DNA from: an uncultured Schlesneria sp.
GTDB taxonomy: Bacteria; Planctomycetota; Planctomycetia; Planctomycetales; Planctomycetaceae
Assembly: GCA_903899985.1 (NCBI GenBank)
Contig: CAIULL010000281.1
Span: 1-64,000, forward strand
Direction: 5' to 3'
Length of the DNA: 64,000 nucleotides
Positions 1 through 64,000 of this stretch are shown piece by piece. The position numbers and the translations under genes were made by a program. The notes below the pieces were generated by a model. The model did no database searches and was not told the origin of the DNA. It was given only the letters and a program-made list of their open reading frames with translations. How positions within the stretch are numbered: the first letter of the stretch is position 1; every line of letters begins with the position of its first letter.

Positions 1-1
1 A

Positions 2-136
2 CAGAAATTCAACACACCATCCGCCGTCGTCTCGGACACGAAGCTCAGCAAAAAGTCACACTATGCCCGTGACAACTTTGGATTCGGACTCAAAGCCGAC
101 GCCAACCTTAACCAACTCGAAGAAGCCTTCGCCTGA
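2..136 (+). CDS. C-terminal fragment of an unidentified protein (cut by window edge)
   Basis: Frame 2 is open from the window edge to a TGA at 134-136 and ends in a mixed-polarity stretch finishing NQLEEAFA. This is a plausible tail of a gene whose body lies before the window. Frame 1 closes earlier (stop near 70-72), so frame 2 is the better choice. No family can be recognised from 44 residues. The next gene starts 58 bases later on the same strand, so the two may be cotranscribed. Confidence 0.4.
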   Translation, partial: QKFNTPSAVVSDTKLSKKSHYARDNFGFGLKADANLNQLEEAFA

Positions 137-194
137 GATTTGAATGTGTGGTTGTAAGACTGTTCTGTGACTTTTGTGAATTTGGAACAAAAAA

Positions 195-1187
195 ATGCCG
201 CCAGTTGCCACCGAGAAACGCCTTTCGAAATCAATCGCAATTCTTAAGGCGGTCGCGACACCAGCCATGACGATCGCAGCCGTCGCGATTATGGTTGGGG
301 CCGCAATCAAGTTAACAAATTCAGCCCGTATTTCCGGCGCGTTTTGTTCGCCAGCCTTTGCCTTCGCCACATTAATCGCCATCGTTTATCGTGCCATCAA
401 CCCGATTGGCTGGAATCTGGTACTCGGAGGGCTGGGATATCAAACGAATGTCGTTGGCTCGACGCGAGTCTGGTTGCTTGCCGAATCACGTCGCTGGTTA
501 CCGGGTGGTATCTGGGGATATGCTTCCCGAGCCACTCAAGCCGGGGAACTCGGCGTCCCAGTCTCTGTCGCGTCCGCTTCGATGTTGATCGAGTTACTGA
601 TCACAATGGCCGCAGCAGTCATCGTGAGCCTGGTCGGAGTCGCATTCCACTACGAAGATCTCGCCGACACAATCAGGCGAATGGTTGTGGAAAAATCGAA
701 CCTCCACGCTGGAGGGCCGGCGGTGGTGGCCTTGCTCGTCATTTTTGCCGCACTCGTGTTCGCAACCCGCAAAACCCTGACCCGGAAACTGGCAAACCTT
801 GCTGAAAAGTTCAAGCTTCTTTCGGGCGTAAAAGTCGACTGGTCAAGAATTGGGGCCGCACTCGGGTACATGACACTCATGGCAGTCGTCAATGGAACGA
901 TCGGGGTCTGTTTGCTGCCGATCATTGACAGCACCGCCTCCGTACCTGCAGCAGCGATGATCGCAGCGACTGCAACCGCCTGGATTATTGGATTTCTGGC
1001 ATTTTTCTCGCCAGGAGGGGTATTTGTTCGCGAGGCGGCACTGGCGACTCTTCTACTTCCCTGGATTCCCTACGAAACCGGGATCGCAATGGCTGTCTTA
1101 TCTCGAATCGCACAACTTGCAGCGGAAATAATTTGCATGCTTCCGATCATGCTCCCGAGTCGTCGCTTGTCCATCACATTGTCTTAA
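195..1187 (+). CDS. LPG synthase TM-region-like (UPF0104) integral membrane protein
   Basis: A 330-residue, strongly hydrophobic protein with about seven to eight predicted membrane spans. The C-terminal motif FFSPGGVFVREAAL (about residues 272-285) is the signature of the lysylphosphatidylglycerol synthase transmembrane family (UPF0104, AglD/MprF-like flippase part). No soluble C-terminal aminoacyl-transferase domain follows, so it is the membrane-only form, often found beside glycosyltransferases and thought to act in lipid or polyprenol-linked sugar handling. That role is inferred from the family. The start at ATG 195 has only a weak GGAA upstream. The protein could start slightly later, but the first hydrophobic segment begins near residue 17. 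Confidence 0.75.
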   Translation: MPPVATEKRLSKSIAILKAVATPAMTIAAVAIMVGAAIKLTNSARISGAFCSPAFAFATLIAIVYRAINPIGWNLVLGGLGYQTNVVGSTRVWLLAESRRWLPGGIWGYASRATQAGELGVPVSVASASMLIELLITMAAAVIVSLVGVAFHYEDLADTIRRMVVEKSNLHAGGPAVVALLVIFAALVFATRKTLTRKLANLAEKFKLLSGVKVDWSRIGAALGYMTLMAVVNGTIGVCLLPIIDSTASVPAAAMIAATATAWIIGFLAFFSPGGVFVREAALATLLLPWIPYETGIAMAVLSRIAQLAAEIICMLPIMLPSRRLSITLS

Positions 1188-1484
1188 CATCGACCGCAGT
1201 GAACGGCAGCCGCATGTTGATTATCCGCTATTCCCACCGTACGGTAAACATCAGTCCCAGTATCTGTTTAATATTCGACGAATCATGTCAGTCGTCATGT
1301 TGGCAAATTAAGTGTTTTGTAATTTATTTCCAGTTGATGCTAAGGGGATAATGCGATATCATACGAAAGATTCAGGCACTCGGATCGTCCATAGCAACCT
1401 TTCTTTTCGTATCTGACAAGTAAACGCCCCATGTTAGCCACCACGAAGAAGTCTGGGCCAATCGACTTTAAGGAAGTTGGAACG
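1188..1484. other. Intergenic region upstream of the receiver gene
   Basis: About 300 bases between the membrane protein and the receiver-domain gene, with no convincing ORF. The perfect 10-base palindrome ACCGTACGGT at 1236-1245 could be an operator, but nothing confirms it. An AAGGAAG ribosome binding site at 1470-1476 serves the ATG at 1485. Confidence 0.4.
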
Positions 1485-1907
1485 ATGGCCAGACCCGATT
1501 CTCAAACACTTTTTTCTGTTGAGTCTTCAACGAAGCCATTAGTGATGTTCGTGGACGACGATCCGATGATTCTGGCGAGTGTTAATCGCCAATTGGCTCG
1601 AAAGCTGAACTCTATTGATTTTGTATTCTGCGACGGTGGCGTGAAAGCACTCGCTGAGGCTGCTAAACGTCCCCCGGACATCCTTTTCAGCGACCTGCGT
1701 ATGCCAGTCATGGATGGGCTTGCCTTTTTGACGGAATTCTCAAAGCGTCATCCCAAGGCAACTCGATTTGCGGTAACCGGTCAATTAGCGGCATCAGAAC
1801 TTGTCGAGCTGGAAACCCTTGTCGAGCAAGTGTTTTCCAAACCGATCGACTGCGTCAAGCTTCAAGAAATCATCATCTCGGTCATTTCACGGCCGGACGA
1901 GGCTTAA
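1485..1907 (+). CDS. Stand-alone response regulator receiver domain protein
   Basis: A single CheY-like receiver domain of 140 residues with no output domain. The acidic pocket VDDDP, the phospho-acceptor in SDLRMPVMDG, the conserved Thr of the VTGQ segment and the Lys of SKPID are all present, so phosphorylation is expected. The start at 1485 is chosen because AAGGAAG precedes it by eight bases. An in-frame ATG at 1431 would add 18 residues without a ribosome binding site. The gene converges on the H-NOX operon (111 bases between stops). Its SDLRMP acceptor motif resembles that of the receiver at 10557-11534, so it could exchange phosphoryl groups with the Hpt protein of that operon. This link is inferred from position only. 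Confidence 0.85.
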   Translation: MARPDSQTLFSVESSTKPLVMFVDDDPMILASVNRQLARKLNSIDFVFCDGGVKALAEAAKRPPDILFSDLRMPVMDGLAFLTEFSKRHPKATRFAVTGQLAASELVELETLVEQVFSKPIDCVKLQEIIISVISRPDEA

Positions 1908-2018
1908 TCCCCGAAGATCGGGCAATCAATCGCAAGCACTTACCGCTGCGTGGCCCGACTGGGTGATCTTGCGACACGACCTCAACGTACGATTTCTGTC
2001 CGACTCTGCGACGTGGTA

Positions 2019-5000
2019 TTACTCTTGCAACTGAAATGGCTTGTAGTGTCCTCGAGCGGGATCCCACAAGAATACGGTCCATAAATACGTTCGATACTTC
2101 AGCTCACAATTCTGTCGCAAGAACGATTCGAAACGAGCCCCTGGATACTCCCAGCGAAGATTCTTGCCGCGAGTTCGAAACTTCTCTCGATTAATCACAA
2201 CCCAGACCCGGTCACCTTTACTGAAGGCCGCAATCAGGTCATCAAGACTGCTGATGAGCTTGCCTCCGCCATTTCGATCGACGAGCACGCCATCTCGCAT
2301 GACAGCAAAATCATACTGCAGCGGAATTGCGATGTCATAATCGCACTTATCGCCTTCGATAAAAGCACAATGTGTATGCGGCTCGGTGATTGCTAATTTA
2401 TCACCCGGACGCTTCTGGCTTCTGACCCAGCGAACGGCCGACGTTGAATCTCCCAGTATCCTTAGCTCGTAAGAGCCTGGTATTCGCCATAACGACCAGC
2501 TTCCCAGAATACTGCAAAGGCACACGAAGCAGCAAAGACCGCTCGTGGCAACATATCGATTCAGATTTTCGTTCGGGGGATAAACGATTTCGACGAGCGT
2601 CGTAACGATCAGCCGCATTCCATCGACACTAAGGAGTATCCAGATTGGAAACAGCCAATAGAGGTATCGCAAGCTGACGCTGGTGACCAGCAGATTCGTC
2701 ATGATGATTCCCGACATCAAAAACGCAACCAACGCCAGCGCATTCCGATTACGCTCTCTTTTTAAAAGCGGTATTCCACAAAACAGAAAAAAGCTTGGGA
2801 CGACATGTAATCGAGAGTATCCAATGAAAATGGACAATAGATTGAGCGGATACCAGAAATGAGGCTTCACCGCAGCTTCAATCGATGGCGAGACCCCTTC
2901 AGTTCGCGTCAGACAGAGGGTCTGGAATGCAACGAAGTCCATGCCGATGATCCCCACTGCCAGGACAGAATAGACGACCAGTTCTATATTCTTCTGCCAG
3001 CCGAGATCCTTGGCAAACAGCATGTAACCGATGATCAGACAGGGTGCGAAAGCAATCGAGATTTCCTGACTGAGAACGGCACTTAAAAAGGCGAAAATTG
3101 TCGCGATTCGCCAGCGTTGAACTTGCAACGGAGAATCAATAACTGACGACGGATGATCCAGGTCAGGCGTCAGATAAGTCGTGCCCCCCGGTTTAAGACT
3201 GATAAACCCTCGACAGAAACAATAGACCGTTAGAAGCGCAAAAAACTGCTGCATCTGATAGAAGCGGATCACGTGTCCTGTAAAAATTTCGAGCGGATGA
3301 ACGCCGATTAATAACATGCTGACCATGCCAACCCAGCGGCTTCGCAGCAGTTGAACGCCACAAACGTATGCCAAGAATTGGGTGGCAACCCCAAATGCCG
3401 CCGTTTGAAGCCGCATGCTCCAAAGATCGCCACCAAACGGCAACGCAATGATTGCGGTGAGGTAGTGGAACATCGGACTTCGCGTGTAATACACGTCCTT
3501 CGCCACAAAACCGGGCGCTCCTGTATCGATAATCGAAAGGACCGCTTGTGTCGATGCATACTCGTCATCATCGAGTGGTTGTAAGTCGAGCTTATAAGCT
3601 CGCAAAAAACCTCCGAGTAATAGGATCCAGATGAGGAGATGACGCCAGATGACCGAATGGGGAAGATCAAGCATTTTTTTGGTAAAATCGTGTGTCCGAT
3701 CTTTTAACCCGGGAAGCGCAACACGTCCAAAACGATCAACAAGACAGATACACCCGCTGGCAATTACTGCAACCGCAAAGACAATCTTCCAGGCTGTACC
3801 ATCCATCCACCAGAGGACTTCGTGCCTTTCTACCAGACTTGCTTCCAGCAGGACGGCCGCACACATCGTGACGGATGACGTCAGCATCGTGGCATAGATT
3901 GTTTGCGCCACCGTCAGCCAATGCGGCAACGAATCGACATCGGACGCTTGATACCAGGGTAATAACCGCCATAACCAGGCAATCTTTTGCGTGCTCAAAA
4001 GCCACGCGAGGGCCAGAATGATCGGCACACTTAATCCGACCAACAACCCGGTCATCACAAGTGACCAGGGGAACAGCATACGAAACGTCGAGGAATTCAA
4101 AGCAACACCCCGGTATTGCATCGAAGGAATTCGGTCACCAGGAGAGTATGCAGGTCCAATGACAGACACCGGTAGTGATTCCGCTTCGCGCTCTGTGGAT
4201 TTGCGAGCCACCCACGAATATGCATGTGGGAACTCAATTTTTTTCCCCGATATATCTAATGCTCCCCCATCCATTGCCATTTGTGTCGGCCAGTTGGCCC
4301 CCGGCTTTGCCAGACATCGCATTTCAATACGATTAAGTCCCACGCCGAGCAATTTTCCAATGCTGTAGGCGAGGTATCCTCCCGACGAGAGATCGTGTTT
4401 TAACGCATTGGGTTGAGGTCGTTCTGGAAAAAGATCGGGTGTTTCCGGGGTACGACGAGATTGCCCAAGCGTCCGAATCGGCTCAAACTCACCGGCTTCC
4501 TGAGCTCGATTTGTGACACGTTTATAGCGGAACGGCGTATTCGCCGGAGCGAACGGAGCAGCAAAGAGTTCGAGTTGAGCATCCGCTTTTCGAGGGTTTT
4601 CGAATTGCTTTCCAACAAACGTTGCTCCGATCTCATCTGGATCTAACAACTCAGGTTTCGTTGTCGGGTCGAACGATGCCGCACGGCCAAAAATCCAGTC
4701 ACCGTTGTCCAGATCAGGTGGTTTAACCGATGAAACGCGAACGCGCGTATCATTCACATAGAGTTCGTAACCGCGATTGCCGATCAAACGAAGCCACGCT
4801 TCGTCGACCGGTTTATCAATTTCCCAGTCGACCGAAAACACGATTGCGTCTTCACCTGATGCAGACTGATGTCGAGTCCATTCCCCTTGAAACGGTTCTC
4901 GATAGACCGGTTCAGGAACTGAGCGCAGCCCATACGAAGTGGGCCCTTCGCAAGCCACCGCTTTACGCCATTCATTACCCCAATAATTCACTTCGGTCCA

Positions 5001-5660
5001 GTCAGCCAACTGTGGTCCGAGAGGGGCAGGCTCGCCGTACCATGTTTCATCACTCTGGATTGGAATAATTTCGCCACTCCAGAGTTGTATCTCTCCTTCG
5101 AACGTCACTCTGGCAGATTCAGTACGTGATTCGGCCTCAATAGCCATGACATTTTTGCCAGGACGAAAGCTCCCCGTCATTTCGATGAAAGTCGCCAGCC
5201 GCCAGTTGTCATGACCGTCCCATTGATAATCGCGAGGAAAGTTCAAAGCTAATGCAGGTTCGCGCCATGACAAGATCTGACCTTTTTCGCTGGTACCACT
5301 TTGGAATGGTCGCGTCGGTCGCCAAAGGTATTGGCGACCTGTTGGATTTCTGTTGACACTGACCTCGAACGCTTCCGCAGCCGCAATTTTGATCCACGCA
5401 TGTCGGACGGGACCGGGAAGGTCAAAGGTCTTTCGAAAGTAGCCGGCTTGTGATGGTACGCCTGCCGCGCGAATCCAGCGATTCGGATAGCCTGTTCGGC
5501 GCAAGGGGTGCTGGGTGGTCTCAAGAAATCGAGCGACCCCATATCCGACGTTCACCGTGAAGACGAGAGACATAATCAACAATGACAGAAGGATTCGGCG
5601 ACGATGCTTTATTCGGCAAACGTCCTCAGTCGACTCAGTTGTGGAGGACAAGGCATTCAT
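2019..5660 (-). CDS. GT-C (family 39-like) glycosyltransferase with N-terminal jelly-roll domains
   Basis: A 1213-residue membrane protein. An N-terminal helix (residues 20-45) is followed by two beta-rich modules ending in the motifs FEVSVN and YELYVN, like the galactose-binding-like sandwich of alpha-rhamnosidase N-termini. A polytopic region follows. Its first extracytoplasmic loop carries QPLDDDEY (about residue 695), the acidic catalytic motif expected of ArnT/PMT-type transferases that use polyprenyl-phosphate sugars. About ten further helices and a soluble tail follow. The start is ATG 5660, which overlaps the previous stop as ATGA. An upstream in-frame start at 5804 would lie deep inside the neighbour. 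It is the last gene of the H-NOX operon. Acceptor and sugar are unknown. Confidence 0.75.
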   Translation of the reverse strand: MNALSSTTESTEDVCRIKHRRRILLSLLIMSLVFTVNVGYGVARFLETTQHPLRRTGYPNRWIRAAGVPSQAGYFRKTFDLPGPVRHAWIKIAAAEAFEVSVNRNPTGRQYLWRPTRPFQSGTSEKGQILSWREPALALNFPRDYQWDGHDNWRLATFIEMTGSFRPGKNVMAIEAESRTESARVTFEGEIQLWSGEIIPIQSDETWYGEPAPLGPQLADWTEVNYWGNEWRKAVACEGPTSYGLRSVPEPVYREPFQGEWTRHQSASGEDAIVFSVDWEIDKPVDEAWLRLIGNRGYELYVNDTRVRVSSVKPPDLDNGDWIFGRAASFDPTTKPELLDPDEIGATFVGKQFENPRKADAQLELFAAPFAPANTPFRYKRVTNRAQEAGEFEPIRTLGQSRRTPETPDLFPERPQPNALKHDLSSGGYLAYSIGKLLGVGLNRIEMRCLAKPGANWPTQMAMDGGALDISGKKIEFPHAYSWVARKSTEREAESLPVSVIGPAYSPGDRIPSMQYRGVALNSSTFRMLFPWSLVMTGLLVGLSVPIILALAWLLSTQKIAWLWRLLPWYQASDVDSLPHWLTVAQTIYATMLTSSVTMCAAVLLEASLVERHEVLWWMDGTAWKIVFAVAVIASGCICLVDRFGRVALPGLKDRTHDFTKKMLDLPHSVIWRHLLIWILLLGGFLRAYKLDLQPLDDDEYASTQAVLSIIDTGAPGFVAKDVYYTRSPMFHYLTAIIALPFGGDLWSMRLQTAAFGVATQFLAYVCGVQLLRSRWVGMVSMLLIGVHPLEIFTGHVIRFYQMQQFFALLTVYCFCRGFISLKPGGTTYLTPDLDHPSSVIDSPLQVQRWRIATIFAFLSAVLSQEISIAFAPCLIIGYMLFAKDLGWQKNIELVVYSVLAVGIIGMDFVAFQTLCLTRTEGVSPSIEAAVKPHFWYPLNLLSIFIGYSRLHVVPSFFLFCGIPLLKRERNRNALALVAFLMSGIIMTNLLVTSVSLRYLYWLFPIWILLSVDGMRLIVTTLVEIVYPPNENLNRYVATSGLCCFVCLCSILGSWSLWRIPGSYELRILGDSTSAVRWVRSQKRPGDKLAITEPHTHCAFIEGDKCDYDIAIPLQYDFAVMRDGVLVDRNGGGKLISSLDDLIAAFSKGDRVWVVINREKFRTRGKNLRWEYPGARFESFLRQNCELKYRTYLWTVFLWDPARGHYKPFQLQE

Positions 5661-7036
5661 GGTCGCTTGGCCCTGTCCTGTGCGTCGGAGATGGCTTGCG
5701 CATCGTTTTCCATCCCCGCTGCGATCGCGCAATGTTGATTTGCCGCCGACTTGAGAATTACTTTCGTCCCGAACGCCATCCGATTCGTCGCCTCGTAAAT
5801 CCAATCTCGCATGGAATTAACAAGTTCAGGACGGCCCTCTCGAATACCCTGCAGCTGCATCAGATAAAGCAATTTCATATTGCAGGGCTGATGGCGGATC
5901 ACGATCCAGAATCGGTCGTGAGAAAGCTCAAACCGCGCGGAATTGTAATCTTGAATTGCGAAACGCATGACCCCGCGCAATGCTTCGCGGCGGATGGCAG
6001 GGTTATCCGAATCAACAAGCCCTGATATCGCGGAATAGGCCTGATCGTATCGTCCTTCCCGTTCGAGTTTGATTCCATCTCGCAAACGAGTGTAGTCCGT
6101 TTGCTGACCAAGCTCTTTTTCTAACGTGCCGCGTTGAGCGACATAATAAGTGTCTTGAGCTAATACCGGGAGTAAACTGACTGCCTTCTGAAGTTCTGCA
6201 AGACTCTCGGCAAAGAGACGCTGACTGCTGAGTTCCGCCGAGCGATTAATATGCTGACTTGCGCGGAAAGGTAGTGACCATCCGACACCAGCAGCCAGCA
6301 CAATACAGGCCGTAAAAAAGCTAAGTGCCAGACCGGCTCGTCCAAATTCGAAGATCCCGTCGCGCTGAAGCGAACAGAGCAACAGCAGACTGGATCCGAT
6401 CATGGCCATGATCCAGCCCATCCCAACAAAATTGCAGAACGCATTCGAATAGCCAAGCCATAAAAGCAAGTCTTCGCACCGGTCAAGCCCCATTTCCCAA
6501 GGGGACCATGAAGGAAGCCGGACAACGGAAAGCTGTTGAGGTAAATCGATCAGATAGGTTTTTGACTTCCATCCGCGATGTGCGAATTCTGCATTGTTAT
6601 GAATGTCACCACCCAGCCACAGCAGGTTATCATGCTGAGATTGCAACCAGCTCGCCTCGGCCGAAACAACCGGACTGCGTAACATGACAAAATAAGGAAA
6701 AGCGAGCGTGACGGAACAAAGAATTGAAGCAATCAGTGTACTGACGATGGTCCAATGCCTTTTCCAAAGCCACGATAAAATCATCCCTATCAGCCCGATC
6801 GCGATAACGGCTTGAAAAACCGTCATACATCCTGGCTTGATTCCGATAATATCCGCCGGGGAATTGGCTCCCCATTGAGGTGCCACGGGGACCGTAAACC
6901 AGCTTTTTTTGAGACTTAACGCCAGCGCACCGGTACCCGCGAGCGCCGCGCCGATAAACAGCAGCTGGTTGAGCGACGAAAATGCAGAAACGATGAATCG
7001 CTGAATTTCTGCAAGAAGAGTCCTAACGGTCGACAC
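5657..7036 (-). CDS. Polytopic membrane protein with C-terminal TPR-like region, function unknown
   Basis: A 459-residue protein with about five membrane helices between residues 15 and 260, then a soluble helical region (about 270-459) that reads like degenerate tetratricopeptide repeats (SLAELQKAVSLLP, EREGRYDQAYSAISGLV). The start is taken as GTG 7036 because GGAG lies ten bases upstream and the coding overlap with the HlyD gene is then only 14 bases. It is translationally coupled to the glycosyltransferase downstream through ATGA. No named family is recognised. Its place between a membrane fusion protein and a GT-C enzyme suggests an envelope assembly or export role, which is inference. 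Confidence 0.65.
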   Translation of the reverse strand: MSTVRTLLAEIQRFIVSAFSSLNQLLFIGAALAGTGALALSLKKSWFTVPVAPQWGANSPADIIGIKPGCMTVFQAVIAIGLIGMILSWLWKRHWTIVSTLIASILCSVTLAFPYFVMLRSPVVSAEASWLQSQHDNLLWLGGDIHNNAEFAHRGWKSKTYLIDLPQQLSVVRLPSWSPWEMGLDRCEDLLLWLGYSNAFCNFVGMGWIMAMIGSSLLLLCSLQRDGIFEFGRAGLALSFFTACIVLAAGVGWSLPFRASQHINRSAELSSQRLFAESLAELQKAVSLLPVLAQDTYYVAQRGTLEKELGQQTDYTRLRDGIKLEREGRYDQAYSAISGLVDSDNPAIRREALRGVMRFAIQDYNSARFELSHDRFWIVIRHQPCNMKLLYLMQLQGIREGRPELVNSMRDWIYEATNRMAFGTKVILKSAANQHCAIAAGMENDAQAISDAQDRAKRP

Positions 7037-8507
7037 TTTGCAACGACTCCGAAACCGTTCTGGATCCTCGCTGATCCGGTTGGGTTTGCGCGGTGAGTGC
7101 CCCGATTGCAATCCGATCTTTGGGCTGAAGAACCTGATAACCGTCGGAAATGACGACTTCTCCTTCTTCCAATCCTTCGCGAACTTCGACCCATCGGCCA
7201 TCTGTAATGCCTGTGATCACATTTCGAGGCTCGAACGACTGGCCATCACCGCCGACCACATAGACGATCCCACGGTTTCCTGATACGGCTGAAACGGTCC
7301 CCTGAGGAAGCGTCAACACATTACGTCGTTGAAGCACTGTCGCGTAACCGGTTAAACCCGGTACGATGAGATACCCATCTGATTCCAATTCAATTCGAAC
7401 GGAAAACGTAGACGGCCATTCAGGCGAGCCCGTACCAAGCGGACGAATCGGTCGGTTGGTTTCGGGACCACCCAGTGAAAAATTCACCAGCGGGCGAACA
7501 TGAGTAATTGAACCGTGAAACAAATGATCCTGATACGCAGCCAATCGAACTTCGACATCATCCCCCACTTTGACTCGCCCCAGCGCTGTTTGGTCCAGAT
7601 AGCATTCAAACCAGAGACCGGAAGCAATTAACACGGCAGGACGGCCAGGATCCTGATTGTATTCTCCTGCGTGGACAAGAACCCGTTCCACAATTCCATC
7701 AGCTGGGCAGCGTGAGGTGTAGTCTTCTAATTCATTTTCACGAAACTTAACAACGAGCTGAGCCTCCTCAATCGCCGATTCCGCGATGTGAATGCTGCTC
7801 TGGCGACCATTTCTCGCCATTTCAGCCGCCAGACTCGTTTCCTTTTCGATAAATTCCGCATTAATGGCATTAAGACGAGAATTCAACAGGTCCTGCTCGG
7901 TGACGATGTTGGCTTTTCGCAATTTGTCGTACATTTCGAGCAACTGTTTCGCGATTTCCGTCTTCGCGGAAGCAGACTTGGCAAGCAACGCCTGCATGTC
8001 AGGTCGCTCTTGCTGCAGGACATTAACCGTACCGAGCTTGACTCGTTCAAGCTCGGCCAGCGCTGTTTCCAGTGCACTTTTTGCCGACGCGATCTTAAGT
8101 TCGATTTTCGATCGGTCTAATTCGACAATCACATCGCCAGCGCGAACCCGCTGTCCTTCAACCGCATTGACGCTTTTAATCGCGGCCATCGCAATCATCG
8201 GCACCTGAACCGGCTCGCTTTGAGTCAGCCCTTCTCCGATGAATTTGCCGATGATTTCACGACGATCAACTGTCGCAACATCAACCGGAAAGGCACCCCG
8301 GGTCTTGCGAATGACCGTGGAGTATCCAAGCTTCGATGTATACATCCTGGCAATCGGGTTTTTGTACGCGGGCCAGACAATCAAATAAGCAAAAGCCAGG
8401 CACAACATCCCTGTAAAAAAACACAATCCGATCGACCAGGTTAAAGGCCTGAGAAAGAGGCGTATTGCGTTAACGATACTAAGAAAACTTTTTGGTTCAT
8501 TAATCAT
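7023..8507 (-). CDS. HlyD/RND-type periplasmic adaptor (membrane fusion) subunit
   Basis: A 494-residue protein with one N-terminal membrane anchor (about residues 20-45). Its order is typical of HlyD/AcrA adaptors: lipoyl half-motif (VEGQRVRAGDVIVELD), long alpha-helical hairpin (about 120-250), second lipoyl half, beta-barrel and C-terminal membrane-proximal domain (EGLEEGEVVISDG). Such adaptors bridge an inner-membrane pump and an outer-membrane channel. No ABC, RND or MFS pump and no TolC gene is present nearby, so the partner is either elsewhere or is the unusual membrane protein downstream. It overlaps the Hpt gene by eight bases and the next gene by 14. Confidence 0.88.
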   Translation of the reverse strand: MINEPKSFLSIVNAIRLFLRPLTWSIGLCFFTGMLCLAFAYLIVWPAYKNPIARMYTSKLGYSTVIRKTRGAFPVDVATVDRREIIGKFIGEGLTQSEPVQVPMIAMAAIKSVNAVEGQRVRAGDVIVELDRSKIELKIASAKSALETALAELERVKLGTVNVLQQERPDMQALLAKSASAKTEIAKQLLEMYDKLRKANIVTEQDLLNSRLNAINAEFIEKETSLAAEMARNGRQSSIHIAESAIEEAQLVVKFRENELEDYTSRCPADGIVERVLVHAGEYNQDPGRPAVLIASGLWFECYLDQTALGRVKVGDDVEVRLAAYQDHLFHGSITHVRPLVNFSLGGPETNRPIRPLGTGSPEWPSTFSVRIELESDGYLIVPGLTGYATVLQRRNVLTLPQGTVSAVSGNRGIVYVVGGDGQSFEPRNVITGITDGRWVEVREGLEEGEVVISDGYQVLQPKDRIAIGALTAQTQPDQRGSRTVSESLQSVDR

Positions 8508-8862
8508 CTTCAGAGTCCCGCAACGGAAGCTGAGTCAATTGCCGTAGTTCGCCGACCAATTCGTCCAGCCCTTTGATTAATTGGTCAACGAGAACGCGAG
8601 CGTCACTGATCTGATTGTTTATTCCGCATTGCTCCAGATGTTTGGCCTGCTCCCTCAATCCTTCGGCTTGAAAATACCCCAACCGGCTTGCCAGCAGATG
8701 GGCCGCTTCGCGCAACATGATCGCGTCGCTCCCACGAACGGAAAACCTTAAACGAGCTTTGCAATCTGGCAATGTCTCCACGAACATGGACGCCAGATCC
8801 GCCAACAAGACTTCGTCCCCCTGGATGAATTGTTTCAGTGATTCGGAGTTGATATGAGGCAT
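8500..8862 (-). CDS. Hpt (histidine phosphotransfer) domain protein
   Basis: A 120-residue all-helical protein. The segment LREAAHLLASRLGYFQAEGL matches the Hpt consensus (R-x-A-H-x-L-x-x-x-x-G), with the phospho-accepting His at residue 55, followed by the KHLEQCG helix. Such proteins shuttle phosphoryl groups between receiver domains. It lies between the sigma-54 regulator and the HlyD gene in the same operon and overlaps the latter by eight bases (ATGATTAA). Together with the kinase and at least two receivers it makes a multistep phosphorelay possible. The kinase lacks its own receiver, so the donor would have to be one of the separate response regulators. Confidence 0.82.
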   Translation of the reverse strand: MPHINSESLKQFIQGDEVLLADLASMFVETLPDCKARLRFSVRGSDAIMLREAAHLLASRLGYFQAEGLREQAKHLEQCGINNQISDARVLVDQLIKGLDELVGELRQLTQLPLRDSEDD

Positions 8863-8914
8863 ACTCGTCTCTTAAAAATTCTTCGAATACAAAGATTCTG
8901 TGATGAAACGCTCT

Positions 8915-10549
8915 TCAGGCCTCATGCGTACCTGACGTTGGTGGCCATTCTACGTTAAGTCGCCGCATTTTGTTGTAAATACTCTTTTCGCTGATCCCCA
9001 GCATACGGGCACTTTTCGCCTTATTGCCATTACAAACCGCCAAAGTCTGTTGAATTGCTTCTCGTTCGATCGCATCGAGTGACTTACCTGCCAGTGTGAA
9101 AACTGGTTCCGAATGGGGTTGGGGAATCCCATTCGCGGGGTGACTCTGGGCTTCAAAAACCGGTGAGCGCTCGTCATATCTCCCCTGATCGCGATCAAAC
9201 GTGTTTCCAGCCGGGCTTTTAAAATTTTCCACCCGAGGTGCAGCGAAGGGGTACGAAGGGGGCATTTGCGATGAATCAGCAGCACGCGTTGAACTTGGAC
9301 GACTCAACGACATATTAGTGAACACCAACTCGTCAGGGCCAATTTCCAACCCTGGGGAAAATGCCGCTGCACGCTCCAGGACGTTTTCCAGTTCGCGGAT
9401 ATTTCCGGGCCAACTATGCTTTAATAAGACGCCAAGTCCGTTTGCTGTCAGACGTTTTGGCGGCATGCCCATTCGCTTACAGATTCGAGTCAATGCCGCT
9501 TCCGCCATCATCGGCAATTCCGAAAGACGATGGCGCAATGGTGGAAGTTCAAGGCTCAATACCATCAGTCGAAAAAAGAGATCCTGGCGAAAAGCCTGTT
9601 CGCGGCACATTTCTGCCAGATCTCGATGCGTTGCCACAATCAAGCGAACATCGACTTTTCGAACTTCCGACGACCCCAGACGCTGGATTGTTCGATCTTG
9701 AAGGAAAGTTAACAACTTTGGCTGCAACTCGAGCGGCAGGTCACCAATTTCGTCGAGAAACAGCGTTCCACCATTGGCGACCTCGGCATGCCCGGCTCGA
9801 TCACTGACGGCCCCCGTAAATGCCCCCTTGGTATGACCAAACAGTTCAGACGTCAGCAGGTCTCGGGGCAAAGAAGCACAATTGATCGAGACAAACGGTT
9901 TACTTGCGCGATTGCTCTTCTGATGAATCATCCGAGCGATCGTTGATTTTCCAGTACCGCTTTCTCCTCCAATGAACACGGTTGAATCGAGTTTGGCGAG
10001 CGAATCAATTCGCGTCATCAGCCAGTCATTGACATCACCGACAATTTGAGGAACTTCTACCGGTAAGTTATGACTGTGAGATTCACGCAGCTCGAGGTTT
10101 TCGTTGGCGGTTTTTGAAGCCTGCATGGCTTTGTCGACATAAACCTTCAACTGCTTCGGATCGAACGGCTTGGTCACATATTGAAATGCCCCCGCCTTCA
10201 TCGCTTCCACGGCGTCCGAAGTTTGACTGGAACCCGTGACGACAATCACCTGGACCTCGGGGTGATTTTTTCGAATATAACGCAAACAATCGAATCCGCT
10301 GACTTCAGGCATTTGAAGGTCAACGAGGACGACGGATGTTGAGGCATCGATCAGCTTCAGTCCCGTTGATGCGTCGGTGGAAACCTGAATGCGAAAATCG
10401 GAGCCTTTCAATAATCCCTGTAGCAAGCGCAACGTCATCGGATCGTCATCAATGGCAACGATCGAACCTCTTTCGTCGTGCGAAGTGGTGACCTCGTCCG
10501 CGTTCATAATGTTCGACCGCTTGTTTTCAGAGGTTTTAGCGAGGGCCAT
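8915..10549 (-). CDS. NtrC-family sigma-54-dependent response regulator
   Basis: A 544-residue transcription activator with three domains. The receiver (about 28-140) has phospho-acceptor Asp77 in [10 protein letters not shown]. The AAA+ sigma-54 activation domain (about 165-395) carries Walker A GESGTGKS, the sigma-54 contact loop GAFTGA and Walker [10 protein letters not shown]. The C-terminal Fis-type helix-turn-helix (about 500-540) contains [19 protein letters not shown]. All catalytic motifs are intact, so it should activate RpoN promoters on phosphorylation. The ATG at 10549 starts seven bases after the upstream stop. A second in-frame ATG at 10507 is possible. No clear TGGC-N8-TTGC site was seen upstream of this operon, so its target may be elsewhere. 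Confidence 0.93.
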
Positions 10550-10556
10550 GGATGAT

Positions 10557-11534
10557 CTACTTGGTTATTGAACACGAAACCTTGTTTGCTTCGAATTTAT
10601 GGGGATGATGCGGCACGTGTGATCGACGCATCGGCTCGCCCGATACCAGTTCCGAGAAACTCAGAAAAAGCGACTCACCGTACCATTCGGAGCGTTCTTT
10701 CATGCTGTTGATCGCCTCGATTCCAGAAGACGCTCGTGTCAGAACATCGAAATCCATCAACATGCGGAGAATTCGTGAACCCTTTCGTATGTAATCGGGT
10801 ACGGCTGGTTCGAATTCTGGGGTGTGCTGGTGAGCGACCATGTCTGCAATCTGTTCGAATCGTGGAATTTCACGAATCATTCGGCTACTTGATTCTGCGT
10901 GTTTTCGCAGGCTGGCTTCGTCGTGATCGTCGATCTGCTGATGTTGTTTTGAGTCAGCGACAAAGACGAATCGGCTCAGTTGAGACAACATTCCAGCCAG
11001 TTCGTACTGCCACGTGTCATTGAGTTTCAGCACGAGTTCTAAACGCCTGACCCATTGTCGTATTCGTTGAGACCGTCCAATCACTGCTTGTGTTGCACCC
11101 GAAACGTGCTGCGCGCTGTCGTCGATGAGTGGTTGTGATTTGCCTCGCCGCGCGGAGGTTGCCATTTCGTATCGATCGAGCCCCTCGTTCAGTACCGCAC
11201 ACAAACTTTCTGTTGTGCAAGGTTTGTTGACATATTGGAACCACGGCGTGGCATTGGGTATCTGGAGAGCGAGTTGGCTGCCGACGTTGCCAGTCAGCAT
11301 GACTCGAAACGTGTCAGGCACAACGATACGTGCCAACCCCAAGACTTGCAGGCCGTCAACTTCCGGCATTCGCAAGTCACTGACAATCGCACCGAATGGT
11401 CCCCCTTCCAGGATTTGAATCATTCCAGCGACGCCCCCTTCGGCAATCGTCAAGTCAAATTTTCCCCTAAGGTTACGTTGCAAGGAGCGTAATAAGTTTA
11501 ATTCGTCGTCGACAATCAGAACTCTTTTATTCAT
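10557..11534 (-). CDS. Response regulator with degenerate HD-GYP-like domain
   Basis: A 325-residue protein. The N-terminal receiver has acidic residues D9/D10 and phospho-acceptor Asp53 in SDLRMPEVDG. The C-terminal half (about 150-300) follows the layout of RpfG-type HD-GYP response regulators (WQYELAGMLSQLS, EIPRFEQIADMVAHQH), but the metal-binding His-Asp pair is replaced by Ser-Gln and no GYP motif is present. It is therefore unlikely to hydrolyse cyclic di-GMP and more likely acts as a binding or regulatory module. It is coupled to the histidine kinase by an ATGA overlap. Degenerate HD-GYP proteins are known from gammaproteobacterial H-NOX networks (HnoD of Shewanella), which supports a regulatory role here. 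Confidence 0.82.
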   Translation of the reverse strand: MNKRVLIVDDELNLLRSLQRNLRGKFDLTIAEGGVAGMIQILEGGPFGAIVSDLRMPEVDGLQVLGLARIVVPDTFRVMLTGNVGSQLALQIPNATPWFQYVNKPCTTESLCAVLNEGLDRYEMATSARRGKSQPLIDDSAQHVSGATQAVIGRSQRIRQWVRRLELVLKLNDTWQYELAGMLSQLSRFVFVADSKQHQQIDDHDEASLRKHAESSSRMIREIPRFEQIADMVAHQHTPEFEPAVPDYIRKGSRILRMLMDFDVLTRASSGIEAINSMKERSEWYGESLFLSFSELVSGEPMRRSHVPHHPHKFEANKVSCSITK

Positions 11535-12943
11535 TTTTCTTCGTTGACTTCAGTCATTGCAGTTCCCTTTGGCCTTGGATCCAGCAATAGTTCGACGTGA
11601 AATGTCGTCCCTTCCCCTTCGATGGTATCAAATGTTAATTTTCCACGGTGTGATTCCACAACGTTATAACAGATCGTAAGTCCTTGCCCGGTCCCCTTTC
11701 CAACTCCTTTTGTTGTAAAAAACGGGTCAAAAATGCGACCACGTATCGCCTCTGGTATTCCCGTTCCGTTATCGGAAATATCGACGATGACTCGATCTGA
11801 TTCGCGACGTGTTCGGACAGTGATCTTTCCCAGTCCTTCCGATTTTCTGCCCTGGATTGCATGAACTGCATTAATTATCAGGTTGAGAAAAACCTGATTC
11901 ATTTCTCCGGGTAAACACATGACGCGGGGAAGATTCGGCGCAAAATCGGTTTCCACTTCCGCCACGTACTTCCACTCGTTTTTCGAAACAGTCAGTGTAC
12001 TTTCCAATTCACTGTTGAGATCGACTTTTTGAAATTCGGTCGTGCCAGGATGCGAAAAGACATTCAAGGCGCGGACGATTCTGGCAACGGTGCTCGTTCC
12101 CTCCAGCGTCTGATCAATTGACAACGGGATTTCAGAGAGAAGAAAGGGAAGATCTGCGACTTCAATCGCCGCCTGAACTCGCGAGACCCACGGATTCAAT
12201 TCTGGAATGTCCACACACTTTTCCAGCAATTGATTCATCGTTGAAAAAATCTCTAATAACGATTGAAACGATGTTTTCAAAAATCGCGTATTTTCGCTGA
12301 CGAACTGAATCGGCGTATTAATTTCGTGTGCGACGCCCGCCGCGAGCTGTCCGACGGACTCGAGTCTTTCTGCTTGAGCGAGTCGTGATTCCAGAAACCT
12401 TCGCCGCGTTAAATCCCGCACGACCCCGCTGTAGGCAACACGTCCGTTATGACTGAATTCGGCGACGACAAACTCGGCCGGGAATTCTCCCCCTGTTTTT
12501 CTCCGACCGACAATCTCGTGGTCATCACCCATCAGAAACAGTGGATCAGTGTAGAAGCAAATAGACGATGTCGGATTTTTGTTATCCGTCAGCGGAAGGA
12601 TGTCGTTAACATTCAGCTTCACGCAGTCGTCGTCAGTCAGTTCAAAAATTCGCTTGGCAGCAGGGTTGACGAGTTCAACGTGACCTTGCTGGTCAAATAA
12701 AATGATCCCTTCGGCAGCTGTCTCAAAAATCACTTTGCTACGCTGGACTTCGTCGGCAAGTGCCTGAGTCGATTTCAAAAGATCTTGATTTGTCTGGTAA
12801 AGCTGCCGGCTTTTCTCTTCCAGCAATTGTTCCGCTTGCTTTCTCGCATTCCTTTCGCGACGAAGAACGCGTTCGAGCGTTTCTCGAGAAATCGTTGTGG
12901 GAATATCTTCCGAATCAACCATTTCAACTACTACTTCGGACAA
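11531..12943 (-). CDS. Soluble PAS-domain sensor histidine kinase (H-NOX-associated)
   Basis: A 470-residue kinase without membrane segments. A coiled coil (about 20-68, [19 protein letters not shown]) precedes a PAS domain (about 70-185), then HisKA with phospho-acceptor His206 in GVAHEINTP, then HATPase with an N box ([15 protein letters not shown]) and G boxes ([22 protein letters not shown]). Its first codons overlap the H-NOX gene by 13 bases, so the H-NOX protein is the obvious input partner. H-NOX proteins elsewhere inhibit an adjacent kinase when they bind NO. The coiled coil between sensor partner and PAS is the likely contact. All kinase motifs are intact. Confidence 0.92.
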
Positions 12944-13470
12944 AGTTTAAATAAAGCGTGGGTTCCAGGCGTCCCGTCAAGATCCGTACGTAGACAATTC
13001 AACTCGTCACCGAAATGTTCAATCGTAGCCCCAATCAAGCCTTCTGCCAGATCCGCAAAAGGACGAGCTGAAATATATTCCATTTGAAAGTGACCTTCCG
13101 GCGACGGGGAAAAGCTGAAACTTGGCAATTCCGCATCGGGATACAGTTTCTGTACCTCTCCGTGGATGACACCCTCAACTTTTTGCAGGAAATCAACCGA
13201 ATTATTGACCCCAACCAGCGTATCGGGAAAATTTCTGCTGAAACTATGAAACAGGTGTTTTCCGAAGGCGAGAACGAGGTCACGAACAGGCAAGCCGGTT
13301 TCACGGCTTAATTCGACCACCAGGCTGATCAAGATCTGGTGATCATAGGTCCCCACTGACGTAAATCCAGTGTCTTCTGGAAACCCTTTGGTCTGAACAC
13401 GGTCTGCGACGTCCATCCCGAATTTGGACTCAACCAGCTCTAAAAACTCGGTGAAAACAACACCCTTCAT
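12931..13470 (-). CDS. H-NOX heme-based gas sensor protein
   Basis: A 179-residue H-NOX (HNOB) domain protein of full family length. The expected proximal heme ligand is His103 in the segment IHGEVQKLYPDAELP. The heme-propionate motif Y-x-S-x-R is present as Y132, S134 and R136 (EYISARPF). A distal-pocket tyrosine about five residues after the Arg, as found in O2-binding homologues, is absent, which points to NO selectivity. This reading is by analogy with Shewanella and Thermoanaerobacter proteins. It is the first gene of the eight-gene operon, and the kinase gene starts inside its last codons. Confidence 0.93.
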   Translation of the reverse strand: MKGVVFTEFLELVESKFGMDVADRVQTKGFPEDTGFTSVGTYDHQILISLVVELSRETGLPVRDLVLAFGKHLFHSFSRNFPDTLVGVNNSVDFLQKVEGVIHGEVQKLYPDAELPSFSFSPSPEGHFQMEYISARPFADLAEGLIGATIEHFGDELNCLRTDLDGTPGTHALFKLCPK

Positions 13471-13918
13471 GTGAACTCCAACACAATGTGGTACTGTAGT
13501 AAATACTGTAGGTGCGGTCGCAGAATCACGAAAACATTACCGCACAGGAGATCGAAGTCTAGGTCAAAATGATTTCGAATGCCGAAATCCACGAAGAAAA
13601 TGACGGTTAGACCCGTCGGAGCGACTGCTCGAAGTGTGATGCTGAGAGATTCAGGCGAAATTGGTCGCGATTAACGAATCGAGCTGTTGGCGCATCACCG
13701 GGCGGGACAGTTCAGCGACATACCTTCTGCCAAATTCGAGGCAATTGATTAATTGCCCTCAAGAACGCGAAGCCGGACGCTTTTTGCTGATCATCACATG
13801 ATGGCCCGACTCGGCAGAGGTGCAATTAACGATACCCGCCTCGAGTTGGAAATTACATCGACTGACTGGCAACCCTCTCAAGAGAGCATTCTTTTTCTGA
13901 GTCCCGACCGGGGAACTC
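13471..13918 (-). promoter_or_regulatory. Probable promoter region of the H-NOX operon
   Basis: 448 bases between the H-NOX start and the stop of the sterol-desaturase-family gene, with no supported ORF. A direct repeat TACTGTA occurs at 13492-13498 and 13504-13510, a 12-base period about 20-45 bases before the H-NOX start, and is a candidate operator or part of the core promoter. Farther out, GCAATT-GATT-AATTGC (13741-13756) is a perfect short inverted repeat. No sigma-54 consensus was found by eye. The operon probably starts here because no co-directional gene lies close upstream. Confidence 0.45.
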
Positions 13919-14884
13919 TCAATTCGGGGACGTCGCCTCAACGGATTCTTCCGCCACCGTTTCGCCAACTGGACTTGAAACGGACGGACTTTGCGGCGAT
14001 TCATCTAAAGTCGGTAACGAGTCCGCAGCGGGCGACGTCTCGATTGCAGGGACCGGAGTCCGAACAGGTGGCTCCGGATCAAGCGGATAAGCCAATTGGT
14101 CGAGTAACGATTCAGGCATTTTGGCCTTGATCCCGTAGGCCGATGGAAATTCATTCCGAGGTAAATGGTATGTCCCGAAAATCAGATCCAGCCAGGGAAG
14201 TGTCGACGCATAGTTTCGATTAATCGGCGTCTTTGTGTGGTGCCAGTGATGGAAAGCCGGGGTTGAGATCAGCCATTCAAGTGGCCCGAAACGCCAGTTC
14301 AGATTACCGTGGATAAAGTATCCCCACATTGTCCCCATCAGATTCACGAGGATGGGAATCATGCTACCTTCAGCACCGATCGGCCCCCCCAGCCCCAGTA
14401 CATAAATCGGCACGAGTCCGCAAAAACGACCAAAGACCATGTCAAGAGGATGAGCCCGCGTATTGACCAGAAAATCAATCTGTTCCGCACTGTGATGGAT
14501 CGCATGGAACCGCCAGAGAAAAGGAATTTCATGGCTTAATCGATGGCCCCAGTAATAACCAATCTCTCCAACAACCAACGCCGAGATCCCTCTCGCCCAC
14601 AGCGGCAGCGCTGCAGTCGCTGCCAAAAAACTCTCTGGAATAGCGTTGCGGACAAATAACGCCAGAATGCTGATGGGAACGCTTAAAAGTGCAGCGGTGA
14701 AACAACCATTGATGAAGTAGTAACCGAGATCAGTAAAGAACTGTTTACGCAGTAATTTCTGCTGATGGGCGGCAAAAAGACGCTCAATCGGCACGAAAAT
14801 CACAACAATGAACGTCAACCAGATTGCAAGCCTGAGGAGCGAATCGAGACCCGCCTGGATTTGGGGACCCATGAACTGTTCCAT
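13919..14884 (-). CDS. Sterol desaturase / fatty acid hydroxylase family protein
   Basis: A 321-residue membrane di-iron protein. Histidine clusters HRLSHE, FHAIHHS and FHHWHHT match the three metal-binding boxes of the family, placed between hydrophobic spans. The last 60 residues are rich in Pro, Ser and Glu and lie outside the domain. Family members hydroxylate or desaturate lipids. The substrate here is unknown. The start is set at ATG 14884. Longer in-frame starts (14902, 14974) run into the terminator hairpin at 14943-14970 or lack a ribosome binding site. It is a single-gene unit on the minus strand. Confidence 0.85.
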   Translation of the reverse strand: MEQFMGPQIQAGLDSLLRLAIWLTFIVVIFVPIERLFAAHQQKLLRKQFFTDLGYYFINGCFTAALLSVPISILALFVRNAIPESFLAATAALPLWARGISALVVGEIGYYWGHRLSHEIPFLWRFHAIHHSAEQIDFLVNTRAHPLDMVFGRFCGLVPIYVLGLGGPIGAEGSMIPILVNLMGTMWGYFIHGNLNWRFGPLEWLISTPAFHHWHHTKTPINRNYASTLPWLDLIFGTYHLPRNEFPSAYGIKAKMPESLLDQLAYPLDPEPPVRTPVPAIETSPAADSLPTLDESPQSPSVSSPVGETVAEESVEATSPN

Positions 14885-14942
14885 TATCTTCCAGCCCAAC
14901 ATCTGTAGAGATCGAGTGTTTATACACAAAATAATGACAAAG

Positions 14943-14970
14943 GGCCGGACGGGAAAAAACCCGTCCGGCC
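14943..14970 (-). terminator. Hairpin terminator after the PEP-CTERM gene
   Basis: GGCCGGACGGG (14943-14953) and CCCGTCCGGCC (14960-14970) form a perfect 11-base-pair stem around a six-base A/T loop. It lies 32 bases beyond the stop of the PEP-CTERM gene in its direction of transcription. The U tract that should follow is weak (CTTTGTC), so termination may be incomplete. Confidence 0.75.
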
Positions 14971-15001
14971 GCAAAACTCGACGTTTGATACTAACAACAA
15001 A

Positions 15002-15811
15002 TTAGACCGCTGACTTAGCACGGCGGCGTGCGACAGCCAGAGCCATACCGGCGATTCCCAAACCAGCGAGCGACAGGGTGCCTGGTTCTGGAACAGTCGA
15101 AGAAGTTACGCTGACGCCATCGAGCAGAGCAACTGGTGGCAATCCGCCAGTACCGTTTTCAGACAGGAACGAAAGCACTGTGCTGGTGTCGGTTGCGGTG
15201 AAGACTAAGTCGGCGTGCTGCCATCCACTGAAGCCATGGCTAGCAATTGTCAGAAGAGTCGTCTCTTGTGACGAGCCACCAAAACTGACCTTCCACTGGC
15301 CTTGTGTCGCGCCATTCCAATTCGTACCGCTACCTTGACGGTATTGAGCTTCGGCATAATCGAAGCTCACAGTGTACGTCTGACCAATGACAGTCGTAAG
15401 AGTCTGTGAAATCGATCCATTATGACTAGGATCAGTGTCAATCGCGATGTAATTCCCAAGTGTTGGGCTTTCGCCTAAGCCGTTAATTGAGTTCGCGCCA
15501 TTCCCACTGGTGTTGTTTGGACCCCAAAGCTGGATGTTTGCATCAGCAACTGGAGATCCTTGAGCAACAGAGATACCCGTCGAATCGACGTATGTAGGAT
15601 TGAAAACGAAGCCGTAAATTGTGCCGGCGCCGCCGCCACCACTAGCAACTGTCCAACCAGTAACCGGCGTGTTGGTACCGTCCGACAACGCTAACAGGGT
15701 ACCGGTCAAGTTCTCGAAATCACCGTTCGAGACGAGGTTGGCTGCTCGCGAAACGCTTGGAACAACCAGTGCGATCGCCAAAGCGATCCATGCCATTTTC
15801 TTGAAAACCAT
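15002..15811 (-). CDS. PEP-CTERM sorting domain protein (exported)
   Basis: A 269-residue secreted protein. A signal peptide (about residues 1-24, ending SVSRA) leads into a beta-sandwich-like region beginning NLVSNGDFE, as in many carbohydrate-binding-like PEP-CTERM proteins. The C-terminus has the full sorting signal: VPEPG, a hydrophobic helix and the basic tail ARRRAK, recognised by exosortase. No exosortase gene is in the window. The start at ATG 15811 is chosen because GGAG lies nine bases upstream. The family is usually linked to extracellular polymer or cell-surface attachment. The ligand is unknown. Confidence 0.92.
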   Translation of the reverse strand: MVFKKMAWIALAIALVVPSVSRAANLVSNGDFENLTGTLLALSDGTNTPVTGWTVASGGGGAGTIYGFVFNPTYVDSTGISVAQGSPVADANIQLWGPNNTSGNGANSINGLGESPTLGNYIAIDTDPSHNGSISQTLTTVIGQTYTVSFDYAEAQYRQGSGTNWNGATQGQWKVSFGGSSQETTLLTIASHGFSGWQHADLVFTATDTSTVLSFLSENGTGGLPPVALLDGVSVTSSTVPEPGTLSLAGLGIAGMALAVARRRAKSAV

Positions 15812-15817
15812 TCTCAG

Positions 15818-15859
15818 AAACTCCAATCAGGCCTATCAAAACTCCAATCAGGCCTATCA
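15818..15859. repeat. Perfect 21-base tandem duplication in the 5' leader of the PEP-CTERM gene
   Basis: The 21-base unit containing CTCCAATCAGGCCTATCA occurs twice in direct tandem (15818-15838 and 15839-15859). On the minus strand it includes the GGAG ribosome binding sequence, so the leader carries a second, upstream copy of the SD. It may be a recent slippage product. Confidence 0.85.
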
Positions 15860-16195
15860 TTCGTCCACCGCGAAAGAAAAAAGGCATACAACCTTTTCTG
15901 CCTAGTGAGGATAATCAATGTCTCCCCACCGTCAGCTTTCGCAATGGCTTGGTCATGCAGGTAAAAGCATGACAGAAGAGTAAAAGAGTGTTCCGAGCAT
16001 CGCAACCGTTACATCTTGAATTCACTGAATTTTCAAAAAATGAAACGATCCAGCGGGCGGAAGCACGTGATCAGAGCAACGTTTGATGCTGAATTGACTC
16101 AATATCATGCGGTTTTTGATGACCAAATGAGACTTTGCCGACTTTCAACGAACCGCCAAATATCATTCCCAGAGCAACATTGGCAAGTTCCTCAA
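15860..16195. other. Intergenic region upstream of the PEP-CTERM gene
   Basis: About 335 bases between the duplicated leader and the tRNA terminator, with no supported gene. It must hold the PEP-CTERM promoter. No clear motif was recognised. Confidence 0.4.
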
Positions 16196-16238
16196 AAACG
16201 AAAAAACCGTCGAGAAAACAGGAGCTTTCTCGACGGTT
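16196..16238 (-). terminator. Intrinsic terminator of the tRNA-Ser gene
   Basis: A perfect 13-base-pair stem (16205-16217 with 16226-16238) with an eight-base loop. On the minus strand it is followed by a run of U (complement of the A-run 16201-16206). It starts five bases past the tRNA 3' end, a classical rho-independent terminator. Confidence 0.92.
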
Positions 16239-16242
16239 GATG

Positions 16243-16332
16243 CGGAGAGGCAGGGATTCGAACCCTGGGTCCGGGGAATACCCAGACGCCGCTTTAGCAA
16301 AGCGGTGCTTTCGGCCACTCAGCCACCTCTCC
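16243..16332 (-). tRNA. tRNA-Ser (anticodon GCT)
   Basis: A 90-base cloverleaf on the minus strand. The acceptor arm GGAGAGG pairs with CCTCTCC and the discriminator is G. The D-arm region reads TGGCTGAGTGGCC. The anticodon stem CCGCT/AGCGG encloses loop TTGCTAA with anticodon GCT (reads AGC/AGU). A long class II variable arm (CGTCTGGGTATTCCCCGGACC) and the T arm with GGTTCGAATCC follow. CCA is not encoded. The length and variable arm are diagnostic of serine tRNA. Confidence 0.97.
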
Positions 16333-16510
16333 GGCGGCAAAACCGAGACGAAACTATATCTCATGATACTTGAAAAACAAGTCGTGTCGGGTAACAGTGA
16401 AAAACGAACAAAAAACGGTCAATCAGGAATTTTTCTGCAGTTTTTGAATTTCTTTCCGTATGAACCTCCTTCTTTCACTCCGAACCCCGTTTTCCACGCA
16501 TCAACATCGG

Positions 16511-16981
16511 TTAACCAGACACATTGAGGTCCTCACGGTCCCAGGACCGTAATCTCAGAAACAGGAGAATAAGACCGGCGAGCCACTGGAGCGAACTGGT
16601 GCCGATATACATTTTATGAAGCAGATGGAATTGATTCGGCTCAGACACGCTTGTCGTTTCTGTCACGAGAATCCGGTCCATCTGAATGTGGATCGTGGCA
16701 AGTCCAACAAGTAAAACCGCCAATAACGACCAGATCCACCATTCCGCCGTGGAAACGCCCTTTCGCCGGTCATGCCACAAATGCTCGAGCCATACAATCA
16801 GGCAGACGGCTCCTGCAACGTTGAGATAATTCGTCACTGCTTGCGTCACGAAACCCTGCCTGGTGTCCGATCCAAGAACTTTCGCTCCTACGGGAACAAC
16901 GACGCCTCCGTAAAACATGAAACCTCCCTGCCAGAACATCAGCGTCACCAGCAATAGCATGCGACGGATCGTGGAATTCAT
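16511..16981 (-). CDS. Four-TM membrane protein, function unknown
   Basis: A 156-residue protein with four hydrophobic segments (about 8-30, 48-66, 83-100, 128-145) separated by short polar loops, and a charged C-terminus. The N-terminal segment FWQGGFMFYGGVVVPVG, rich in Gly and aromatic residues, resembles DUF4149-like small membrane proteins, but the match is weak. It stands alone between tRNA-Ser and the divergent EEP gene. Role unknown. Confidence 0.65.
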   Translation of the reverse strand: MNSTIRRMLLLVTLMFWQGGFMFYGGVVVPVGAKVLGSDTRQGFVTQAVTNYLNVAGAVCLIVWLEHLWHDRRKGVSTAEWWIWSLLAVLLVGLATIHIQMDRILVTETTSVSEPNQFHLLHKMYIGTSSLQWLAGLILLFLRLRSWDREDLNVSG

Positions 16982-17154
16982 TTCGCAACCCTTTAATTGT
17001 CCTGTTAATGATGTCGAACATCACATCGCCCGGGACGCAACAATCGCAACTGTTGCCCGGCAAAATCCTGAAGATACAGCAAACACCCCCTGATGACTCG
17101 CTATCGATCTTTGCGAGAATTCTGTAAAAGCAGAAGATCATCAAGGAGTGTTCA

Positions 17155-17904
17155 TTGCCAAACCCCGAGCAACTGTCAAATGGGGCTCATCCTTTGAAAC
17201 TGCTGAGCTACAATATTCACAAGGGGATTGGTGGCCGTGATCGGCGGTATCGGCTGCAACGCATTATCGACGTCATTGCTGCCGAATCTCCAGACATCGT
17301 CTGCCTGCAGGAAGTGGATCGCAACGTTCGTCGCAGCCGGTTCGATAACCAGCCGGAACTTTTCGCCGAGCGCCTGGCACTCGAACATCGGATGTACCAG
17401 CTCAACGTTCACGTTCAAACCGGTGGTTACGGCAATCTGCTGCTTTCACGCTGGCCGTTCCTCAGCCATCATCAGGTCTCATTGACGCGCCAGACGAAAA
17501 AACCACGCGGTGCTCAGATGGCGATTATCGAAACACCTGGTGGTGCAGTTCACATCGTGAACTGGCACCTGGGACTGGGAGAACGAGAACGTCACTGGCA
17601 GACACGTCGATTGCTGGAACATCACCTGCATCGCGAAGCCCGCGATTTACCCCAACTGATCGTCGGGGACTTCAACGACTGGCGGAACACCTTGGCGAGC
17701 GGACCATTTGAAGTTCATGGCTTTCGTCAGTTAACAACACCAATCTCCCGATTCCGTTCGTTTCCTGCCTATCTCCCCCTGGGTTCACTGGACAAGGCTT
17801 TCTGGCGCGGCTCATTTTCACAATTGACGGCTCATGTTGCCAAACGCCGCCTTGCCCGCGATGCCTCTGACCACTTACCACTGGTAGTTGATTTTGAACT
17901 GTAA
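17155..17904 (+). CDS. Endonuclease/exonuclease/phosphatase (EEP) family protein
   Basis: A 249-residue soluble metal-dependent hydrolase. Signature motifs appear in order: LLSYNIHKG (Asn active-site region), CLQEVDR (metal-binding Glu), NWHLG, VGDFNDW (catalytic Asp-x-Asn) and the final SDHLPL (catalytic His). It most resembles the YbhP group, whose substrate is uncertain. It begins with TTG at 17155, six bases after a good AAGGAG ribosome binding site (17142-17147), which decides the start. No operon partner downstream: the next region is a broken gene on the other strand. Confidence 0.87.
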   Translation: MPNPEQLSNGAHPLKLLSYNIHKGIGGRDRRYRLQRIIDVIAAESPDIVCLQEVDRNVRRSRFDNQPELFAERLALEHRMYQLNVHVQTGGYGNLLLSRWPFLSHHQVSLTRQTKKPRGAQMAIIETPGGAVHIVNWHLGLGERERHWQTRRLLEHHLHREARDLPQLIVGDFNDWRNTLASGPFEVHGFRQLTTPISRFRSFPAYLPLGSLDKAFWRGSFSQLTAHVAKRRLARDASDHLPLVVDFEL

Positions 17905-17924
17905 TGAGATCGCTCGTCTTTACA

Positions 17925-18806
17925 TCAGAGCTGGCCATGTTGATCCAGAACCAATAGCCGCTCAATCTCGTCGTTCATCAAGCCGAGTGACATGGGACGC
18001 ACGGCTTCAGGCAATGCCACCTCGTCGTAGATCTCGGTGACCGAGTTTTCAAGTTTCAGCCAATGGGCAATGTCTCCCGTCTTGAAATCAATGACCTGAA
18101 GACCACATTGCGCGAGAGCATCTCGCTTGGCAAGTTGATCATCAAGGCCAAGGCCGCTGATCGTTTTGTCGTGCCTGAGCTGCGAAAGAATGACTGAGGA
18201 ATAATCGCCGACGAAAGTCAGCCCGCGCATATCACCGGGACAAACAGCCAACAGTTCAAACTTATGAGTTTAAAAATTGACTCGTCCGAATTCAAAACCC
18301 ACAGCTGACTCCGATACCACCGCGGCGAATGTGGCGTCGAGAGTCCTTCGCAGAAAATCTCGTTGGTGACAACAACAGCTGCTCCATCATTGCGAGTGTC
18401 GCTCGCTTCAAAGATTGTGATCAACCCCGACTCGCGCCAGCGCTGGCAGAGCGATCGCAGTTCCCAGTCATTGGAAAACTGCACAACCAACACATTAGCA
18501 AGCCGAACTATCCCACGTAAATTCCGATGCGAAAAATGACATTCGATCGTCGTCAGGCCGGGGATCTTCCCCAACTGGCGAAAGGGCGCGTGCTTCCGTT
18601 GTTCTCGTTGACAGGGCAATACGACCAACAGCCAAAACGACGTCATTTGGATGAGCACAATGAGAACCAACGCAATGACGATCCGGCCCCAGCATGACCG
18701 AAGGAATCACCGTGTCAGCGATTTTGTGGGACGAGTTTTGTCCACCGCGAGATGTTCGTACATGGTTACGCCCATGAAATCGCTTTTCTATCCGAAGCAG
18801 ATTCAA
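17925..18806 (-). pseudogene. Broken TIGR03032 family gene
   Basis: Two minus-strand frames carry consecutive pieces of a TIGR03032 protein. One contains GLSTPHSPRWYRSQLWVLNS (frame of 18218-18670). The other continues MRGLTFVGDY, CGLQVIDFKTGDIAHWLKLE and EIYDEVALPEAVRPMSLG (frame of 17925-18251). The switch near 18240 requires a frameshift, and the N-terminal part (up to about 18806) is in yet another frame and hardly recognisable. The family is found in planctomycetes and cyanobacteria and has no assigned function. The multiple breaks argue for a dead gene rather than a single sequencing error. The upstream boundary is approximate. Confidence 0.7.
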
Positions 18807-19130
18807 TTCGTGCGAATTCTGGTGCGCTAAGTCTTGGCAGTTGATATCAGAACAGCAATCTTCAAACGAGTCGTCTGGTAGCGTCGATCACGTGACACGT
18901 TTCAATCACAGCCATGTCAAGAAGTTGAAAAACATCGAATTCTTGAAGTCGATTTCGCCGGTCATTTAAGCCGGCTGAAGAAATTCCGGAATCTCGACGC
19001 GGGGGTTTGGGATGACTCTGCGGGCGATTCCTTACGGATGGTCTCACGCGACCAAGTCAGTCGATAACGACAGAGAGGCTCACCAAAACCTGATGTCGCA
19101 GTATCGAAAACATTAAAACCCAGGCGGGAT
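18807..19130. other. Intergenic region before scpA
   Basis: About 320 bases between the broken TIGR03032 gene and scpA. No supported ORF, RNA or hairpin. The scpA promoter should be here. The start codon is preceded by a GGCGGGATAT stretch that can serve as a weak ribosome binding site. Confidence 0.4.
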
Positions 19131-19949
19131 ATGGCCGATTACCGCGTACAACTCGATTCGTTCAGCGGGCCGATGGATCTGCTGCTGTATCTCGTTCGCA
19201 GGAACGAAGTTGATATTGTACGCCTGCCGATCGCCAAAATTACGAACCAGTTTCTTGAGTTTCTCGAGGTGCTTCAACTTCTGGATCTCGATCTGATTGG
19301 CGACTTTGTCGTGCTGGCCAGTTCGCTGATCGAGATCAAAAGTCGGCAGGTTCTGCCGAGAGCTGAAGAGGAGACGGCCGAAGAGTTGCCCCTCGCAGAC
19401 GATCCCTGCGGCGAATTGATCGAACAACTTCTGGAATACAAAAGATATAAGGACGCCGCGACTGCCCTGGAGCATCTGGCTGAGGAGTGGCAGGAACGGT
19501 ACCCGCGCCTTACAGACGACCGGCCAACCGTTGGAAAAGATCCGAGTGCCGATTCGATCAAGGAAGTGGAGCTCTGGGACCTGGTCAGTGCCTTATCGCG
19601 AGTGATCCAGAAGAAGGTGGTTGAATCAACCTCAAGCATCCGCTACGACGATACGCCCATTTCAGTTTACATCGAACGGATCGGTGCCCGAGTCCGTGAA
19701 ACGGGGAAAGTGGCGTTCAGCGAATTCTTCGAGGGAAGCAACCTGCGCAGCAAGATCGTGGGAATTTTCCTGGCCGTGCTCGAACTGCTAAGGCACCACT
19801 CGTATCGAGCCGAGCAACCGTTCGAGCATGGCGAAATTTATGTCCTGCCGCCACTGGCAGAAGCCTCCACCGGAACACCCGAATCAGCGTCATCAGCAGA
19901 ATCTGAAACACCGGTACCGGAAGCGACCGAAATCAGCGAAGTTGCGTAG
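19131..19949 (+). CDS. scpA: Segregation and condensation protein A
   Basis: A 272-residue kleisin subunit of the bacterial SMC-ScpAB condensin. The N-terminus has the family hallmark (FSGPMDLLLYLVRRNEVDI, then LPIAKITNQFLEFLE) that binds the SMC neck. The C-terminal winged helix (VAFSEFFEG, VGIFLAVLELLRHH) binds the SMC head. The acidic linker is typical and an extra Glu/Ser/Pro-rich tail of about 30 residues is present. scpB is not adjacent, unlike in many bacteria. Its stop codon abuts the stop of the convergent cytochrome-WD40 gene with no bases between. Confidence 0.96.
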   Translation: MADYRVQLDSFSGPMDLLLYLVRRNEVDIVRLPIAKITNQFLEFLEVLQLLDLDLIGDFVVLASSLIEIKSRQVLPRAEEETAEELPLADDPCGELIEQLLEYKRYKDAATALEHLAEEWQERYPRLTDDRPTVGKDPSADSIKEVELWDLVSALSRVIQKKVVESTSSIRYDDTPISVYIERIGARVRETGKVAFSEFFEGSNLRSKIVGIFLAVLELLRHHSYRAEQPFEHGEIYVLPPLAEASTGTPESASSAESETPVPEATEISEVA

Positions 19950-22205
19950 TCAGTTGGAAGTGACATTCGCTGTTTGGAACGAGCGACCTTTGGCGGCGTT
20001 CAGACGTTCAATCTGGCCCCTTAAAGCGGTCAATTTTTCCATCGAAGTCTTGGCCGCCAATTCCGCATCGTTCAATTGCTTTTGCTGCTCCGGAGTGAGC
20101 GTCGCTTCCGCCACAGCCTTATCTGCATTGGCTTTGGCGACAACCGCGACATCGGTCCAGGCTTTCAGTTTCGGGGTAATGTCAAGCACGACCTTTTCAG
20201 CAGCAGCCTTGTCTGCGATCCCCTTTTCTCGAGCCGCTTTCGCTGCATTGAGTGCCGCCACCGTCGAAGTGAATGCGTCCCCTTTGACTGGCAGTTCCAG
20301 CACGGTAACGGCCGATTGTTTCGCTGCCTCGGACAGCGCAACGAGAGCGTCTGACAGCTTCTTATTCGCCGCGACGTTCACCGCTTTCGCATTGGCGTCG
20401 TCAGGCTTCGCATCAAACGCAGCCAAGGCCTGTGTCGCTTCGGCTTCGGCAGCGGTGACCGCATCCGCCAGGGCTTTCATCTTGGCTCGCAAATCGACGA
20501 CTGCTTTGTTGGCAGCGTCACGCTCGGCTGTGGCCTGGTTCAGAGCCGCTTGAGCCGCCGTCAGGTTGGTTTCTGCAGCCTGCAGTGCCTGAGTTTTCGC
20601 CGCAACATCCGCATCGGCATCAGCCTTGGCCTTGGTCGTCGCTTCAACGACTGAGTTTGCTTCGGTAACGACATTCAGAGCAGCAGCAGCCACAGCCTTC
20701 CGATCGGCAACAGGCTTATTCAACACAGCAAAATTCGCCGCGGCCTGGTTCGCCGTTGTTTCAATCGCGGCCAGCGCTTGTGTGGCAACCTCAATTTGCT
20801 TTGCCAGCGGCGGAGGATTGGTATTGAGCTGGCCAACCACCGCTCCGTCTTTGGAATTCCAGATATGAATCGTTCCAGTCAAATCACCTGCCACCATAAA
20901 GTCATTTTCGGAATCAAACGCGACTTCCATTCCAATATCGCCCAGTCCTGGAAACCCTCGGATCGCTCCGCCGTTGATGTCCCATAACTTTGCCGTATTG
21001 TCACGACCTGTCGAAGCAATCCGGCTATCTCGGGTAAACTCGACTGCGGTGACTCCACCACCATGTGCACCCCAGTTCTTGATTTGCCCCCCATTCTGCA
21101 TTTCCCACAGACGAATCGTTGTATCTTCGCTGCACGAAGCGAGCACATTACTGTCAGGAGACCAGCTGACATCGGTCACGGCTGCCGTATGTCCAGTGAG
21201 TACATAGAATTCCCTTCCCGTAAACGCTTCCCAGACGATCAGTCCATTACTGCGATCCGAACTGGCCAGCAGGACGCCATCGGGACTGAACTCCAGTGAC
21301 GTGATCCAATCCGTGTGTTTGTTCTTTTCGTAAAGCAATTCGCCCGTCGAGGTATCGTAAACTCGTACGATTTTCTTCGGCCCCCCCAGGGCGACTTGCG
21401 TATGATCAGGACTGATATCAGCAGCCAGAACGACGTCGTATTCGGCTCCGACTTCGGCAACTCGTTTCCCGGTCTTGACGTCCCACAGGATGACTTTGCC
21501 CGAATGAGCACCTCGTCCTCCACCTGCTAACAACCATTGACCGTTCCGGCTGAACTTCAGCACATGTGCCACCCCTTCCGGAAATGGCAGCACTCCGGCG
21601 ACTTCCCGTGTTCGTGTATCGTACAGGATCACCTGTTTGTGTCCGGCAACGGCAATCAGTGGCGACCACGGGTTAGCGGCGAGTGCTGTCGTCCCATTAC
21701 CTCGGCTCGATTGAACCAGCGGTTCAAGTGGCAGGCTTTCCGGCATTGGCGGCGGACCCGCAGGCCGTTGGTTGGACACAGTCACCTTCGACACAGCCAT
21801 GTTCTTTTTCGGCTTGGCTTTGCTCCCGCTATTTTCCAGTGACCCACCTTCGATCCACTTACGAATCAAAGCGAGCTGTTCGTCAGGCAATTTCGGCTGT
21901 TGTGGCGGCATCTTTGGTTCGGCAAGATGAGCCACGACAAGATAAAGCTGACTCTGTGACGCGTCCCCGTCCGTCCGAACGACCTCACCAGAAGCACCTC
22001 CCTGCATCGCGAGGCCGTAATTGTCCAGAACGAGGTCACCCTTTTTGTCGTTTGCGTTATGACACGAACCGCACTTCTCACGAAAGATCGGAAGAATATG
22101 TTGATCGAATGTGATCTTCTCTTCCTTCGGGGCAGCCTTCTCTTCTGCAGCCGCGAAAACCCCGGAAAGACTTGCAAAAATCAGACAGAAAGCGAATGAA
22201 CGCAT
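19950..22205 (-). CDS. Exported planctomycete cytochrome c / WD40 protein with coiled-coil tail
   Basis: A 751-residue exported protein. After a signal peptide comes a planctomycete-type cytochrome c domain with the heme motif CGSCH (about residue 47) and downstream MPPQ. A WD40 propeller (about 195-455, repeats such as LEFSPDGVLLASSDR and VSWSPDSNVLASCSED) follows. The last 280 residues are very rich in Ala, Lys and Glu and should form a long coiled coil. The start is ATG 22205, with GGAG nine bases upstream. It ends the surface cassette 27617-28939 / 24834 / 22368 / 19950. Such cassettes are typical of planctomycetes, but their biochemical role is not established. Confidence 0.88.
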   Translation of the reverse strand: MRSFAFCLIFASLSGVFAAAEEKAAPKEEKITFDQHILPIFREKCGSCHNANDKKGDLVLDNYGLAMQGGASGEVVRTDGDASQSQLYLVVAHLAEPKMPPQQPKLPDEQLALIRKWIEGGSLENSGSKAKPKKNMAVSKVTVSNQRPAGPPPMPESLPLEPLVQSSRGNGTTALAANPWSPLIAVAGHKQVILYDTRTREVAGVLPFPEGVAHVLKFSRNGQWLLAGGGRGAHSGKVILWDVKTGKRVAEVGAEYDVVLAADISPDHTQVALGGPKKIVRVYDTSTGELLYEKNKHTDWITSLEFSPDGVLLASSDRSNGLIVWEAFTGREFYVLTGHTAAVTDVSWSPDSNVLASCSEDTTIRLWEMQNGGQIKNWGAHGGGVTAVEFTRDSRIASTGRDNTAKLWDINGGAIRGFPGLGDIGMEVAFDSENDFMVAGDLTGTIHIWNSKDGAVVGQLNTNPPPLAKQIEVATQALAAIETTANQAAANFAVLNKPVADRKAVAAAALNVVTEANSVVEATTKAKADADADVAAKTQALQAAETNLTAAQAALNQATAERDAANKAVVDLRAKMKALADAVTAAEAEATQALAAFDAKPDDANAKAVNVAANKKLSDALVALSEAAKQSAVTVLELPVKGDAFTSTVAALNAAKAAREKGIADKAAAEKVVLDITPKLKAWTDVAVVAKANADKAVAEATLTPEQQKQLNDAELAAKTSMEKLTALRGQIERLNAAKGRSFQTANVTSN

Positions 22206-22367
22206 AACAATCAACTCCGCGACCGCAAACTATTCAACGTCTATAAATTTCGTGAATTCCGCTCGCCTGAACTCAGGCTTTGTCGGATTCGTCACCAATC
22301 ATCATCTCTACAACATAGGTCACGAATTCGGGGGCTGACGCCGCTCGATGCATCTGAAAAACTAGCG

Positions 22368-24803
22368 TCAATGGTTGAACAAGAACTCGCGACTGTTGAG
22401 CAGTGCCCAGAAGATGTCGTCCAACGATCGCTTCACGTCATTTCCTTCCGCAAACAGCGGCTTTAGCGCCGCTAATTCTTCAGGCTGCGGCTTTCGGCTG
22501 AGGCAGCGGATATACAACTTTTCGATGATCTGATCGGGGGGCAGATTTTCTTTTTGTAGTGCAGCAATCACACCACCCTGCTGAATCTTCTGATTGGAAG
22601 TATCGCCGTTGAGCAGATGTAACGCCTGTGACAGCGTCGGCTCCATTTTCACTTCGCAGGAACAGGCCGTTTCACGAGTCGCTCGACCAAACGTCGTCAG
22701 GAAGTAGGTGCTGGTTGCTCCGTCAGCGATTTGAACAGCACGAGACCCCAGAGGCAACTTGGGAAACTTGTCTTTCGTATTTGTCACCTGGCTGATGATG
22801 TCGAGCATCGATTCGGCTTTGATTCGTCGCAAAGTCTGCGATGCGAAGTTTCGCTCGTCAGTGGCATTGCTTGGATTTTTTTCCGTTGATCGTTGATAGG
22901 CCTCCGTCCGACAGATGTCACGGACGAGCGCCTTGAAGTCGTAATTCGACTCGGTGAATCGCTTGGCCAGTTCGATTAACAATGGATCATTCGAGGCGGG
23001 GTTACTGACACGAACATCGTCAACCGGTTCAACGATTCCAATTCCGAAAAAGTGGTGCCAGATGCGGTTAACGAAGTTTTGCGCGAAGTACGGATTTCTG
23101 GGGGAAGCGAGCCAGTCGGCGACGACTTCACGGCGATCTTTTCCCGCCACATCGGCTGGTCCACCACCCAGAAACACGGGTGGCATGACTCGCCCACCCA
23201 CCGGATGGTTCACCTCACCACCGCCGGCATTGAAGACAATTGTCTCCCGATAGTCTTCACCCTGTTTACGTCCAACCTGCTTGAAGAAGGCCGCGAACGA
23301 GTAATAGTCGTCCATCGTCCACCGGTCGAACGGATGATTGTGGCACTGAGCACATTGGACTCGCATCCCCATGAAGATCTGGGCGACGTTTTCGCTGACT
23401 TTCAGAACGTCAGGCTCAATCTGATAGAAATTGGTCGAAGGATTTTTGAATGTTCCGCCGCTGGCACCAAGAATGGCGCGGACCATTTTGTCGAGCGGCA
23501 CATTCTCTGCGATCTGCTCACTCAACCAGGTGTAATACAATGTGATCGATTTAGGGCTCGTCTGATTCGACGAACGCATCATCAGCCATTCCGCCCATTT
23601 GCTTACCCAGACTTCGGTGAATTCTTTGCGTGACAACAGTTCGTCGATCAGCTTGTCTCGTTTGTCCGGTTCGGTACTGGACATGTAACGATTGTATTCC
23701 TCTTCCGTCGGGACCTGTCCGACGAGATCGACATACACTCGCCGAAGAAATGCTTCATCGGACGCTCGGCCTGATGGATCGATACGAAGCTTTTTCAGCT
23801 TCAGATTGACAAGTTCATCGATGTAGTTGACCTGGGGTTTTGGTGAGTCTTCGTAAACCAGCCCTTTCGGCAGAACGACGAAGTGCGATCCGACAGTAAA
23901 AGTCGAAAATCGGGCCATGATGTAAGCTTCACCCCGAGCACCTGCCGTGATAATTCCGTCCGGAGAGATCGCGGCGGAAGTGTCATTGTTGGAAAGGTAA
24001 AGGGCCAGTGACGTGACGTCGCGGTCGGTTCCGTCGGAATATTTAGCTCGTGCCGTAACGGCTTGCTGAGTTCCTTCACCGTCAAGCACGCCGTCGCGTG
24101 GATAGATTTCCAGTCCGATACACGTCGCCACATCAGCAGGATCGCGAGGGCAGCCGGCGGCAATCCAGTCAATCACGGTATTGCAAAGTTCTGATTCACG
24201 ATCAAATCGCTTTCCACCTGTGTGCGGGACAACTCCGATCGATTTTTCGATCAGCAGGCTGGCTTCCGGGACCGCGAGGTCAATTCGGCGACCTGGCAAT
24301 TCGCGGGTAATGCGAAGGTAATCACCATCAGGATCGAACCCGAACAGCGACAATCGAAAACCATCCTTACCGCGGGCCGCACCGTGGCAGCTCCCGGTAT
24401 TACAGCCGGTCTTCATCCAGACTGGCATGACATCAAGCTTGAAACTGATGGGCCTTGCTTCTGCAGCTCGCTCAACCTTCACAGGGATCGTCAGCATTTT
24501 GCCGCCGTATTCGACCTTCAATTCCGTCTGACCATCGGCGATCGGAAAAAACGTCGATCCTTCCCGACGGCATACAGCCGGATTCCCGAGCGTGTAAGTC
24601 GCCTCTTTCGCGACATCACGAGTAATGCCGTCCGCCTGAACCGCCTGGACGATCACTAACTGACGATCCTTTGCCGTCGTGAGGTTAATGTCCGGAGGAT
24701 AGACATTAAGCTGCACCAGCGGTGATTCAGCTCTCGCAGCCCCACCAAACGAACCGGTGGTCACGCACACAAGTGCCATCATCGAAATGGAAATCCAACG
24801 CAT
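22368..24803 (-). CDS. Exported DUF1549/DUF1553 protein with Ig-like domains
   Basis: An 811-residue exported protein. A signal peptide is followed by a bacterial Ig-like domain (about 30-115), a cytochrome-like CNTGSCH segment and a second Ig-like module. DUF1549 comes next (YVDLVGQVPTEEEYNRY, then KWAEWLMMRSSNQ), with a heme-type CAQCHNHPFDRW motif, and then C-terminal DUF1553 (NRIWHHFFGIGIVEPVDD, ICRTEAYQRS). DUF1549/1553 proteins are abundant in planctomycetes and usually sit next to a DUF1501 gene, as here. The start ATG 24803 follows GAGGG. The gene begins 30 bases after the PPC-protein stop, so the two are surely cotranscribed. Confidence 0.9.
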   Translation of the reverse strand: MRWISISMMALVCVTTGSFGGAARAESPLVQLNVYPPDINLTTAKDRQLVIVQAVQADGITRDVAKEATYTLGNPAVCRREGSTFFPIADGQTELKVEYGGKMLTIPVKVERAAEARPISFKLDVMPVWMKTGCNTGSCHGAARGKDGFRLSLFGFDPDGDYLRITRELPGRRIDLAVPEASLLIEKSIGVVPHTGGKRFDRESELCNTVIDWIAAGCPRDPADVATCIGLEIYPRDGVLDGEGTQQAVTARAKYSDGTDRDVTSLALYLSNNDTSAAISPDGIITAGARGEAYIMARFSTFTVGSHFVVLPKGLVYEDSPKPQVNYIDELVNLKLKKLRIDPSGRASDEAFLRRVYVDLVGQVPTEEEYNRYMSSTEPDKRDKLIDELLSRKEFTEVWVSKWAEWLMMRSSNQTSPKSITLYYTWLSEQIAENVPLDKMVRAILGASGGTFKNPSTNFYQIEPDVLKVSENVAQIFMGMRVQCAQCHNHPFDRWTMDDYYSFAAFFKQVGRKQGEDYRETIVFNAGGGEVNHPVGGRVMPPVFLGGGPADVAGKDRREVVADWLASPRNPYFAQNFVNRIWHHFFGIGIVEPVDDVRVSNPASNDPLLIELAKRFTESNYDFKALVRDICRTEAYQRSTEKNPSNATDERNFASQTLRRIKAESMLDIISQVTNTKDKFPKLPLGSRAVQIADGATSTYFLTTFGRATRETACSCEVKMEPTLSQALHLLNGDTSNQKIQQGGVIAALQKENLPPDQIIEKLYIRCLSRKPQPEELAALKPLFAEGNDVKRSLDDIFWALLNSREFLFNH

Positions 24804-24833
24804 TTCACAGTCCCTCAATTGCATCCGCATCAC

Positions 24834-27299
24834 TTATTGCTGTCCGCTTGCAGGCTTCGCCTCACCCGCTGGTGCGGCCCCATTCAGTGCTTTGACCCGT
24901 TGTTCCTGTTCCAATCGCAATTGCTCAAGTCTCGTCAACCGCTTTGCTGGCGCGGCAGCCGGATCGGGAGTCGGTGTGGTGGCGGCCTGAGCAACTGGCG
25001 CAGCCGCAGCCTTTGGTGGCAACGGCTTGTCAACTCGAATCTGACCACTGCCGATATTGTGAATGATTGGTTCACCGTTTTCCGTTACAACAACCTGGCA
25101 GAACAAACTCTTATTCACCCCTTGAGCGGCGTCCGCTTCCGCCTTCACTTTGAAAACCAGTTCTTTGGCATCTTTATTTAATGTTGCCGGAGTCGTCGTG
25201 ACTTTGTTAGGAAGCCCAAGCAACTGGACTGTCGCGTCCCCTTCGAACGGCTTCGGTGTTTCGATCTTGACCACCAGATCCGTCTCGGCACCCAACTCGA
25301 CAGCGGCCGCTTCATACTTAAATTTCAAATAGGGTTCGGCGACTCGCAGATTCACAAATGGCGAACAGACCATCACAGGGCCAGTACCCACAGTCGCCTC
25401 GCCACGAACTGCGATCTTGTGTTCTTTCACCTGGGCATTTCCGGCCGCGTTCATGCTGATTAACGCCTCGGTCTGACCTTCGGCAATCGAGATTTCACGG
25501 CTGGAATTCACCCCGTTCGGGTTCAAGATCAACTCGATCTTGATCGGTGCTTTGAAGTCACCTTCGCGGGTCGCGACGACCTTCAAAGACATCTGTCCCC
25601 CCTGCACCAGCGGTACTTTGGGCTCAACAATCTGCAACGTAAAGGGAACCTTTTGTGTCACCGCCATCGCCAGCGAATACGTCGGTTCGGTCCAGAACGG
25701 GATATTGTTCCGACCACGAACAAGAACTGTTGGAAGCCGGACTTCACCCTTCGGTGGGTTGGGGTTATTCGGATCGGCCAAGACTCCGACAATCTGAGCA
25801 AACTTTCCTCCGATCGGGGCTTCCGGTGCCGCGGCCAGAATCACCTGAGCAACACCCTGATCGGCGGCCATCCCAAACGATTCAACGGTCACTCCAGCGG
25901 GAAGATCCAATCCTTTGAAATCAAGCTGACCACCAAATCCGATACGATTGGCATTCACCACCAATGGAAATCGGTTCCCTTGGGGAATCGCGGCCTTCGG
26001 TTCAACATACTGAACGAACTCATTAACACCGAGCAGGACTTCCGGGACAAGTGGACTCACTTCAATCCGATAATGAAACGCATTGCCGCCCCGTCGCAAG
26101 TGGTCTCGGACTTCAAGGAAATATTCTCCGTCAGCAGGAACGGCAAATCGGATGAAGCTGTCAGGCCCGCCGTTATCATCGTTGCTGGCGATCGCACCAC
26201 CCTGTGCATTGTAAAGAATCAGCACAGGATCGAGTTCTGACCGTAAACGTCTCGCCCAGACATGAATATCCAGTGACTGCCCTTTTGTTGCCGTAAAACC
26301 GAAGTAATCCACATCCGTCTTCGAAGACAGCACACCGTTGAATGCGACGGGTGCGGCAGCCTTCGTCGCTTGCGCGATGTTTTCGTTCGGCTCCTGTTCC
26401 ACCGAGTTCTCGAGATCAACAACGCGGAAGCGGTTACCCGATGGCGAAATCCCTTTTTCGTCGGTCGCAAACAACGCGAAATCTGATCCCCCGCTGGCAG
26501 GCAAATCAAACTCGCGAGTGAACTCACCCGAAATATCACCGAGGAACTTGACTGCGACTTTCTGTCCTGGTTTGCCACCGGAGGGAACGATTGCTAAAGG
26601 CCGTGGATAGTTTCCGATGTGACATCGGTAGTGGGCATTTCCACTACCGCCATAACTGCTTTCCCGAATCTGAATGATGTACTTGCCGTCTGCTGGGGCA
26701 ATAATTGATGCAACTCCATCTTGCCAGACTAAGGCTGCATCGTCGCTCGTATCCAGCTCAAATCGAGTTTCATTCAGGATGGCCACGTAGGGATCGAACA
26801 TCGAATCACCCAGCCGAATCCCTTCGACTTCAGCAGTGATCCGATCTCCTTTTTTCGCTTCGATTACAAAGTAATCGACGTCCTCATTTTGAATGATGCC
26901 TTCGACCGTGACATTGTTCGCGATCGCTTGTGGTTGTTTGAAATCGCTGTTCGGCTCGACTTCCATGACATTGGGAAGGGCACCAACGCGAAACGTCCGC
27001 AGGTCGGACAAACCTGTGGCAGCTCGAATGCGGAAATGCTTGGTGCCAAGAGTGCAATCGGCGGCAATCTTCAGCTTCGCCTTAACCTGCTTATCATTGA
27101 CGACCGCAAATTCAGTGACCTCGATCCCAGGCTCGTAGATCATCAGTTCCTGAGCGTCTTCCAACCGCTGTCCGTTGAAGAGAACTTCGGTCTCGGTACC
27201 ACGCTGAGCACCTCGGGGGAGAATGTTCGAAAGCACGGGGCTCGATGCAAAAGCGGGAACCGCTCCGCAAAAGAAAATCACCATCACAAAACGAAACAT
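24834..27299 (-). CDS. Exported PPC-domain protein of the DUF1501 cassette
   Basis: An 821-residue secreted protein. A signal peptide (about 1-18) is followed by an IPT-like N-terminal domain and two pre-peptidase C-terminal (PPC) domains (around residues 115-225 with DVDYFVIEAKKGDRI, and 310-415 with DVDYFGFTATKGQSL), each with the Asp-rich turns of the family. Beta-sandwich domains come next, and the last 60 residues are rich in Ala and Pro with a charged end. PPC domains are usually secretion or surface modules. Here they lie between DUF1501 and DUF1549/1553 genes, a standard planctomycete arrangement. A structured leader and terminator separate it from the DUF1501 gene, so it may have its own promoter. 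Confidence 0.85.
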   Translation of the reverse strand: MFRFVMVIFFCGAVPAFASSPVLSNILPRGAQRGTETEVLFNGQRLEDAQELMIYEPGIEVTEFAVVNDKQVKAKLKIAADCTLGTKHFRIRAATGLSDLRTFRVGALPNVMEVEPNSDFKQPQAIANNVTVEGIIQNEDVDYFVIEAKKGDRITAEVEGIRLGDSMFDPYVAILNETRFELDTSDDAALVWQDGVASIIAPADGKYIIQIRESSYGGSGNAHYRCHIGNYPRPLAIVPSGGKPGQKVAVKFLGDISGEFTREFDLPASGGSDFALFATDEKGISPSGNRFRVVDLENSVEQEPNENIAQATKAAAPVAFNGVLSSKTDVDYFGFTATKGQSLDIHVWARRLRSELDPVLILYNAQGGAIASNDDNGGPDSFIRFAVPADGEYFLEVRDHLRRGGNAFHYRIEVSPLVPEVLLGVNEFVQYVEPKAAIPQGNRFPLVVNANRIGFGGQLDFKGLDLPAGVTVESFGMAADQGVAQVILAAAPEAPIGGKFAQIVGVLADPNNPNPPKGEVRLPTVLVRGRNNIPFWTEPTYSLAMAVTQKVPFTLQIVEPKVPLVQGGQMSLKVVATREGDFKAPIKIELILNPNGVNSSREISIAEGQTEALISMNAAGNAQVKEHKIAVRGEATVGTGPVMVCSPFVNLRVAEPYLKFKYEAAAVELGAETDLVVKIETPKPFEGDATVQLLGLPNKVTTTPATLNKDAKELVFKVKAEADAAQGVNKSLFCQVVVTENGEPIIHNIGSGQIRVDKPLPPKAAAAPVAQAATTPTPDPAAAPAKRLTRLEQLRLEQEQRVKALNGAAPAGEAKPASGQQ

Positions 27300-27482
27300 T
27301 GTATTCGCCTCAGATTAAGTTGAGCCGGTCGAACCAGGTTCGATTGACGACTCGCATCCCTTTGCTGCGCAGGGCTGTTAACCCGACAGGGTGAATCTCC
27401 TTCTCCCTGAAATGCGCGGGTCTTCCTGACCCTATCAACCAAAGGGCTTCATCCCTGAAGCGCTCAATGACAACATAATACG
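27300..27482 (-). other. Possible structured leader of the PPC gene
   Basis: This 183-base stretch upstream of the PPC gene has complementary segments: CCCTTTG (27358-27364) with CAAAGGG (27440-27446), and inside it TGCGCA with TGCGCG. Folding is plausible but unproven and fits no known riboswitch that I recognise. No ORF is supported. Confidence 0.3.
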
Positions 27483-27560
27483 AAAAAGGCGAGCAGGCGG
27501 CTGTCAGACCCGGGATTCTTTCATTCGATAATCCGGGACCCGACGGCACCCGGCTCGCCT
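27483..27560 (-). terminator. Long hairpin terminator after the DUF1501 gene
   Basis: Nested stems: outer AGGCGAGC (27487-27494) with GCTCGCCT (27553-27560), middle GCTGTC (27500-27505) with GACGGC (27542-27547), and inner CCCGGGATT (27509-27517) with AATCCGGG (27530-27537). On the minus strand the outer stem is followed by TTTTT. This fits a rho-independent terminator or attenuator between the DUF1501 gene and the PPC gene. Confidence 0.7.
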
Positions 27561-27616
27561 GGAATGTTCCGTCATTCGCTGGGTGTTCGCTCTTGACGCT
27601 TACAACCCGAGAAAAA

Positions 27617-28939
27617 TTATGCCAGCAGTTCTTTTATCACTTTTCCGCCATCAACAATCTCAATCGGACGATCACCAGGAGCCATCAGTTCTTTGTCGGC
27701 GACGATCCCCATGCAGTGGTAGACGGTTGTAAACAAGTCTTCTGGTCCCATGGCCAGTTCTTCCGGCTCGGACGCGGTTGAGTTCGACGATCCGTGGATG
27801 TAACCACCCTTAACCCCGCCACCAGCCAACACCACGCTGAAGACCTTGGGATAGTGATCGCGACCTGACTGAGCGTTGATCTTTGGCGTCCGTCCGAATT
27901 CCGACGAAACCATCACCAGAGTTTCTTTCAGCAATCCGGTTCGATCAAGGTCATTGATCAATGTCGCAAACGCCTGATCGAAAGAAGGCATCTGATTACG
28001 GAATCCAGCGACAATGTTGTTATGCATGTCCCAGCCACCGTAGGTCAGGTTCACCAGCCGAACACCTGCCTGAACCAGCCGTCGAGCCAACAGCATTCGA
28101 GCACCCGCCGTGTTTCGACCATATTCATCGCGAACGGCGTCTGACTCTTTCTCAATATCAAAGGCTTCACGAGCGGCAGGTGAACTGATCAGGCTGTAAG
28201 CTCGATCATAGAAAGTGTCCATCGCCGTCAGATCGTCCGACTTTTCCTTCTTCTGGAAATGAGCGTTAACCGCTTCTAGCGCCGAACGGCGAGTGGCAAA
28301 GCGGCTGTCGTCAACCCCTTTGGGAAGATCCAGGTCGCGCACTTTAAAGCCCTTCGTGGCGGGATCGCTTCCCAGGCTGAAGGGAGCGAAAGCGGAGCTC
28401 AGATAACCACTTCCGGCAAATTCCGTTGGCATATTCGGGATGCAAACATACGGCGGAAGGTTGTTTCGAGGACCATATTCATGACTGACAACCGACCCGA
28501 TACAGGGATAAATCAGTGCGGGACTTGGTCGATACCCTGTGAACATATTGTGCGTGCCACGTTCGTGAGCCGCTTCGCCGTGAGTCATCGACCGAATCAC
28601 CGTCAACTTGTCGGCCACCTGAGCGGTCTTTGCCAGCGTATCACCAAACACTTCGCCGCTGATTTTGGTCGCAACTTGACCCATTTCACCGCGGTATTCA
28701 ATTGGCGCATAAGGCTTTGGATCGAATGACTCTTGATGAGCGATACCACCCGGCAGAAAAATATGAATAATCGACTTGGCAGTCCCTTCGAAGTTCTTGT
28801 AGTCCTTCAAATCGCCATAAGCAGCATTGCTGCGAAGAAGTTGCGGCAATGTCAAGCTCGTACCAGCCAAAAGTCCAAGCGACAGAAAACCGCGACGATT
28901 AAGGCTGTTAAAATGCTGGGGATTGCAGTTGAGAGACAT
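27617..28939 (-). CDS. DUF1501 exported protein
   Basis: A 440-residue protein of the DUF1501 family (alkaline-phosphatase/sulfatase-like fold). The N-terminus carries an RRGF twin-arginine pair and a hydrophobic stretch (SLGLLAGTSLTLPQLL), a Tat-type export signal. Conserved blocks FLPGGIAHQESFDPKP, HGEAAHERGTHNM, YGGWDMHNN and SEFGRTPKIN are present. The SEFGRTP and GRDHYP blocks correspond to metal-binding regions of the superfamily, but no enzymatic activity is established for DUF1501. It heads the four-gene cassette. The spacing to the next gene is long (317 bases) and holds a terminator-like hairpin. Confidence 0.9.
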   Translation of the reverse strand: MSLNCNPQHFNSLNRRGFLSLGLLAGTSLTLPQLLRSNAAYGDLKDYKNFEGTAKSIIHIFLPGGIAHQESFDPKPYAPIEYRGEMGQVATKISGEVFGDTLAKTAQVADKLTVIRSMTHGEAAHERGTHNMFTGYRPSPALIYPCIGSVVSHEYGPRNNLPPYVCIPNMPTEFAGSGYLSSAFAPFSLGSDPATKGFKVRDLDLPKGVDDSRFATRRSALEAVNAHFQKKEKSDDLTAMDTFYDRAYSLISSPAAREAFDIEKESDAVRDEYGRNTAGARMLLARRLVQAGVRLVNLTYGGWDMHNNIVAGFRNQMPSFDQAFATLINDLDRTGLLKETLVMVSSEFGRTPKINAQSGRDHYPKVFSVVLAGGGVKGGYIHGSSNSTASEPEELAMGPEDLFTTVYHCMGIVADKELMAPGDRPIEIVDGGKVIKELLA

Positions 28940-29287
28940 TCGACTTTCTCCACGTTTATTGTAACTTGTTTAACAGTTTAACTTTATGGTGAGCAACGGT
29001 TCTAAGCTATCCGGCTGGATGTAACAACAAAACCCTGTATCACATCATTGGCAGTGACCATCATGGGGTTACATAACATCGGTGGGCAAATTCACAATCG
29101 GAGTGAATTACGCTGTCAAAAGGCAGGTCGCTGGCAGGGGCATTGTCTCTTCTATTTCTTACGCAATTATCCCATTGAGACTAACCATCACGCATCGGAA
29201 TCGTCAAGTGTGTTCACCGAATGTGAGGGAAATCGCGCAGAATAATTCGGAAATCCGAGATACAACGACTCGCACGGAACAATTTGC
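28940..29287. other. Intergenic region upstream of the DUF1501 cassette
   Basis: About 350 bases between the DUF1501 start and the porin stop. No gene or clear hairpin. It should contain the promoter of the DUF1501 cassette and the end of the porin transcript. Confidence 0.4.
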
Positions 29288-30637
29288 TCAGAATCTGACC
29301 AGGCATTCAAGAGCGAGCGTTAATTGTTCTCGCTGACGATGAATACTGTCTAAATGCCCATACGCCGGCCTGTCTGCCAGATCGCCTCGGATTTCCGGCC
29401 TTAACGAAATCCAATCCTTCGGGCGATAATTCAGTCCGACCGTCATCGCATTGAAGGTCGTCGCGATCCCCGTGCGAGAACCGTTCACGTCATCAAACCA
29501 TTCGTAGCGAAAATTCGCATCGACCGACCTGTTGATACTGTACTCTGTAAGACCGAGAACCCCATACCATTTCCCTGTCCCAATCACATCGATTCCCGGA
29601 GCAATTCCCAGGTTTGCCTGAACAACTTGCTTCCAGTTCTTCGTGTATTGCTGAACGGCACGCAATTCGACAACTGAATCCAGGCGACCCGTTGCATAGG
29701 GGACCACGTTCCCGATCGCGCCGTTCCCAATAATCCAGCTCCCGGTCAAAACCGTTTGCAATTCGTCGTCAAGGCGATAGACCACCTGTGTCAAATGGCA
29801 AGGAGCGCTCCCGCGTAATTCAAAAAACGTGTTTGAACCCAAAGTCATCGCGTATCGGAGATCGAGTTGACTGGTGGCGTGCCAGGTTGTCCAGACACCA
29901 GTGTCGCTGCCATCCTCGGCAAAATTCCACTGGTAACTGAGTGAATAAAGGGGACGATTTGGTGCCATGTATGACTCATAGCCCATCCAGGTCCCCTGCC
30001 TCCCGAACACGACATCGATTCCGCCCGTTGTCAGCAGCGGTAGATGAATCGAAGTATTCAGTTGGCGAATCGTCATTCCGAAAAGTGGATTACTGGAATG
30101 GATATCCCCAGGTCCCTGCAAAAAACTGGCATCGGAACCAGCAAATAATTGACCATAAAATCCCCAAGACAGCTCATCGGTCTTTAGTGGCTTCGAAACA
30201 ACAACGGCCGCCTGATTGAACAACACGTTATCAGCGTATCGATTGGGAACCGGCGCCACCGCCAGTCGACCCGCAACCGTCGAAGCCGATGTGTAACCAG
30301 CATCCAGCCATCCATAAATCTGCAGCGGTGCTGATGTTTCAAGTCGCCCAGGAAATCCAATGAAGTCAAATAATCCCACATCTTTTCGAACTGCCTGAGC
30401 AGGACCATCCTCGAACGGGTTCGCCAGCCGTTGAAAACAGCTATCCTGTGAGGGAATTCGACCAACCGGCGAATCAAAAGTCTGTGTCTGGAAATCGGTA
30501 ACTTGCTGGGATAACAAAACGGTATTGGACGTCAGGCAAATGACCCAAAAAGCAAGAGCCGCGAACACAGACGTGATCGTGCAACATGGTCGATCACAGG
30601 TTGGTGGATACACCGAATCTTTACGCGACGGTTTCAC
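29288..30637 (-). CDS. BBP2-type outer-membrane beta-barrel porin
   Basis: A 449-residue protein with an N-terminal signal segment and no other hydrophobic helix. The body alternates polar and aromatic residues with many Trp/Tyr/Gly turns (YGWLDAGYTSAS, GTGKWYGVLGLTEYSI, GLNYRPKDWISLRPEIRGD) and ends in Phe, as outer-membrane barrels do. It fits the putative beta-barrel porin-2 (OmpL-like) family common in planctomycetes. It is presumed to sit in the outer membrane and pass small solutes. Substrate unknown. It is divergent from the TIGR03067 gene and not part of an obvious operon. Confidence 0.8.
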   Translation of the reverse strand: MKPSRKDSVYPPTCDRPCCTITSVFAALAFWVICLTSNTVLLSQQVTDFQTQTFDSPVGRIPSQDSCFQRLANPFEDGPAQAVRKDVGLFDFIGFPGRLETSAPLQIYGWLDAGYTSASTVAGRLAVAPVPNRYADNVLFNQAAVVVSKPLKTDELSWGFYGQLFAGSDASFLQGPGDIHSSNPLFGMTIRQLNTSIHLPLLTTGGIDVVFGRQGTWMGYESYMAPNRPLYSLSYQWNFAEDGSDTGVWTTWHATSQLDLRYAMTLGSNTFFELRGSAPCHLTQVVYRLDDELQTVLTGSWIIGNGAIGNVVPYATGRLDSVVELRAVQQYTKNWKQVVQANLGIAPGIDVIGTGKWYGVLGLTEYSINRSVDANFRYEWFDDVNGSRTGIATTFNAMTVGLNYRPKDWISLRPEIRGDLADRPAYGHLDSIHRQREQLTLALECLVRF

Positions 30638-31090
30638 GTTGGTCAGCCGATCCGAAATCCGTGATTAAAAAAATCGATACCGCTCGACACCTGCAGTGTT
30701 CCCGTCAAGTTCAACGCCCCGAGTCTTAATGAACTGCCAACACGTTGGCATCACGTTCCTCGTGTGACTAACGAAATATCGGCGAGGAAGAGGATTTCAC
30801 ACGATCCCTACATTCGGTCGCCTGAAGCTGCGACGCAGCATTCGTTTGCTTGCACATCCCGTTGGTAAGACGGCAGTCAGTTTCGGCAATTTCTGCCGAT
30901 CCACAGAAGGATGTTCGACAATTGGAATTATGATTGTCACGAAGACATGTCCTGCCCGACTTGGGGAAGTGTGGAAGTCCACACTTCCAAATTATGACAA
31001 TCGTTCTTATTTGTTTTTTCCGCCGTGTATGCTCCACAATAGATGGATGCATCTTCACGTTTCGAAAAGCATTTCGCAGGTAACCAACTC
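30638..31090. promoter_or_regulatory. Divergent intergenic region with a strong inverted repeat
   Basis: About 450 bases between the porin and the TIGR03067 gene. The perfect inverted repeat GGAAGTGTGGA-AG-TCCACACTTCC (30965-30988) lies about 100 bases before the TIGR03067 start, and an outer pair GATTGTCA (30932-30939) with TGACAATC (30995-31002) encloses it. It may be an operator or a leader hairpin. The loop of two bases favours a protein-binding DNA site. Confidence 0.5.
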
Positions 31091-31882
31091 ATGAAAATCA
31101 AACTCCAGACCCTGATTGCTTTGGGCATGGCGTTGAATGCGATCATTGCCAACGGCCAGGACTCGAAAATTGAACTCGCAAAATTCAACGGCACCTGGCA
31201 GCTGGTATCCGCCGTTACGGATGGAAAAGAAATGGCTGCAGAGACTGTCAAAAACATCCGAGTCGTGATTAAAGACGGCAAACACACCGTTTATCTGGCT
31301 CAGACAGTTCTGGCCAAAGAGATCCCGTTCACCATCGATTCGACGAGAGTGCCCAAGACGACAATTGACACCCTTCCAGACGGAAAGAAAATTAAAGGGA
31401 TCTACAAACTTGAAGGCGAGACTCTCACGAGTTGTATGGCCGCCCCTGAACAAGACTTTCCCACGGAATTCTCATCCAAACCAGGTTCGGGTTATTCGTT
31501 AAGGGTGTTCAAACGTTGTGCTGAAGAGAAGCAATCCCTCGAAGGGGTCTGGGTACCAGTAGATGCGGAACTCGCCGGAGTCAAGCTGCCCGTCGAAAGC
31601 CTCAAGAACTGGAAGCTCACTCTAAAAACCGAACAATATCAATTCGAAAATGGTAAAGAAGCTGACCAGGGGACGTGGTCGGTGGATACTTCCAAAACGC
31701 CGCTGGCGATGGACATCACGGGTACTGAAGGTCCTAATAAGGGGAAAACGATTCTGGCAATTTATGAACTATCGAAAGAGGGTTTGAAAATCTGCTACGA
31801 CCTTGGTGGCAAGAACCGGCCGACGGAGTTCATGACCAAACCGGGCACTCCCCTCTTTTTGGTAAACTATCAGCGGAAATAG
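31091..31882 (+). CDS. Exported protein with two TIGR03067 domains
   Basis: A 263-residue secreted protein with a signal peptide (about 1-22, ending IIANGQ) and two tandem copies of the TIGR03067 domain (about 30-145 and 155-260). Each copy begins with a GTWQL/GVWVP motif and ends with a PTEF...KPG block. The family is lipocalin-like in appearance and frequent in planctomycetes, with no known function. The start at ATG 31091 gives a proper signal peptide, while the longer frame from 31043 adds charged residues before it. A strong inverted repeat lies upstream and a bidirectional terminator downstream. Confidence 0.82.
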   Translation: MKIKLQTLIALGMALNAIIANGQDSKIELAKFNGTWQLVSAVTDGKEMAAETVKNIRVVIKDGKHTVYLAQTVLAKEIPFTIDSTRVPKTTIDTLPDGKKIKGIYKLEGETLTSCMAAPEQDFPTEFSSKPGSGYSLRVFKRCAEEKQSLEGVWVPVDAELAGVKLPVESLKNWKLTLKTEQYQFENGKEADQGTWSVDTSKTPLAMDITGTEGPNKGKTILAIYELSKEGLKICYDLGGKNRPTEFMTKPGTPLFLVNYQRK

Positions 31883-31932
31883 TCGCATCAATGGTCCGAA
31901 ATGAAGAAGGAGGGGGTCGGGCGTTCAAATTG

Positions 31933-31990
31933 CAAAATTGGCCGGGAAAACGTGATGACATTGGTCATCCGACTCGGTCGGCCAATTTTG
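31933..31990. terminator. Bidirectional terminator between convergent genes
   Basis: CAAAATTGGCCG (31933-31944) pairs perfectly with CGGCCAATTTTG (31979-31990), and an inner hairpin GATGAC-ATTG-GTCATC (31954-31969) lies in the loop. The A/T-rich stem ends can provide U tracts in both directions. It sits between the convergent stops of the TIGR03067 and DUF6288 genes. Confidence 0.7.
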
Positions 31991-32014
31991 AAATTGAAAA
32001 CCGGACCCCATAAG

Positions 32015-33571
32015 TTATTTTTTGTCGCTGATCGCCAGGCTGTGTTTCGGCAGAGTGAAGATGAACGCCACGACGGATGAAGCGGTCATGCGAGCATCTG
32101 AACCGTACCCCGCATTGTCCCGATTGGGCTGATAATAAAAGCTGCCGTCAGTGCACTGAGCCAGCGCGAACCACCCGCGATTGGCGTCCATTAACTTGCG
32201 GAAATTGGCCGGTTCAATATTCGCCGCCAGAGCCGTGTAGGCCATCCCCATCGGAGGCGAACCATGTGTATCGGGGAAGCTTTGCGGATGTTCGCCGATG
32301 ACTTTTGAGTGTAGCAGAGCCCGTTCGCGATAGACCGGTTCAGGATAGGGACTCATGAAATAGGCGATCCCTGCGGCACCTGTCCGGCCCATGTCGGCCC
32401 AATCGCGGGGTGCTCCACCAACTTCGTCCTTATACCAGACATAGCCGTTCGCTCCCGTCGCTTTTTTCAGAAACTTATATGCCGCGTCGTGACGGGTCCG
32501 GTCGATCTTGATCCCACAGCGGTGCATCAACGAATAGGCCAACGCCCCCTGCCCGGTCAGCATGGCGATCGGACCATAACCTTCGAAACCCGGATTATGG
32601 CCCCAGCCTCCATGAGAATCTGCGGGCCCTTTGGGATAGTCATCAGGGTGTGTTTTCTTCGCCATCGGATTGATCTGCGACATGTGAAGATACTGGCCTG
32701 AGATCAGAAAATCGTGAACCTCCTGCAACTCAGGCAGCACCCACGCCTGTTGAGTCGCCAGGTAATATTCGCTGAGAACGATCGCGGCACCCATATAGTG
32801 CCAGTTAATTAAATCCGCCACACGGCGATCTTTGGCTTCTGTCGTTTTGCAGAAATAGCGGACGCAGCGTTCGACGGCGGGCATGTGGCGGGCTTCTCCA
32901 CTCGCAAGCAGTGCCAGCGGAGCGAATGTGTTATGCATCGGATCGCCAAACGAGCCCTCGTCGTCCTGATGAGCGATCAGATAGTCCAGCAGTTCCGCAA
33001 GAATGAGATCTGACTTGGGGCACTTGTCGGGATACGTCGCAGAATAAGTCCCGTATTTCTGCCCCACATCGAGAACGACATTCCTATTCTCGCCACCTCG
33101 CCGCAGCGTTAAGGGGAGCTGACCTTTTCCTGCATCTCCCTGACTGGCTTCCAAGGCATCGGCAAACTCAGCAATCGGTCCGTGGAACCCGAAGACTTTC
33201 ATGCCATACCCGTTGCGGTGTTCATGCAAGAATGGCTTGTCGTCGGCTCCGGTGATCCGATCGCCCGCTTTGATTTGTTTACTTGCCGGAGAATCCGGGA
33301 AGACATACTTCACGACCAGCGACTTGGGATCATCTTTCACCAATTGGACCCGCAGTCCGGTGATCCCCAGGTTGTAAAACCAGCCAGGGACTTTGGCATC
33401 CGGCCCCGAATCCGCCCGCTGATTCCAAGGTTCGCCGCTATCGTGATAATCAACTTGAGCCTGTAGGGCTGCGGGTACGGAAATCAGAACAAGACAGACC
33501 AAACGAACGACTTGATAACCAGCAGTTCGGGCAAATATTAACGAATAGAAGTCGTTCATCGGTTGTTGCAT
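32015..33571 (-). CDS. DUF6288 exported protein (PDZ plus alpha/alpha-toroid)
   Basis: A 518-residue exported protein. The signal peptide ends at LQAQVDYHD (about residue 40). A PDZ-like domain (about 68-165, DSPASKQIKAGDRITGADD) precedes an alpha/alpha-toroid resembling terpene-cyclase or prenyltransferase-beta folds (about 185-505, with QDDEGSFGDP and QCTDGSFYYQPN repeats). This is the DUF6288 arrangement known from planctomycetes and verrucomicrobia. No catalytic activity is assigned. The start ATG 33571 follows AAGG by nine bases. A decayed copy of its signal-peptide coding region occurs 820 bases upstream (34185-34346). Confidence 0.85.
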   Translation of the reverse strand: MQQPMNDFYSLIFARTAGYQVVRLVCLVLISVPAALQAQVDYHDSGEPWNQRADSGPDAKVPGWFYNLGITGLRVQLVKDDPKSLVVKYVFPDSPASKQIKAGDRITGADDKPFLHEHRNGYGMKVFGFHGPIAEFADALEASQGDAGKGQLPLTLRRGGENRNVVLDVGQKYGTYSATYPDKCPKSDLILAELLDYLIAHQDDEGSFGDPMHNTFAPLALLASGEARHMPAVERCVRYFCKTTEAKDRRVADLINWHYMGAAIVLSEYYLATQQAWVLPELQEVHDFLISGQYLHMSQINPMAKKTHPDDYPKGPADSHGGWGHNPGFEGYGPIAMLTGQGALAYSLMHRCGIKIDRTRHDAAYKFLKKATGANGYVWYKDEVGGAPRDWADMGRTGAAGIAYFMSPYPEPVYRERALLHSKVIGEHPQSFPDTHGSPPMGMAYTALAANIEPANFRKLMDANRGWFALAQCTDGSFYYQPNRDNAGYGSDARMTASSVVAFIFTLPKHSLAISDKK

Positions 33572-33711
33572 GGTGCCGACCTTGGTGAGCGTTAACGAAC
33601 GTTTGCGGATTAACTCGTCTTAAGAAGGGTAAGGCAACTTCGTGCTGAAACGGTGGGAAAATGGACTTGTCGACGTGGTCTTTCGAGTCGGCTTTATCCC
33701 TGCTCACGGGA

Positions 33712-34128
33712 TCACGCCTCAGGCGTGGGCCATTTTGTGCTTGAAGCGACATCATTTTTCTGAACCGAATCGTTTTTTGTCGCCAGCCACAGGCCTGCCA
33801 ACAACTCTAACGGCAAGACTATGGAAATAGTCGCAATTCGAGATCTCTCATCATCTACGGCCGTTTCGTAGAACTGCCACAAAAACACCACGCGTACGAC
33901 CATGAAGGTCAATACGATCACCAAGGCCCACTGCACGATTCTGAATAGCTCGGAGGGATTTCGAATGCACCACAGCCCGACCAATGTTACGCCAGCAAAA
34001 AACATCGACAAAATGATGATTCGATTCTTAGTGGGTTCTGCAGCGCCGTCATAAGACTGCCAGCCCCACCCGACAAGCAACGTCAGTAATAATCCGATGA
34101 CGGCAATCGACTTGGCAAGGGCTTGCAC
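33712..34128 (-). CDS. Small four-TM membrane protein
   Basis: A 138-residue protein with four hydrophobic segments (about 6-22, 38-54, 66-86, 100-116) and a short polar C-terminal tail. It begins with GTG at 34128, six bases after GGAAG, which supports the start. No family recognised. It lies between the DUF6288 gene and the remnant copy of that gene's 5' end, so it may have been caught inside a duplicated block. Confidence 0.6.
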   Translation of the reverse strand: MQALAKSIAVIGLLLTLLVGWGWQSYDGAAEPTKNRIIILSMFFAGVTLVGLWCIRNPSELFRIVQWALVIVLTFMVVRVVFLWQFYETAVDDERSRIATISIVLPLELLAGLWLATKNDSVQKNDVASSTKWPTPEA

Positions 34129-34184
34129 GTCTTACTTCCGCTTTATTTGAATTATAGTCTGCACCTCATCACCCTCTCATTTTA

Positions 34185-34346
34185 CTAAGACCCCAAGCAA
34201 GATGATTTCAAACGGTGAGCTGAAAAGCAACCAAAGAGTCCAATCCGTTCAAACCTCCTATCGTGATAATCAACTTGAGCTTGAAGGGCTATCGACAGAC
34301 GCGTCACAACAAGGAACGCCAAACGAACGACTCGAGTACCAATCGT
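34185..34346 (-). pseudogene. Remnant of a second DUF6288 gene (signal-peptide region)
   Basis: Bases 34258-34331 align without gaps, at a constant offset of 820, to 33438-33511 inside the DUF6288 gene. The first 23 bases are identical and the minus-strand translation ends in the same ALQAQVDYHD motif after a similar hydrophobic stretch (VVRLAFLVVTRLSIALQA). The remnant has no start codon before an in-frame TAA (34347-34349) and reaches a TAG at 34185 only 27 codons past the shared motif. It is a truncated gene copy. Confidence 0.7.
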
Positions 34347-34456
34347 TTAAGAAAATACCGACGAGTTGCAGCCGCACATTTGGCATTTCATCGCGTCGAC
34401 CTTTGAAACAGTCAATCGGGATGACACTCGCGCCATTTGTTAGTCTTTTCCCGTAG

Positions 34457-34764
34457 TTATTCGTCATCCTCCATTTCCGTGTAAGTTTTCGTTCCCGCCT
34501 GAATGTCGGCCGGGATCGAATTGACGTCGGCATTAACTTTCGGCGAAAAACGGTGATCCATATTCTCCGTTTCGGCCGCAAGATCCTCCATGACGACATC
34601 CACAATGTATTGTTCAAGTTGGCGGACCAGGCTTCGGCAGGTCCGCATTTCGCCTTATCGAAGAGAAAGTGGGTCCGTTGCGCGAGGTCGGGAGACTCCA
34701 CACCACCGAGCACGTGGATTGCCAGAAATCGATCAATCTCGATACGATGAGTGGCGAGGTCTTG
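34457..34764 (-). pseudogene. Possible decayed small gene, unidentified
   Basis: A minus-strand frame at 34457-34648 reads like real coding sequence (QLEQYIVDVVMEDLAAETEN, ending TEMEDDE), and a neighbouring frame continues the same style upstream (HRIEIDRFLAIHVLGGVE, about 34650-34764). Joining them needs a frameshift. No family is recognised. It lies directly upstream of the DUF6288 remnant and may belong to the same broken locus. Evidence is weak. Confidence 0.25.
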
Positions 34765-34781
34765 ACTGAAGAGGTAAAGCC

Positions 34782-35339
34782 ATGCGTTGTTACGTTTTGA
34801 TCGTGTTCCTGCTACTGGTTGGTCGGACTTCACTTGCTCAGCAAGTGATCCAGCAGCCCGTCGTCGCGACAACCGCTGTGAACACAACCGTTTCGGTTCC
34901 TGACCGTGGCAGCGCTCATCTGGGTGGTGTTTCATCGGCTGAATCAGGACGGGCTCAATATGGTCCGTTACGGTCGGGAACGAACACCGGAATCTCGCGG
35001 CAAGCGACTTCGATGACGACCCACGTTTATATTCACGATCTTCAGGCGATGGACGAAGCGTTGCTCAATTCGGGACATTCAGAATCCAATACCTCAATCC
35101 GTTCAATCAACTCAAAGCTCGTTCGTTCGAAAGAACGGGAACAGCCAGTCGATCCCGTGGCATCTTCCGCCGATAAGGCCGCGAAGTTTGAACAACTGGC
35201 TCGAAAAGCAGACGAAGCAGGTAAGCATGGGGTTGCCAAACTGCATTGGCAGGTTGCGGCGAAATACGGTTCTAAGCTCGCGGAAACTCGACTGGCAGAA
35301 TTGTCTCGCGGTTCGACACTTCAAACATCTGCACGGTGA
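34782..35339 (+). CDS. Small secreted protein, function unknown
   Basis: A 185-residue protein with a clear signal peptide (LIVFLLLVGRTSLAQQ, cleavage near residue 19). A Ser/Thr/Gly-rich middle follows. A helical C-terminal segment (about 130-178, FEQLARKADEAGKHGVAKLHW, read in part) looks like a single Sel1/TPR-type helix pair. A good GAGG lies eight bases before ATG 34782. It ends 12 bases before nadC and is probably cotranscribed with it, although no functional link is apparent. Confidence 0.7.
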   Translation: MRCYVLIVFLLLVGRTSLAQQVIQQPVVATTAVNTTVSVPDRGSAHLGGVSSAESGRAQYGPLRSGTNTGISRQATSMTTHVYIHDLQAMDEALLNSGHSESNTSIRSINSKLVRSKEREQPVDPVASSADKAAKFEQLARKADEAGKHGVAKLHWQVAAKYGSKLAETRLAELSRGSTLQTSAR

Positions 35340-35351
35340 ATAGACGAAATA

Positions 35352-36227
35352 ATGATTGAAGAGACATTTGCCAGCGGCGAACAAACAGCCGCAACAAAAC
35401 TGATCGAAATGGCCTTGGCCGAAGATTTGTCGACGGCTGGTGATCTCACCTGCAAGGCTTTGATTCGTCCCGATCAGACAGCGACAGTACAAGTTGTTGC
35501 GAGAAAAAACGGGGTCCTGGCTGGTTCGCCGATTGGCCGCATGGTCTTTGCCAGGCTTGACCCTCAAGTCCGCTGGGTCGCCTTGCACCAGGACGGTGAT
35601 CGAGTCTCTCCGGGGACGGTCATCGCCAAGGTTTCAGGACCACTGACTTCGCTGTTAATCGGCGAACGGACGATGCTGAACTTTATGACGCATCTCAGCG
35701 GAATCGCCACGTTGACACGGACGTTTGTCGATGCGACAGCCGGGACGCATGCGAAGATTCTGGATACTCGGAAGACTCTTCCCGGTTGGCGATTGCTCGA
35801 AAAGTACGCCGTTCGCTGCGGTGGCGGGACGAACCATCGCATGGGTCTTTATGATGGTGTGCTGATCAAGGACAACCATATTGCGGCATGGACCGAATCT
35901 TCCAGCATTGCCGAAGCGGTCCGAACAGCTCGTGCCAAATCTCCCAAGGGAGTCTCGATTGAGGTCGAAGTCGATACGATCACTCAATTGCAGGATGCCC
36001 TGCAAGGTTCGCCGGACATTGTGCTGCTGGACAATATGGATGTCGAGACATTACGCGAAGCGGTTTCATTGAGAAATCGACTAGCACCAGGAGTGTTACT
36101 CGAAGCCTCCGGCGGAGTGAATCTTGAGACCGTTGGCGGGATCGCGCGAACCGGTGTGGAACGAATCAGCGTCGGGGCCTTAACACATTCCGCCCCGGCA
36201 CTGGATCTCGGTTTCGACTGGCCGTAG
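35352..36227 (+). CDS. nadC: Nicotinate-nucleotide pyrophosphorylase (carboxylating)
   Basis: A 291-residue quinolinate phosphoribosyltransferase. It converts quinolinate and PRPP to nicotinate mononucleotide, CO2 and PPi in NAD synthesis. Family motifs are all present: ARKNGVLAG, the DTRKTLPGWR / RCGGGTNHRMGLYDG block that binds substrate, IKDNHI, VEVDT and LEASGGVN near the phosphate-binding end. The length is normal. nadA and nadB are not in the window. The start ATG lies 12 bases after the previous stop and has only a weak ribosome binding site. Confidence 0.96.
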   Translation: MIEETFASGEQTAATKLIEMALAEDLSTAGDLTCKALIRPDQTATVQVVARKNGVLAGSPIGRMVFARLDPQVRWVALHQDGDRVSPGTVIAKVSGPLTSLLIGERTMLNFMTHLSGIATLTRTFVDATAGTHAKILDTRKTLPGWRLLEKYAVRCGGGTNHRMGLYDGVLIKDNHIAAWTESSSIAEAVRTARAKSPKGVSIEVEVDTITQLQDALQGSPDIVLLDNMDVETLREAVSLRNRLAPGVLLEASGGVNLETVGGIARTGVERISVGALTHSAPALDLGFDWP

Positions 36228-36252
36228 TGCGTTGTCCACTCCAAATAGTCGG

Positions 36253-36349
36253 GTGCCACTGGATGACCGTCTCCGGTCACTCAGTGCTTTTCGATTGCCT
36301 CAAAAATATGAAAGACACTGCGTCGGAGAAGACTCCGATGCAGTGGCAC
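36253..36349. repeat. Dispersed REP-like element with two hairpins, copy 1
   Basis: A 97-base element bounded by GTGCCACTG (36253-36261) and its inverse CAGTGGCAC (36341-36349). Inside are two hairpins: CACTG-GA-TGACCG-TCTC-CGGTCA-CT-CAGTG (36257-36286), and CACTGC/GCAGTG with TCGGAG-AAGA-CTCCGA (36316-36345). A diverged copy lies at 62530-62696. The layout resembles BIME or MITE elements. It also sits in the convergent gap after nadC and could act as a terminator. Confidence 0.7.
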
Positions 36350-36397
36350 ACAACCCGTACTTTAAGTCTTGACAACGCACTAACGCGACAAGCCGAT

Positions 36398-37189
36398 TCA
36401 GGCGTTATCAGGATCGAACCCGCGCACGAGTTCTTCTTCCCATTCATCCAGCAACGGCCAATCAACCGCGCAAGTGCCGAAATCGGCCATGTGCTGGTAT
36501 CCCGTCAGTCGGTCGATTGTCTTTTGAAGTTGTGCGTCGTTCTTGCGAAAGATCGGTCCGTGACTGGGGAGCAGCCACTTGACTTCAGAATCGCGAATTC
36601 GTTCGAGAGACTTAATAAACTTCGGAATATCCGAACCATGATGGGCGTCGATATTGCCGACACCTCCATCGCGATAAATGTTGTCACCTGAAAACAACAG
36701 TTCGCCAAGCCGAAACGCAAGCTGGCTGGGGGTATGACCTGGGGTATTCCAGACGTCCAGCGTCAGTTTTCCAACCGTTAACGTGTCACCTTCATTAATC
36801 GTCTGTTCGATCTTAATCTCTGGGAGATCAATAGAGATTCCTTGAGCCGTAATTTCGGCGTAAGTCACAATCCGATCCCCACTGGCAAGTAACTGCTGGC
36901 ATTCCGGATGAGAAACAGTGGTCGCGTTTGGCAGCAATTCTTTGGCTCGCTTCAATCCCTGAATGTGATCGACATCGGCATGTGTCGCGACGAGGTACTT
37001 GCAGCTAGCCAGCGAAAAGTCCATCTGGCGAATCGTGTTGATAATCTCGTCCGTCGATTCTTCAAAACCGATATCGATCAGCATCCATTCCCCCGCATCG
37101 TGTACGAGATACACGGAACAACCGAGCCGTCGTCGGGCCTGATAGTTCATCTCGATGACATGGGGAAATACTTCGCGGCGGGGCAACAT
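36398..37189 (-). CDS. MBL-fold metallo-hydrolase
   Basis: A 263-residue metallo-beta-lactamase-fold protein of glyoxalase-II-like design. Metal-binding blocks are THADVDH (about 69-75), [17 protein letters not shown] and LLPSHGP. In the first block the usual H-x-H-x-D-H reads H-x-D-x-D-H, so one zinc ligand is substituted, a variant found in some subfamilies. The substrate cannot be deduced. It is a single-gene unit with convergent nadC on one side and a co-directional PLP decarboxylase upstream (118 bases away). Confidence 0.85.
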
Positions 37190-37307
37190 GAAAGGTCTTT
37201 CAAACGATCTGCGGAGGAATCACAAGCGAGTCAACATGCGGGTCATGAAAACTCATTTTAGATTCTATGATCCCCTGGATGAACGAACAACGCGCCGCGA
37301 TTGCGGA

Positions 37308-38966
37308 TCAATGGGTTTTGGCTGATCTATTGGCGATTGTTGCACGAGCTTTCCAGATCGAGTCAAGGACGGCGTTGATGTATTGTTCTTCCGCAAAGGG
37401 ACTTAGCAGATAACTTTTCAAAGCGACCATCGGTTCGCCGTAATCGGTTTCGCGATAACAGTCGGTCAATGAAATCACGACGCCATCTCCATGGAGGGCA
37501 TCTGCCTGGACGACCTGATAGATCTGCCGGTTGTACTCGTTGTGAATCCGAAGCTGCTCCCGATACGAAGCATCCTTCTGTTCACGTTCGGTGACTCCGA
37601 ACGTATCGACTCCATCGGGATAAACGCGAAACAGTGTCACCGGCCCGAAGTTTCCTCGATTCACGACGGTCGTCGCCGCATGCCCTTCAAGCTGTTCCCT
37701 CAAAACTTCGGCCATGGAAACAACGTGACCCAACAATGCTCGCAGACCGTTTTTGCCGAACAATCGCAGGTTGGCGAGAGCGGACATCGGAGCGCTGCCG
37801 CTTCTCGACGTTTCCAGCGTGTACCGTCCGGGATGGTAGTGACCATCGTGAAAGAGATACGGGGTGTCAGATTGTTTTCGTGTAATCAGTTCGAGATCGA
37901 TCGCATCTTTCACGAGAAACAGGCTTGAGACATACGGAGTGAATCCGGTTTTGTGAAAGTCGATCCCAATGGAATCTGCAAGGGGAAGATTCTGAATGCG
38001 TCGCCGTGTACCGGCGAGAGCCCTGACCGTCCGATGTCGAAAACCAAGTGGATTGGAATCGAAGTTGTAATCATTGAAGACCGACCAGGCCCAGCCGATG
38101 ACCGCATCGCCGTGAATGTGCGGGCGATATTCCAGATGGAATTCGTCAACCAGCCGATCGCGAATTTCGTGGATGGATTTCAGATCATCCAGTCCGAAAT
38201 GATCGGTTGTCCCCATCGTGGCGACGATTGCGGCAATTTTGCCTCCTTCCTTCAAAACGTCACGAGCCATCGATTCCAGCAGACACGTCCGCATTTCGTT
38301 TTCAGGAGAACAGGGAATCTGGATCACGTTCTCTCGGCCGATCCCCAGCCAGTTTGCCACGGTCAGGCAGGCATAATGTGCTCGTTCAGAACAAAAGATC
38401 ACCGCCCGCTCGCGGGCACCATGCTGTGCTGTCCCCGGACAGGCTTTTTCCAGCCCCAGTTTTACCCCATATAACAATGTTCCTGTTCCACCAAATGTAA
38501 ACAGGCCTGCAGATCGCACGGGATCGTAGCCGACCAGCTCAGCCGTCATCGACGAAACTTCGACTTCTGCGACAGCCACCTGTCGTGATGATTCTTCGCT
38601 GACCAGATTGGGATTGTAGATCGAAGGGAGCAAACCCCCGATAATGCTGGCAATCGTCGGGGGCGGGATCACATTAATCTGCGCGCGAGGATGTCCCCAG
38701 ATAAACATTCCCGACAGGTGCTCGACCAGTGTTTGAGTCACTTGTTCAAGCGGAAGTGGCCCGTCTGACACTTGTGAGCGTTTGGCGGCGTCATAATCGA
38801 GTGTCTTAGCCGTCCCGAGTAAGGGAGTGACCGATTTCATTCCGTCGAGTTGATCGAGTGCCCGCAGAAATGAAAACACGAAATACGCATCGTGCACCCG
38901 ATCTGAGACCGGTTGAGGAAATCCTTGCCTGAGTGACATGACAAGGTTGAGATAGGGAGCGGACAT
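37308..38966 (-). CDS. PLP-dependent group II decarboxylase
   Basis: A 552-residue pyridoxal-phosphate enzyme of the glutamate/aromatic/diaminobutyrate decarboxylase group. The PLP-binding lysine lies in the segment SIGIDFHKTGF. HGDAVIGWAW carries the aspartate that contacts the pyridine nitrogen, and the TFGGTGTLLYG region binds phosphate. Substrate specificity cannot be told from sequence. An ATG at 38966 is used. A TTG at 38999 would add 11 residues. It is divergent from the ATP-grasp-like gene with a 250-base shared upstream region, which may indicate a small amine-forming and ligation pathway. Confidence 0.85.
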   Translation of the reverse strand: MSAPYLNLVMSLRQGFPQPVSDRVHDAYFVFSFLRALDQLDGMKSVTPLLGTAKTLDYDAAKRSQVSDGPLPLEQVTQTLVEHLSGMFIWGHPRAQINVIPPPTIASIIGGLLPSIYNPNLVSEESSRQVAVAEVEVSSMTAELVGYDPVRSAGLFTFGGTGTLLYGVKLGLEKACPGTAQHGARERAVIFCSERAHYACLTVANWLGIGRENVIQIPCSPENEMRTCLLESMARDVLKEGGKIAAIVATMGTTDHFGLDDLKSIHEIRDRLVDEFHLEYRPHIHGDAVIGWAWSVFNDYNFDSNPLGFRHRTVRALAGTRRRIQNLPLADSIGIDFHKTGFTPYVSSLFLVKDAIDLELITRKQSDTPYLFHDGHYHPGRYTLETSRSGSAPMSALANLRLFGKNGLRALLGHVVSMAEVLREQLEGHAATTVVNRGNFGPVTLFRVYPDGVDTFGVTEREQKDASYREQLRIHNEYNRQIYQVVQADALHGDGVVISLTDCYRETDYGEPMVALKSYLLSPFAEEQYINAVLDSIWKARATIANRSAKTH

Positions 38967-39216
38967 CAGTCTGTATCCGGAATTGAGCAACAGATCCAAG
39001 TAAAGGTTTGATGACGAGTTCTATCAGAGATTGCAGAAACGTGTCACATTTCATTTGGCTCCTGTTCGCATCGTATTCGCATCTCTCGGATTATAGACTT
39101 CACGTGACTCACGAACATCGAATCCAAAATCCCGCTGACGAACCTTATGATTTGCTGATGCAGGTCGTCATTTCCGGAAACGAATCGACAAACGTCCCAG
39201 TGAAAGGATTAAGCGG

Positions 39217-40332
39217 GTGCCCCGATTTTTCTTCGGTAATTTCGACTTTGAACATCGTCTTGCCGACCCAAATCACGCGCCATCAAATGCGTTAATGCGA
39301 TTCAACGCGGAATTGGCGACGTGTTGGCTGGCAGCAGCTGATGACGGAGACCTGATATGGACTCCCTTCTCGATCGATCCAAATTTCTTTCATGAAGCGG
39401 CTCAACAGGGTTTGCCTCATGTTTCGCCGGTCAAATCGCTGGACAAGATTCCGCATGACGTTGAATTTGTCCCCTGGGGTTGGTCGGCGGAGGTCAGAAA
39501 GCTGACAAACCGGATTGGGTGCCGCACCAGCGCACCATCGGAAAACGCAGTCCTTCTCGCCAATTCGCGAGCCACATCCCACCAGTTGGAACAAGAGTGG
39601 AACGTTGGACTGCCAGGTGAGCGAAGAATTGAAACGTTGACGCAATTCGACGAAGCGATTGAATCGACTCAGGTTCCTGACCGTCGATGGGTGGTAAAAG
39701 CTGAGTTTGGCATGTCAGCTCGCGAACGAATCTTAGGTCGAGGTCGAGCGACAGAGGCGGACAAGAATTGGGTCGTGCGTCGGTTGAAGCAACATCAAGC
39801 CGTATTTCTCGAACCGTGGGTTGATCGGGTGGACGAGGTGGGGGTCCAGATTGAGATACCGAATGAAGGACCACCTCGATTAATCGGTGTCTCACCAATG
39901 CTTGTCGACGAACGAGGACAATATGCAGGGAGCTGGTTCGCGGGTCGCGAGTCACTCCCCTTGGCACAACATCACTTGTGGCAGGATGCGATTTCTACGG
40001 CGTTGCGTGCCGCAAATCACTTACAGTCGGAAGGTTATTTCGGCCCGCTCGGAATCGACTCGATGTTATATCGAGACGTTGATGGTTCCCTCCGAATTCG
40101 TCCGCTGCAGGATATCAACGCCCGATGGACGATGGGCCGACTTAGCCTTGGTCTACGGCGACGGTTCACTCAGAGCCCGCGTGGCGTCTGGCTTCATGGA
40201 CCAACAGCCGATTCACGAATACGAACGTTGTTCGAAGAAAGCCGAATCATCTCAACATCGCCAGACCAGGTTGGAGATCGTCCTTGCCATCATTTGTCGA
40301 AGATCTGCATTTCAATTGCCTGTGCAGATTAA
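39217..40332 (+). CDS. ATP-grasp-like protein
   Basis: A 371-residue soluble protein. The C-terminal part has features of an ATP-grasp ligase: the VVKAEFGMSARERI nucleotide loop (about 158-171), FLEPWVDRVDEVGVQIEI, then GYFGPLGIDSMLYRD and the metal-binding end QDINARWTMG. The N-terminal half would be the pre-ATP-grasp region. It starts with GTG at 39217, eight bases after AAAGGA. Substrates unknown. It faces the PLP decarboxylase across a shared promoter region, so it may ligate an amine or amino acid made by it. The C-terminal 25 residues look irregular and could reflect a late frameshift. Confidence 0.65.
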   Translation: MPRFFFGNFDFEHRLADPNHAPSNALMRFNAELATCWLAAADDGDLIWTPFSIDPNFFHEAAQQGLPHVSPVKSLDKIPHDVEFVPWGWSAEVRKLTNRIGCRTSAPSENAVLLANSRATSHQLEQEWNVGLPGERRIETLTQFDEAIESTQVPDRRWVVKAEFGMSARERILGRGRATEADKNWVVRRLKQHQAVFLEPWVDRVDEVGVQIEIPNEGPPRLIGVSPMLVDERGQYAGSWFAGRESLPLAQHHLWQDAISTALRAANHLQSEGYFGPLGIDSMLYRDVDGSLRIRPLQDINARWTMGRLSLGLRRRFTQSPRGVWLHGPTADSRIRTLFEESRIISTSPDQVGDRPCHHLSKICISIACAD

Positions 40333-40506
40333 AAAACAAGCGAATTCGGTGTTTCAGAATTCCCTTAATTTTGCCAAGAACTTGCAATGGAGCTGGAAAA
40401 TTGGCATAGTCAAGAAGCTTTCGCCATTTGGTTTTGCTACTTGTTTTAACAAACAAGACCATCTGCGCGTTCACATCGTTCCAGTTTTGGATTCAAGGTG
40501 TTCATA

Positions 40507-41637
40507 ATGATCTGCAACCGTTTCAAGGTATGGCAGGATTTTTTCTCATTAATCGTCGCCGCCAGCCTTATCGGCTGCGGATCGAGTAGCACTCCGGGAA
40601 CAACGACGTCAGTTCCAGCACAGACGACAGCTGTTGCACCGGCGAATCCGGCACTTGCCCGGCCTGGTATGCCAGCGAACGCTCCGGGTGGAGCAGGCCA
40701 TATGAATTCGGCTCATATGCAGCAGATGGCTCAGGGGGGCCAGGCATCCCCACCTGGTGGGGCGTCGTCATCCGCCGGGGCACCAGGTTCGCCAAATAGC
40801 CAGTATATGGCACAAATGGCAGCCAACATGCCGAAGAATTCCAGTGCCCATGGTGCATCAAATGCTCCGAATATGGCGGCCCCCCCAATGTTGGCTCCGG
40901 GTAATTCCGGGGGTGGGAGTAGCAATTCCGGTAACTCGTCGAACATGGATTCCTCCAAAATGTTGGCTCATTCCGGTTCTGGCGGGGCTTCAGCGCCAAA
41001 TGGCGCCGCGATGCCTCCCGGAATGGAAGGCGCCCCCGGAAGAGCGGCTCCTCCCGGAATGGCAGCTCCACCCGCCGGTATGGGTGCCCCTCCGGGCGGC
41101 CAGGCCGCTGCGCCGGGAATGAGTGGTTCAGGTGGTGGAAATGCTCAGAACGCTGCTGCGGCAGCACAAATGCGAGGAGCGAACGGTATGCCGGGGCAAC
41201 CAGGTGCGCCCGGCGGACCAGGTGGACCGGGCGGGGCCGGTGGTAGTGCGGCTGGAAATCTGACTCCTGGCAGTATCGAAGATACTCTCTATCGATTCTG
41301 TGTGGCGATTGCCGATGGAGATACCGCTGCAGCTGCCGAGTTCGTGAGTCCTAAAGCGAAAGGTTTGATCGGACAAATCCGCGATGGTGAGTTATCCGAA
41401 GAGAAGCTCGAAGAAATCACAGATGCGATCTCTCCCGTCACGGAACTGCAACCTAACCCAACCCAAACGAACACGAAACGATCTCTTCGCAACAGGAAGA
41501 ACCAGGTCATCTCCTTCACCCTTAAAAAAGATAAGGATGAAGAATACAAGATCACCGAGTTTTCAATCAGTAAGCCCAAAAAAGGTGCGCAAGGTGGACA
41601 AGGCGGCCGGGGTGGGCAGGGTTCTTCGAATTTTTAG
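40507..41637 (+). CDS. Low-complexity lipoprotein rich in Gly, Ala, Pro, Met and Asn
   Basis: A 376-residue predicted lipoprotein. The signal ends in a lipobox ASLIGC (Cys about residue 25). Residues 30-255 are low complexity with repeated MAQ, APPGM and GGPGG motifs. A folded C-terminal domain (about 258-355, IEDTLYRFCVAIADGDTAAA and a basic block) ends in a GGQGGRGGQG tail. ATG 40507 follows AAGGTG, so it is preferred over GTG 40498. The stop overlaps the convergent DUF1549 gene by four bases. Function unknown. The C-terminal domain resembles small NTF2-like stress or transport modules only vaguely. Confidence 0.72.
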   Translation: MICNRFKVWQDFFSLIVAASLIGCGSSSTPGTTTSVPAQTTAVAPANPALARPGMPANAPGGAGHMNSAHMQQMAQGGQASPPGGASSSAGAPGSPNSQYMAQMAANMPKNSSAHGASNAPNMAAPPMLAPGNSGGGSSNSGNSSNMDSSKMLAHSGSGGASAPNGAAMPPGMEGAPGRAAPPGMAAPPAGMGAPPGGQAAAPGMSGSGGGNAQNAAAAAQMRGANGMPGQPGAPGGPGGPGGAGGSAAGNLTPGSIEDTLYRFCVAIADGDTAAAAEFVSPKAKGLIGQIRDGELSEEKLEEITDAISPVTELQPNPTQTNTKRSLRNRKNQVISFTLKKDKDEEYKITEFSISKPKKGAQGGQGGRGGQGSSNF

Positions 41638-44570
41638 AAGACGAACAGAAATTCATTCGCATTGAATGTTGCTCGGCAGAACGCTTCGAGCCCATAAAGG
41701 CGGATGAATTGACTTGCCTCAGTGATTTCATCTGCGGTGGGCTGGCGATGGAAAGCCAGCTCAAATGCTTGTTGCGTTTGAGCAGAATGATCATCACCTG
41801 CATCACGACGTAATCGGTTTGCGAATTCAGTGGCTTGTCGCAAGATGAACCGACTGTTAAGCAGGTTGAGCGCCTGCAACGCTGTAATCGATGATGTTCG
41901 TTTTGGTGCAATCTGGCCTGCGTCAGGACAGTCAAACTGCCCAAAAATCTCGTCGAGTTGCATCCTTGGCTTCGACTGATAAACCATCCGACGCCACTCA
42001 GCCGGACCGAATTCTCTTTTCGACGAATAGACTTTTACATAGTTCGAGTTCGATTCAAACAGGTCAAACCCGGGTCCGTACATTCGGTCGTCCATGTTTC
42101 CAGCAATCGCCAGGATGGCATCGCGAATCGACTCGGCTTCAAGTCGTCGCGGCGGGTACCTCCATAGCAGCCGAGTTGCGGCGTCCAATACAATCGCGTC
42201 AGGTCGCGTGTTGCTTGACTGACGGTATGTGGCCGATGTAACCATCAATCGATGCAGTCGTTTCGTCAACCCGTCGATACGCAACTCACTCGCGAGCCAA
42301 TCCAACAGCGATGGGTGTGATGGCAGCGTACCGTTACGTCCAAAATCACTGGGTGTTGAAACAAGTCCTTGACCAAAGTGGAATTGCCAGATTCGATTGG
42401 TCATGACGCGAGCCGTTAAAGGATGATCGGACGAAATGATCCAATTCGCCAAAGCTCGCCGCCGGTCAGAATCTGCGGACTCATTCCCCAGTTGCGGTGG
42501 TGAGCCGAACGAAGCCAATCCCGTAGGGTGGGCCACCTCTTTTGGTTGCATGGGGTCACCACGATGCAACCGAAAGGTCGGTTCTGGTGTGACAAATCGA
42601 CCTGCATAGACGAGATCCGCCATCGAAAGTGATTGCAACCGTTGCCGAAGTCTTTCCCGTTGCGCTGTCAGCTGTTTTGCCAGGCTTCGCTCGTCAACAC
42701 TCAGCCCGTCAAATGTTGGCGGTGACGTTGTCGGACCATTGAATGGCATTCGGTCATCGGAAGAGGCAACGACTTTCAACGTGTCGGCTGTCAGCCCCGC
42801 TTCAATGCGATATCGCGTGGGAATTCGATCTTGAAATTTACCATCCTCGGGTCGGTCGCGACTCCACACAATGCGATCGATCTCAATCGCTTCGGCAAGC
42901 TCAAGCATCACCCAGCCGCGCCCCGGCTCATTCGAAATCCAACTTGCCGAATTTCCGTATCTCCCGTCATTGACGAATTTCAGCTGATGGATTTCGTACC
43001 CGGGCAGGTTGGATGACGATGTTGCGACAGTGCCTAGAGTGGCCAATGCCACGTTTCGCGGATCCGTTCCCGATGTTTTTTTTGATTCGAAAACTTCAAC
43101 CTCATCGAGACACGGTTCACCTCCGGTTGTTGCTTCAATGCTGAATTTCACGAACCTCGCGTTGATGGGAGAAAACCGCTCGACATTGGCCTGTCGCTGA
43201 ACCGGTGGGCGAAGTCCCGATCGATTTGGATTCTGCAATTCGCGTTCTGCACTCAATTCGACAAGTCGTGACAAGTCCCGATCAACCGCTGTGAGTTCCT
43301 CACGAGTCACGTCCAACGATTTCTGCCGTTTATCAGAGTTGGCAGTTTTCATCGGTCGATCACCATGTTGGACACCGGAAAACACCGCTTTCATTCCGTA
43401 ATAGTCGGACTGCGTGATCGGGTCGAACTTGTGATTGTGGCAGCGTGCACAGCCGACGGTCAGCCCCATAAACGCACTGGATGTTGTGCTGACCATATCA
43501 TGCAACTCGTCGGCGCGTTGCTGAGCGGTCAGGCCAGGATCAGGACTTTTGACTCGGTCCATCGCACCCGACACGAGAAAACCGGTCGCCTCGTCGACTC
43601 CCACGGTATCACCAGCCAGTTGTTCAAACAGGAACTGATTCACCGACTTGTCTTCGTTAAACGCACGTATCACATAGTCTCGATAGGGCCAGGCATTGGG
43701 CCGAGGTTGATTCGTTTCAAATCCATCACTTTCGGCGAATTTCACAATGTCCAACCAATGCCGTGCCCAGCGTTCGCCAAAATGTGGCGAAGCGAGCAAG
43801 CGATCCACGAGTCGCTCGAGCGCGTCAGGATTCGTATCAGACAAGAATTCGGTCGCCTCATTGGGTGACGCCGGAAGCCCGATCAGATCGAATGTCACGC
43901 GACGAATCAATGTCAGGCGTTCGGCTTCGGTGGATGGCTGAAGACCATTCGACTTGCCGCTGTTTTGCTCACCATTCGCCCCTTCCAACTTTTCGGCAAC
44001 AAACGCATCGATCGGATTTCGGGACCAGACTACGTTCGAGCTGGAAACCTGCGGAATTGCCGGTCTCCTCAGTGTTTGAAACGACCAATGTGGGACGACC
44101 TCACCTTTCGCCTTAGGCTCATCTGGCCACTTAGCCCCTTGATCGATCCAGGCTCGAAGTAAACCGACCTCATCTTTCGAAAGTTTCCGCTCACCTTCGG
44201 GCGGCATCTCCATCCCTTCGACAATCCCGGCCGTAAACCGAACCAGGGGACTATCCGTTCCGTTACCCGGGATAATCGCCGGAGCAAAGCTTTCGCCCCC
44301 TTTGAGTGCTGCGGCTTTCTCGTCAAGCCGAAGATCGCCACGTTGCTTATCCTTTCCGTGACATTTGATGCAGTGATCACGAAAGATCGGCTCGATATCG
44401 GCTTTGAAAGTGACTTCTCGCTTTGCTGCGGGGGGTAGTGTCGGGCTTTCGTCAGCAAATATCGCGCTGTCCGTCAGGGCCACCGCCAGCCCAATGACAC
44501 AGAATCGAGCGGCTTTAATAGAAATAAAGGTTCGACTGAGATGAGTCACAACGCGTTCGTCCATCATCAT
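41634..44570 (-). CDS. Exported cytochrome / DUF1549 / DUF1553 protein with discoidin-like insert
   Basis: A 978-residue exported protein with a signal peptide. A planctomycete cytochrome c domain has CIKCHGKDKQRGDLRLDE and a MPPEGE block. DUF1549 follows (VTFDLIGLPASPNEA, HWLDIVKFAESDGFE, CARCHNHKFDPIT). An inserted beta-rich module resembles F5/8 type C (discoidin) domains (about 455-600, GRGWVMLELAEAIEIDRIVW). C-terminal DUF1553 has NRIWQFHFGQGLVSTPSDFG and FDCPDAGQIAPKR. Unlike the gene at 22368, it has no DUF1501 partner next to it. It starts at ATG 44570, one base after the hydrolase stop, so the two are cotranscribed. Confidence 0.88.
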   Translation of the reverse strand: MMMDERVVTHLSRTFISIKAARFCVIGLAVALTDSAIFADESPTLPPAAKREVTFKADIEPIFRDHCIKCHGKDKQRGDLRLDEKAAALKGGESFAPAIIPGNGTDSPLVRFTAGIVEGMEMPPEGERKLSKDEVGLLRAWIDQGAKWPDEPKAKGEVVPHWSFQTLRRPAIPQVSSSNVVWSRNPIDAFVAEKLEGANGEQNSGKSNGLQPSTEAERLTLIRRVTFDLIGLPASPNEATEFLSDTNPDALERLVDRLLASPHFGERWARHWLDIVKFAESDGFETNQPRPNAWPYRDYVIRAFNEDKSVNQFLFEQLAGDTVGVDEATGFLVSGAMDRVKSPDPGLTAQQRADELHDMVSTTSSAFMGLTVGCARCHNHKFDPITQSDYYGMKAVFSGVQHGDRPMKTANSDKRQKSLDVTREELTAVDRDLSRLVELSAERELQNPNRSGLRPPVQRQANVERFSPINARFVKFSIEATTGGEPCLDEVEVFESKKTSGTDPRNVALATLGTVATSSSNLPGYEIHQLKFVNDGRYGNSASWISNEPGRGWVMLELAEAIEIDRIVWSRDRPEDGKFQDRIPTRYRIEAGLTADTLKVVASSDDRMPFNGPTTSPPTFDGLSVDERSLAKQLTAQRERLRQRLQSLSMADLVYAGRFVTPEPTFRLHRGDPMQPKEVAHPTGLASFGSPPQLGNESADSDRRRALANWIISSDHPLTARVMTNRIWQFHFGQGLVSTPSDFGRNGTLPSHPSLLDWLASELRIDGLTKRLHRLMVTSATYRQSSNTRPDAIVLDAATRLLWRYPPRRLEAESIRDAILAIAGNMDDRMYGPGFDLFESNSNYVKVYSSKREFGPAEWRRMVYQSKPRMQLDEIFGQFDCPDAGQIAPKRTSSITALQALNLLNSRFILRQATEFANRLRRDAGDDHSAQTQQAFELAFHRQPTADEITEASQFIRLYGLEAFCRATFNANEFLFVF

Positions 44571-44571
44571 T

Positions 44572-45432
44572 TCACCTGATACTGGCAGTCGCAAATCTTC
44601 GGTCCCGCTGCTCGTCCAGCCATCTTAACATTTGTAGCGTCGTCGCGCGCCAATCGGGTTCAAAAAACAATTCGTGAACGTGGTTGGGAAAGACAACCAG
44701 TTCCTTCTCGGTCGATTGGATGCGTTCCCACCAGTCCGCCAGTGCAACAGGATCAGTTGTCCGATCGTCGTCCCCCTGTAACGCCAAAACGGGAAGCGTG
44801 ACTTTCAAAGCATCCTGTTTCGCAGTTTTAAGAGCCTCCTGCATCGCCACGAACCAGCCGGCGGTCACGGTCTTGTTGATCAAAGCATCACCGCGCCGCA
44901 GCGAAGCGAATTCGGAATCACGAGTCATATTCGCAGGATCGATGCCATTGGAAAAACGAACTGTTGGATAAAAATGGACAAGTATCCGACCAAGCATCAC
45001 GGTCACGGGATTCACCCGAAGCTTTAAACCTAATAAGGGTGAAGAAAGAACCAGTGCTGATGGTTGTACACTTCCCGTTTGCACCGTCCTGACCGCCACC
45101 AGCCCTCCCATACTGTGTCCCAGCAATACCGGTGTGGCTTCGTTCAAGCCGAGTTGTTCCCAAATAGTGGCGATATCGGCTGCATAGTCATTGAAGGACT
45201 TGACGTAGGTCGGAACACCACCTGACCGACCATGTCCGCGCAAATCCGCCACGATCATGCGCCAGCCATTTTCTGCAAGCACTTCGGCGACATGAGCATG
45301 CCGGCCTCCATGCTCACCGAGACCATGCACCCAATACAGGACTCGCCCAGGATCAGGTTGATCAGGCCAATAACTTCGAACAAACAGTTCAATGCCGTCT
45401 CGCGCCTTCACAATTTGCGATTCCAGTCGCAT
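44572..45432 (-). CDS. Alpha/beta hydrolase (monoacylglycerol-lipase-like)
   Basis: A 286-residue serine hydrolase. WVHGLGEHGGRH forms the oxyanion region, the DLRGHGRS loop follows, and the nucleophile elbow is GHSMGG (Ser about residue 107). The acid lies in QGDDDRTTD and the histidine in FPNHVHE. The pattern is that of the monoglyceride lipase / lysophospholipase group (Hydrolase_4). No signal peptide, so it acts in the cytoplasm. The natural substrate is uncertain. It is immediately followed by the DUF1549/1553 gene (one base between stop and start), suggesting a shared transcript but no obvious functional tie. Confidence 0.88.
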   Translation of the reverse strand: MRLESQIVKARDGIELFVRSYWPDQPDPGRVLYWVHGLGEHGGRHAHVAEVLAENGWRMIVADLRGHGRSGGVPTYVKSFNDYAADIATIWEQLGLNEATPVLLGHSMGGLVAVRTVQTGSVQPSALVLSSPLLGLKLRVNPVTVMLGRILVHFYPTVRFSNGIDPANMTRDSEFASLRRGDALINKTVTAGWFVAMQEALKTAKQDALKVTLPVLALQGDDDRTTDPVALADWWERIQSTEKELVVFPNHVHELFFEPDWRATTLQMLRWLDEQRDRRFATASIR

Positions 45433-45505
45433 CAGTCCACTTTCGCTTCAGGCTTTCAATTGATGCGGAAGTCCGGCAACTCCCTGGACGGCAAGCTTAG
45501 CATTC

Positions 45506-46411
45506 TCACTCAGCTTCCGCTTCCAGCTGGGCTCTACATTCGATCAGCGCCTGGTGCTGGGATGCGGTCAGCGTAGGAAACTTCAAATTTAACTTTCGGA
45601 TTTCGCTCGACAGGATTGTCGCCACCAGCAAATGAGTTGTCATCTTTTGATCGGCGGGAATGATGAACCAGGGAGCCGACTTCGTGCTCGTGGCATTCAA
45701 CATCTGCTCGTATGCCGACATGTATTCATCCCAATGCGCCCGCTCGACCAGATCACCAGACGAAAACTTCCAGTTCTTCGTCGGATCATTAATCCGCTCA
45801 AGAAAGCGCCGCTTCTGCTCATCCTTCGAAACATTCAGGAAAAACTTGATGATCCGTGTGCCATTGCGCGTGAGGCGTCGCTCGAACTGGTTGATCTCTT
45901 TGTAGCGGGATTTCCAAAAAGATTTTTCGCCGGGATTCGCCCCTGGAATTCGCTGTTTCGCAACAAGTTCGGGGTGCACTTTCACAACAAGAACTTCCTC
46001 ATAATAGGAACGATTGAAGATACCGATCCGTCCCCTTTCTGGAAGCTCCCTGGAACAACGCCAAAGGTAGTCATGATCCAGTTCCTCTTCCGAGGGCTGC
46101 TTGAAACTGACGACCTTGACCCCTTCGGGGTTGATCCCCGTCATCACGTGTTTGATCGTACTGTCTTTACCGGCGGCATCCATGGCCTGGATGATGACCA
46201 GCACCGACCACGAATCGGATGCGAATAATAGCTCTTGCGATCTCTCAAGCTCTTGAACATCTTCAACGAGCAATCGGCGCGCCTCGCGCAGCCGCTCGGC
46301 CGCAGTTCCGATCCCTTCCGCTTCCCAGTTTGGATGGTAATCCTTGAGCCGAATTTTCTTGTCTTCGGGGACGCGACACATTTCGATGACGTCAGATAAA
46401 TTTAGCAGCAT
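45506..46411 (-). CDS. ppk2: PPK2-family polyphosphate kinase (polyphosphate:nucleotide phosphotransferase)
   Basis: A 301-residue cytoplasmic enzyme that moves phosphate between polyphosphate and nucleotides. The Walker A-like AMDAAGKDSTIKHV loop (about 72-85), FNRSYYEEVLV with catalytic Arg, and the lid LERINDPTKNWKFSSGD are typical. The length and the N-terminal RLKDYHPN segment fit the TIGR03709 subgroup. Direction (AMP/ADP or GDP preference) cannot be read from sequence. A good AGGAG lies five bases before ATG 46411. It stands alone between the SET-domain gene and the hydrolase, all on the minus strand with gaps of 73-150 bases. Confidence 0.92.
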   Translation of the reverse strand: MLLNLSDVIEMCRVPEDKKIRLKDYHPNWEAEGIGTAAERLREARRLLVEDVQELERSQELLFASDSWSVLVIIQAMDAAGKDSTIKHVMTGINPEGVKVVSFKQPSEEELDHDYLWRCSRELPERGRIGIFNRSYYEEVLVVKVHPELVAKQRIPGANPGEKSFWKSRYKEINQFERRLTRNGTRIIKFFLNVSKDEQKRRFLERINDPTKNWKFSSGDLVERAHWDEYMSAYEQMLNATSTKSAPWFIIPADQKMTTHLLVATILSSEIRKLNLKFPTLTASQHQALIECRAQLEAEAE

Positions 46412-46561
46412 CGCGACTCCTGAGCCGGGTCATGCCGAAGCAAATCAGACCGTGAGCTCACTACGTCGATATCCACGTCTTTGCTTCGACTTTCAGACCA
46501 GTATGACGTATGGAGGCGTCGTCGATCGCGTGCAATTCTTCAATTTCGCTGAAATAGCTGA

Positions 46562-47020
46562 CTATTTCGCCTTGCGCTTCATTGATTTCAACAATTTCGG
46601 CAATTCTTCTTCAGCAACCACCCAGCCTCGGCACTTTGGGCTTCCGCACAAGCATTTGATTGCTCCGTGAGCGGCCCACTGGTAGTCGATCGTCAGCTCC
46701 GCTCCCTTGGGAATATCCATCAGAGCTTCGATCGTAATTTCCGAAGGAGCCGGGCTGCCGTCCTCATACGTCACTTCGGAAATACACAATGTGCTGTTCG
46801 GGGTGCAGCAGTGATTCAGGAACCGAAAAGGAGCGCGTGGCTCCAGTGACAGTGATCCGCCGAGATCGATGCAGTACGACGTGGCGTAATCGGGATCATC
46901 GATCACTCGCCCTTTGACTTGTCCGATAACCGTTCCCTTTGGAATGTCGTGACGAGCGAAAACGCCTTTACCAAACGGAACTTTTCCAACACGAACCAAA
47001 GATTCAACTACAGACGTCAT
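46562..47020 (-). CDS. SET-domain protein (putative protein lysine methyltransferase)
   Basis: A 152-residue minimal SET domain. Hallmarks are GKGVFARHDIPKGTVIG at the start of the domain, the SAM-binding NHCCTPN (69-75), ELTIDYQW (108-115) and a post-SET cluster with Cys123, Cys125 and Cys130 in CLCGSPKCRG. ATG 47020 follows AGGAG by nine bases. Longer in-frame starts (up to 47149) lack this. Such proteins use SAM to methylate lysine. The bacterial target is unknown. No pre-SET region. Confidence 0.88.
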   Translation of the reverse strand: MTSVVESLVRVGKVPFGKGVFARHDIPKGTVIGQVKGRVIDDPDYATSYCIDLGGSLSLEPRAPFRFLNHCCTPNSTLCISEVTYEDGSPAPSEITIEALMDIPKGAELTIDYQWAAHGAIKCLCGSPKCRGWVVAEEELPKLLKSMKRKAK

Positions 47021-47332
47021 GTCCATTGACTCCTCACGATTCTTCATCGTGGCATGTTTTCCCGGCATCCGCCAACAGGAATCATCGCGGCGGGAACGGG
47101 CGCGATGATCGGGCTGATCCCACGATACCATCCAACGCGACAGCGTCAACGGTTCGCAAAGAGGTTGTCCGTTTTCTTCGTACCGACGACCAGCCGACAG
47201 GGCTCATTTTCGTCGGCAACGGAGAGTTGCGGCGACAGTCCATGGTTTCGCGTGTTTCAGGTCAAAACGACTGACACATTCAGTGACTCATATCACGAAT
47301 CGCCTGGTTCTGCTTTAAGGAATTAAGCCTGA
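47021..47332. other. Intergenic region between the TIGR03009 and SET genes
   Basis: About 310 bases. The SET gene should be driven from here, and the TIGR03009 gene ends at its lower edge. No supported ORF, no hairpin recognised. Confidence 0.35.
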
Positions 47333-48481
47333 TCAGCGTTTCATGGCCGGTGGATTTGCACTTGAGGTCCGAGTCGTCTTTGGTCGCTCGGCCTGAGTAT
47401 CATCCGCATCTGGCTTTGAAGTTGTCCCGCGGCCCGCTGGATTGCTGGTGGGATTGGCCTGGCTTCCCTTGTTGCCTGCTTTGGAACCAGCAGGTTCTGT
47501 GTTGCTCGCCGGCTGAACATCATTCGAAATTTGCAGCTTATATCCCTTCAGACTGGGACGATACGGGTCGTTGAACTTGGTTTTTAACTCTTGCCAGAAA
47601 CCACTGTCGTTAATTTTGATTCCGTCGAAGATGTAAACCGTTTCAATCCCATTCGGGTCTAACAACCGTACCGCGTTGGGAACAAATTTCTTCAAATCAA
47701 GCATAATCGCGGCTTCGCTATAGTTCTGACGGTCAGAATCCATGCGGGGGATCGCTTGAATCTGAACAGCCGTATTATCCTTGTTGAACCCGACCAGTTT
47801 CAGATTGAATCTCTGCTTCGCCTCGTCCGCCTTCATGCCGAAAAGGAACGGAAGCGGACTGTGGACAATGTTTTTGCCTCGCATGGAGACCGGAAGGACT
47901 TCGCGGCAATAAGTCTTGTCGTCTTCGTTAAACGAAAGAATTTCTTCGCCGGTACAAATCCAACGCTCCGAAGAACCTTTTTCGAGCGTGTAATCCTTTC
48001 TCGAGGCGACAGCTCCCTTGGCGACCGGTTTCGCGATCATGTCGATCCGGCCTTTATCGGGAGTTTCCAGGAAGAATTCCCCTTCGGAAACCTTCTCGAC
48101 CGCAAACGTCTTGATGAATTCCTTGCGAGTATGCTTCCCATGCAGCGATTTGATCTTGGATGAATGAGCTTCCCATTCGATCAGAATCTTTTCCAATTTT
48201 GGATCGAGCTTATCGATCTCCGGGTCTTTCTCCATATCCTGAGGAGCCGGACGCGGCCTTTTCTCAGGAGTTGGACGAGTTTGTGAATTATCAGCCGCAG
48301 GTTTGCCCTGAACGGCGGGATTCGAAAGAGAAGCCTTGCCAGCAGGCTGGCCTTCCTTGGCGGATGAGTCCAGTCGCTTTCCCTGCTGGGCAAACAGCAT
48401 CGAGGCCGTGCTCAGGAGTGAACAGACTGTCAATAAAACGAATGGGATTCGAAAATTCTGTCGCATGATGGGAGCGTTCAT
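47333..48481 (-). CDS. Exported TIGR03009 family protein
   Basis: A 382-residue secreted protein. The signal peptide covers about residues 1-31 (ends MLFAQQ). A Pro/Lys-rich linker leads to the TIGR03009 domain (about 88-320, LEKILIEWEAHSSKIKSLHG, ETPDKGRIDMI), whose fold recalls LolA/LolB-type lipoprotein carriers. The tail is rich in Pro, Asn and Thr and basic. The family is planctomycete-specific in my experience, with no known function. Starts at 48481 and 48466 are both possible. Confidence 0.85.
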   Translation of the reverse strand: MNAPIMRQNFRIPFVLLTVCSLLSTASMLFAQQGKRLDSSAKEGQPAGKASLSNPAVQGKPAADNSQTRPTPEKRPRPAPQDMEKDPEIDKLDPKLEKILIEWEAHSSKIKSLHGKHTRKEFIKTFAVEKVSEGEFFLETPDKGRIDMIAKPVAKGAVASRKDYTLEKGSSERWICTGEEILSFNEDDKTYCREVLPVSMRGKNIVHSPLPFLFGMKADEAKQRFNLKLVGFNKDNTAVQIQAIPRMDSDRQNYSEAAIMLDLKKFVPNAVRLLDPNGIETVYIFDGIKINDSGFWQELKTKFNDPYRPSLKGYKLQISNDVQPASNTEPAGSKAGNKGSQANPTSNPAGRGTTSKPDADDTQAERPKTTRTSSANPPAMKR

Positions 48482-48832
48482 CCTGAACGGTAGCGTCAGT
48501 CATCCATGATCGACACACGAAGCACGAACGGACATCCATCCGTCCAGCCCGGCGAAGCGCGAATCCTAGCGGAAGATTTTAACCAAGACCAGACCGGTTT
48601 TCCCGAGGGTTTTTCGGTTTTTCGGCCCTCAAAAGCAGACTTTTCTCCAGTTTTACCGGGCGAACCCTACGAAGTCGGCTCTCTACGCTTGGCAAAAGCT
48701 TTCCATCGAACAAGTAACCAACATTCGCCATAGGTCGCATACGTCCTATGGGTCCCATAAGTCGATTTTCGCCAAAGATCAATCTTCGTAAGCACGTTGT
48801 GTATCGGATAGGCCACGGCCTGGTTGGACAAT
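48482..48832. other. Intergenic region with a short degenerate tandem repeat
   Basis: About 350 bases between the paralogue array and the TIGR03009 gene. At 48729-48764 four consecutive nine-base units follow the pattern (C/T)AT-N-N-GTC-(C/G). Nothing else is supported. A minus-strand ORF crossing it has no coding character. Confidence 0.45.
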
Positions 48833-49336
48833 TCACGCGAAGTCGTTTGCAGCGCGTTCCGTGATTTTCATTCGATTCGATTTACAAGGCTTTGAAAGCA
48901 GCAGCCAAACCGAGGCGAGAGTGAATGGGACGGTGACGGACCAATAGGGAATTGAGCAAAAAGAACCATGAGAGGAATCACCCGTCATTTGGGTGGTAAA
49001 TTCACCCGCTTCAAATCCGAGAAAACGCCATCGCCATACCGGCTGATCAGCGGCATCGTCAACAATCGTGAAATCGAGCGCACAGCTATGCCACACCGGA
49101 ACCATTGTTGGAAGCAACCCTTCGATATCATAAGTTGTCTGCCACGTCAGATTTTGCTCCGCTGACATAAATAGCTCGCAGGCATTCGAGCTGCTGGTCC
49201 AGGAGATGGAGTCAGCAACGAAAATGCTCCGTAACCACCCTCCCATGAACACGCACGACATCAACAGCAGCGACAGCCCGATCTTCCGTCTCCAACCACG
49301 GGAAAAGCGAATCAAGAATTTGAAAAAGTCACTCAT
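48833..49336 (-). CDS. Array paralogue 1: small two-TM protein
   Basis: A 167-residue member of a five-copy family. An N-terminal basic stretch with GWRRKIG precedes TM1 (LSLLLMSCVFMGGWLRS). An extracytoplasmic domain of about 85 residues with a paired-Trp motif (VWRWRFLGFEAG) leads to TM2 (IPYWSVTVPFTLASVWLLLS) and a short basic tail. ATG 49336 is preceded by GGGGCGTGAATC, in which TGA is the stop of paralogue 2. No database family is recognised. It is the last gene of the array. Confidence 0.72.
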   Translation of the reverse strand: MSDFFKFLIRFSRGWRRKIGLSLLLMSCVFMGGWLRSIFVADSISWTSSSNACELFMSAEQNLTWQTTYDIEGLLPTMVPVWHSCALDFTIVDDAADQPVWRWRFLGFEAGEFTTQMTGDSSHGSFCSIPYWSVTVPFTLASVWLLLSKPCKSNRMKITERAANDFA

Positions 49337-49339
49337 GAT

Positions 49340-49849
49340 TCACGCCCCTTCGTTTGCAATCGGTTCAGTGAGTTTCTTTTGATCCAATTCGCGGGGCCTG
49401 GGGAAAAGCAAGAAGGTGGCGATGAGAGTCAGCGGGATGATGACAGACCAGAAAGGGATAATCCAAACGTGGGCCGACATCCCCTTTAAATGTGTTTTGC
49501 TTGCACCGTAACCGAAACCTCCCCATTTCCACTGCCAAACGAGAGTATTTTCAATGATTGGGGAACAGGAAAAATAATGTTTGACCTTGTAAGAATGTAA
49601 CGTCACTGGAAACTCCGCTCCAATTCCACCGAGGCCCGGTTCCACTTCGTATCTGTGCCAACCCAAACTCCCTTGCAGCGAGACAATTTCGCCATACCAG
49701 GGGAGTTGAGGCCAATAGAAAGAAGGGCAGAGATCGATCTCGTCACGTATGACATCGCTTCTCAGCCAAATGAGCGTCAATGTGCACGCCATCAATAGCG
49801 CGATACTGCCGATCTTCCGTTGCCACGGTTTAAAAAACTCATCCATCAT
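49340..49849 (-). CDS. Array paralogue 2: small two-TM protein
   Basis: A 169-residue paralogue with the same plan: MMDEFFKPWQRKIG, TM1 (SIALLMACTLTLIWLRS), middle domain with LVWQWKWGGFGYG, TM2 (IPFWSVIIPLTLIATFLLF) and tail ending PIANEGA. The start ATG lies directly next to the stop of paralogue 3 and is preceded by GGGGATC. Function unknown. The middle domains of the copies are far more divergent than the membrane segments. Confidence 0.72.
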   Translation of the reverse strand: MMDEFFKPWQRKIGSIALLMACTLTLIWLRSDVIRDEIDLCPSFYWPQLPWYGEIVSLQGSLGWHRYEVEPGLGGIGAEFPVTLHSYKVKHYFSCSPIIENTLVWQWKWGGFGYGASKTHLKGMSAHVWIIPFWSVIIPLTLIATFLLFPRPRELDQKKLTEPIANEGA

Positions 49850-50336
49850 TCAGATCCCCACGTTGGCAGCAGGTTCGTTGATTTTCTTCAGGTTCGATGT
49901 TTTTGGCTTTTTGAGGAGAAGGAAGGCGGAAAGAACTGTCAAAGGAATAACGATGGACCAGTAGGGGATCAGCCAAAATATGAGTCGGCTGCCGTTCGCT
50001 CGACTTTCCAGATATTCGGCACAACCAAATCCCCAGACACGGTAATGCCACGCCAGTCTGGCATCCGGGAAAAGGTTCTTTGAAAGTATGATGCGCAGTC
50101 GCGTGGCTGGCCCAACTGAATCGAGTTGTACGATGTAAGCCAAGACGTTCGAATTGGTATTGAACTCCAAATAGCTGATCTTCCGAAAATACCGTGACTG
50201 CTGAATGAGCTCCAAGTGGAATGACGGCAATATCGATCGCCACGATACTCTTGACCCATCCAGCCAGGAACACGCAGGCGACAAGCAGCGTCATCACGCC
50301 AACCTTCTTTCGCCATCCGCTGAAAAACCCGTTCAT
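49850..50336 (-). pseudogene. Array paralogue 3, frameshifted
   Basis: The N-terminal half (MNGFFSGWRKKVG, TM1 GVMTLLVACVFLAGWVKS) is in one frame and the C-terminal half (WHYRVWGFGCAEY, TM2 IPYWSIVIPLTVLSAFLLL, end EPAANVGI) in another. The switch maps to about 50155-50205, where the minus strand has a TTTT run. Removing one T would restore a full-length paralogue of about 161 residues. It is either a real frameshift or a sequencing error. The start keeps the array junction motif GGTCGTGAATC-ATG. Confidence 0.7.
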
Positions 50337-50719
50337 GATTCACGACCCTTATTTGCGATGGGCTCGACGATTTTCATCGGAATTGATTGGCGAGTCGTTG
50401 AAAGCAGCAAATACGCCGAGAGCAGGGTTAGAGGGATGACGACGGACCAGTACGGAAGCTGCCAGAGATAAAAGCCCGTCCCCCCCGCTGGCCTGCCGTG
50501 TTTGCCGATCGCCAAACTTGCGATTCGTTCAATTCGTCCTTGATGAGATCTCAACCAGCCTGCACGGAGTCGCAAGACTTTGGGTATCTTCTCGCCGGTG
50601 TGGATCTTGATGACATCCGTCGCCGACAGACTTCTCACCCAAACTGCGGCAAACGCGCACGCCATCAGCAGCGTCAGCACGCCAATCTTTCGTCGCCACC
50701 CTTTGAAAAACTCAATCAA
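50333..50719 (-). CDS. Array paralogue 4: shortened two-TM protein
   Basis: A 128-residue paralogue with a shorter middle domain. It starts with TTG at 50719 after GGAGCGTGAATC, the same junction as in copies 1 and 3 with ATG replaced by TTG. IEFFKGWRRKIG and TM1 (GVLTLLMACAFAAVWVRS), then TM2 (QLPYWSVVIPLTLLSAYLLL), are intact. The end reads through the usual stop (IANKGRES) and overlaps the next start as ATGA, consistent with a one-base loss near the end. Confidence 0.68.
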   Translation of the reverse strand: MIEFFKGWRRKIGVLTLLMACAFAAVWVRSLSATDVIKIHTGEKIPKVLRLRAGWLRSHQGRIERIASLAIGKHGRPAGGTGFYLWQLPYWSVVIPLTLLSAYLLLSTTRQSIPMKIVEPIANKGRES

Positions 50720-50722
50720 GAT

Positions 50723-51190
50723 TCACGCTCCTTCGATGGTGCCGGGTTCAGTGAGTCTCGTTTGAGACGACTTGCGGGGCTTGCTCAGGAGCAGAAATGC
50801 TGAGACGACGGTCAGCGGAGAAATGAAGAACCAACAAGGTATAAGCCAAATCCTCGCATAAGAACCATCGTTGTAATGATGATTGCAAGAGCCAAGTCCG
50901 TACCATTGCCAATCAATTTTAAACCGATTGAAAAACATCTCTCGGATAAATAATGAGCTATCTGTTTCCCATTCAGGATAGCTGGACAGCGGATCGGATA
51001 CGTCGTCGTCTGCACCCCAAATCATCAAGCCATCCAATAGTGCCAGTGTTTGCTCGGTTCGTCCTCTGCTTGCGAACAATAAGTGATCACAATAGGTAAA
51101 ACTCCGCACCCACCCCGCCATGAACATGCAGGCCATCGCCAGCGTGATCAAGCCGATTTTTCGTCGCGAAGGCTTAAAGAACTGACCCAT
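50723..51190 (-). CDS. Array paralogue 5: small two-TM protein (first of array)
   Basis: A 155-residue paralogue, first in the direction of transcription. MGQFFKPSRRKIG and TM1 (LITLAMACMFMAGWVRS) are followed by an acidic middle domain with IDWQWYGLG, TM2 (IPCWFFISPLTVVSAFLLLS) and tail EPGTIEGA. ATG 51190 is chosen because it aligns with the starts of the other copies. A longer frame to 51262 adds 24 residues without similarity. Confidence 0.72.
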   Translation of the reverse strand: MGQFFKPSRRKIGLITLAMACMFMAGWVRSFTYCDHLLFASRGRTEQTLALLDGLMIWGADDDVSDPLSSYPEWETDSSLFIREMFFNRFKIDWQWYGLGSCNHHYNDGSYARIWLIPCWFFISPLTVVSAFLLLSKPRKSSQTRLTEPGTIEGA

Positions 51191-51654
51191 GATTTTTCCC
51201 GGACGACTTCCGATGACGAGCACGGCCTTAAGTGTCTGATTCGCATAGGAATACAATGTCAAAATGTCTTTAGTGCGTCAATCACGGCTCTTCAAAGCCC
51301 GACTTCCGATCCTCGACATTGCGGAACACGATGCGTTGATTGTCAGATCGCCAGGAATCTTTCCGATGCCGGCAGCATCGGCGACGTGGCCGGCGCTGCT
51401 CGCGTCGGAACCAATTGGACGACGACTCCATCTTTGCTGACCGTTAACTCAAAAAATCAAGAAGAATTCAGAAGAGACCTTCGGTCCGTCCCATGTGCGA
51501 GGTCAGGAGACCTGCGCACAACACAAACTGCTTGCTCAAGAGACGTTTCAATCACACAATTGGCGGTTTGACGCTCGTATCCATTGTGGCTTATGATCAC
51601 CAATTCGAACCAAAACGTGGCGTCCCCATGTCGTTCCTCTGAGGAATCCCCTCG
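51191..51654. other. Divergent intergenic region between the array and the DUF1501 gene
   Basis: About 460 bases, expected to hold promoters for both the paralogue array (minus) and the DUF1501 gene (plus). No supported ORF and no strong hairpin seen. Confidence 0.4.
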
Positions 51655-53043
51655 ATGGCCAAACTCTTCAGCGGCTGCAATGATTTTCAGGCAGCGGTCC
51701 AATTGAATCGGCGGGCACTGCTGCAGATCGGGGCGATGGGGGCAGGCGGTTTGACTTTGGGCGCGCTATTGCGGTCTCAAGCGGCGGCCGCCACGAATGT
51801 TACGAATGAGAAGTCAGTCATCATCCTCTGGATGCGCGGCGGACCAAGCCAGTTGGAGATGTGGGACCCCAAGCCGGACGCTCCACTTGAGGTCCGTGGC
51901 GAGTTCGCCACAATTGGCACGACAATACCCGGAATTCGATTTGGCGAGCACTTGCCCCGATCGGCCGCGTTGATGCACAAATGGTCGATTGTCCGCAGCA
52001 TGCACTTTCGGGCAGAAGATGGCCTCGCCGATCACAGCAGCGGCGACCAGATTTGCTTCACCGGTTATCCCGCTGGTCGAAACCCCGATCAGAACGTCGC
52101 TCCGTCGATCGGGTCGATAGTCAAGAAGCAAACTCAGCTTTCCTCACCCGATATGCCAGCTTATGTGATGATTCCCCGCAAGGTTCCGGGGACGGACGCC
52201 GCCTACCTCGGGGCCGCGCAACAACCGTTCGAAACGTTGACCGATCCGGGAGATCGAGCCAACAAATTCAGCGTGCCGAACTTGAATCTGGACGGCGGAA
52301 TGACGCTCGACCGAGTCGAATCCCGGCGGCAACTGGTGGCGGGACTGGATCACTTGCGTCGCGAGATCGATCGTTCCGGCCAGATCGACGCGATGGACGC
52401 GTTTGATCGACAAGCTTGGGAAATCGTCACCGGCCCACGAGCACGGCAGGCATTCGATCTCGACAGCGAACCGGCCGCCGTCCGCGAACGTTATGGATTT
52501 CCAGACCCCTACACGCCGCGAATGCGGGCCGGCGGCGATCGTCCCTCATGGCCGCAGCGACTTTTGCTGGCACGACGATTGGTGCAGGCGGGAGTTCGGA
52601 TCGTCACAGTTGATTGTCGTTGGTGGGACACCCACGAGGACAACTTCTGGGCGCTGAAGAACGGATTTCTGCCTCCGTGGGATCAAGCTTTCACCGCACT
52701 GATCGAGGATCTCGACGCGCACGGATTGATCGACCGGACCATGGTCGTCGCGTGGGGCGAGATGGGGCGGACACCGCGGGTTAACGCGAACGCCGGCCGC
52801 GACCATTGGCCGCGCGTCTTCAGCGTGGCGATGCTCGGGGGCGGCATCCAGGGAGGCCGTGTCGTCGGGACGTCGGACTCCAGCGCCGCCGAACCAAAGG
52901 ATAATCCGAAGATTTCTCAAGACGTGCTGGCCACACTCTATCGGCATCTGGGGATCAACACCGAGGCACAATACATCGACCATGCTGGCCGCCCACGCCC
53001 CGTGTTGCCGTGCGGAACGCCAATCGACGAATTGTTCTCGTAG
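51655..53043 (+). CDS. DUF1501 exported protein (stand-alone)
   Basis: A 462-residue DUF1501 protein. A hydrophobic N-terminal segment with NRRALLQIGAMGAGGLTLGA (Tat-like signal) precedes the conserved blocks LWMRGGPSQLEMWDPKP, LADHSSGDQICFTGY, VDCRWWDTHEDNFW and WGEMGRTPRVN plus NAGRDHWPRV. Its codon choice is visibly richer in G/C than neighbouring genes. No DUF1549/1553 gene is adjacent. The nearest is 7 kb away at 41634. Function not established. Confidence 0.9.
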   Translation: MAKLFSGCNDFQAAVQLNRRALLQIGAMGAGGLTLGALLRSQAAAATNVTNEKSVIILWMRGGPSQLEMWDPKPDAPLEVRGEFATIGTTIPGIRFGEHLPRSAALMHKWSIVRSMHFRAEDGLADHSSGDQICFTGYPAGRNPDQNVAPSIGSIVKKQTQLSSPDMPAYVMIPRKVPGTDAAYLGAAQQPFETLTDPGDRANKFSVPNLNLDGGMTLDRVESRRQLVAGLDHLRREIDRSGQIDAMDAFDRQAWEIVTGPRARQAFDLDSEPAAVRERYGFPDPYTPRMRAGGDRPSWPQRLLLARRLVQAGVRIVTVDCRWWDTHEDNFWALKNGFLPPWDQAFTALIEDLDAHGLIDRTMVVAWGEMGRTPRVNANAGRDHWPRVFSVAMLGGGIQGGRVVGTSDSSAAEPKDNPKISQDVLATLYRHLGINTEAQYIDHAGRPRPVLPCGTPIDELFS

Positions 53044-53094
53044 TGCAGGATCTATGAGCAGGTGAGTTTTCATATTGAAAATGGACGGAAACTT

Positions 53095-54021
53095 ATGCTG
53101 ATCGGTATTCGTCCCATTAATGACTTCGCGTTCAAGAAAACCTTTGGATCGCCCGAGAACAAGCTGGCTTTGATCAGTTTGCTCAATTCTATCCTTGGAC
53201 TGCCGAAGCCGATTGTTGATCTCACCATTGAAAACCCGTATAGCCTCCAGGACTTCAAGGACGATAAACTTTCGATCCTCGATATCAAAGCGATTGATCA
53301 GGCTGGCGCGATCTACGATGTCGAGATGCAGTTGTCGATTTTTACTGGATTGATCCAGCGGATTGTCTTTTACGGGTGCGAAATCTACGCCGACCAACTG
53401 AGATCGGGCGATGACTACGCATTGCTGAAGCCCGCCTATTCCATCTGTCTGCTCGACGGCGTCTTGTGGCACGATTCGAAGAAAGTCCATCATGCCTTCC
53501 GATTTACAGATCAGGAATCGGGACGGACGTTGAATGACACTTTAGAAATTCACACGATCGAGTTGGGGCGGTATAATCTTCAAGAGAAGGATTTGGCTAC
53601 GGCGAGTCTGCTGGATTGTTGGCTGTACTGGCTGCTCCACGCCCACGAATACGAACCAGAGGAGTTGTTAAAACTTTTTCCCCAAGAAGCAATTCGTCAG
53701 GCGACACAGACCATCACCCAGATTGCAAAAGTGACCGAGGATAAAGCGATGTATGATTCACGAGAAAAAGCGATTCGCGACCAGCAATGGTTACTGAATG
53801 CTTCACGAAACGAGGGGCTGATTGAAGGCGAGACAAAAGGAAAGATCGAAGGAGAGATCAAAGGAGAGATCAAAGGAGAGATCAAAATGATTCGAATGCT
53901 TCAAGAGATTTTGGGGCTTCCTGTCAGCACCGACTCGGATTTTGAAGGGAAAACTTTGGTGGAACTTCAGTCACAAACGGCAGATCTTCAAGATCGCGTG
54001 CGAAACCGTCGTGTTTCCTGA
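53095..54021 (+). CDS. Rpn family recombination-promoting nuclease / putative transposase
   Basis: A 308-residue PD-(D/E)XK nuclease of the Rpn (TIGR01784-like) group. The start IGIRPINDFAFKKTFGS and LISLLNSILGLP are typical. The catalytic core is LDIKAIDQAGAIYDVEMQL (Asp, Glu-x-Gln). The C-terminal part has an in-frame 12-base repeat encoding GEIK three times (about 53846-53887) before a helical tail. Rpn proteins are DNA-damaging toxins proposed to defend against phage, with a shorter protein made from inside the gene as inhibitor. The ATG at 53095 is preferred to 53062 because it aligns with the family N-terminus. Confidence 0.85.
   Translation: MLIGIRPINDFAFKKTFGSPENKLALISLLNSILGLPKPIVDLTIENPYSLQDFKDDKLSILDIKAIDQAGAIYDVEMQLSIFTGLIQRIVFYGCEIYADQLRSGDDYALLKPAYSICLLDGVLWHDSKKVHHAFRFTDQESGRTLNDTLEIHTIELGRYNLQEKDLATASLLDCWLYWLLHAHEYEPEELLKLFPQEAIRQATQTITQIAKVTEDKAMYDSREKAIRDQQWLLNASRNEGLIEGETKGKIEGEIKGEIKGEIKMIRMLQEILGLPVSTDSDFEGKTLVELQSQTADLQDRVRNRRVS
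53749..54021 (+). CDS. Possible intragenic antitoxin (RpnS-like) start inside the Rpn gene
   Basis: An in-frame ATG at 53749 lies eight bases after a GAGG, inside the Rpn coding sequence. Translation from here gives a 90-residue protein containing the GEIK repeat and the C-terminal helices but no nuclease core. This matches the layout published for E. coli Rpn genes, where the internally started short form neutralises the toxin. Expression here is inference. Confidence 0.45.
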   Translation: MYDSREKAIRDQQWLLNASRNEGLIEGETKGKIEGEIKGEIKGEIKMIRMLQEILGLPVSTDSDFEGKTLVELQSQTADLQDRVRNRRVS

Positions 54022-54320
54022 AGTTTCAAATCGACACCAGCGTGCATTAAACAGGTTTCACTGAAAGATCGTTTGTTCCGAGAGGATACGAATCATTCAA
54101 TCGGTTCGTCGAGTCGCACCGCTTCGCATGCCCGCTGGCATATTTCGTCGACTTAACTCATGAAGCCACTATCACGAAACATGCCGAAAACTTTGTGCCA
54201 CTCATTTCATTTCGGATTATTTCCAGTCGCTCTTACAGCGTTCTCCACTGCCTCGACGCGCCTTGCAAGGGATTCGAGTGGCCATTTATTCATTTTAGCG
54301 TCCCTCGAACTATTCGGACG
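54022..54320. other. Intergenic region after the Rpn gene
   Basis: About 300 bases between convergent Rpn and radical SAM genes. No gene, terminator stem or repeat recognised. Confidence 0.35.
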
Positions 54321-55397
54321 TTACCTGGCAAATGTCGGCTTCAGCAGATCCAGCGTATAAATCGCGCTGGGAAGAACTTCACATTCGGCCCAGCAGCCTG
54401 GGCATTTTTTGACCCAGGTTCGTTGTTCGGTCGCAGCGATACTGTTCCAAATTTCTTTGAACGAATTCTGTCGCAGGTTGCCGACGACGCGACTGTTGAA
54501 CTGGCAGGTCGGCACATCTCCGTTGGGGAAGATCCGTAAATGAGCTTTCAACGCGACGCACTTCGGATTCGGTGTCCCCTGCTTTTTCAGCAGCCGGTTA
54601 CGAATCCCTTTCAGGTAGTAACGTTTTGCCATGCGTTCGCCGAACGGTAACGACTTGGCGTCCTGTTCGACTTCATTCAGCAGATCGCGAAGGTTGTCAT
54701 CGGTGAATTCGCCAAAAGTGGTGAACTGGCCGATTTCGGTCGGTGCGACGTCGACTTCTTTTTCCATGTTGTACGTGGCACTCATGTCGTAGGCCAGCAC
54801 GACATTATTATGAACACCGAACGGACGAAGCACTTCTCGTAATTGCTTGTAATGGTCCGCTCCTTCGGCATCGACGATGGTCTGGTTGACACCCAGCCGA
54901 AGCTTCAACTTCTTCTGATGCGGTGCCAGAGCACGGATCGTCTCCATCACCATGTTCCAGGCCTGGGTACTACCGCGAACATGATTGTGCTTGTCGCCGA
55001 CCCCATCAATTGAAACGAGCATCTGCAAGGGAACGCTGCGGTCTCGCTTTTCGCAGTACGAGACGACTCGGTCGGTCAGAAAGCCGTTCGTGGTGATATG
55101 CAGGACCAGTGGTTTCAATCGAGATTGGGCAATCTGGCCGATTTCTGGCAGATCACGGCGGACAAACGGTTCGCCCCCGGTCAATCGAATAGCGTCCATT
55201 TCGGGGAGTTGTGCGAAGATCCCATCGACCTCGTCGAGGGTCAGATCCCCTTTCGCCGGCATCTTCCAGGAATCACACATGATACATTTGGCGTTACAGC
55301 CAAACGTCACGGTATAGGTCAGGAATCTTGGCAGGTCTGTCTGGTCATTTCGATTTCGATAGACGCTACGCATAAACGAAAGAGTACGGTTCAGCAT
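54321..55397 (-). CDS. Radical SAM protein with SPASM-like C-terminus
   Basis: A 358-residue enzyme. The radical SAM iron-sulfur site is CNAKCIMC (C-x3-C-x2-C, about residues 34-41), followed by a GGEP SAM motif (RLTGGEPFVRRDL). The C-terminal domain has further Cys in CVALKAH, PTCQF and CPGCWAECE, typical of SPASM-type auxiliary cluster proteins that modify peptides or other substrates. It follows the glycosyltransferase gene by 31 bases on the same strand, so it is probably cotranscribed with it. Reaction unknown. A role in a surface glycolipid or cofactor pathway is a guess from context. Confidence 0.88.
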   Translation of the reverse strand: MLNRTLSFMRSVYRNRNDQTDLPRFLTYTVTFGCNAKCIMCDSWKMPAKGDLTLDEVDGIFAQLPEMDAIRLTGGEPFVRRDLPEIGQIAQSRLKPLVLHITTNGFLTDRVVSYCEKRDRSVPLQMLVSIDGVGDKHNHVRGSTQAWNMVMETIRALAPHQKKLKLRLGVNQTIVDAEGADHYKQLREVLRPFGVHNNVVLAYDMSATYNMEKEVDVAPTEIGQFTTFGEFTDDNLRDLLNEVEQDAKSLPFGERMAKRYYLKGIRNRLLKKQGTPNPKCVALKAHLRIFPNGDVPTCQFNSRVVGNLRQNSFKEIWNSIAATEQRTWVKKCPGCWAECEVLPSAIYTLDLLKPTFAR

Positions 55398-55428
55398 GAC
55401 GGGCTTTCGACTAGGAAACAGAATTCAT

Positions 55429-56532
55429 TCAAGCGACTCGTACGACCTCAGCAGACATCGTGTTGGTCGGAATTGGCAAATAACGACGAATCGCTTCCAG
55501 TGCGGCAGAATTTCCAATCACTTGAGCAGGATCAATCCGCTCACGAATTTCCGGAACCTGTTCGAGGAATTGCCTGAGGTGCTCATCGGTCAACGACGCG
55601 GCATCGTGGCCAACACCGTAGCCCGTTTGGGAAAGGAAATGAGCGTTGACCGATTGCTCAAAGTTTCCTTCTTCTGGGATCGCCATGACCGGCTTTTTCA
55701 ACGACAGGGCCTCGCCCACCAGTTGGTTTCCTGCGTTGGAGATCAACGCATGGCAATTGATCAGGTCGTCAAGAAATCCTGTTTCATTCACTTCGAAATA
55801 TCGTAAGTTTCCCTCACGTGGAAGCTCACCCAAGCCATAAATGGAGACATCACGTCCACAGCGACGCAGGGCATCCATTAAACGGGGTGGGGCGAATCGA
55901 CGGAGGTAAACCAGCAGGTGCCGCTCATCGTGTGGATTCGCCTGTTGCAATTCCCGCCGCAACATGACACCGACTGATGTCACGTTTCCGCATCCACGAC
56001 GAAGGGGTGGATTGAAAAACGATGAAACGATCGTTTCACGTTGGCCGCTGTAGAACAGGTTGATCGACAACGCGATCGATTGGGCTTTGAGCCAGAGTGG
56101 CAAGGGAAGCGATGACAGATCGAACGACGTAAGAAAGTGCTGATGATCGAAACTCAGGAATGGCAGACCCAATCGCTTGGCCGCACGGGGGAGTGCCGGT
56201 TCAAAATCTGTGATGATTAAATCGGGCTGCTCATCTCGCAGCATTTGCTCCATCGAATCGACCAGTTCGGGAAGCCGCCTGAGATAGGGGATGCTTTGGC
56301 GAATCGAACTGAAATAGCTGACTCGACGTCCGTTGTAGCAAAACTGCAATCCCGGAATACGCCTGACTTCAACATCGTCTGAGTCGTGATAGATGTCGTC
56401 CAGAAACTCGAACGCCACATGTGGTGCAAGCAGCACCACTTCGTGTTCCTGTCTTAATTCTTCGACGACAGTTCGGACGCGAGTCGCATGCCCACGCCCT
56501 TCTCCGGCCACGCTGTAGAAGATCCTGCCCAT
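55429..56532 (-). CDS. Glycosyltransferase (MJ1255/GT-B family)
   Basis: A 367-residue GT-B glycosyltransferase of the MJ1255 / VC2487 group (MurG-like fold). The N-terminal loop SVAGEGRGHATR binds the acceptor side. The C-terminal donor site is seen in ISNAGNQLVGEALSLKKPVM and the following PEEGNFEQSVNAHFL. No membrane helix, so it is cytosolic or peripherally bound. Donor and acceptor unknown. It lies between an LpxH-like hydrolase (upstream, 157 bases) and a radical SAM gene (downstream, 31 bases), all on the same strand. Confidence 0.85.
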   Translation of the reverse strand: MGRIFYSVAGEGRGHATRVRTVVEELRQEHEVVLLAPHVAFEFLDDIYHDSDDVEVRRIPGLQFCYNGRRVSYFSSIRQSIPYLRRLPELVDSMEQMLRDEQPDLIITDFEPALPRAAKRLGLPFLSFDHQHFLTSFDLSSLPLPLWLKAQSIALSINLFYSGQRETIVSSFFNPPLRRGCGNVTSVGVMLRRELQQANPHDERHLLVYLRRFAPPRLMDALRRCGRDVSIYGLGELPREGNLRYFEVNETGFLDDLINCHALISNAGNQLVGEALSLKKPVMAIPEEGNFEQSVNAHFLSQTGYGVGHDAASLTDEHLRQFLEQVPEIRERIDPAQVIGNSAALEAIRRYLPIPTNTMSAEVVRVA

Positions 56533-56663
56533 GATCGACTTCCTATCCTAGCGAGGTTATTTCACCCTGAATTCCATCATTTTAAACTCAGTCTGATTGA
56601 TGGAACCACCTACTGATCATCATAAAACATAAAATGAAAACGGGATTGGCAATTGTACTTTTT

Positions 56664-56687
56664 CGAGCAGCTTCAGCTGCTTTTTTT
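56664..56687 (+). terminator. Small hairpin with T-run
   Basis: AGCAGC-TTCA-GCTGCT (56666-56681) followed by TTTTTT reads as a plus-strand intrinsic terminator, but the flanking genes are on the minus strand. It may stop antisense transcription. On the minus strand the stem comes after an A-run and could still slow polymerase. Confidence 0.45.
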
Positions 56688-56689
56688 GA

Positions 56690-57619
56690 CTATCGAAGTA
56701 ATCCCGCAAGATTCGCAGGAGTGAGCGTGTTGTGTGACTTCATCCGTTGATCGGCAGGAGTGCGAACCGTTGCGGCAACGTGTTCGACGATTGGCGTGTT
56801 CTCACATAATGCGGCCATTTCCAACGATCTTTCCCGAACGCGAACAGGCAACTCGGTACTGTCATGGGACCAGTCCACCAGCTCCAGTTCGCCAGTTTCA
56901 TGTTCAACCAGCGCAGTACAGTGTTCGACCCAATCCCCGGTATTGCAGTATGTGATGTCTCCGAGATTATCAATCCGGGGAACGTGGATATGTCCGCAGA
57001 TCACTCCATCACATTCCAGCTCTTTTGCATGACAGACAAGTCGCTCTTCAAAATCGCTGATGAATTGAACCGCTTGCTTGGCCCACACCTTCACATATGT
57101 GCTGAACCGCCAGTCTTTCAATTTGAAGCAGCGACGGACTTGATTGATCATGCCATTAGCACAAACCAGCAGGTCATAGGCAAACGCCCCGACGACCGAC
57201 AACCATTTCGCGCCACGTTCGACGTCGTCAAACTGGTCGCCGTGCAGCACAACAAACCGCCTGCCATCGGCCGTTCGATGAATAAATTGATCCGCGACGG
57301 TGACCAGACCAAAGTCGTGTAAATAATCGCGAAGGAATTCGTCATGGTTACCAGGAGCATAAAAAACTTGAGTCCCCTGCGAGGCCAACTGGACCAGCCG
57401 CTGAAGAATCCGCACGTAAACCTGCTGCCAATGCCAACGCCTGGAAAGTCGCCAACCGTCGATAAAATCACCAACGATATAGATTTGTTCTGGCTGTACT
57501 TGTTCGAGAAATGCCAGGAACTTTTCAGCCTGGGCATATCGACAGCCAAGATGGACGTCACTGACGAAGAGGGTCCGGAAGCAACGTCTTGTCGCTCCTC
57601 GCGGATGTTGAGCAGGCAT
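56690..57619 (-). CDS. LpxH-like metallophosphoesterase
   Basis: A 309-residue calcineurin-like phosphoesterase similar to UDP-2,3-diacylglucosamine hydrolase. Metal-site motifs in order are VSDVHLG, GDFIDGW, APGNHDEF, VLHGDQFDD and CGHIHVP. LpxH of Proteobacteria usually has Arg where this protein has His in GNHD, so it is closer to the LpxH-like group and the exact substrate is uncertain. It is the first gene of a three-gene row with a GT-B glycosyltransferase and a radical SAM protein, which suits lipid A or surface glycolipid metabolism. AAAGGA precedes the ATG by nine bases. Confidence 0.85.
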   Translation of the reverse strand: MPAQHPRGATRRCFRTLFVSDVHLGCRYAQAEKFLAFLEQVQPEQIYIVGDFIDGWRLSRRWHWQQVYVRILQRLVQLASQGTQVFYAPGNHDEFLRDYLHDFGLVTVADQFIHRTADGRRFVVLHGDQFDDVERGAKWLSVVGAFAYDLLVCANGMINQVRRCFKLKDWRFSTYVKVWAKQAVQFISDFEERLVCHAKELECDGVICGHIHVPRIDNLGDITYCNTGDWVEHCTALVEHETGELELVDWSHDSTELPVRVRERSLEMAALCENTPIVEHVAATVRTPADQRMKSHNTLTPANLAGLLR

Positions 57620-57982
57620 GGGGAGTGTCCTTTCTCACGGCCTGAAGTTACGAAGCAAGCCGGAGTCGTTAAAGTTAGGACTCCCTTCGCAACAGTTTCC
57701 TGACGGTAATGATAGGAAGAGTTATTTAGCTGTGATGAATAGTTGGTTAAGAAATTGGGAAGAAAGATTTTCGTCTGTCGAGCAAAGCATTTATGTCGAA
57801 AGTAACACCCGATTTTTGGTATTGACGGTCCGGAGACGTGAATCGACGACGCAACAATGTCGTCAAGTAAAGAGGTAGCGCAGGCTTCCAGGCTCGACGC
57901 ATGATTTCCATCTGCGGATGGAAGCCACTGCGACGGCTTACGAAGACGCCACAAGCACTCGGCAACCATTCGTTACGAGCTT
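57620..57982. other. Intergenic region upstream of the LpxH-like gene
   Basis: About 360 bases without a supported gene. A long minus-strand frame through this region (to 57969) is antisense and frame-shadowed and has no coding character. Promoter of the LpxH-like operon is expected here. Confidence 0.35.
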
Positions 57983-58019
57983 AAGCCAGGCTCATCACTC
58001 ACAGTCATGAGCCTGGCTT
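57983..58019 (-). terminator. Hairpin after the zinc-ribbon membrane protein gene
   Basis: AAGCCAGGCTCAT (57983-57995) and ATGAGCCTGGCTT (58007-58019) form a perfect 13-base-pair stem with an 11-base loop. It is 90 bases past the stop of the 58110-60527 gene in its direction of transcription. The U tract is poor, so rho may assist. Confidence 0.6.
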
Positions 58020-58109
58020 CATTGGCCCGACGTGAATTCTCAGCATTTCGCGACGGTGCACAAACCGTTGGACTCCATTGGATTCGCCCGTGAACAAACC
58101 CTCGCAACA

Positions 58110-60527
58110 TTATTGTTGCTGAAGTGGAACTTGCTGTTGCTGCAAACCCGGTTTTGTTTCAGCGGTCGGCAGCGGGACATTTTCAAAACGAAATGTGACC
58201 TTATGTTCTTTCAAATCAGAATAAAGCTTGAATGCGATTTCGAATTCCTCGGGAAACTTGCCGTCGGGCTGATTGGCGTAGATCCGCTGGATCGTTGCTC
58301 CTTTTTCAACTTCGGTGAAACTGAGAACGTCACCCGGCGTCCCTCGAACCCTGCCCAGAGCGAAATCTTCGCCGCACTGAAGTTTCAAAGTTTGAGGGAT
58401 GGCATCTTTAGGACCTCTGATCAACTTCACCCCCCCGGCTTTGAATTCCGGATCATTCAATGGTGTTTTTGCCCTTTGAGGGACGTTTTCAATTGTCAGT
58501 TCCTGCGATTTTCCGGCAGTCAGGATTTTGAACGATCCCTCAAGAACGTCGATTTTTGTCGGCAGATTTGACGGTGCGTCAACAGCCAATCTCACACGAA
58601 GAGTTTCCGGCGGATGCTCACCCGGCAGGCTATTGTCCTCATCGAATGCCAGGAATGTCTTCTGGGCGTCGATACCACCAGGGAGCGTCCGCTTCGACTT
58701 TTTGAGAGAACTGCTTCCGATTGTTAATGTTTTAGAAGTGATTCCTGTCGCTGCGCAGATTGATTCCAGGTCATCGCCGGTTACATCAATCAGAATTTCG
58801 ATGGTCTCCGTGACCTTTCCATCGGGTGTCGGTACCGCAGGCAATGTGCTCCATGCCGATTTTGCGGTCAGCGTCAGCCCTTCAGGTAATCCTTCGACCG
58901 TCGAAGCTTCAACGGATTCGGTTTCTCCCGGCAGCGAATTCGTGACGGCGGACTTAGCAGCCTGATTCAGGGGAATGGAACCCGGGCTGCCGCCAAAATT
59001 CGGAGGGGCACCCATCGGTCGTCCACCGGGTAATCCGGCGAAGCCACCCGTCATCGCCATCATCATCACGATGGCTGGCAATTGTTCTAACTTTTGCTGA
59101 GCGGAATCGGGAATGTTTGTCGTCAATTTTACGACGTGACTTCGCTCTTCGATTTTGAGGTTCGCAAGCAACATTTCGCCAAGTTCGCCAATAAGCGGAG
59201 GTGCCGCCGCCTTGAATCCTTCAAACATCGTTCGAACATCAGCAATTTGTTTTTCCATCACCTCTTTGGTTTTTTTGGCCCCTTCGTCCGTACCGCTCAC
59301 CGAGGAAACCTGCAAATCAATGCCCCCTTTGACGGTCAACCCGAAGCTGCCTGACTGAAAGGCAAAATTTTTATTAGCTAAGATCATGGAAACGACAAGG
59401 CCAGGAAGCTCGGTACCCGCATCATCCGCGCTCTTAACCATGCTGTCGAGGTTGGTCGGGACAGCCGCGGCGACCACGAGATGCGGCTGATGATCGACAG
59501 TACTCCATTCTTTTCGCGGCACGACCGTCTCACCGCGATCCATCGTTTCGAAAAGTTCCTTGGTCGTGCCGACAATCAGAGTCGTCGAATCGGCCACCCA
59601 TCCCCCAACTGCAGGACTCGTCGGAGAAATCGAAGGAACTTCAAAATAGCTCTTGCCATTTCTCTCTTGCATTTTGGAATTGGGCGCTTGCCCCAGCAAT
59701 TTCGCGTCAATTGGTTTTTTTGTTTTTAATACAAAAACATAACGGACTGCAGGAAAGTTCATGGCATTAAACGGAATTGGAGGTCCTGCTGGCGGGATAC
59801 TCAAAGGATTTTGCAATTTGTCATTTTCGAGCTTATGTTTGACCAGGGATCCAGAAAAATCGACGACACCAAGCGAGAGACTCTCAATGTCACTCGGCTT
59901 CATTCCCGATTTTGTCTCGAATTCCGTCTGCCAGGTCGCCACCGATGGATTGCTTAGCGGCTCTTTTAAGAGCGGAGCCTGCCAGATACTCGCGATCTTC
60001 GCGTGAATCAGAATATCCGTATCCGCAGGCATCCAGCGCAAACCGAGCACTTTTTCTGCAGGCGAGACTTGCGGGGGAGTTGGTGGTGGTGCGGGTGCAG
60101 CTTGAACTGGGGGCGCGGCCGCCATTTGCGGCATGGCCTGCGGCTGCATGGCCGGTGGCGCGGGCAATGGTTTACTATTGAAGATCCCGGAAAAAAATAA
60201 CCCGCCTCCCACAAGTGCGAGCAATCCGACCACACCGCCGATGATCGCAGGCAGGTTTGAACCGCCGCCCGACGAACCACCCTTCTTCGCCCCTTTTTTG
60301 GCTCCCTTTGACGCCGCCGCACCGCCAGCAGAGGGCTTTTTGCCCGCCCCCCGCTTTGGCTCATCCTCGATTTCATCGTCTTCAAATACTTCGTCGTCGT
60401 CCGGTGCCTCGGGGGTGAAAACTTCAGTACATTTCGGGCAGCGGATTTTTTTGCCAAGCTTGCTGCTGTCCGCAAGATTCAGTTTCGCCAGACACGAAGG
60501 ACATTCGACGGAGATTTTACCGGCCAT
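58110..60527 (-). CDS. Membrane-anchored protein with MJ0042-type zinc ribbon
   Basis: An 805-residue protein. The N-terminus has two CxxC pairs (VECPSC and IRCPKC, about 20 residues apart), an MJ0042-type zinc ribbon. A Glu/Asp-rich then Lys/Gly-rich linker and one membrane helix (IIGGVVGLLALVGGGLFFSG, about residues 96-115) lead through a Pro/Ala-rich spacer into a large extracytoplasmic domain ending in a poly-Gln-rich tail. Planctomycetes have many such proteins. No function is assigned. ATG 60527 is preferred to GTG 60539. It starts 30 bases after trpC and may share its transcript. Confidence 0.75.
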   Translation of the reverse strand: MAGKISVECPSCLAKLNLADSSKLGKKIRCPKCTEVFTPEAPDDDEVFEDDEIEDEPKRGAGKKPSAGGAAASKGAKKGAKKGGSSGGGSNLPAIIGGVVGLLALVGGGLFFSGIFNSKPLPAPPAMQPQAMPQMAAAPPVQAAPAPPPTPPQVSPAEKVLGLRWMPADTDILIHAKIASIWQAPLLKEPLSNPSVATWQTEFETKSGMKPSDIESLSLGVVDFSGSLVKHKLENDKLQNPLSIPPAGPPIPFNAMNFPAVRYVFVLKTKKPIDAKLLGQAPNSKMQERNGKSYFEVPSISPTSPAVGGWVADSTTLIVGTTKELFETMDRGETVVPRKEWSTVDHQPHLVVAAAVPTNLDSMVKSADDAGTELPGLVVSMILANKNFAFQSGSFGLTVKGGIDLQVSSVSGTDEGAKKTKEVMEKQIADVRTMFEGFKAAAPPLIGELGEMLLANLKIEERSHVVKLTTNIPDSAQQKLEQLPAIVMMMAMTGGFAGLPGGRPMGAPPNFGGSPGSIPLNQAAKSAVTNSLPGETESVEASTVEGLPEGLTLTAKSAWSTLPAVPTPDGKVTETIEILIDVTGDDLESICAATGITSKTLTIGSSSLKKSKRTLPGGIDAQKTFLAFDEDNSLPGEHPPETLRVRLAVDAPSNLPTKIDVLEGSFKILTAGKSQELTIENVPQRAKTPLNDPEFKAGGVKLIRGPKDAIPQTLKLQCGEDFALGRVRGTPGDVLSFTEVEKGATIQRIYANQPDGKFPEEFEIAFKLYSDLKEHKVTFRFENVPLPTAETKPGLQQQQVPLQQQ

Positions 60528-60557
60528 GAAATCGTCCACTATGAGAAAAACGAAGTA

Positions 60558-61355
60558 CTAACGTCCCATTAATTCGTCGACAGCCTGACCAATCTCTGGC
60601 GAACGCATCAACGTTTCGCCCACCAGAATCGCCCGGGCACCCCCTGCTTTGACTCGATCAATATCCGCGCGAGTTTTAATCCCGCTTTCACTGACGAGTA
60701 TCGTCGTCGAGGGAACTTGTCTCGCCAACCGAACCGTGTGTTCGAGATCGACAACAAATGATCGCAAGTCGCGATTATTGATCCCCATCAGGGCGGGTTC
60801 AAGTTTCAGCACGCGATCCAGATTTTCGACGTCGTAAAGCTCAATCAGCGATTCCATTCCAAGCTCAGATGCGTAGAAATACAGGTCACGCAGATGGCAA
60901 TCGTCCAGACATTCGGCAATCAGCAGGATGCAATCAGCTCCCGCCGCTCTGGCTTCGAGAACCTGATAACGATCGATGATAAAATCTTTTCGCAGGACCG
61001 GGATGCGAACCGACTGGCGAACCGCTCGCAAGTAATCGAGATGTCCGAGAAAAAAATGTTCGTCCGTCAGGACACTCAAACACGATGCACCGTGCAGTTC
61101 GTACGTTTTGGCAATCTGAACCGGGTCAAAATCGGCGCGAATGATTCCCGCCGATGGCGAACCTTTTTTCACTTCGGCAATCAGACCGATATCCGGAGCC
61201 GAACGTAATGCCGAAACAAAATCTCGCACTGGCGGAGCGGCACACACCTGGCCCAGCAAACTGGCTTCCGGGCGCAAGCGCTTTGCTTCCTCGACCTCGA
61301 AGCGTTTGCGGTCGATGATTTTTGAAAGAATGTTCGGAACGGCTTGAAGAGTCAT
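60558..61355 (-). CDS. trpC: Indole-3-glycerol phosphate synthase
   Basis: A 265-residue TIM barrel of normal length. It closes the indole ring in tryptophan synthesis (CdRP to indole-3-glycerol phosphate, CO2 and water). Signature motifs are IAEVKKGSPSAGII (catalytic Lys and Ser), LRKDFIID (catalytic Lys), GINNRDLRSF, VSESGI and ILVGETLMRS (phosphate binding). Other trp genes are not in the window. It leads a possible two-gene unit with the zinc-ribbon protein. Confidence 0.96.
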   Translation of the reverse strand: MTLQAVPNILSKIIDRKRFEVEEAKRLRPEASLLGQVCAAPPVRDFVSALRSAPDIGLIAEVKKGSPSAGIIRADFDPVQIAKTYELHGASCLSVLTDEHFFLGHLDYLRAVRQSVRIPVLRKDFIIDRYQVLEARAAGADCILLIAECLDDCHLRDLYFYASELGMESLIELYDVENLDRVLKLEPALMGINNRDLRSFVVDLEHTVRLARQVPSTTILVSESGIKTRADIDRVKAGGARAILVGETLMRSPEIGQAVDELMGR

Positions 61356-61494
61356 GGATCAGCTGAATTTTTGAGTCAAGAAGGATAATGTACACAATCT
61401 TACAGCTGTGGTCTGACTTGATAAAGCCACTTGTGAACCGCCTCTCAGGTCGGTAGCCTCGCCGAAAACTTTTTTTCCTCGTACTCATAAAGTC

Positions 61495-62472
61495 ATGCCC
61501 GAGACACCACCACCAACGTCACCGCCATCGAAGAAAACGAGTTCGCTCAGCCTGTCCGAAATGATGCGGATCATGGACGTGGCGACTGAGATGCGTAATC
61601 AGCGAGAGACCGTTGAGAAAGAATTCGCCGTTGATGAAACAAAACGCTTACTTCGTGAAAAGCTGCTGCAAACAACAGCCATCACGGGTGAGCGAGTGAC
61701 TGAAGCGGAAGTTGATGCGGCGATCGAGGCTTATTTCAGCACGCTGTACACATACCACGAGCCGAAGGGGAGCCTGCCTCTCTTGCTCGCTCATCTTTAT
61801 GTGCGACGGGGCCATCTGGCAATCGTCGCACTTCTCGCGGTAACGATACTCGTCACCGGCTGGTGGACCATGCACATCGCCACGACGAAGTTCTCGCGGA
61901 CGGCTCGTTCGAACCGAAAAGCAAGTCGAATTGAAAGTGCCATCAGTTCAGACCTGATGCGCGCTCGTGCGCTCAACAAAGACACGACAGTCAGCGAGGA
62001 ATTAGATCGCTGGCAAGATCAGACCAAACTGGCCCGCGAGCAGCTTGATACCGAAACACTCGACAAAATCAAAAATCAACTGGCGGAACTGCTGACGCAA
62101 CTTGACGACGCATACGAAGTCCGCATCCTCGCCGACCCCAATGAAAAGTCCGGGTTCACCCGGTATTTCGAAGACGAAAATGGGAGGCGACCGGCGTATT
62201 ACCTGATCGTGTACGCAAAAAACGAAAAAGGGCAACTCGTCCGCCGCACAATTGAGAACGCGGAAACCCGCCAGTCGGTGAAAGTGGATCGCTGGGCAGA
62301 ACAGGTCCCTAAGGATGTCTACGATCGTATTGCCGAGGACAAGAAATCCGACGGAATCCTTAATGAAACACTGTTTGCCGTCAAAGAACGGGGAAAGCCC
62401 AACGAAGAAATTCGACTGGACGACGGTCAAGGAAAACCAGTTTCACGCATGGCCCAACTGGCAGCCTGGTGA
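61495..62472 (+). CDS. DUF6384 family membrane protein
   Basis: A 325-residue protein. The N-terminal cytosolic part (about 20-90) has the family motif LSLSEMMRIMDVATEMRNQR and an EAEVDAAIEAYFSTLYTY stretch. A single membrane helix (about 101-122, HLAIVALLAVTILVTGWW) precedes a helical region with coiled-coil character and a beta-rich C-terminal domain. DUF6384 has no assigned role. It is divergent from trpC and monocistronic. Confidence 0.82.
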   Translation: MPETPPPTSPPSKKTSSLSLSEMMRIMDVATEMRNQRETVEKEFAVDETKRLLREKLLQTTAITGERVTEAEVDAAIEAYFSTLYTYHEPKGSLPLLLAHLYVRRGHLAIVALLAVTILVTGWWTMHIATTKFSRTARSNRKASRIESAISSDLMRARALNKDTTVSEELDRWQDQTKLAREQLDTETLDKIKNQLAELLTQLDDAYEVRILADPNEKSGFTRYFEDENGRRPAYYLIVYAKNEKGQLVRRTIENAETRQSVKVDRWAEQVPKDVYDRIAEDKKSDGILNETLFAVKERGKPNEEIRLDDGQGKPVSRMAQLAAW

Positions 62473-62529
62473 GGCTCTCACGACGCGAAATTGTAATCAC
62501 ATTAAATCGGGGGCATTCAAATCAATCAG

Positions 62530-62696
62530 GTGCCACCGTATTACCGTCGTCGGTCAAGCAGTGCTCGTTAACCGACCGACCGAAATGATTCTGCCAAGTT
62601 GATCGGCCAGTGCGCGACAATCTTCGGTCACGCAGTGCTCAATGGCCCGTCGGTAGAAAAAACGCTGTGCCCGAAACGACTCCGATGCGGTGGCAC
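62530..62696. repeat. Dispersed REP-like element with hairpins, diverged copy 2
   Basis: Bounded by GTGCCAC (62530-62536) and GTGGCAC (62690-62696), with internal ACCGTCGTCGGT, CAGTGCTC twice, and ACTCCGATGCGGTGGCAC near the end. These blocks match copy 1 at 36253-36349, but this copy is longer and partly duplicated. It fills the convergent gap between the DUF6384 and sthA genes. Confidence 0.6.
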
Positions 62697-62720
62697 AAAT
62701 CCCCAATTTTTTCTGCACGT

Positions 62721-64000
62721 CTAAAAAAGTCGGTTATATCCATTGAGAGCTGCGACCCGGTACGCTTCGGCCATCGTGGGATAATTGAATGTCGAATTGA
62801 TGAAGTACATCAGCGTATTGTTCGGCTTTGGCTGTGCCATAATGGCCTGACCAATGTGGATGATCTCTGTCGCGTTCGCACCAAAACAGTGGATTCCGAG
62901 CACTTCCAGCGTTTCTCGATGAAACAGAATTTTCAGCATTCCGGTTGTCCGACCGGTGATTTGAGCACGCGCGATGCTCTTGAAATGTGCGTGGCCAACT
63001 TCATAGGGAACCATCGCATCGGTCAATTCTCTTTCCGTCTTCCCCAGCGAACTGATTTCGGGACTGGTATAAATTCCCGCTGGGATATCCAGCGAAGGTG
63101 GTGGGCCACACGATTCGCTGCTCCCAGATTCACAAAGCAGATGGCTTGCGGCGAACCGACCCTGGTTGTAGGCGGCACTGGCGAGCGCAGGGGGACCGAT
63201 GACATCTCCGACGGCGTAAATGTGCGGAACCGTTGTTTGCAGATTTTCATTGACCGGAATGTTGCCACGTTTGTCGGGAGCGATCCCGGCATTTTCCAGC
63301 CCAAGTTCATCCGAATTTCCGGTTCGACCGGCCGCCCACAGCAGGACATCCGTCTTCAGTTGCTTTCCTGATTTCAGGTGCAGAATCACGCCATCATCGC
63401 ACGTTTCGACTCGGTCATAAGCTTCACGATGTCGGACGATGACGCCACGTTCGCGCAGGTGATAGCTTAAAGCATCCACAATTTCTTCGTCGAGAAAATC
63501 CAGCAACCGGTCGCGGTTATTAATCAGATTTACTTTGACTTCCAGGTTGCGAAACATTGAGGCGTATTCGCAGCCGATCACGCCCGCGCCGAAAATCGAA
63601 ATGGATTTCAGATGAAAATCAATTTTGAGGATCGTGTCGCTGTCGAAGACGCGAGGGTGATTGAAATCAATGTCCGCAGGACGATAAGGACGAGCACCCG
63701 TGGCAATAACGAAATACTTGCCTCGAAGAGTTGTTCGTGATCCGTCGTCCTGCGTCGCTTCGATCGTGTGTGGATCAAGAAACTTTGCTTTTCCACGAAC
63801 GATCGGAATATCGTTTCTGTCGTAAAAAGCCGTTCGCATCTTGACTTGCGCTTCGATCACGGTTTTGGCTCGCCGCCGTAATTCCGGAAGCATGAAGTTG
63901 GCCGTGATTCCGTGCTCGCGAAACAAGGTGTTATTATTCACTTCGGTCATCTGAAAGATGGCGAATCGGAGCGCCTTGCTGGGGATGGTCCCGCGATGCG
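62721..64000 (-). CDS. sthA: Soluble pyridine nucleotide transhydrogenase (N-terminus outside window)
   Basis: The C-terminal 425 residues of a flavoprotein disulfide reductase-type transhydrogenase that exchanges reducing equivalents between NADPH and NAD. The frame runs to the window edge and includes [13 protein letters not shown], characteristic of SthA, which lacks the second redox cysteine seen in lipoamide dehydrogenase. [11 protein letters not shown], the [13 protein letters not shown] nucleotide-binding loop, [13 protein letters not shown] and the interface-domain end with IHIGQAIM are intact. The apparent ATG at 63950 is internal. The FAD-binding first 40-50 residues lie beyond base 64000. 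Confidence 0.92.

Follow-up and report, generated by a model that had tools for sequence, protein, structure and literature searches.

Five consecutive genes at 48833-51190 of the window, the whole stretch of 64,000 nucleotides analysed here, encode small proteins that are alike at both ends and differ strongly in between, which raises the question of how such dissimilar middle domains come to be carried by such similar membrane anchors. An earlier note on this DNA had read the pattern as fast divergence between conserved anchors, and had suggested surface variation, a toxin/immunity repertoire or recognition as the underlying function.

The array and its leader

The five copies (A, B, C, D and E, in this order) lie head-to-tail, all on the minus strand (Table 1). 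The paralogous tandem array is real, since the family profile picks exactly these genes in the window. The profile used for this test comprised 106 family members, with the window's own copies left out, and was scored against 913 window ORFs, each of at least 40 aa. Copies E (E 1e-44), A (3.9e-44), D (1.2e-41) and B (2.7e-38) were matched as single ORFs and copy C as two half-matches (1.2e-22 and 1.5e-22), with no further family copy among the 913 ORFs (next-best E 0.18, 0.66 and 1); the same ORFs after shuffling gave three matches at E<=1. Copy A departs from the motifs described as common to the five genes in two of them (PSRRKIG and IPCWFF).

Table 1. Coordinates of the array genes and of the upstream leader in the window
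Feature	Position	Strand	Description
Wider leader	51202..51318	-	83% identical to the leader of a G005 array copy (118 columns)
Promoter-like element	51252..51282	-	61 nt upstream of the copy A start
Copy A	50723..51190	-	155 aa, ATG; first gene; TM1, middle domain, TM2
Copy B	50333..50719	-	128 aa, TTG start, 58-residue middle
Copy C	49850..50336	-	Split between two frames, change near 50083
Copy D	49340..49849	-	169 aa; start 49849 or 49846
Copy E	48833..49336	-	167 aa; last gene; predicted TM1 15-37, seven strands within 40-130, TM2 132-147

Copy C has the TM1 anchor and part of the middle in one frame and the remainder in another, the position of the change being taken from tblastn ends. 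Its counterpart in genome G005 (L160:5362-5901) is an open frame, and the split may be a draft-assembly error. The short form of copy B is conserved in G004, where a 127-codon ORF has a middle 83% identical to it (dN/dS 0.15), so that its shortness is not due to a recent deletion.

The sequence GG-N-N-CGTGAATC, reported earlier to precede the start codon, is exact at three of the four junctions (A-B, B-C and D-E). At A-B and D-E the upstream gene ends with GGnGCG and the stop TGA, after which come ATC and the start codon; at B-C the frame of copy B continues into the next gene, and ATGA holds both its stop and the start of copy C. Across the window array, neighbouring genes overlap by as much as 4 nt or are separated by up to 3 nt. 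AATC is common before the start also in copies without a detected upstream copy (A 56, A 64, T 61 and C 72%; n=109) and therefore belongs to the duplication unit itself; for this short junction, the proposal that the duplication units include the intergenic part is supported.

The leader upstream of copy A is common to the leading copies of many arrays (26 rows, 17 distinct after removal of duplicates), and its wider form also belongs to a match of 192 columns (82%) with the G001 leader. The core, ATTGACGCACTCAAGACATTTTGACATTGTA, had 12 matches with at most three mismatches in the ten genus genomes searched, five of which had any, while the reversed pattern had none in the same ten. Eleven of the 12 shortly precede a family copy, and the twelfth (G004:C203:4200) has no copy directly after it; the core was matched neither in three copy-less genomes nor in the copy-bearing G002 and G007. 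This shared element may be a promoter. The arrays would be read as operons, in which translation is probably coupled.

Distribution of the family and its relatives

That no known family came to mind agrees with the library searches, in which no family of Pfam, NCBIfam or PHROGs fits. Six window translations reached no Pfam-A or NCBIfam cut-off, and five had no PHROGs match at E<=1. For 110 members the best values were E 0.0029 in Pfam (best 25 of 34 families) and E 0.0023 in NCBIfam, and no family of either library matched more than four members among the matches listed. DUF1559 (SBP_bac_10), a well-known expanded pseudopilin-like family of planctomycetes, likewise has many paralogs per genome; it has one N-terminal membrane helix, whereas the window family has two predicted helices, and no window copy matches DUF1559 in Pfam. 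A zinc-ribbon relative with a CGYDLR motif was not supported (0 of 30 relatives), a shorter pattern leading to ORFs of another architecture in 3 of 99 phylum genomes. The 37 pattern stretches found in viral contigs included no relative. This two-anchor family is described neither in passages of PMC3906078 nor in PMC11812302.

The genome from which the window derives (8.0 Mb, 296 contigs), hereafter the source genome, contains a minimum of 32 copies, spread over 19 contigs, a number derived from 35 ORF hits with frame-split copies counted once. Five are on C281, six on C146, four on C46 (at a contig end) and two on C267, and fifteen are single copies, some of them partial or at contig ends and one a 525-aa two-unit fusion on C128. 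A full-length filter was passed by 24 copies; those on C9 and C99 are frame-split like copy C, and others are truncated. Profile matches were obtained in 12 of 15 sampled Schlesneria genomes, from 3 to 101 in each (40 in the source genome), and the remaining three had none, so the family looks dispensable. None was found in ten genomes from other genera of the same family or in 15 from other families of the same class. In the named collection 54 of 56 loci belong to Schlesneria, the other two coming from one 'Planctomycetota bacterium' MAG. A phylum sample of 294 genomes contained, beside the source genome, one strong match outside the genus, in a member of the same taxonomic family (G251, one copy, E 2.5e-21) and weak matches at E<=0.1 in 15 genomes, and a class sample of 297 genomes gave 17 at E<=0.01, namely nine Schlesneria, G251 and seven weak ones; in both samples at most 12 candidates were scored per genome, and weak relatives may therefore be missed. 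The array thus belongs to a genus-level expansion of an unnamed family, often with tens of copies per genome.

The helix-WVRS, S..G and PYW-helix architecture is present, in full or in part, in six of the seven weak proteins in the class sample; L214 is the exception. In the six (L209, L210, L211, L212, L170 and L171), as in the family, TM1 ends in W(V/M/I)(R/H)S, the middle has S..G in most, and PYW or PHW followed by TM2 is present in five. They differ from the family in matching its profile weakly (E 6.7e-8 to 4e-3 per genome), in being single matches among the 12 candidates scored per genome and, in three cases, in an extra C-terminal hydrophobic stretch, and the profile-profile similarity extends over only 47 columns around the first helix. 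A profile of five weak relatives, containing no Schlesneria row, matched one copy of the source genome (E 1.8e-7), the only match at E<=0.001 with 24 of 66 candidates scored; such reciprocal matches are weak and partly circular, the relatives having been found with this family's profile. With L171 as the query, two of 120 family genomes were matched, through its own gene and through L196, whose frame is apparently spurious. These similarities make a wider, sparse and unnamed two-helix WVRS group in Planctomycetota likely, and the Schlesneria expansion is probably homologous to scattered single genes of other members of the phylum.

Conservation and turnover of the middle domains

Paralogs within genomes have a median identity of 58% in the N part, 19% in the middle and 39% in the C part (1522 pairs). 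The middles reach 39% at most, and, with shuffled middles giving a best identity of 0.23 on average, they are near chance similarity. The picture is different between close species. Fifty reciprocal-best pairs were compared among full-length copies of the fetched loci in the source genome, G001, G004 and G005; they were picked by a middle identity of at least 0.55, which favours conserved middles, and nine single-copy pairs defined by flanking synteny, stemming from six loci, avoid this bias. The comparison of dN/dS between middle and anchors, proposed in the earlier note, gave for the 50 pairs an identity of 84% and a dN/dS of 0.24 in the middle (below 1 in all 50), 79% and 0.28 in the N anchor, 80% and 0.26 in TM2, and 49% and 0.65 in the tail. 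The corresponding values for the syntenic pairs were 84% and 0.21, 81% and 0.26, 81% and 0.37, and 42% and 0.57. The middle was more conserved than the N anchor in 36 of the 50 pairs and than TM2 in 30 (five and seven of the nine syntenic pairs), so that it is at least as conserved as the anchors. Ortholog middles also have few gaps (11 gap columns versus 4688 codons).

Flanking genes, for which 16 of 17 tried gave a counterpart, had a dS of 0.51 and a dN/dS of 0.107, the latter below that of the middle. The dS of the middle (0.35 and 0.39) is lower than that of the flanking genes, which may be due to ascertainment or recent exchange; middle identity is 97-100% in the pairs L051/L246 and L239/L253. 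One flanking gene, L039:3340-4161, had a dN/dS above 1 in all three comparisons, probably because of a wrong frame. In the window array, orthologous middles are 91% identical for copy D (G005) and 88% and 77% for copy E (G001 and G004, respectively); for copy A the best middle identity in the set of copies compared was 0.27, which leaves it without an ortholog of its middle there. In distant congeners (G006, bin-10000, RYN_441, SZAS-6 and three small samples), whose copies were partly sampled, none of 25 middles of the source genome was matched at 0.55 or above and two were matched at 0.35-0.55. Identity of one flanking protein is 45-60% in five other genomes of the genus, as against 78-90% in the close three; given this distance and the partial sampling, the missing matches may reflect either loss or divergence. 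The conservation of the middles holds within the close clade, for which the evolutionary pattern is well supported.

The fast divergence described in the earlier note is thus not supported: the middles differ between paralogs, and their conservation across species, the outcome that the note itself had named as refuting, speaks against hypervariation within the close clade. Arms-race surface variation, in which the middles would be hypervariable recognition or decoy domains directed at phage, predators or kin and the anchors their scaffold, is quite improbable: it would fit the chance similarity of paralog middles, the turnover of arrays between species, the few syntenic positions with a different middle and the three genus genomes without the family, but a variable antigen should show the reverse of a middle that is 84% identical between close species, with a dN/dS of 0.21-0.24, few gaps and retention in all nine syntenic comparisons of single copies. 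As the main reading, antigenic-style variation was rejected because of this conservation. Recognition or binding of a more general kind may still apply. It is highly improbable that the arrays are largely inert relics of duplication which persist by chance and decay. The frame-split copies (C and those on C9 and C99), the truncated ones and the three genomes without a match could be taken in this way; the dN/dS below 1 in every one of the 50 middles and the 24 full-length copies speak against it, and the frame breaks may be errors of the draft assembly.

Single copies and arrays were also compared by position. In the nine syntenic comparisons, from which flanks shorter than 300 nt, a flank of 65-67% identity and partial copies were left out, the same middle was present each time, with identities of 0.72 to 0.98. 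Of the six members of the C146 array, four are kept in G001, three in G004 and two in G005; the C46 array keeps two of four in G001 and one in G004 (contig ends), and C267 one of two in G001. From the window array, G001 keeps copy E, G004 keeps B and E, and G005 keeps D (and C), while A is kept in none. Membership of the arrays thus changes by gain and loss, and single copies are mostly retained in place.

At a few syntenic positions the middle itself has changed. The second C267 copy and its G001 counterpart, both flanks of which are syntenic, have a middle identity of 0.16 between anchors with DNA identities of 0.77 (N) and 0.83 (TM2), which exceed 98.7% and 99.9%, respectively, of 6046 unrelated-middle pairs; the presence of an unrelated middle between like anchors points to replacement there, not gradual divergence. 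The third C146-array copy in G004 has a TM2 identity of 0.82 to the source genome (G000) and 0.86 to G001, with middles at 0.20 and 0.21, and the leader of copy A is common to copies in G001 and G005 with unrelated middles. An anchor identity of at least 85% was found in five of the 6046 unrelated-middle pairs, one of them formed by two copies of a single G004 array (N 0.91, middle 0.23), the first of which has a middle 93% like that of a C46 copy in the source genome.

These cases could suggest that cassette exchange is the main engine of the family, the anchors acting as homology arms between which middles are swapped among loci by recombination. In the same direction, a same-genome paralog is closer than the ortholog in the C part of 17 of 50 pairs (tail included, gaps counted as mismatches) and in the N part of seven, and in the middle of none. 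This reading is nevertheless unlikely. For 45 (N) and 44 (TM2) of the 50 ortholog pairs the anchor lies above the 90th percentile of unrelated-middle pairs, following the middle in most pairs; no middle was replaced in the nine syntenic single-copy comparisons; and at third positions paralog anchors are barely more alike within than between genomes (N 0.481 versus 0.477, permutation p 0.07; C 0.412 versus 0.406, p 0.04). Pervasive gene conversion of the anchors was likewise rejected, as the larger set and the within/between comparison leave only a weak effect and much of the apparent anchor divergence in orthologs sits in the tail. Pilin and Vls loci, antigen systems driven by gene conversion, have several copies with conserved ends and a diverse middle; the window family resembles them in its few changed middles between kept anchors and differs in that its middles are conserved between close species and its anchors hardly evolve in concert. 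Whole-middle replacement happens at a few positions, and ortholog anchors mostly follow the middle.

Topology, neighbours and possible function

The two-helix architecture proposed in the earlier note is borne out by hydropathy and by a structure model of copy E, built with 110 sequences (mean pLDDT 87.5, pTM 0.74), in which the helices flank the seven strands; the model of the short copy B is weaker (pLDDT 74.4, pTM 0.55) and has four strands. Among 110 members the N-terminus is net positive in all, the tail is positive in 77 and the middle negative in 79, a pattern that favours both ends being inside, and the two-unit fusion on C128 fits both ends on one side. The ends would thus be cytoplasmic and the middle extracytoplasmic. 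Foldseek searches of PDB and BFVD gave no match at E<=0.001, a result that does not mean a new fold; for the beta domain, the best Foldseek value against PDB was E 8e-3 and the best VIA-align Z scores were 4.5 for copy E and 7.2 for copy B, the latter from the lower-confidence model. The best match of a PDB sequence search had E 0.08.

The window array is flanked by genes for a SET-domain protein, a TIGR03009-like protein (below cut-off), a DUF1501 protein and an Rpn-type nuclease. Around the copies of the source genome, 59 of 63 neighbouring ORFs, obtained by simple ORF picking, were scanned and matched 74 Pfam families, the most frequent being DUF1501 (3), SpoU (2) and ParE (2). No toxin or other partner gene recurs beside the copies among these 59 neighbours, so that a supposed common partner is not visible, and, in a check for defence genes, PADLOC matched at most two of the 59 per model, with many overlapping helicase models (best 25 of 50 families) and no pattern. 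A toxin/immunity repertoire, in which the tandem copies would serve as immunity proteins or as small membrane toxins, is therefore short of the recurring toxin that it would call for (ParE, 2 of 59). The arrays do resemble orphan immunity arrays, which are tandem arrays of divergent small membrane proteins; however, single copies are stable in nine of nine syntenic comparisons and copy B, used as the sole query, was unmatched in phage and plasmid records, and we regard this function as very doubtful.

The best explanation, to which we give a little less than an even chance, is that the family consists of small inner-membrane proteins with shared docking helices and copy-specific, conserved partners outside the cytoplasm. 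Each copy would begin with a positively charged cytoplasmic segment and one membrane helix (..WVRS), continue with an all-beta domain, some 90 residues long and extracytoplasmic, and a second helix (PYWSIVIPLTLLSAYLLL), and end in a short, fast-evolving cytoplasmic tail. The helices are alike across paralogs and probably provide a shared surface through which they dock to one membrane partner or to each other, and each beta domain probably binds a different partner or ligand. This functional model of shared docking and separate binding partners is, as a whole, somewhat less than evenly likely. For new types the main route would be tandem duplication, with the outer domain diverging early; in a few places an entire outer domain would have been replaced while the anchors were kept, and purifying selection would act afterwards. 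A bolder version, which must be considered unlikely, is that Schlesneria species have, across the genome, tens to about a hundred docked binding modules whose shared helix pair connects to one common membrane machine and whose unrelated outer domains each address a different partner, new specificities arising when an outer domain is abruptly replaced or diverges very rapidly at first and then being frozen by purifying selection.

An unnamed family that reaches 101 profile matches in a single bacterial genome thus combines anchors that are alike in paralogs with outer domains that are unlike in paralogs and conserved in close species, a sharp contrast that corrects the expectation of hypervariation. 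The annotation of planctomycetes gains a family, a predicted topology, a candidate promoter and a test set. If docking proves true, these genomes would provide naturally occurring modules in which the membrane part is constant and the conserved binding parts are many and different.

Sequences flanking the array

Two short dispersed repeats separate the array from the DUF1501 gene, and copies of both, 76-92% identical, occur at many unrelated sites in the source genome and in its relatives. The second repeat, which is also found as closely spaced inverted pairs on contigs C227 and C130, is REP- or MITE-like. Two genes away from the array lies a gene for an Rpn-type recombination-promoting nuclease, similar to PD-(D/E)XK transposases, which contains a short repeated Gly-Glu-Ile-Lys stretch. 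The window of this bacterium also encodes a SET-domain protein (Pfam, 1.7e-14), conserved in close relatives with 92-96% identity.

Positions of flanking features and longer family ORFs
Feature	Sequence	Position	Length (aa)
First dispersed repeat	window	51362-51416	
Second dispersed repeat	window	51451-51523	
Rpn-type nuclease gene	window	53062-54018	
SET-domain gene	window	46562-47149	
Two-unit family ORF	L054 (source genome, C128)	2749-4323	525
Longer family ORF	L255 (close relative G005)	5153-6226	358

The family within the genus

Among the 15 Schlesneria genomes sampled, those of at least 7.5 Mb each contain 22 to 101 family matches. The profile search found no family match in three of the 15 (G008, G009 and G014), which are among the smaller genomes (4.7-6.8 Mb). 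Longer family ORFs were also found; that in L054 comprises two units in tandem, and the length of that in L255 would fit two units.

Similarity between loci of different species

Two pairs of loci from different species, L239/L253 and L051/L246, share 93-100% identity over the first anchor and the middle, against mostly 77-94% in their flanks, which may reflect a recent interspecies exchange.
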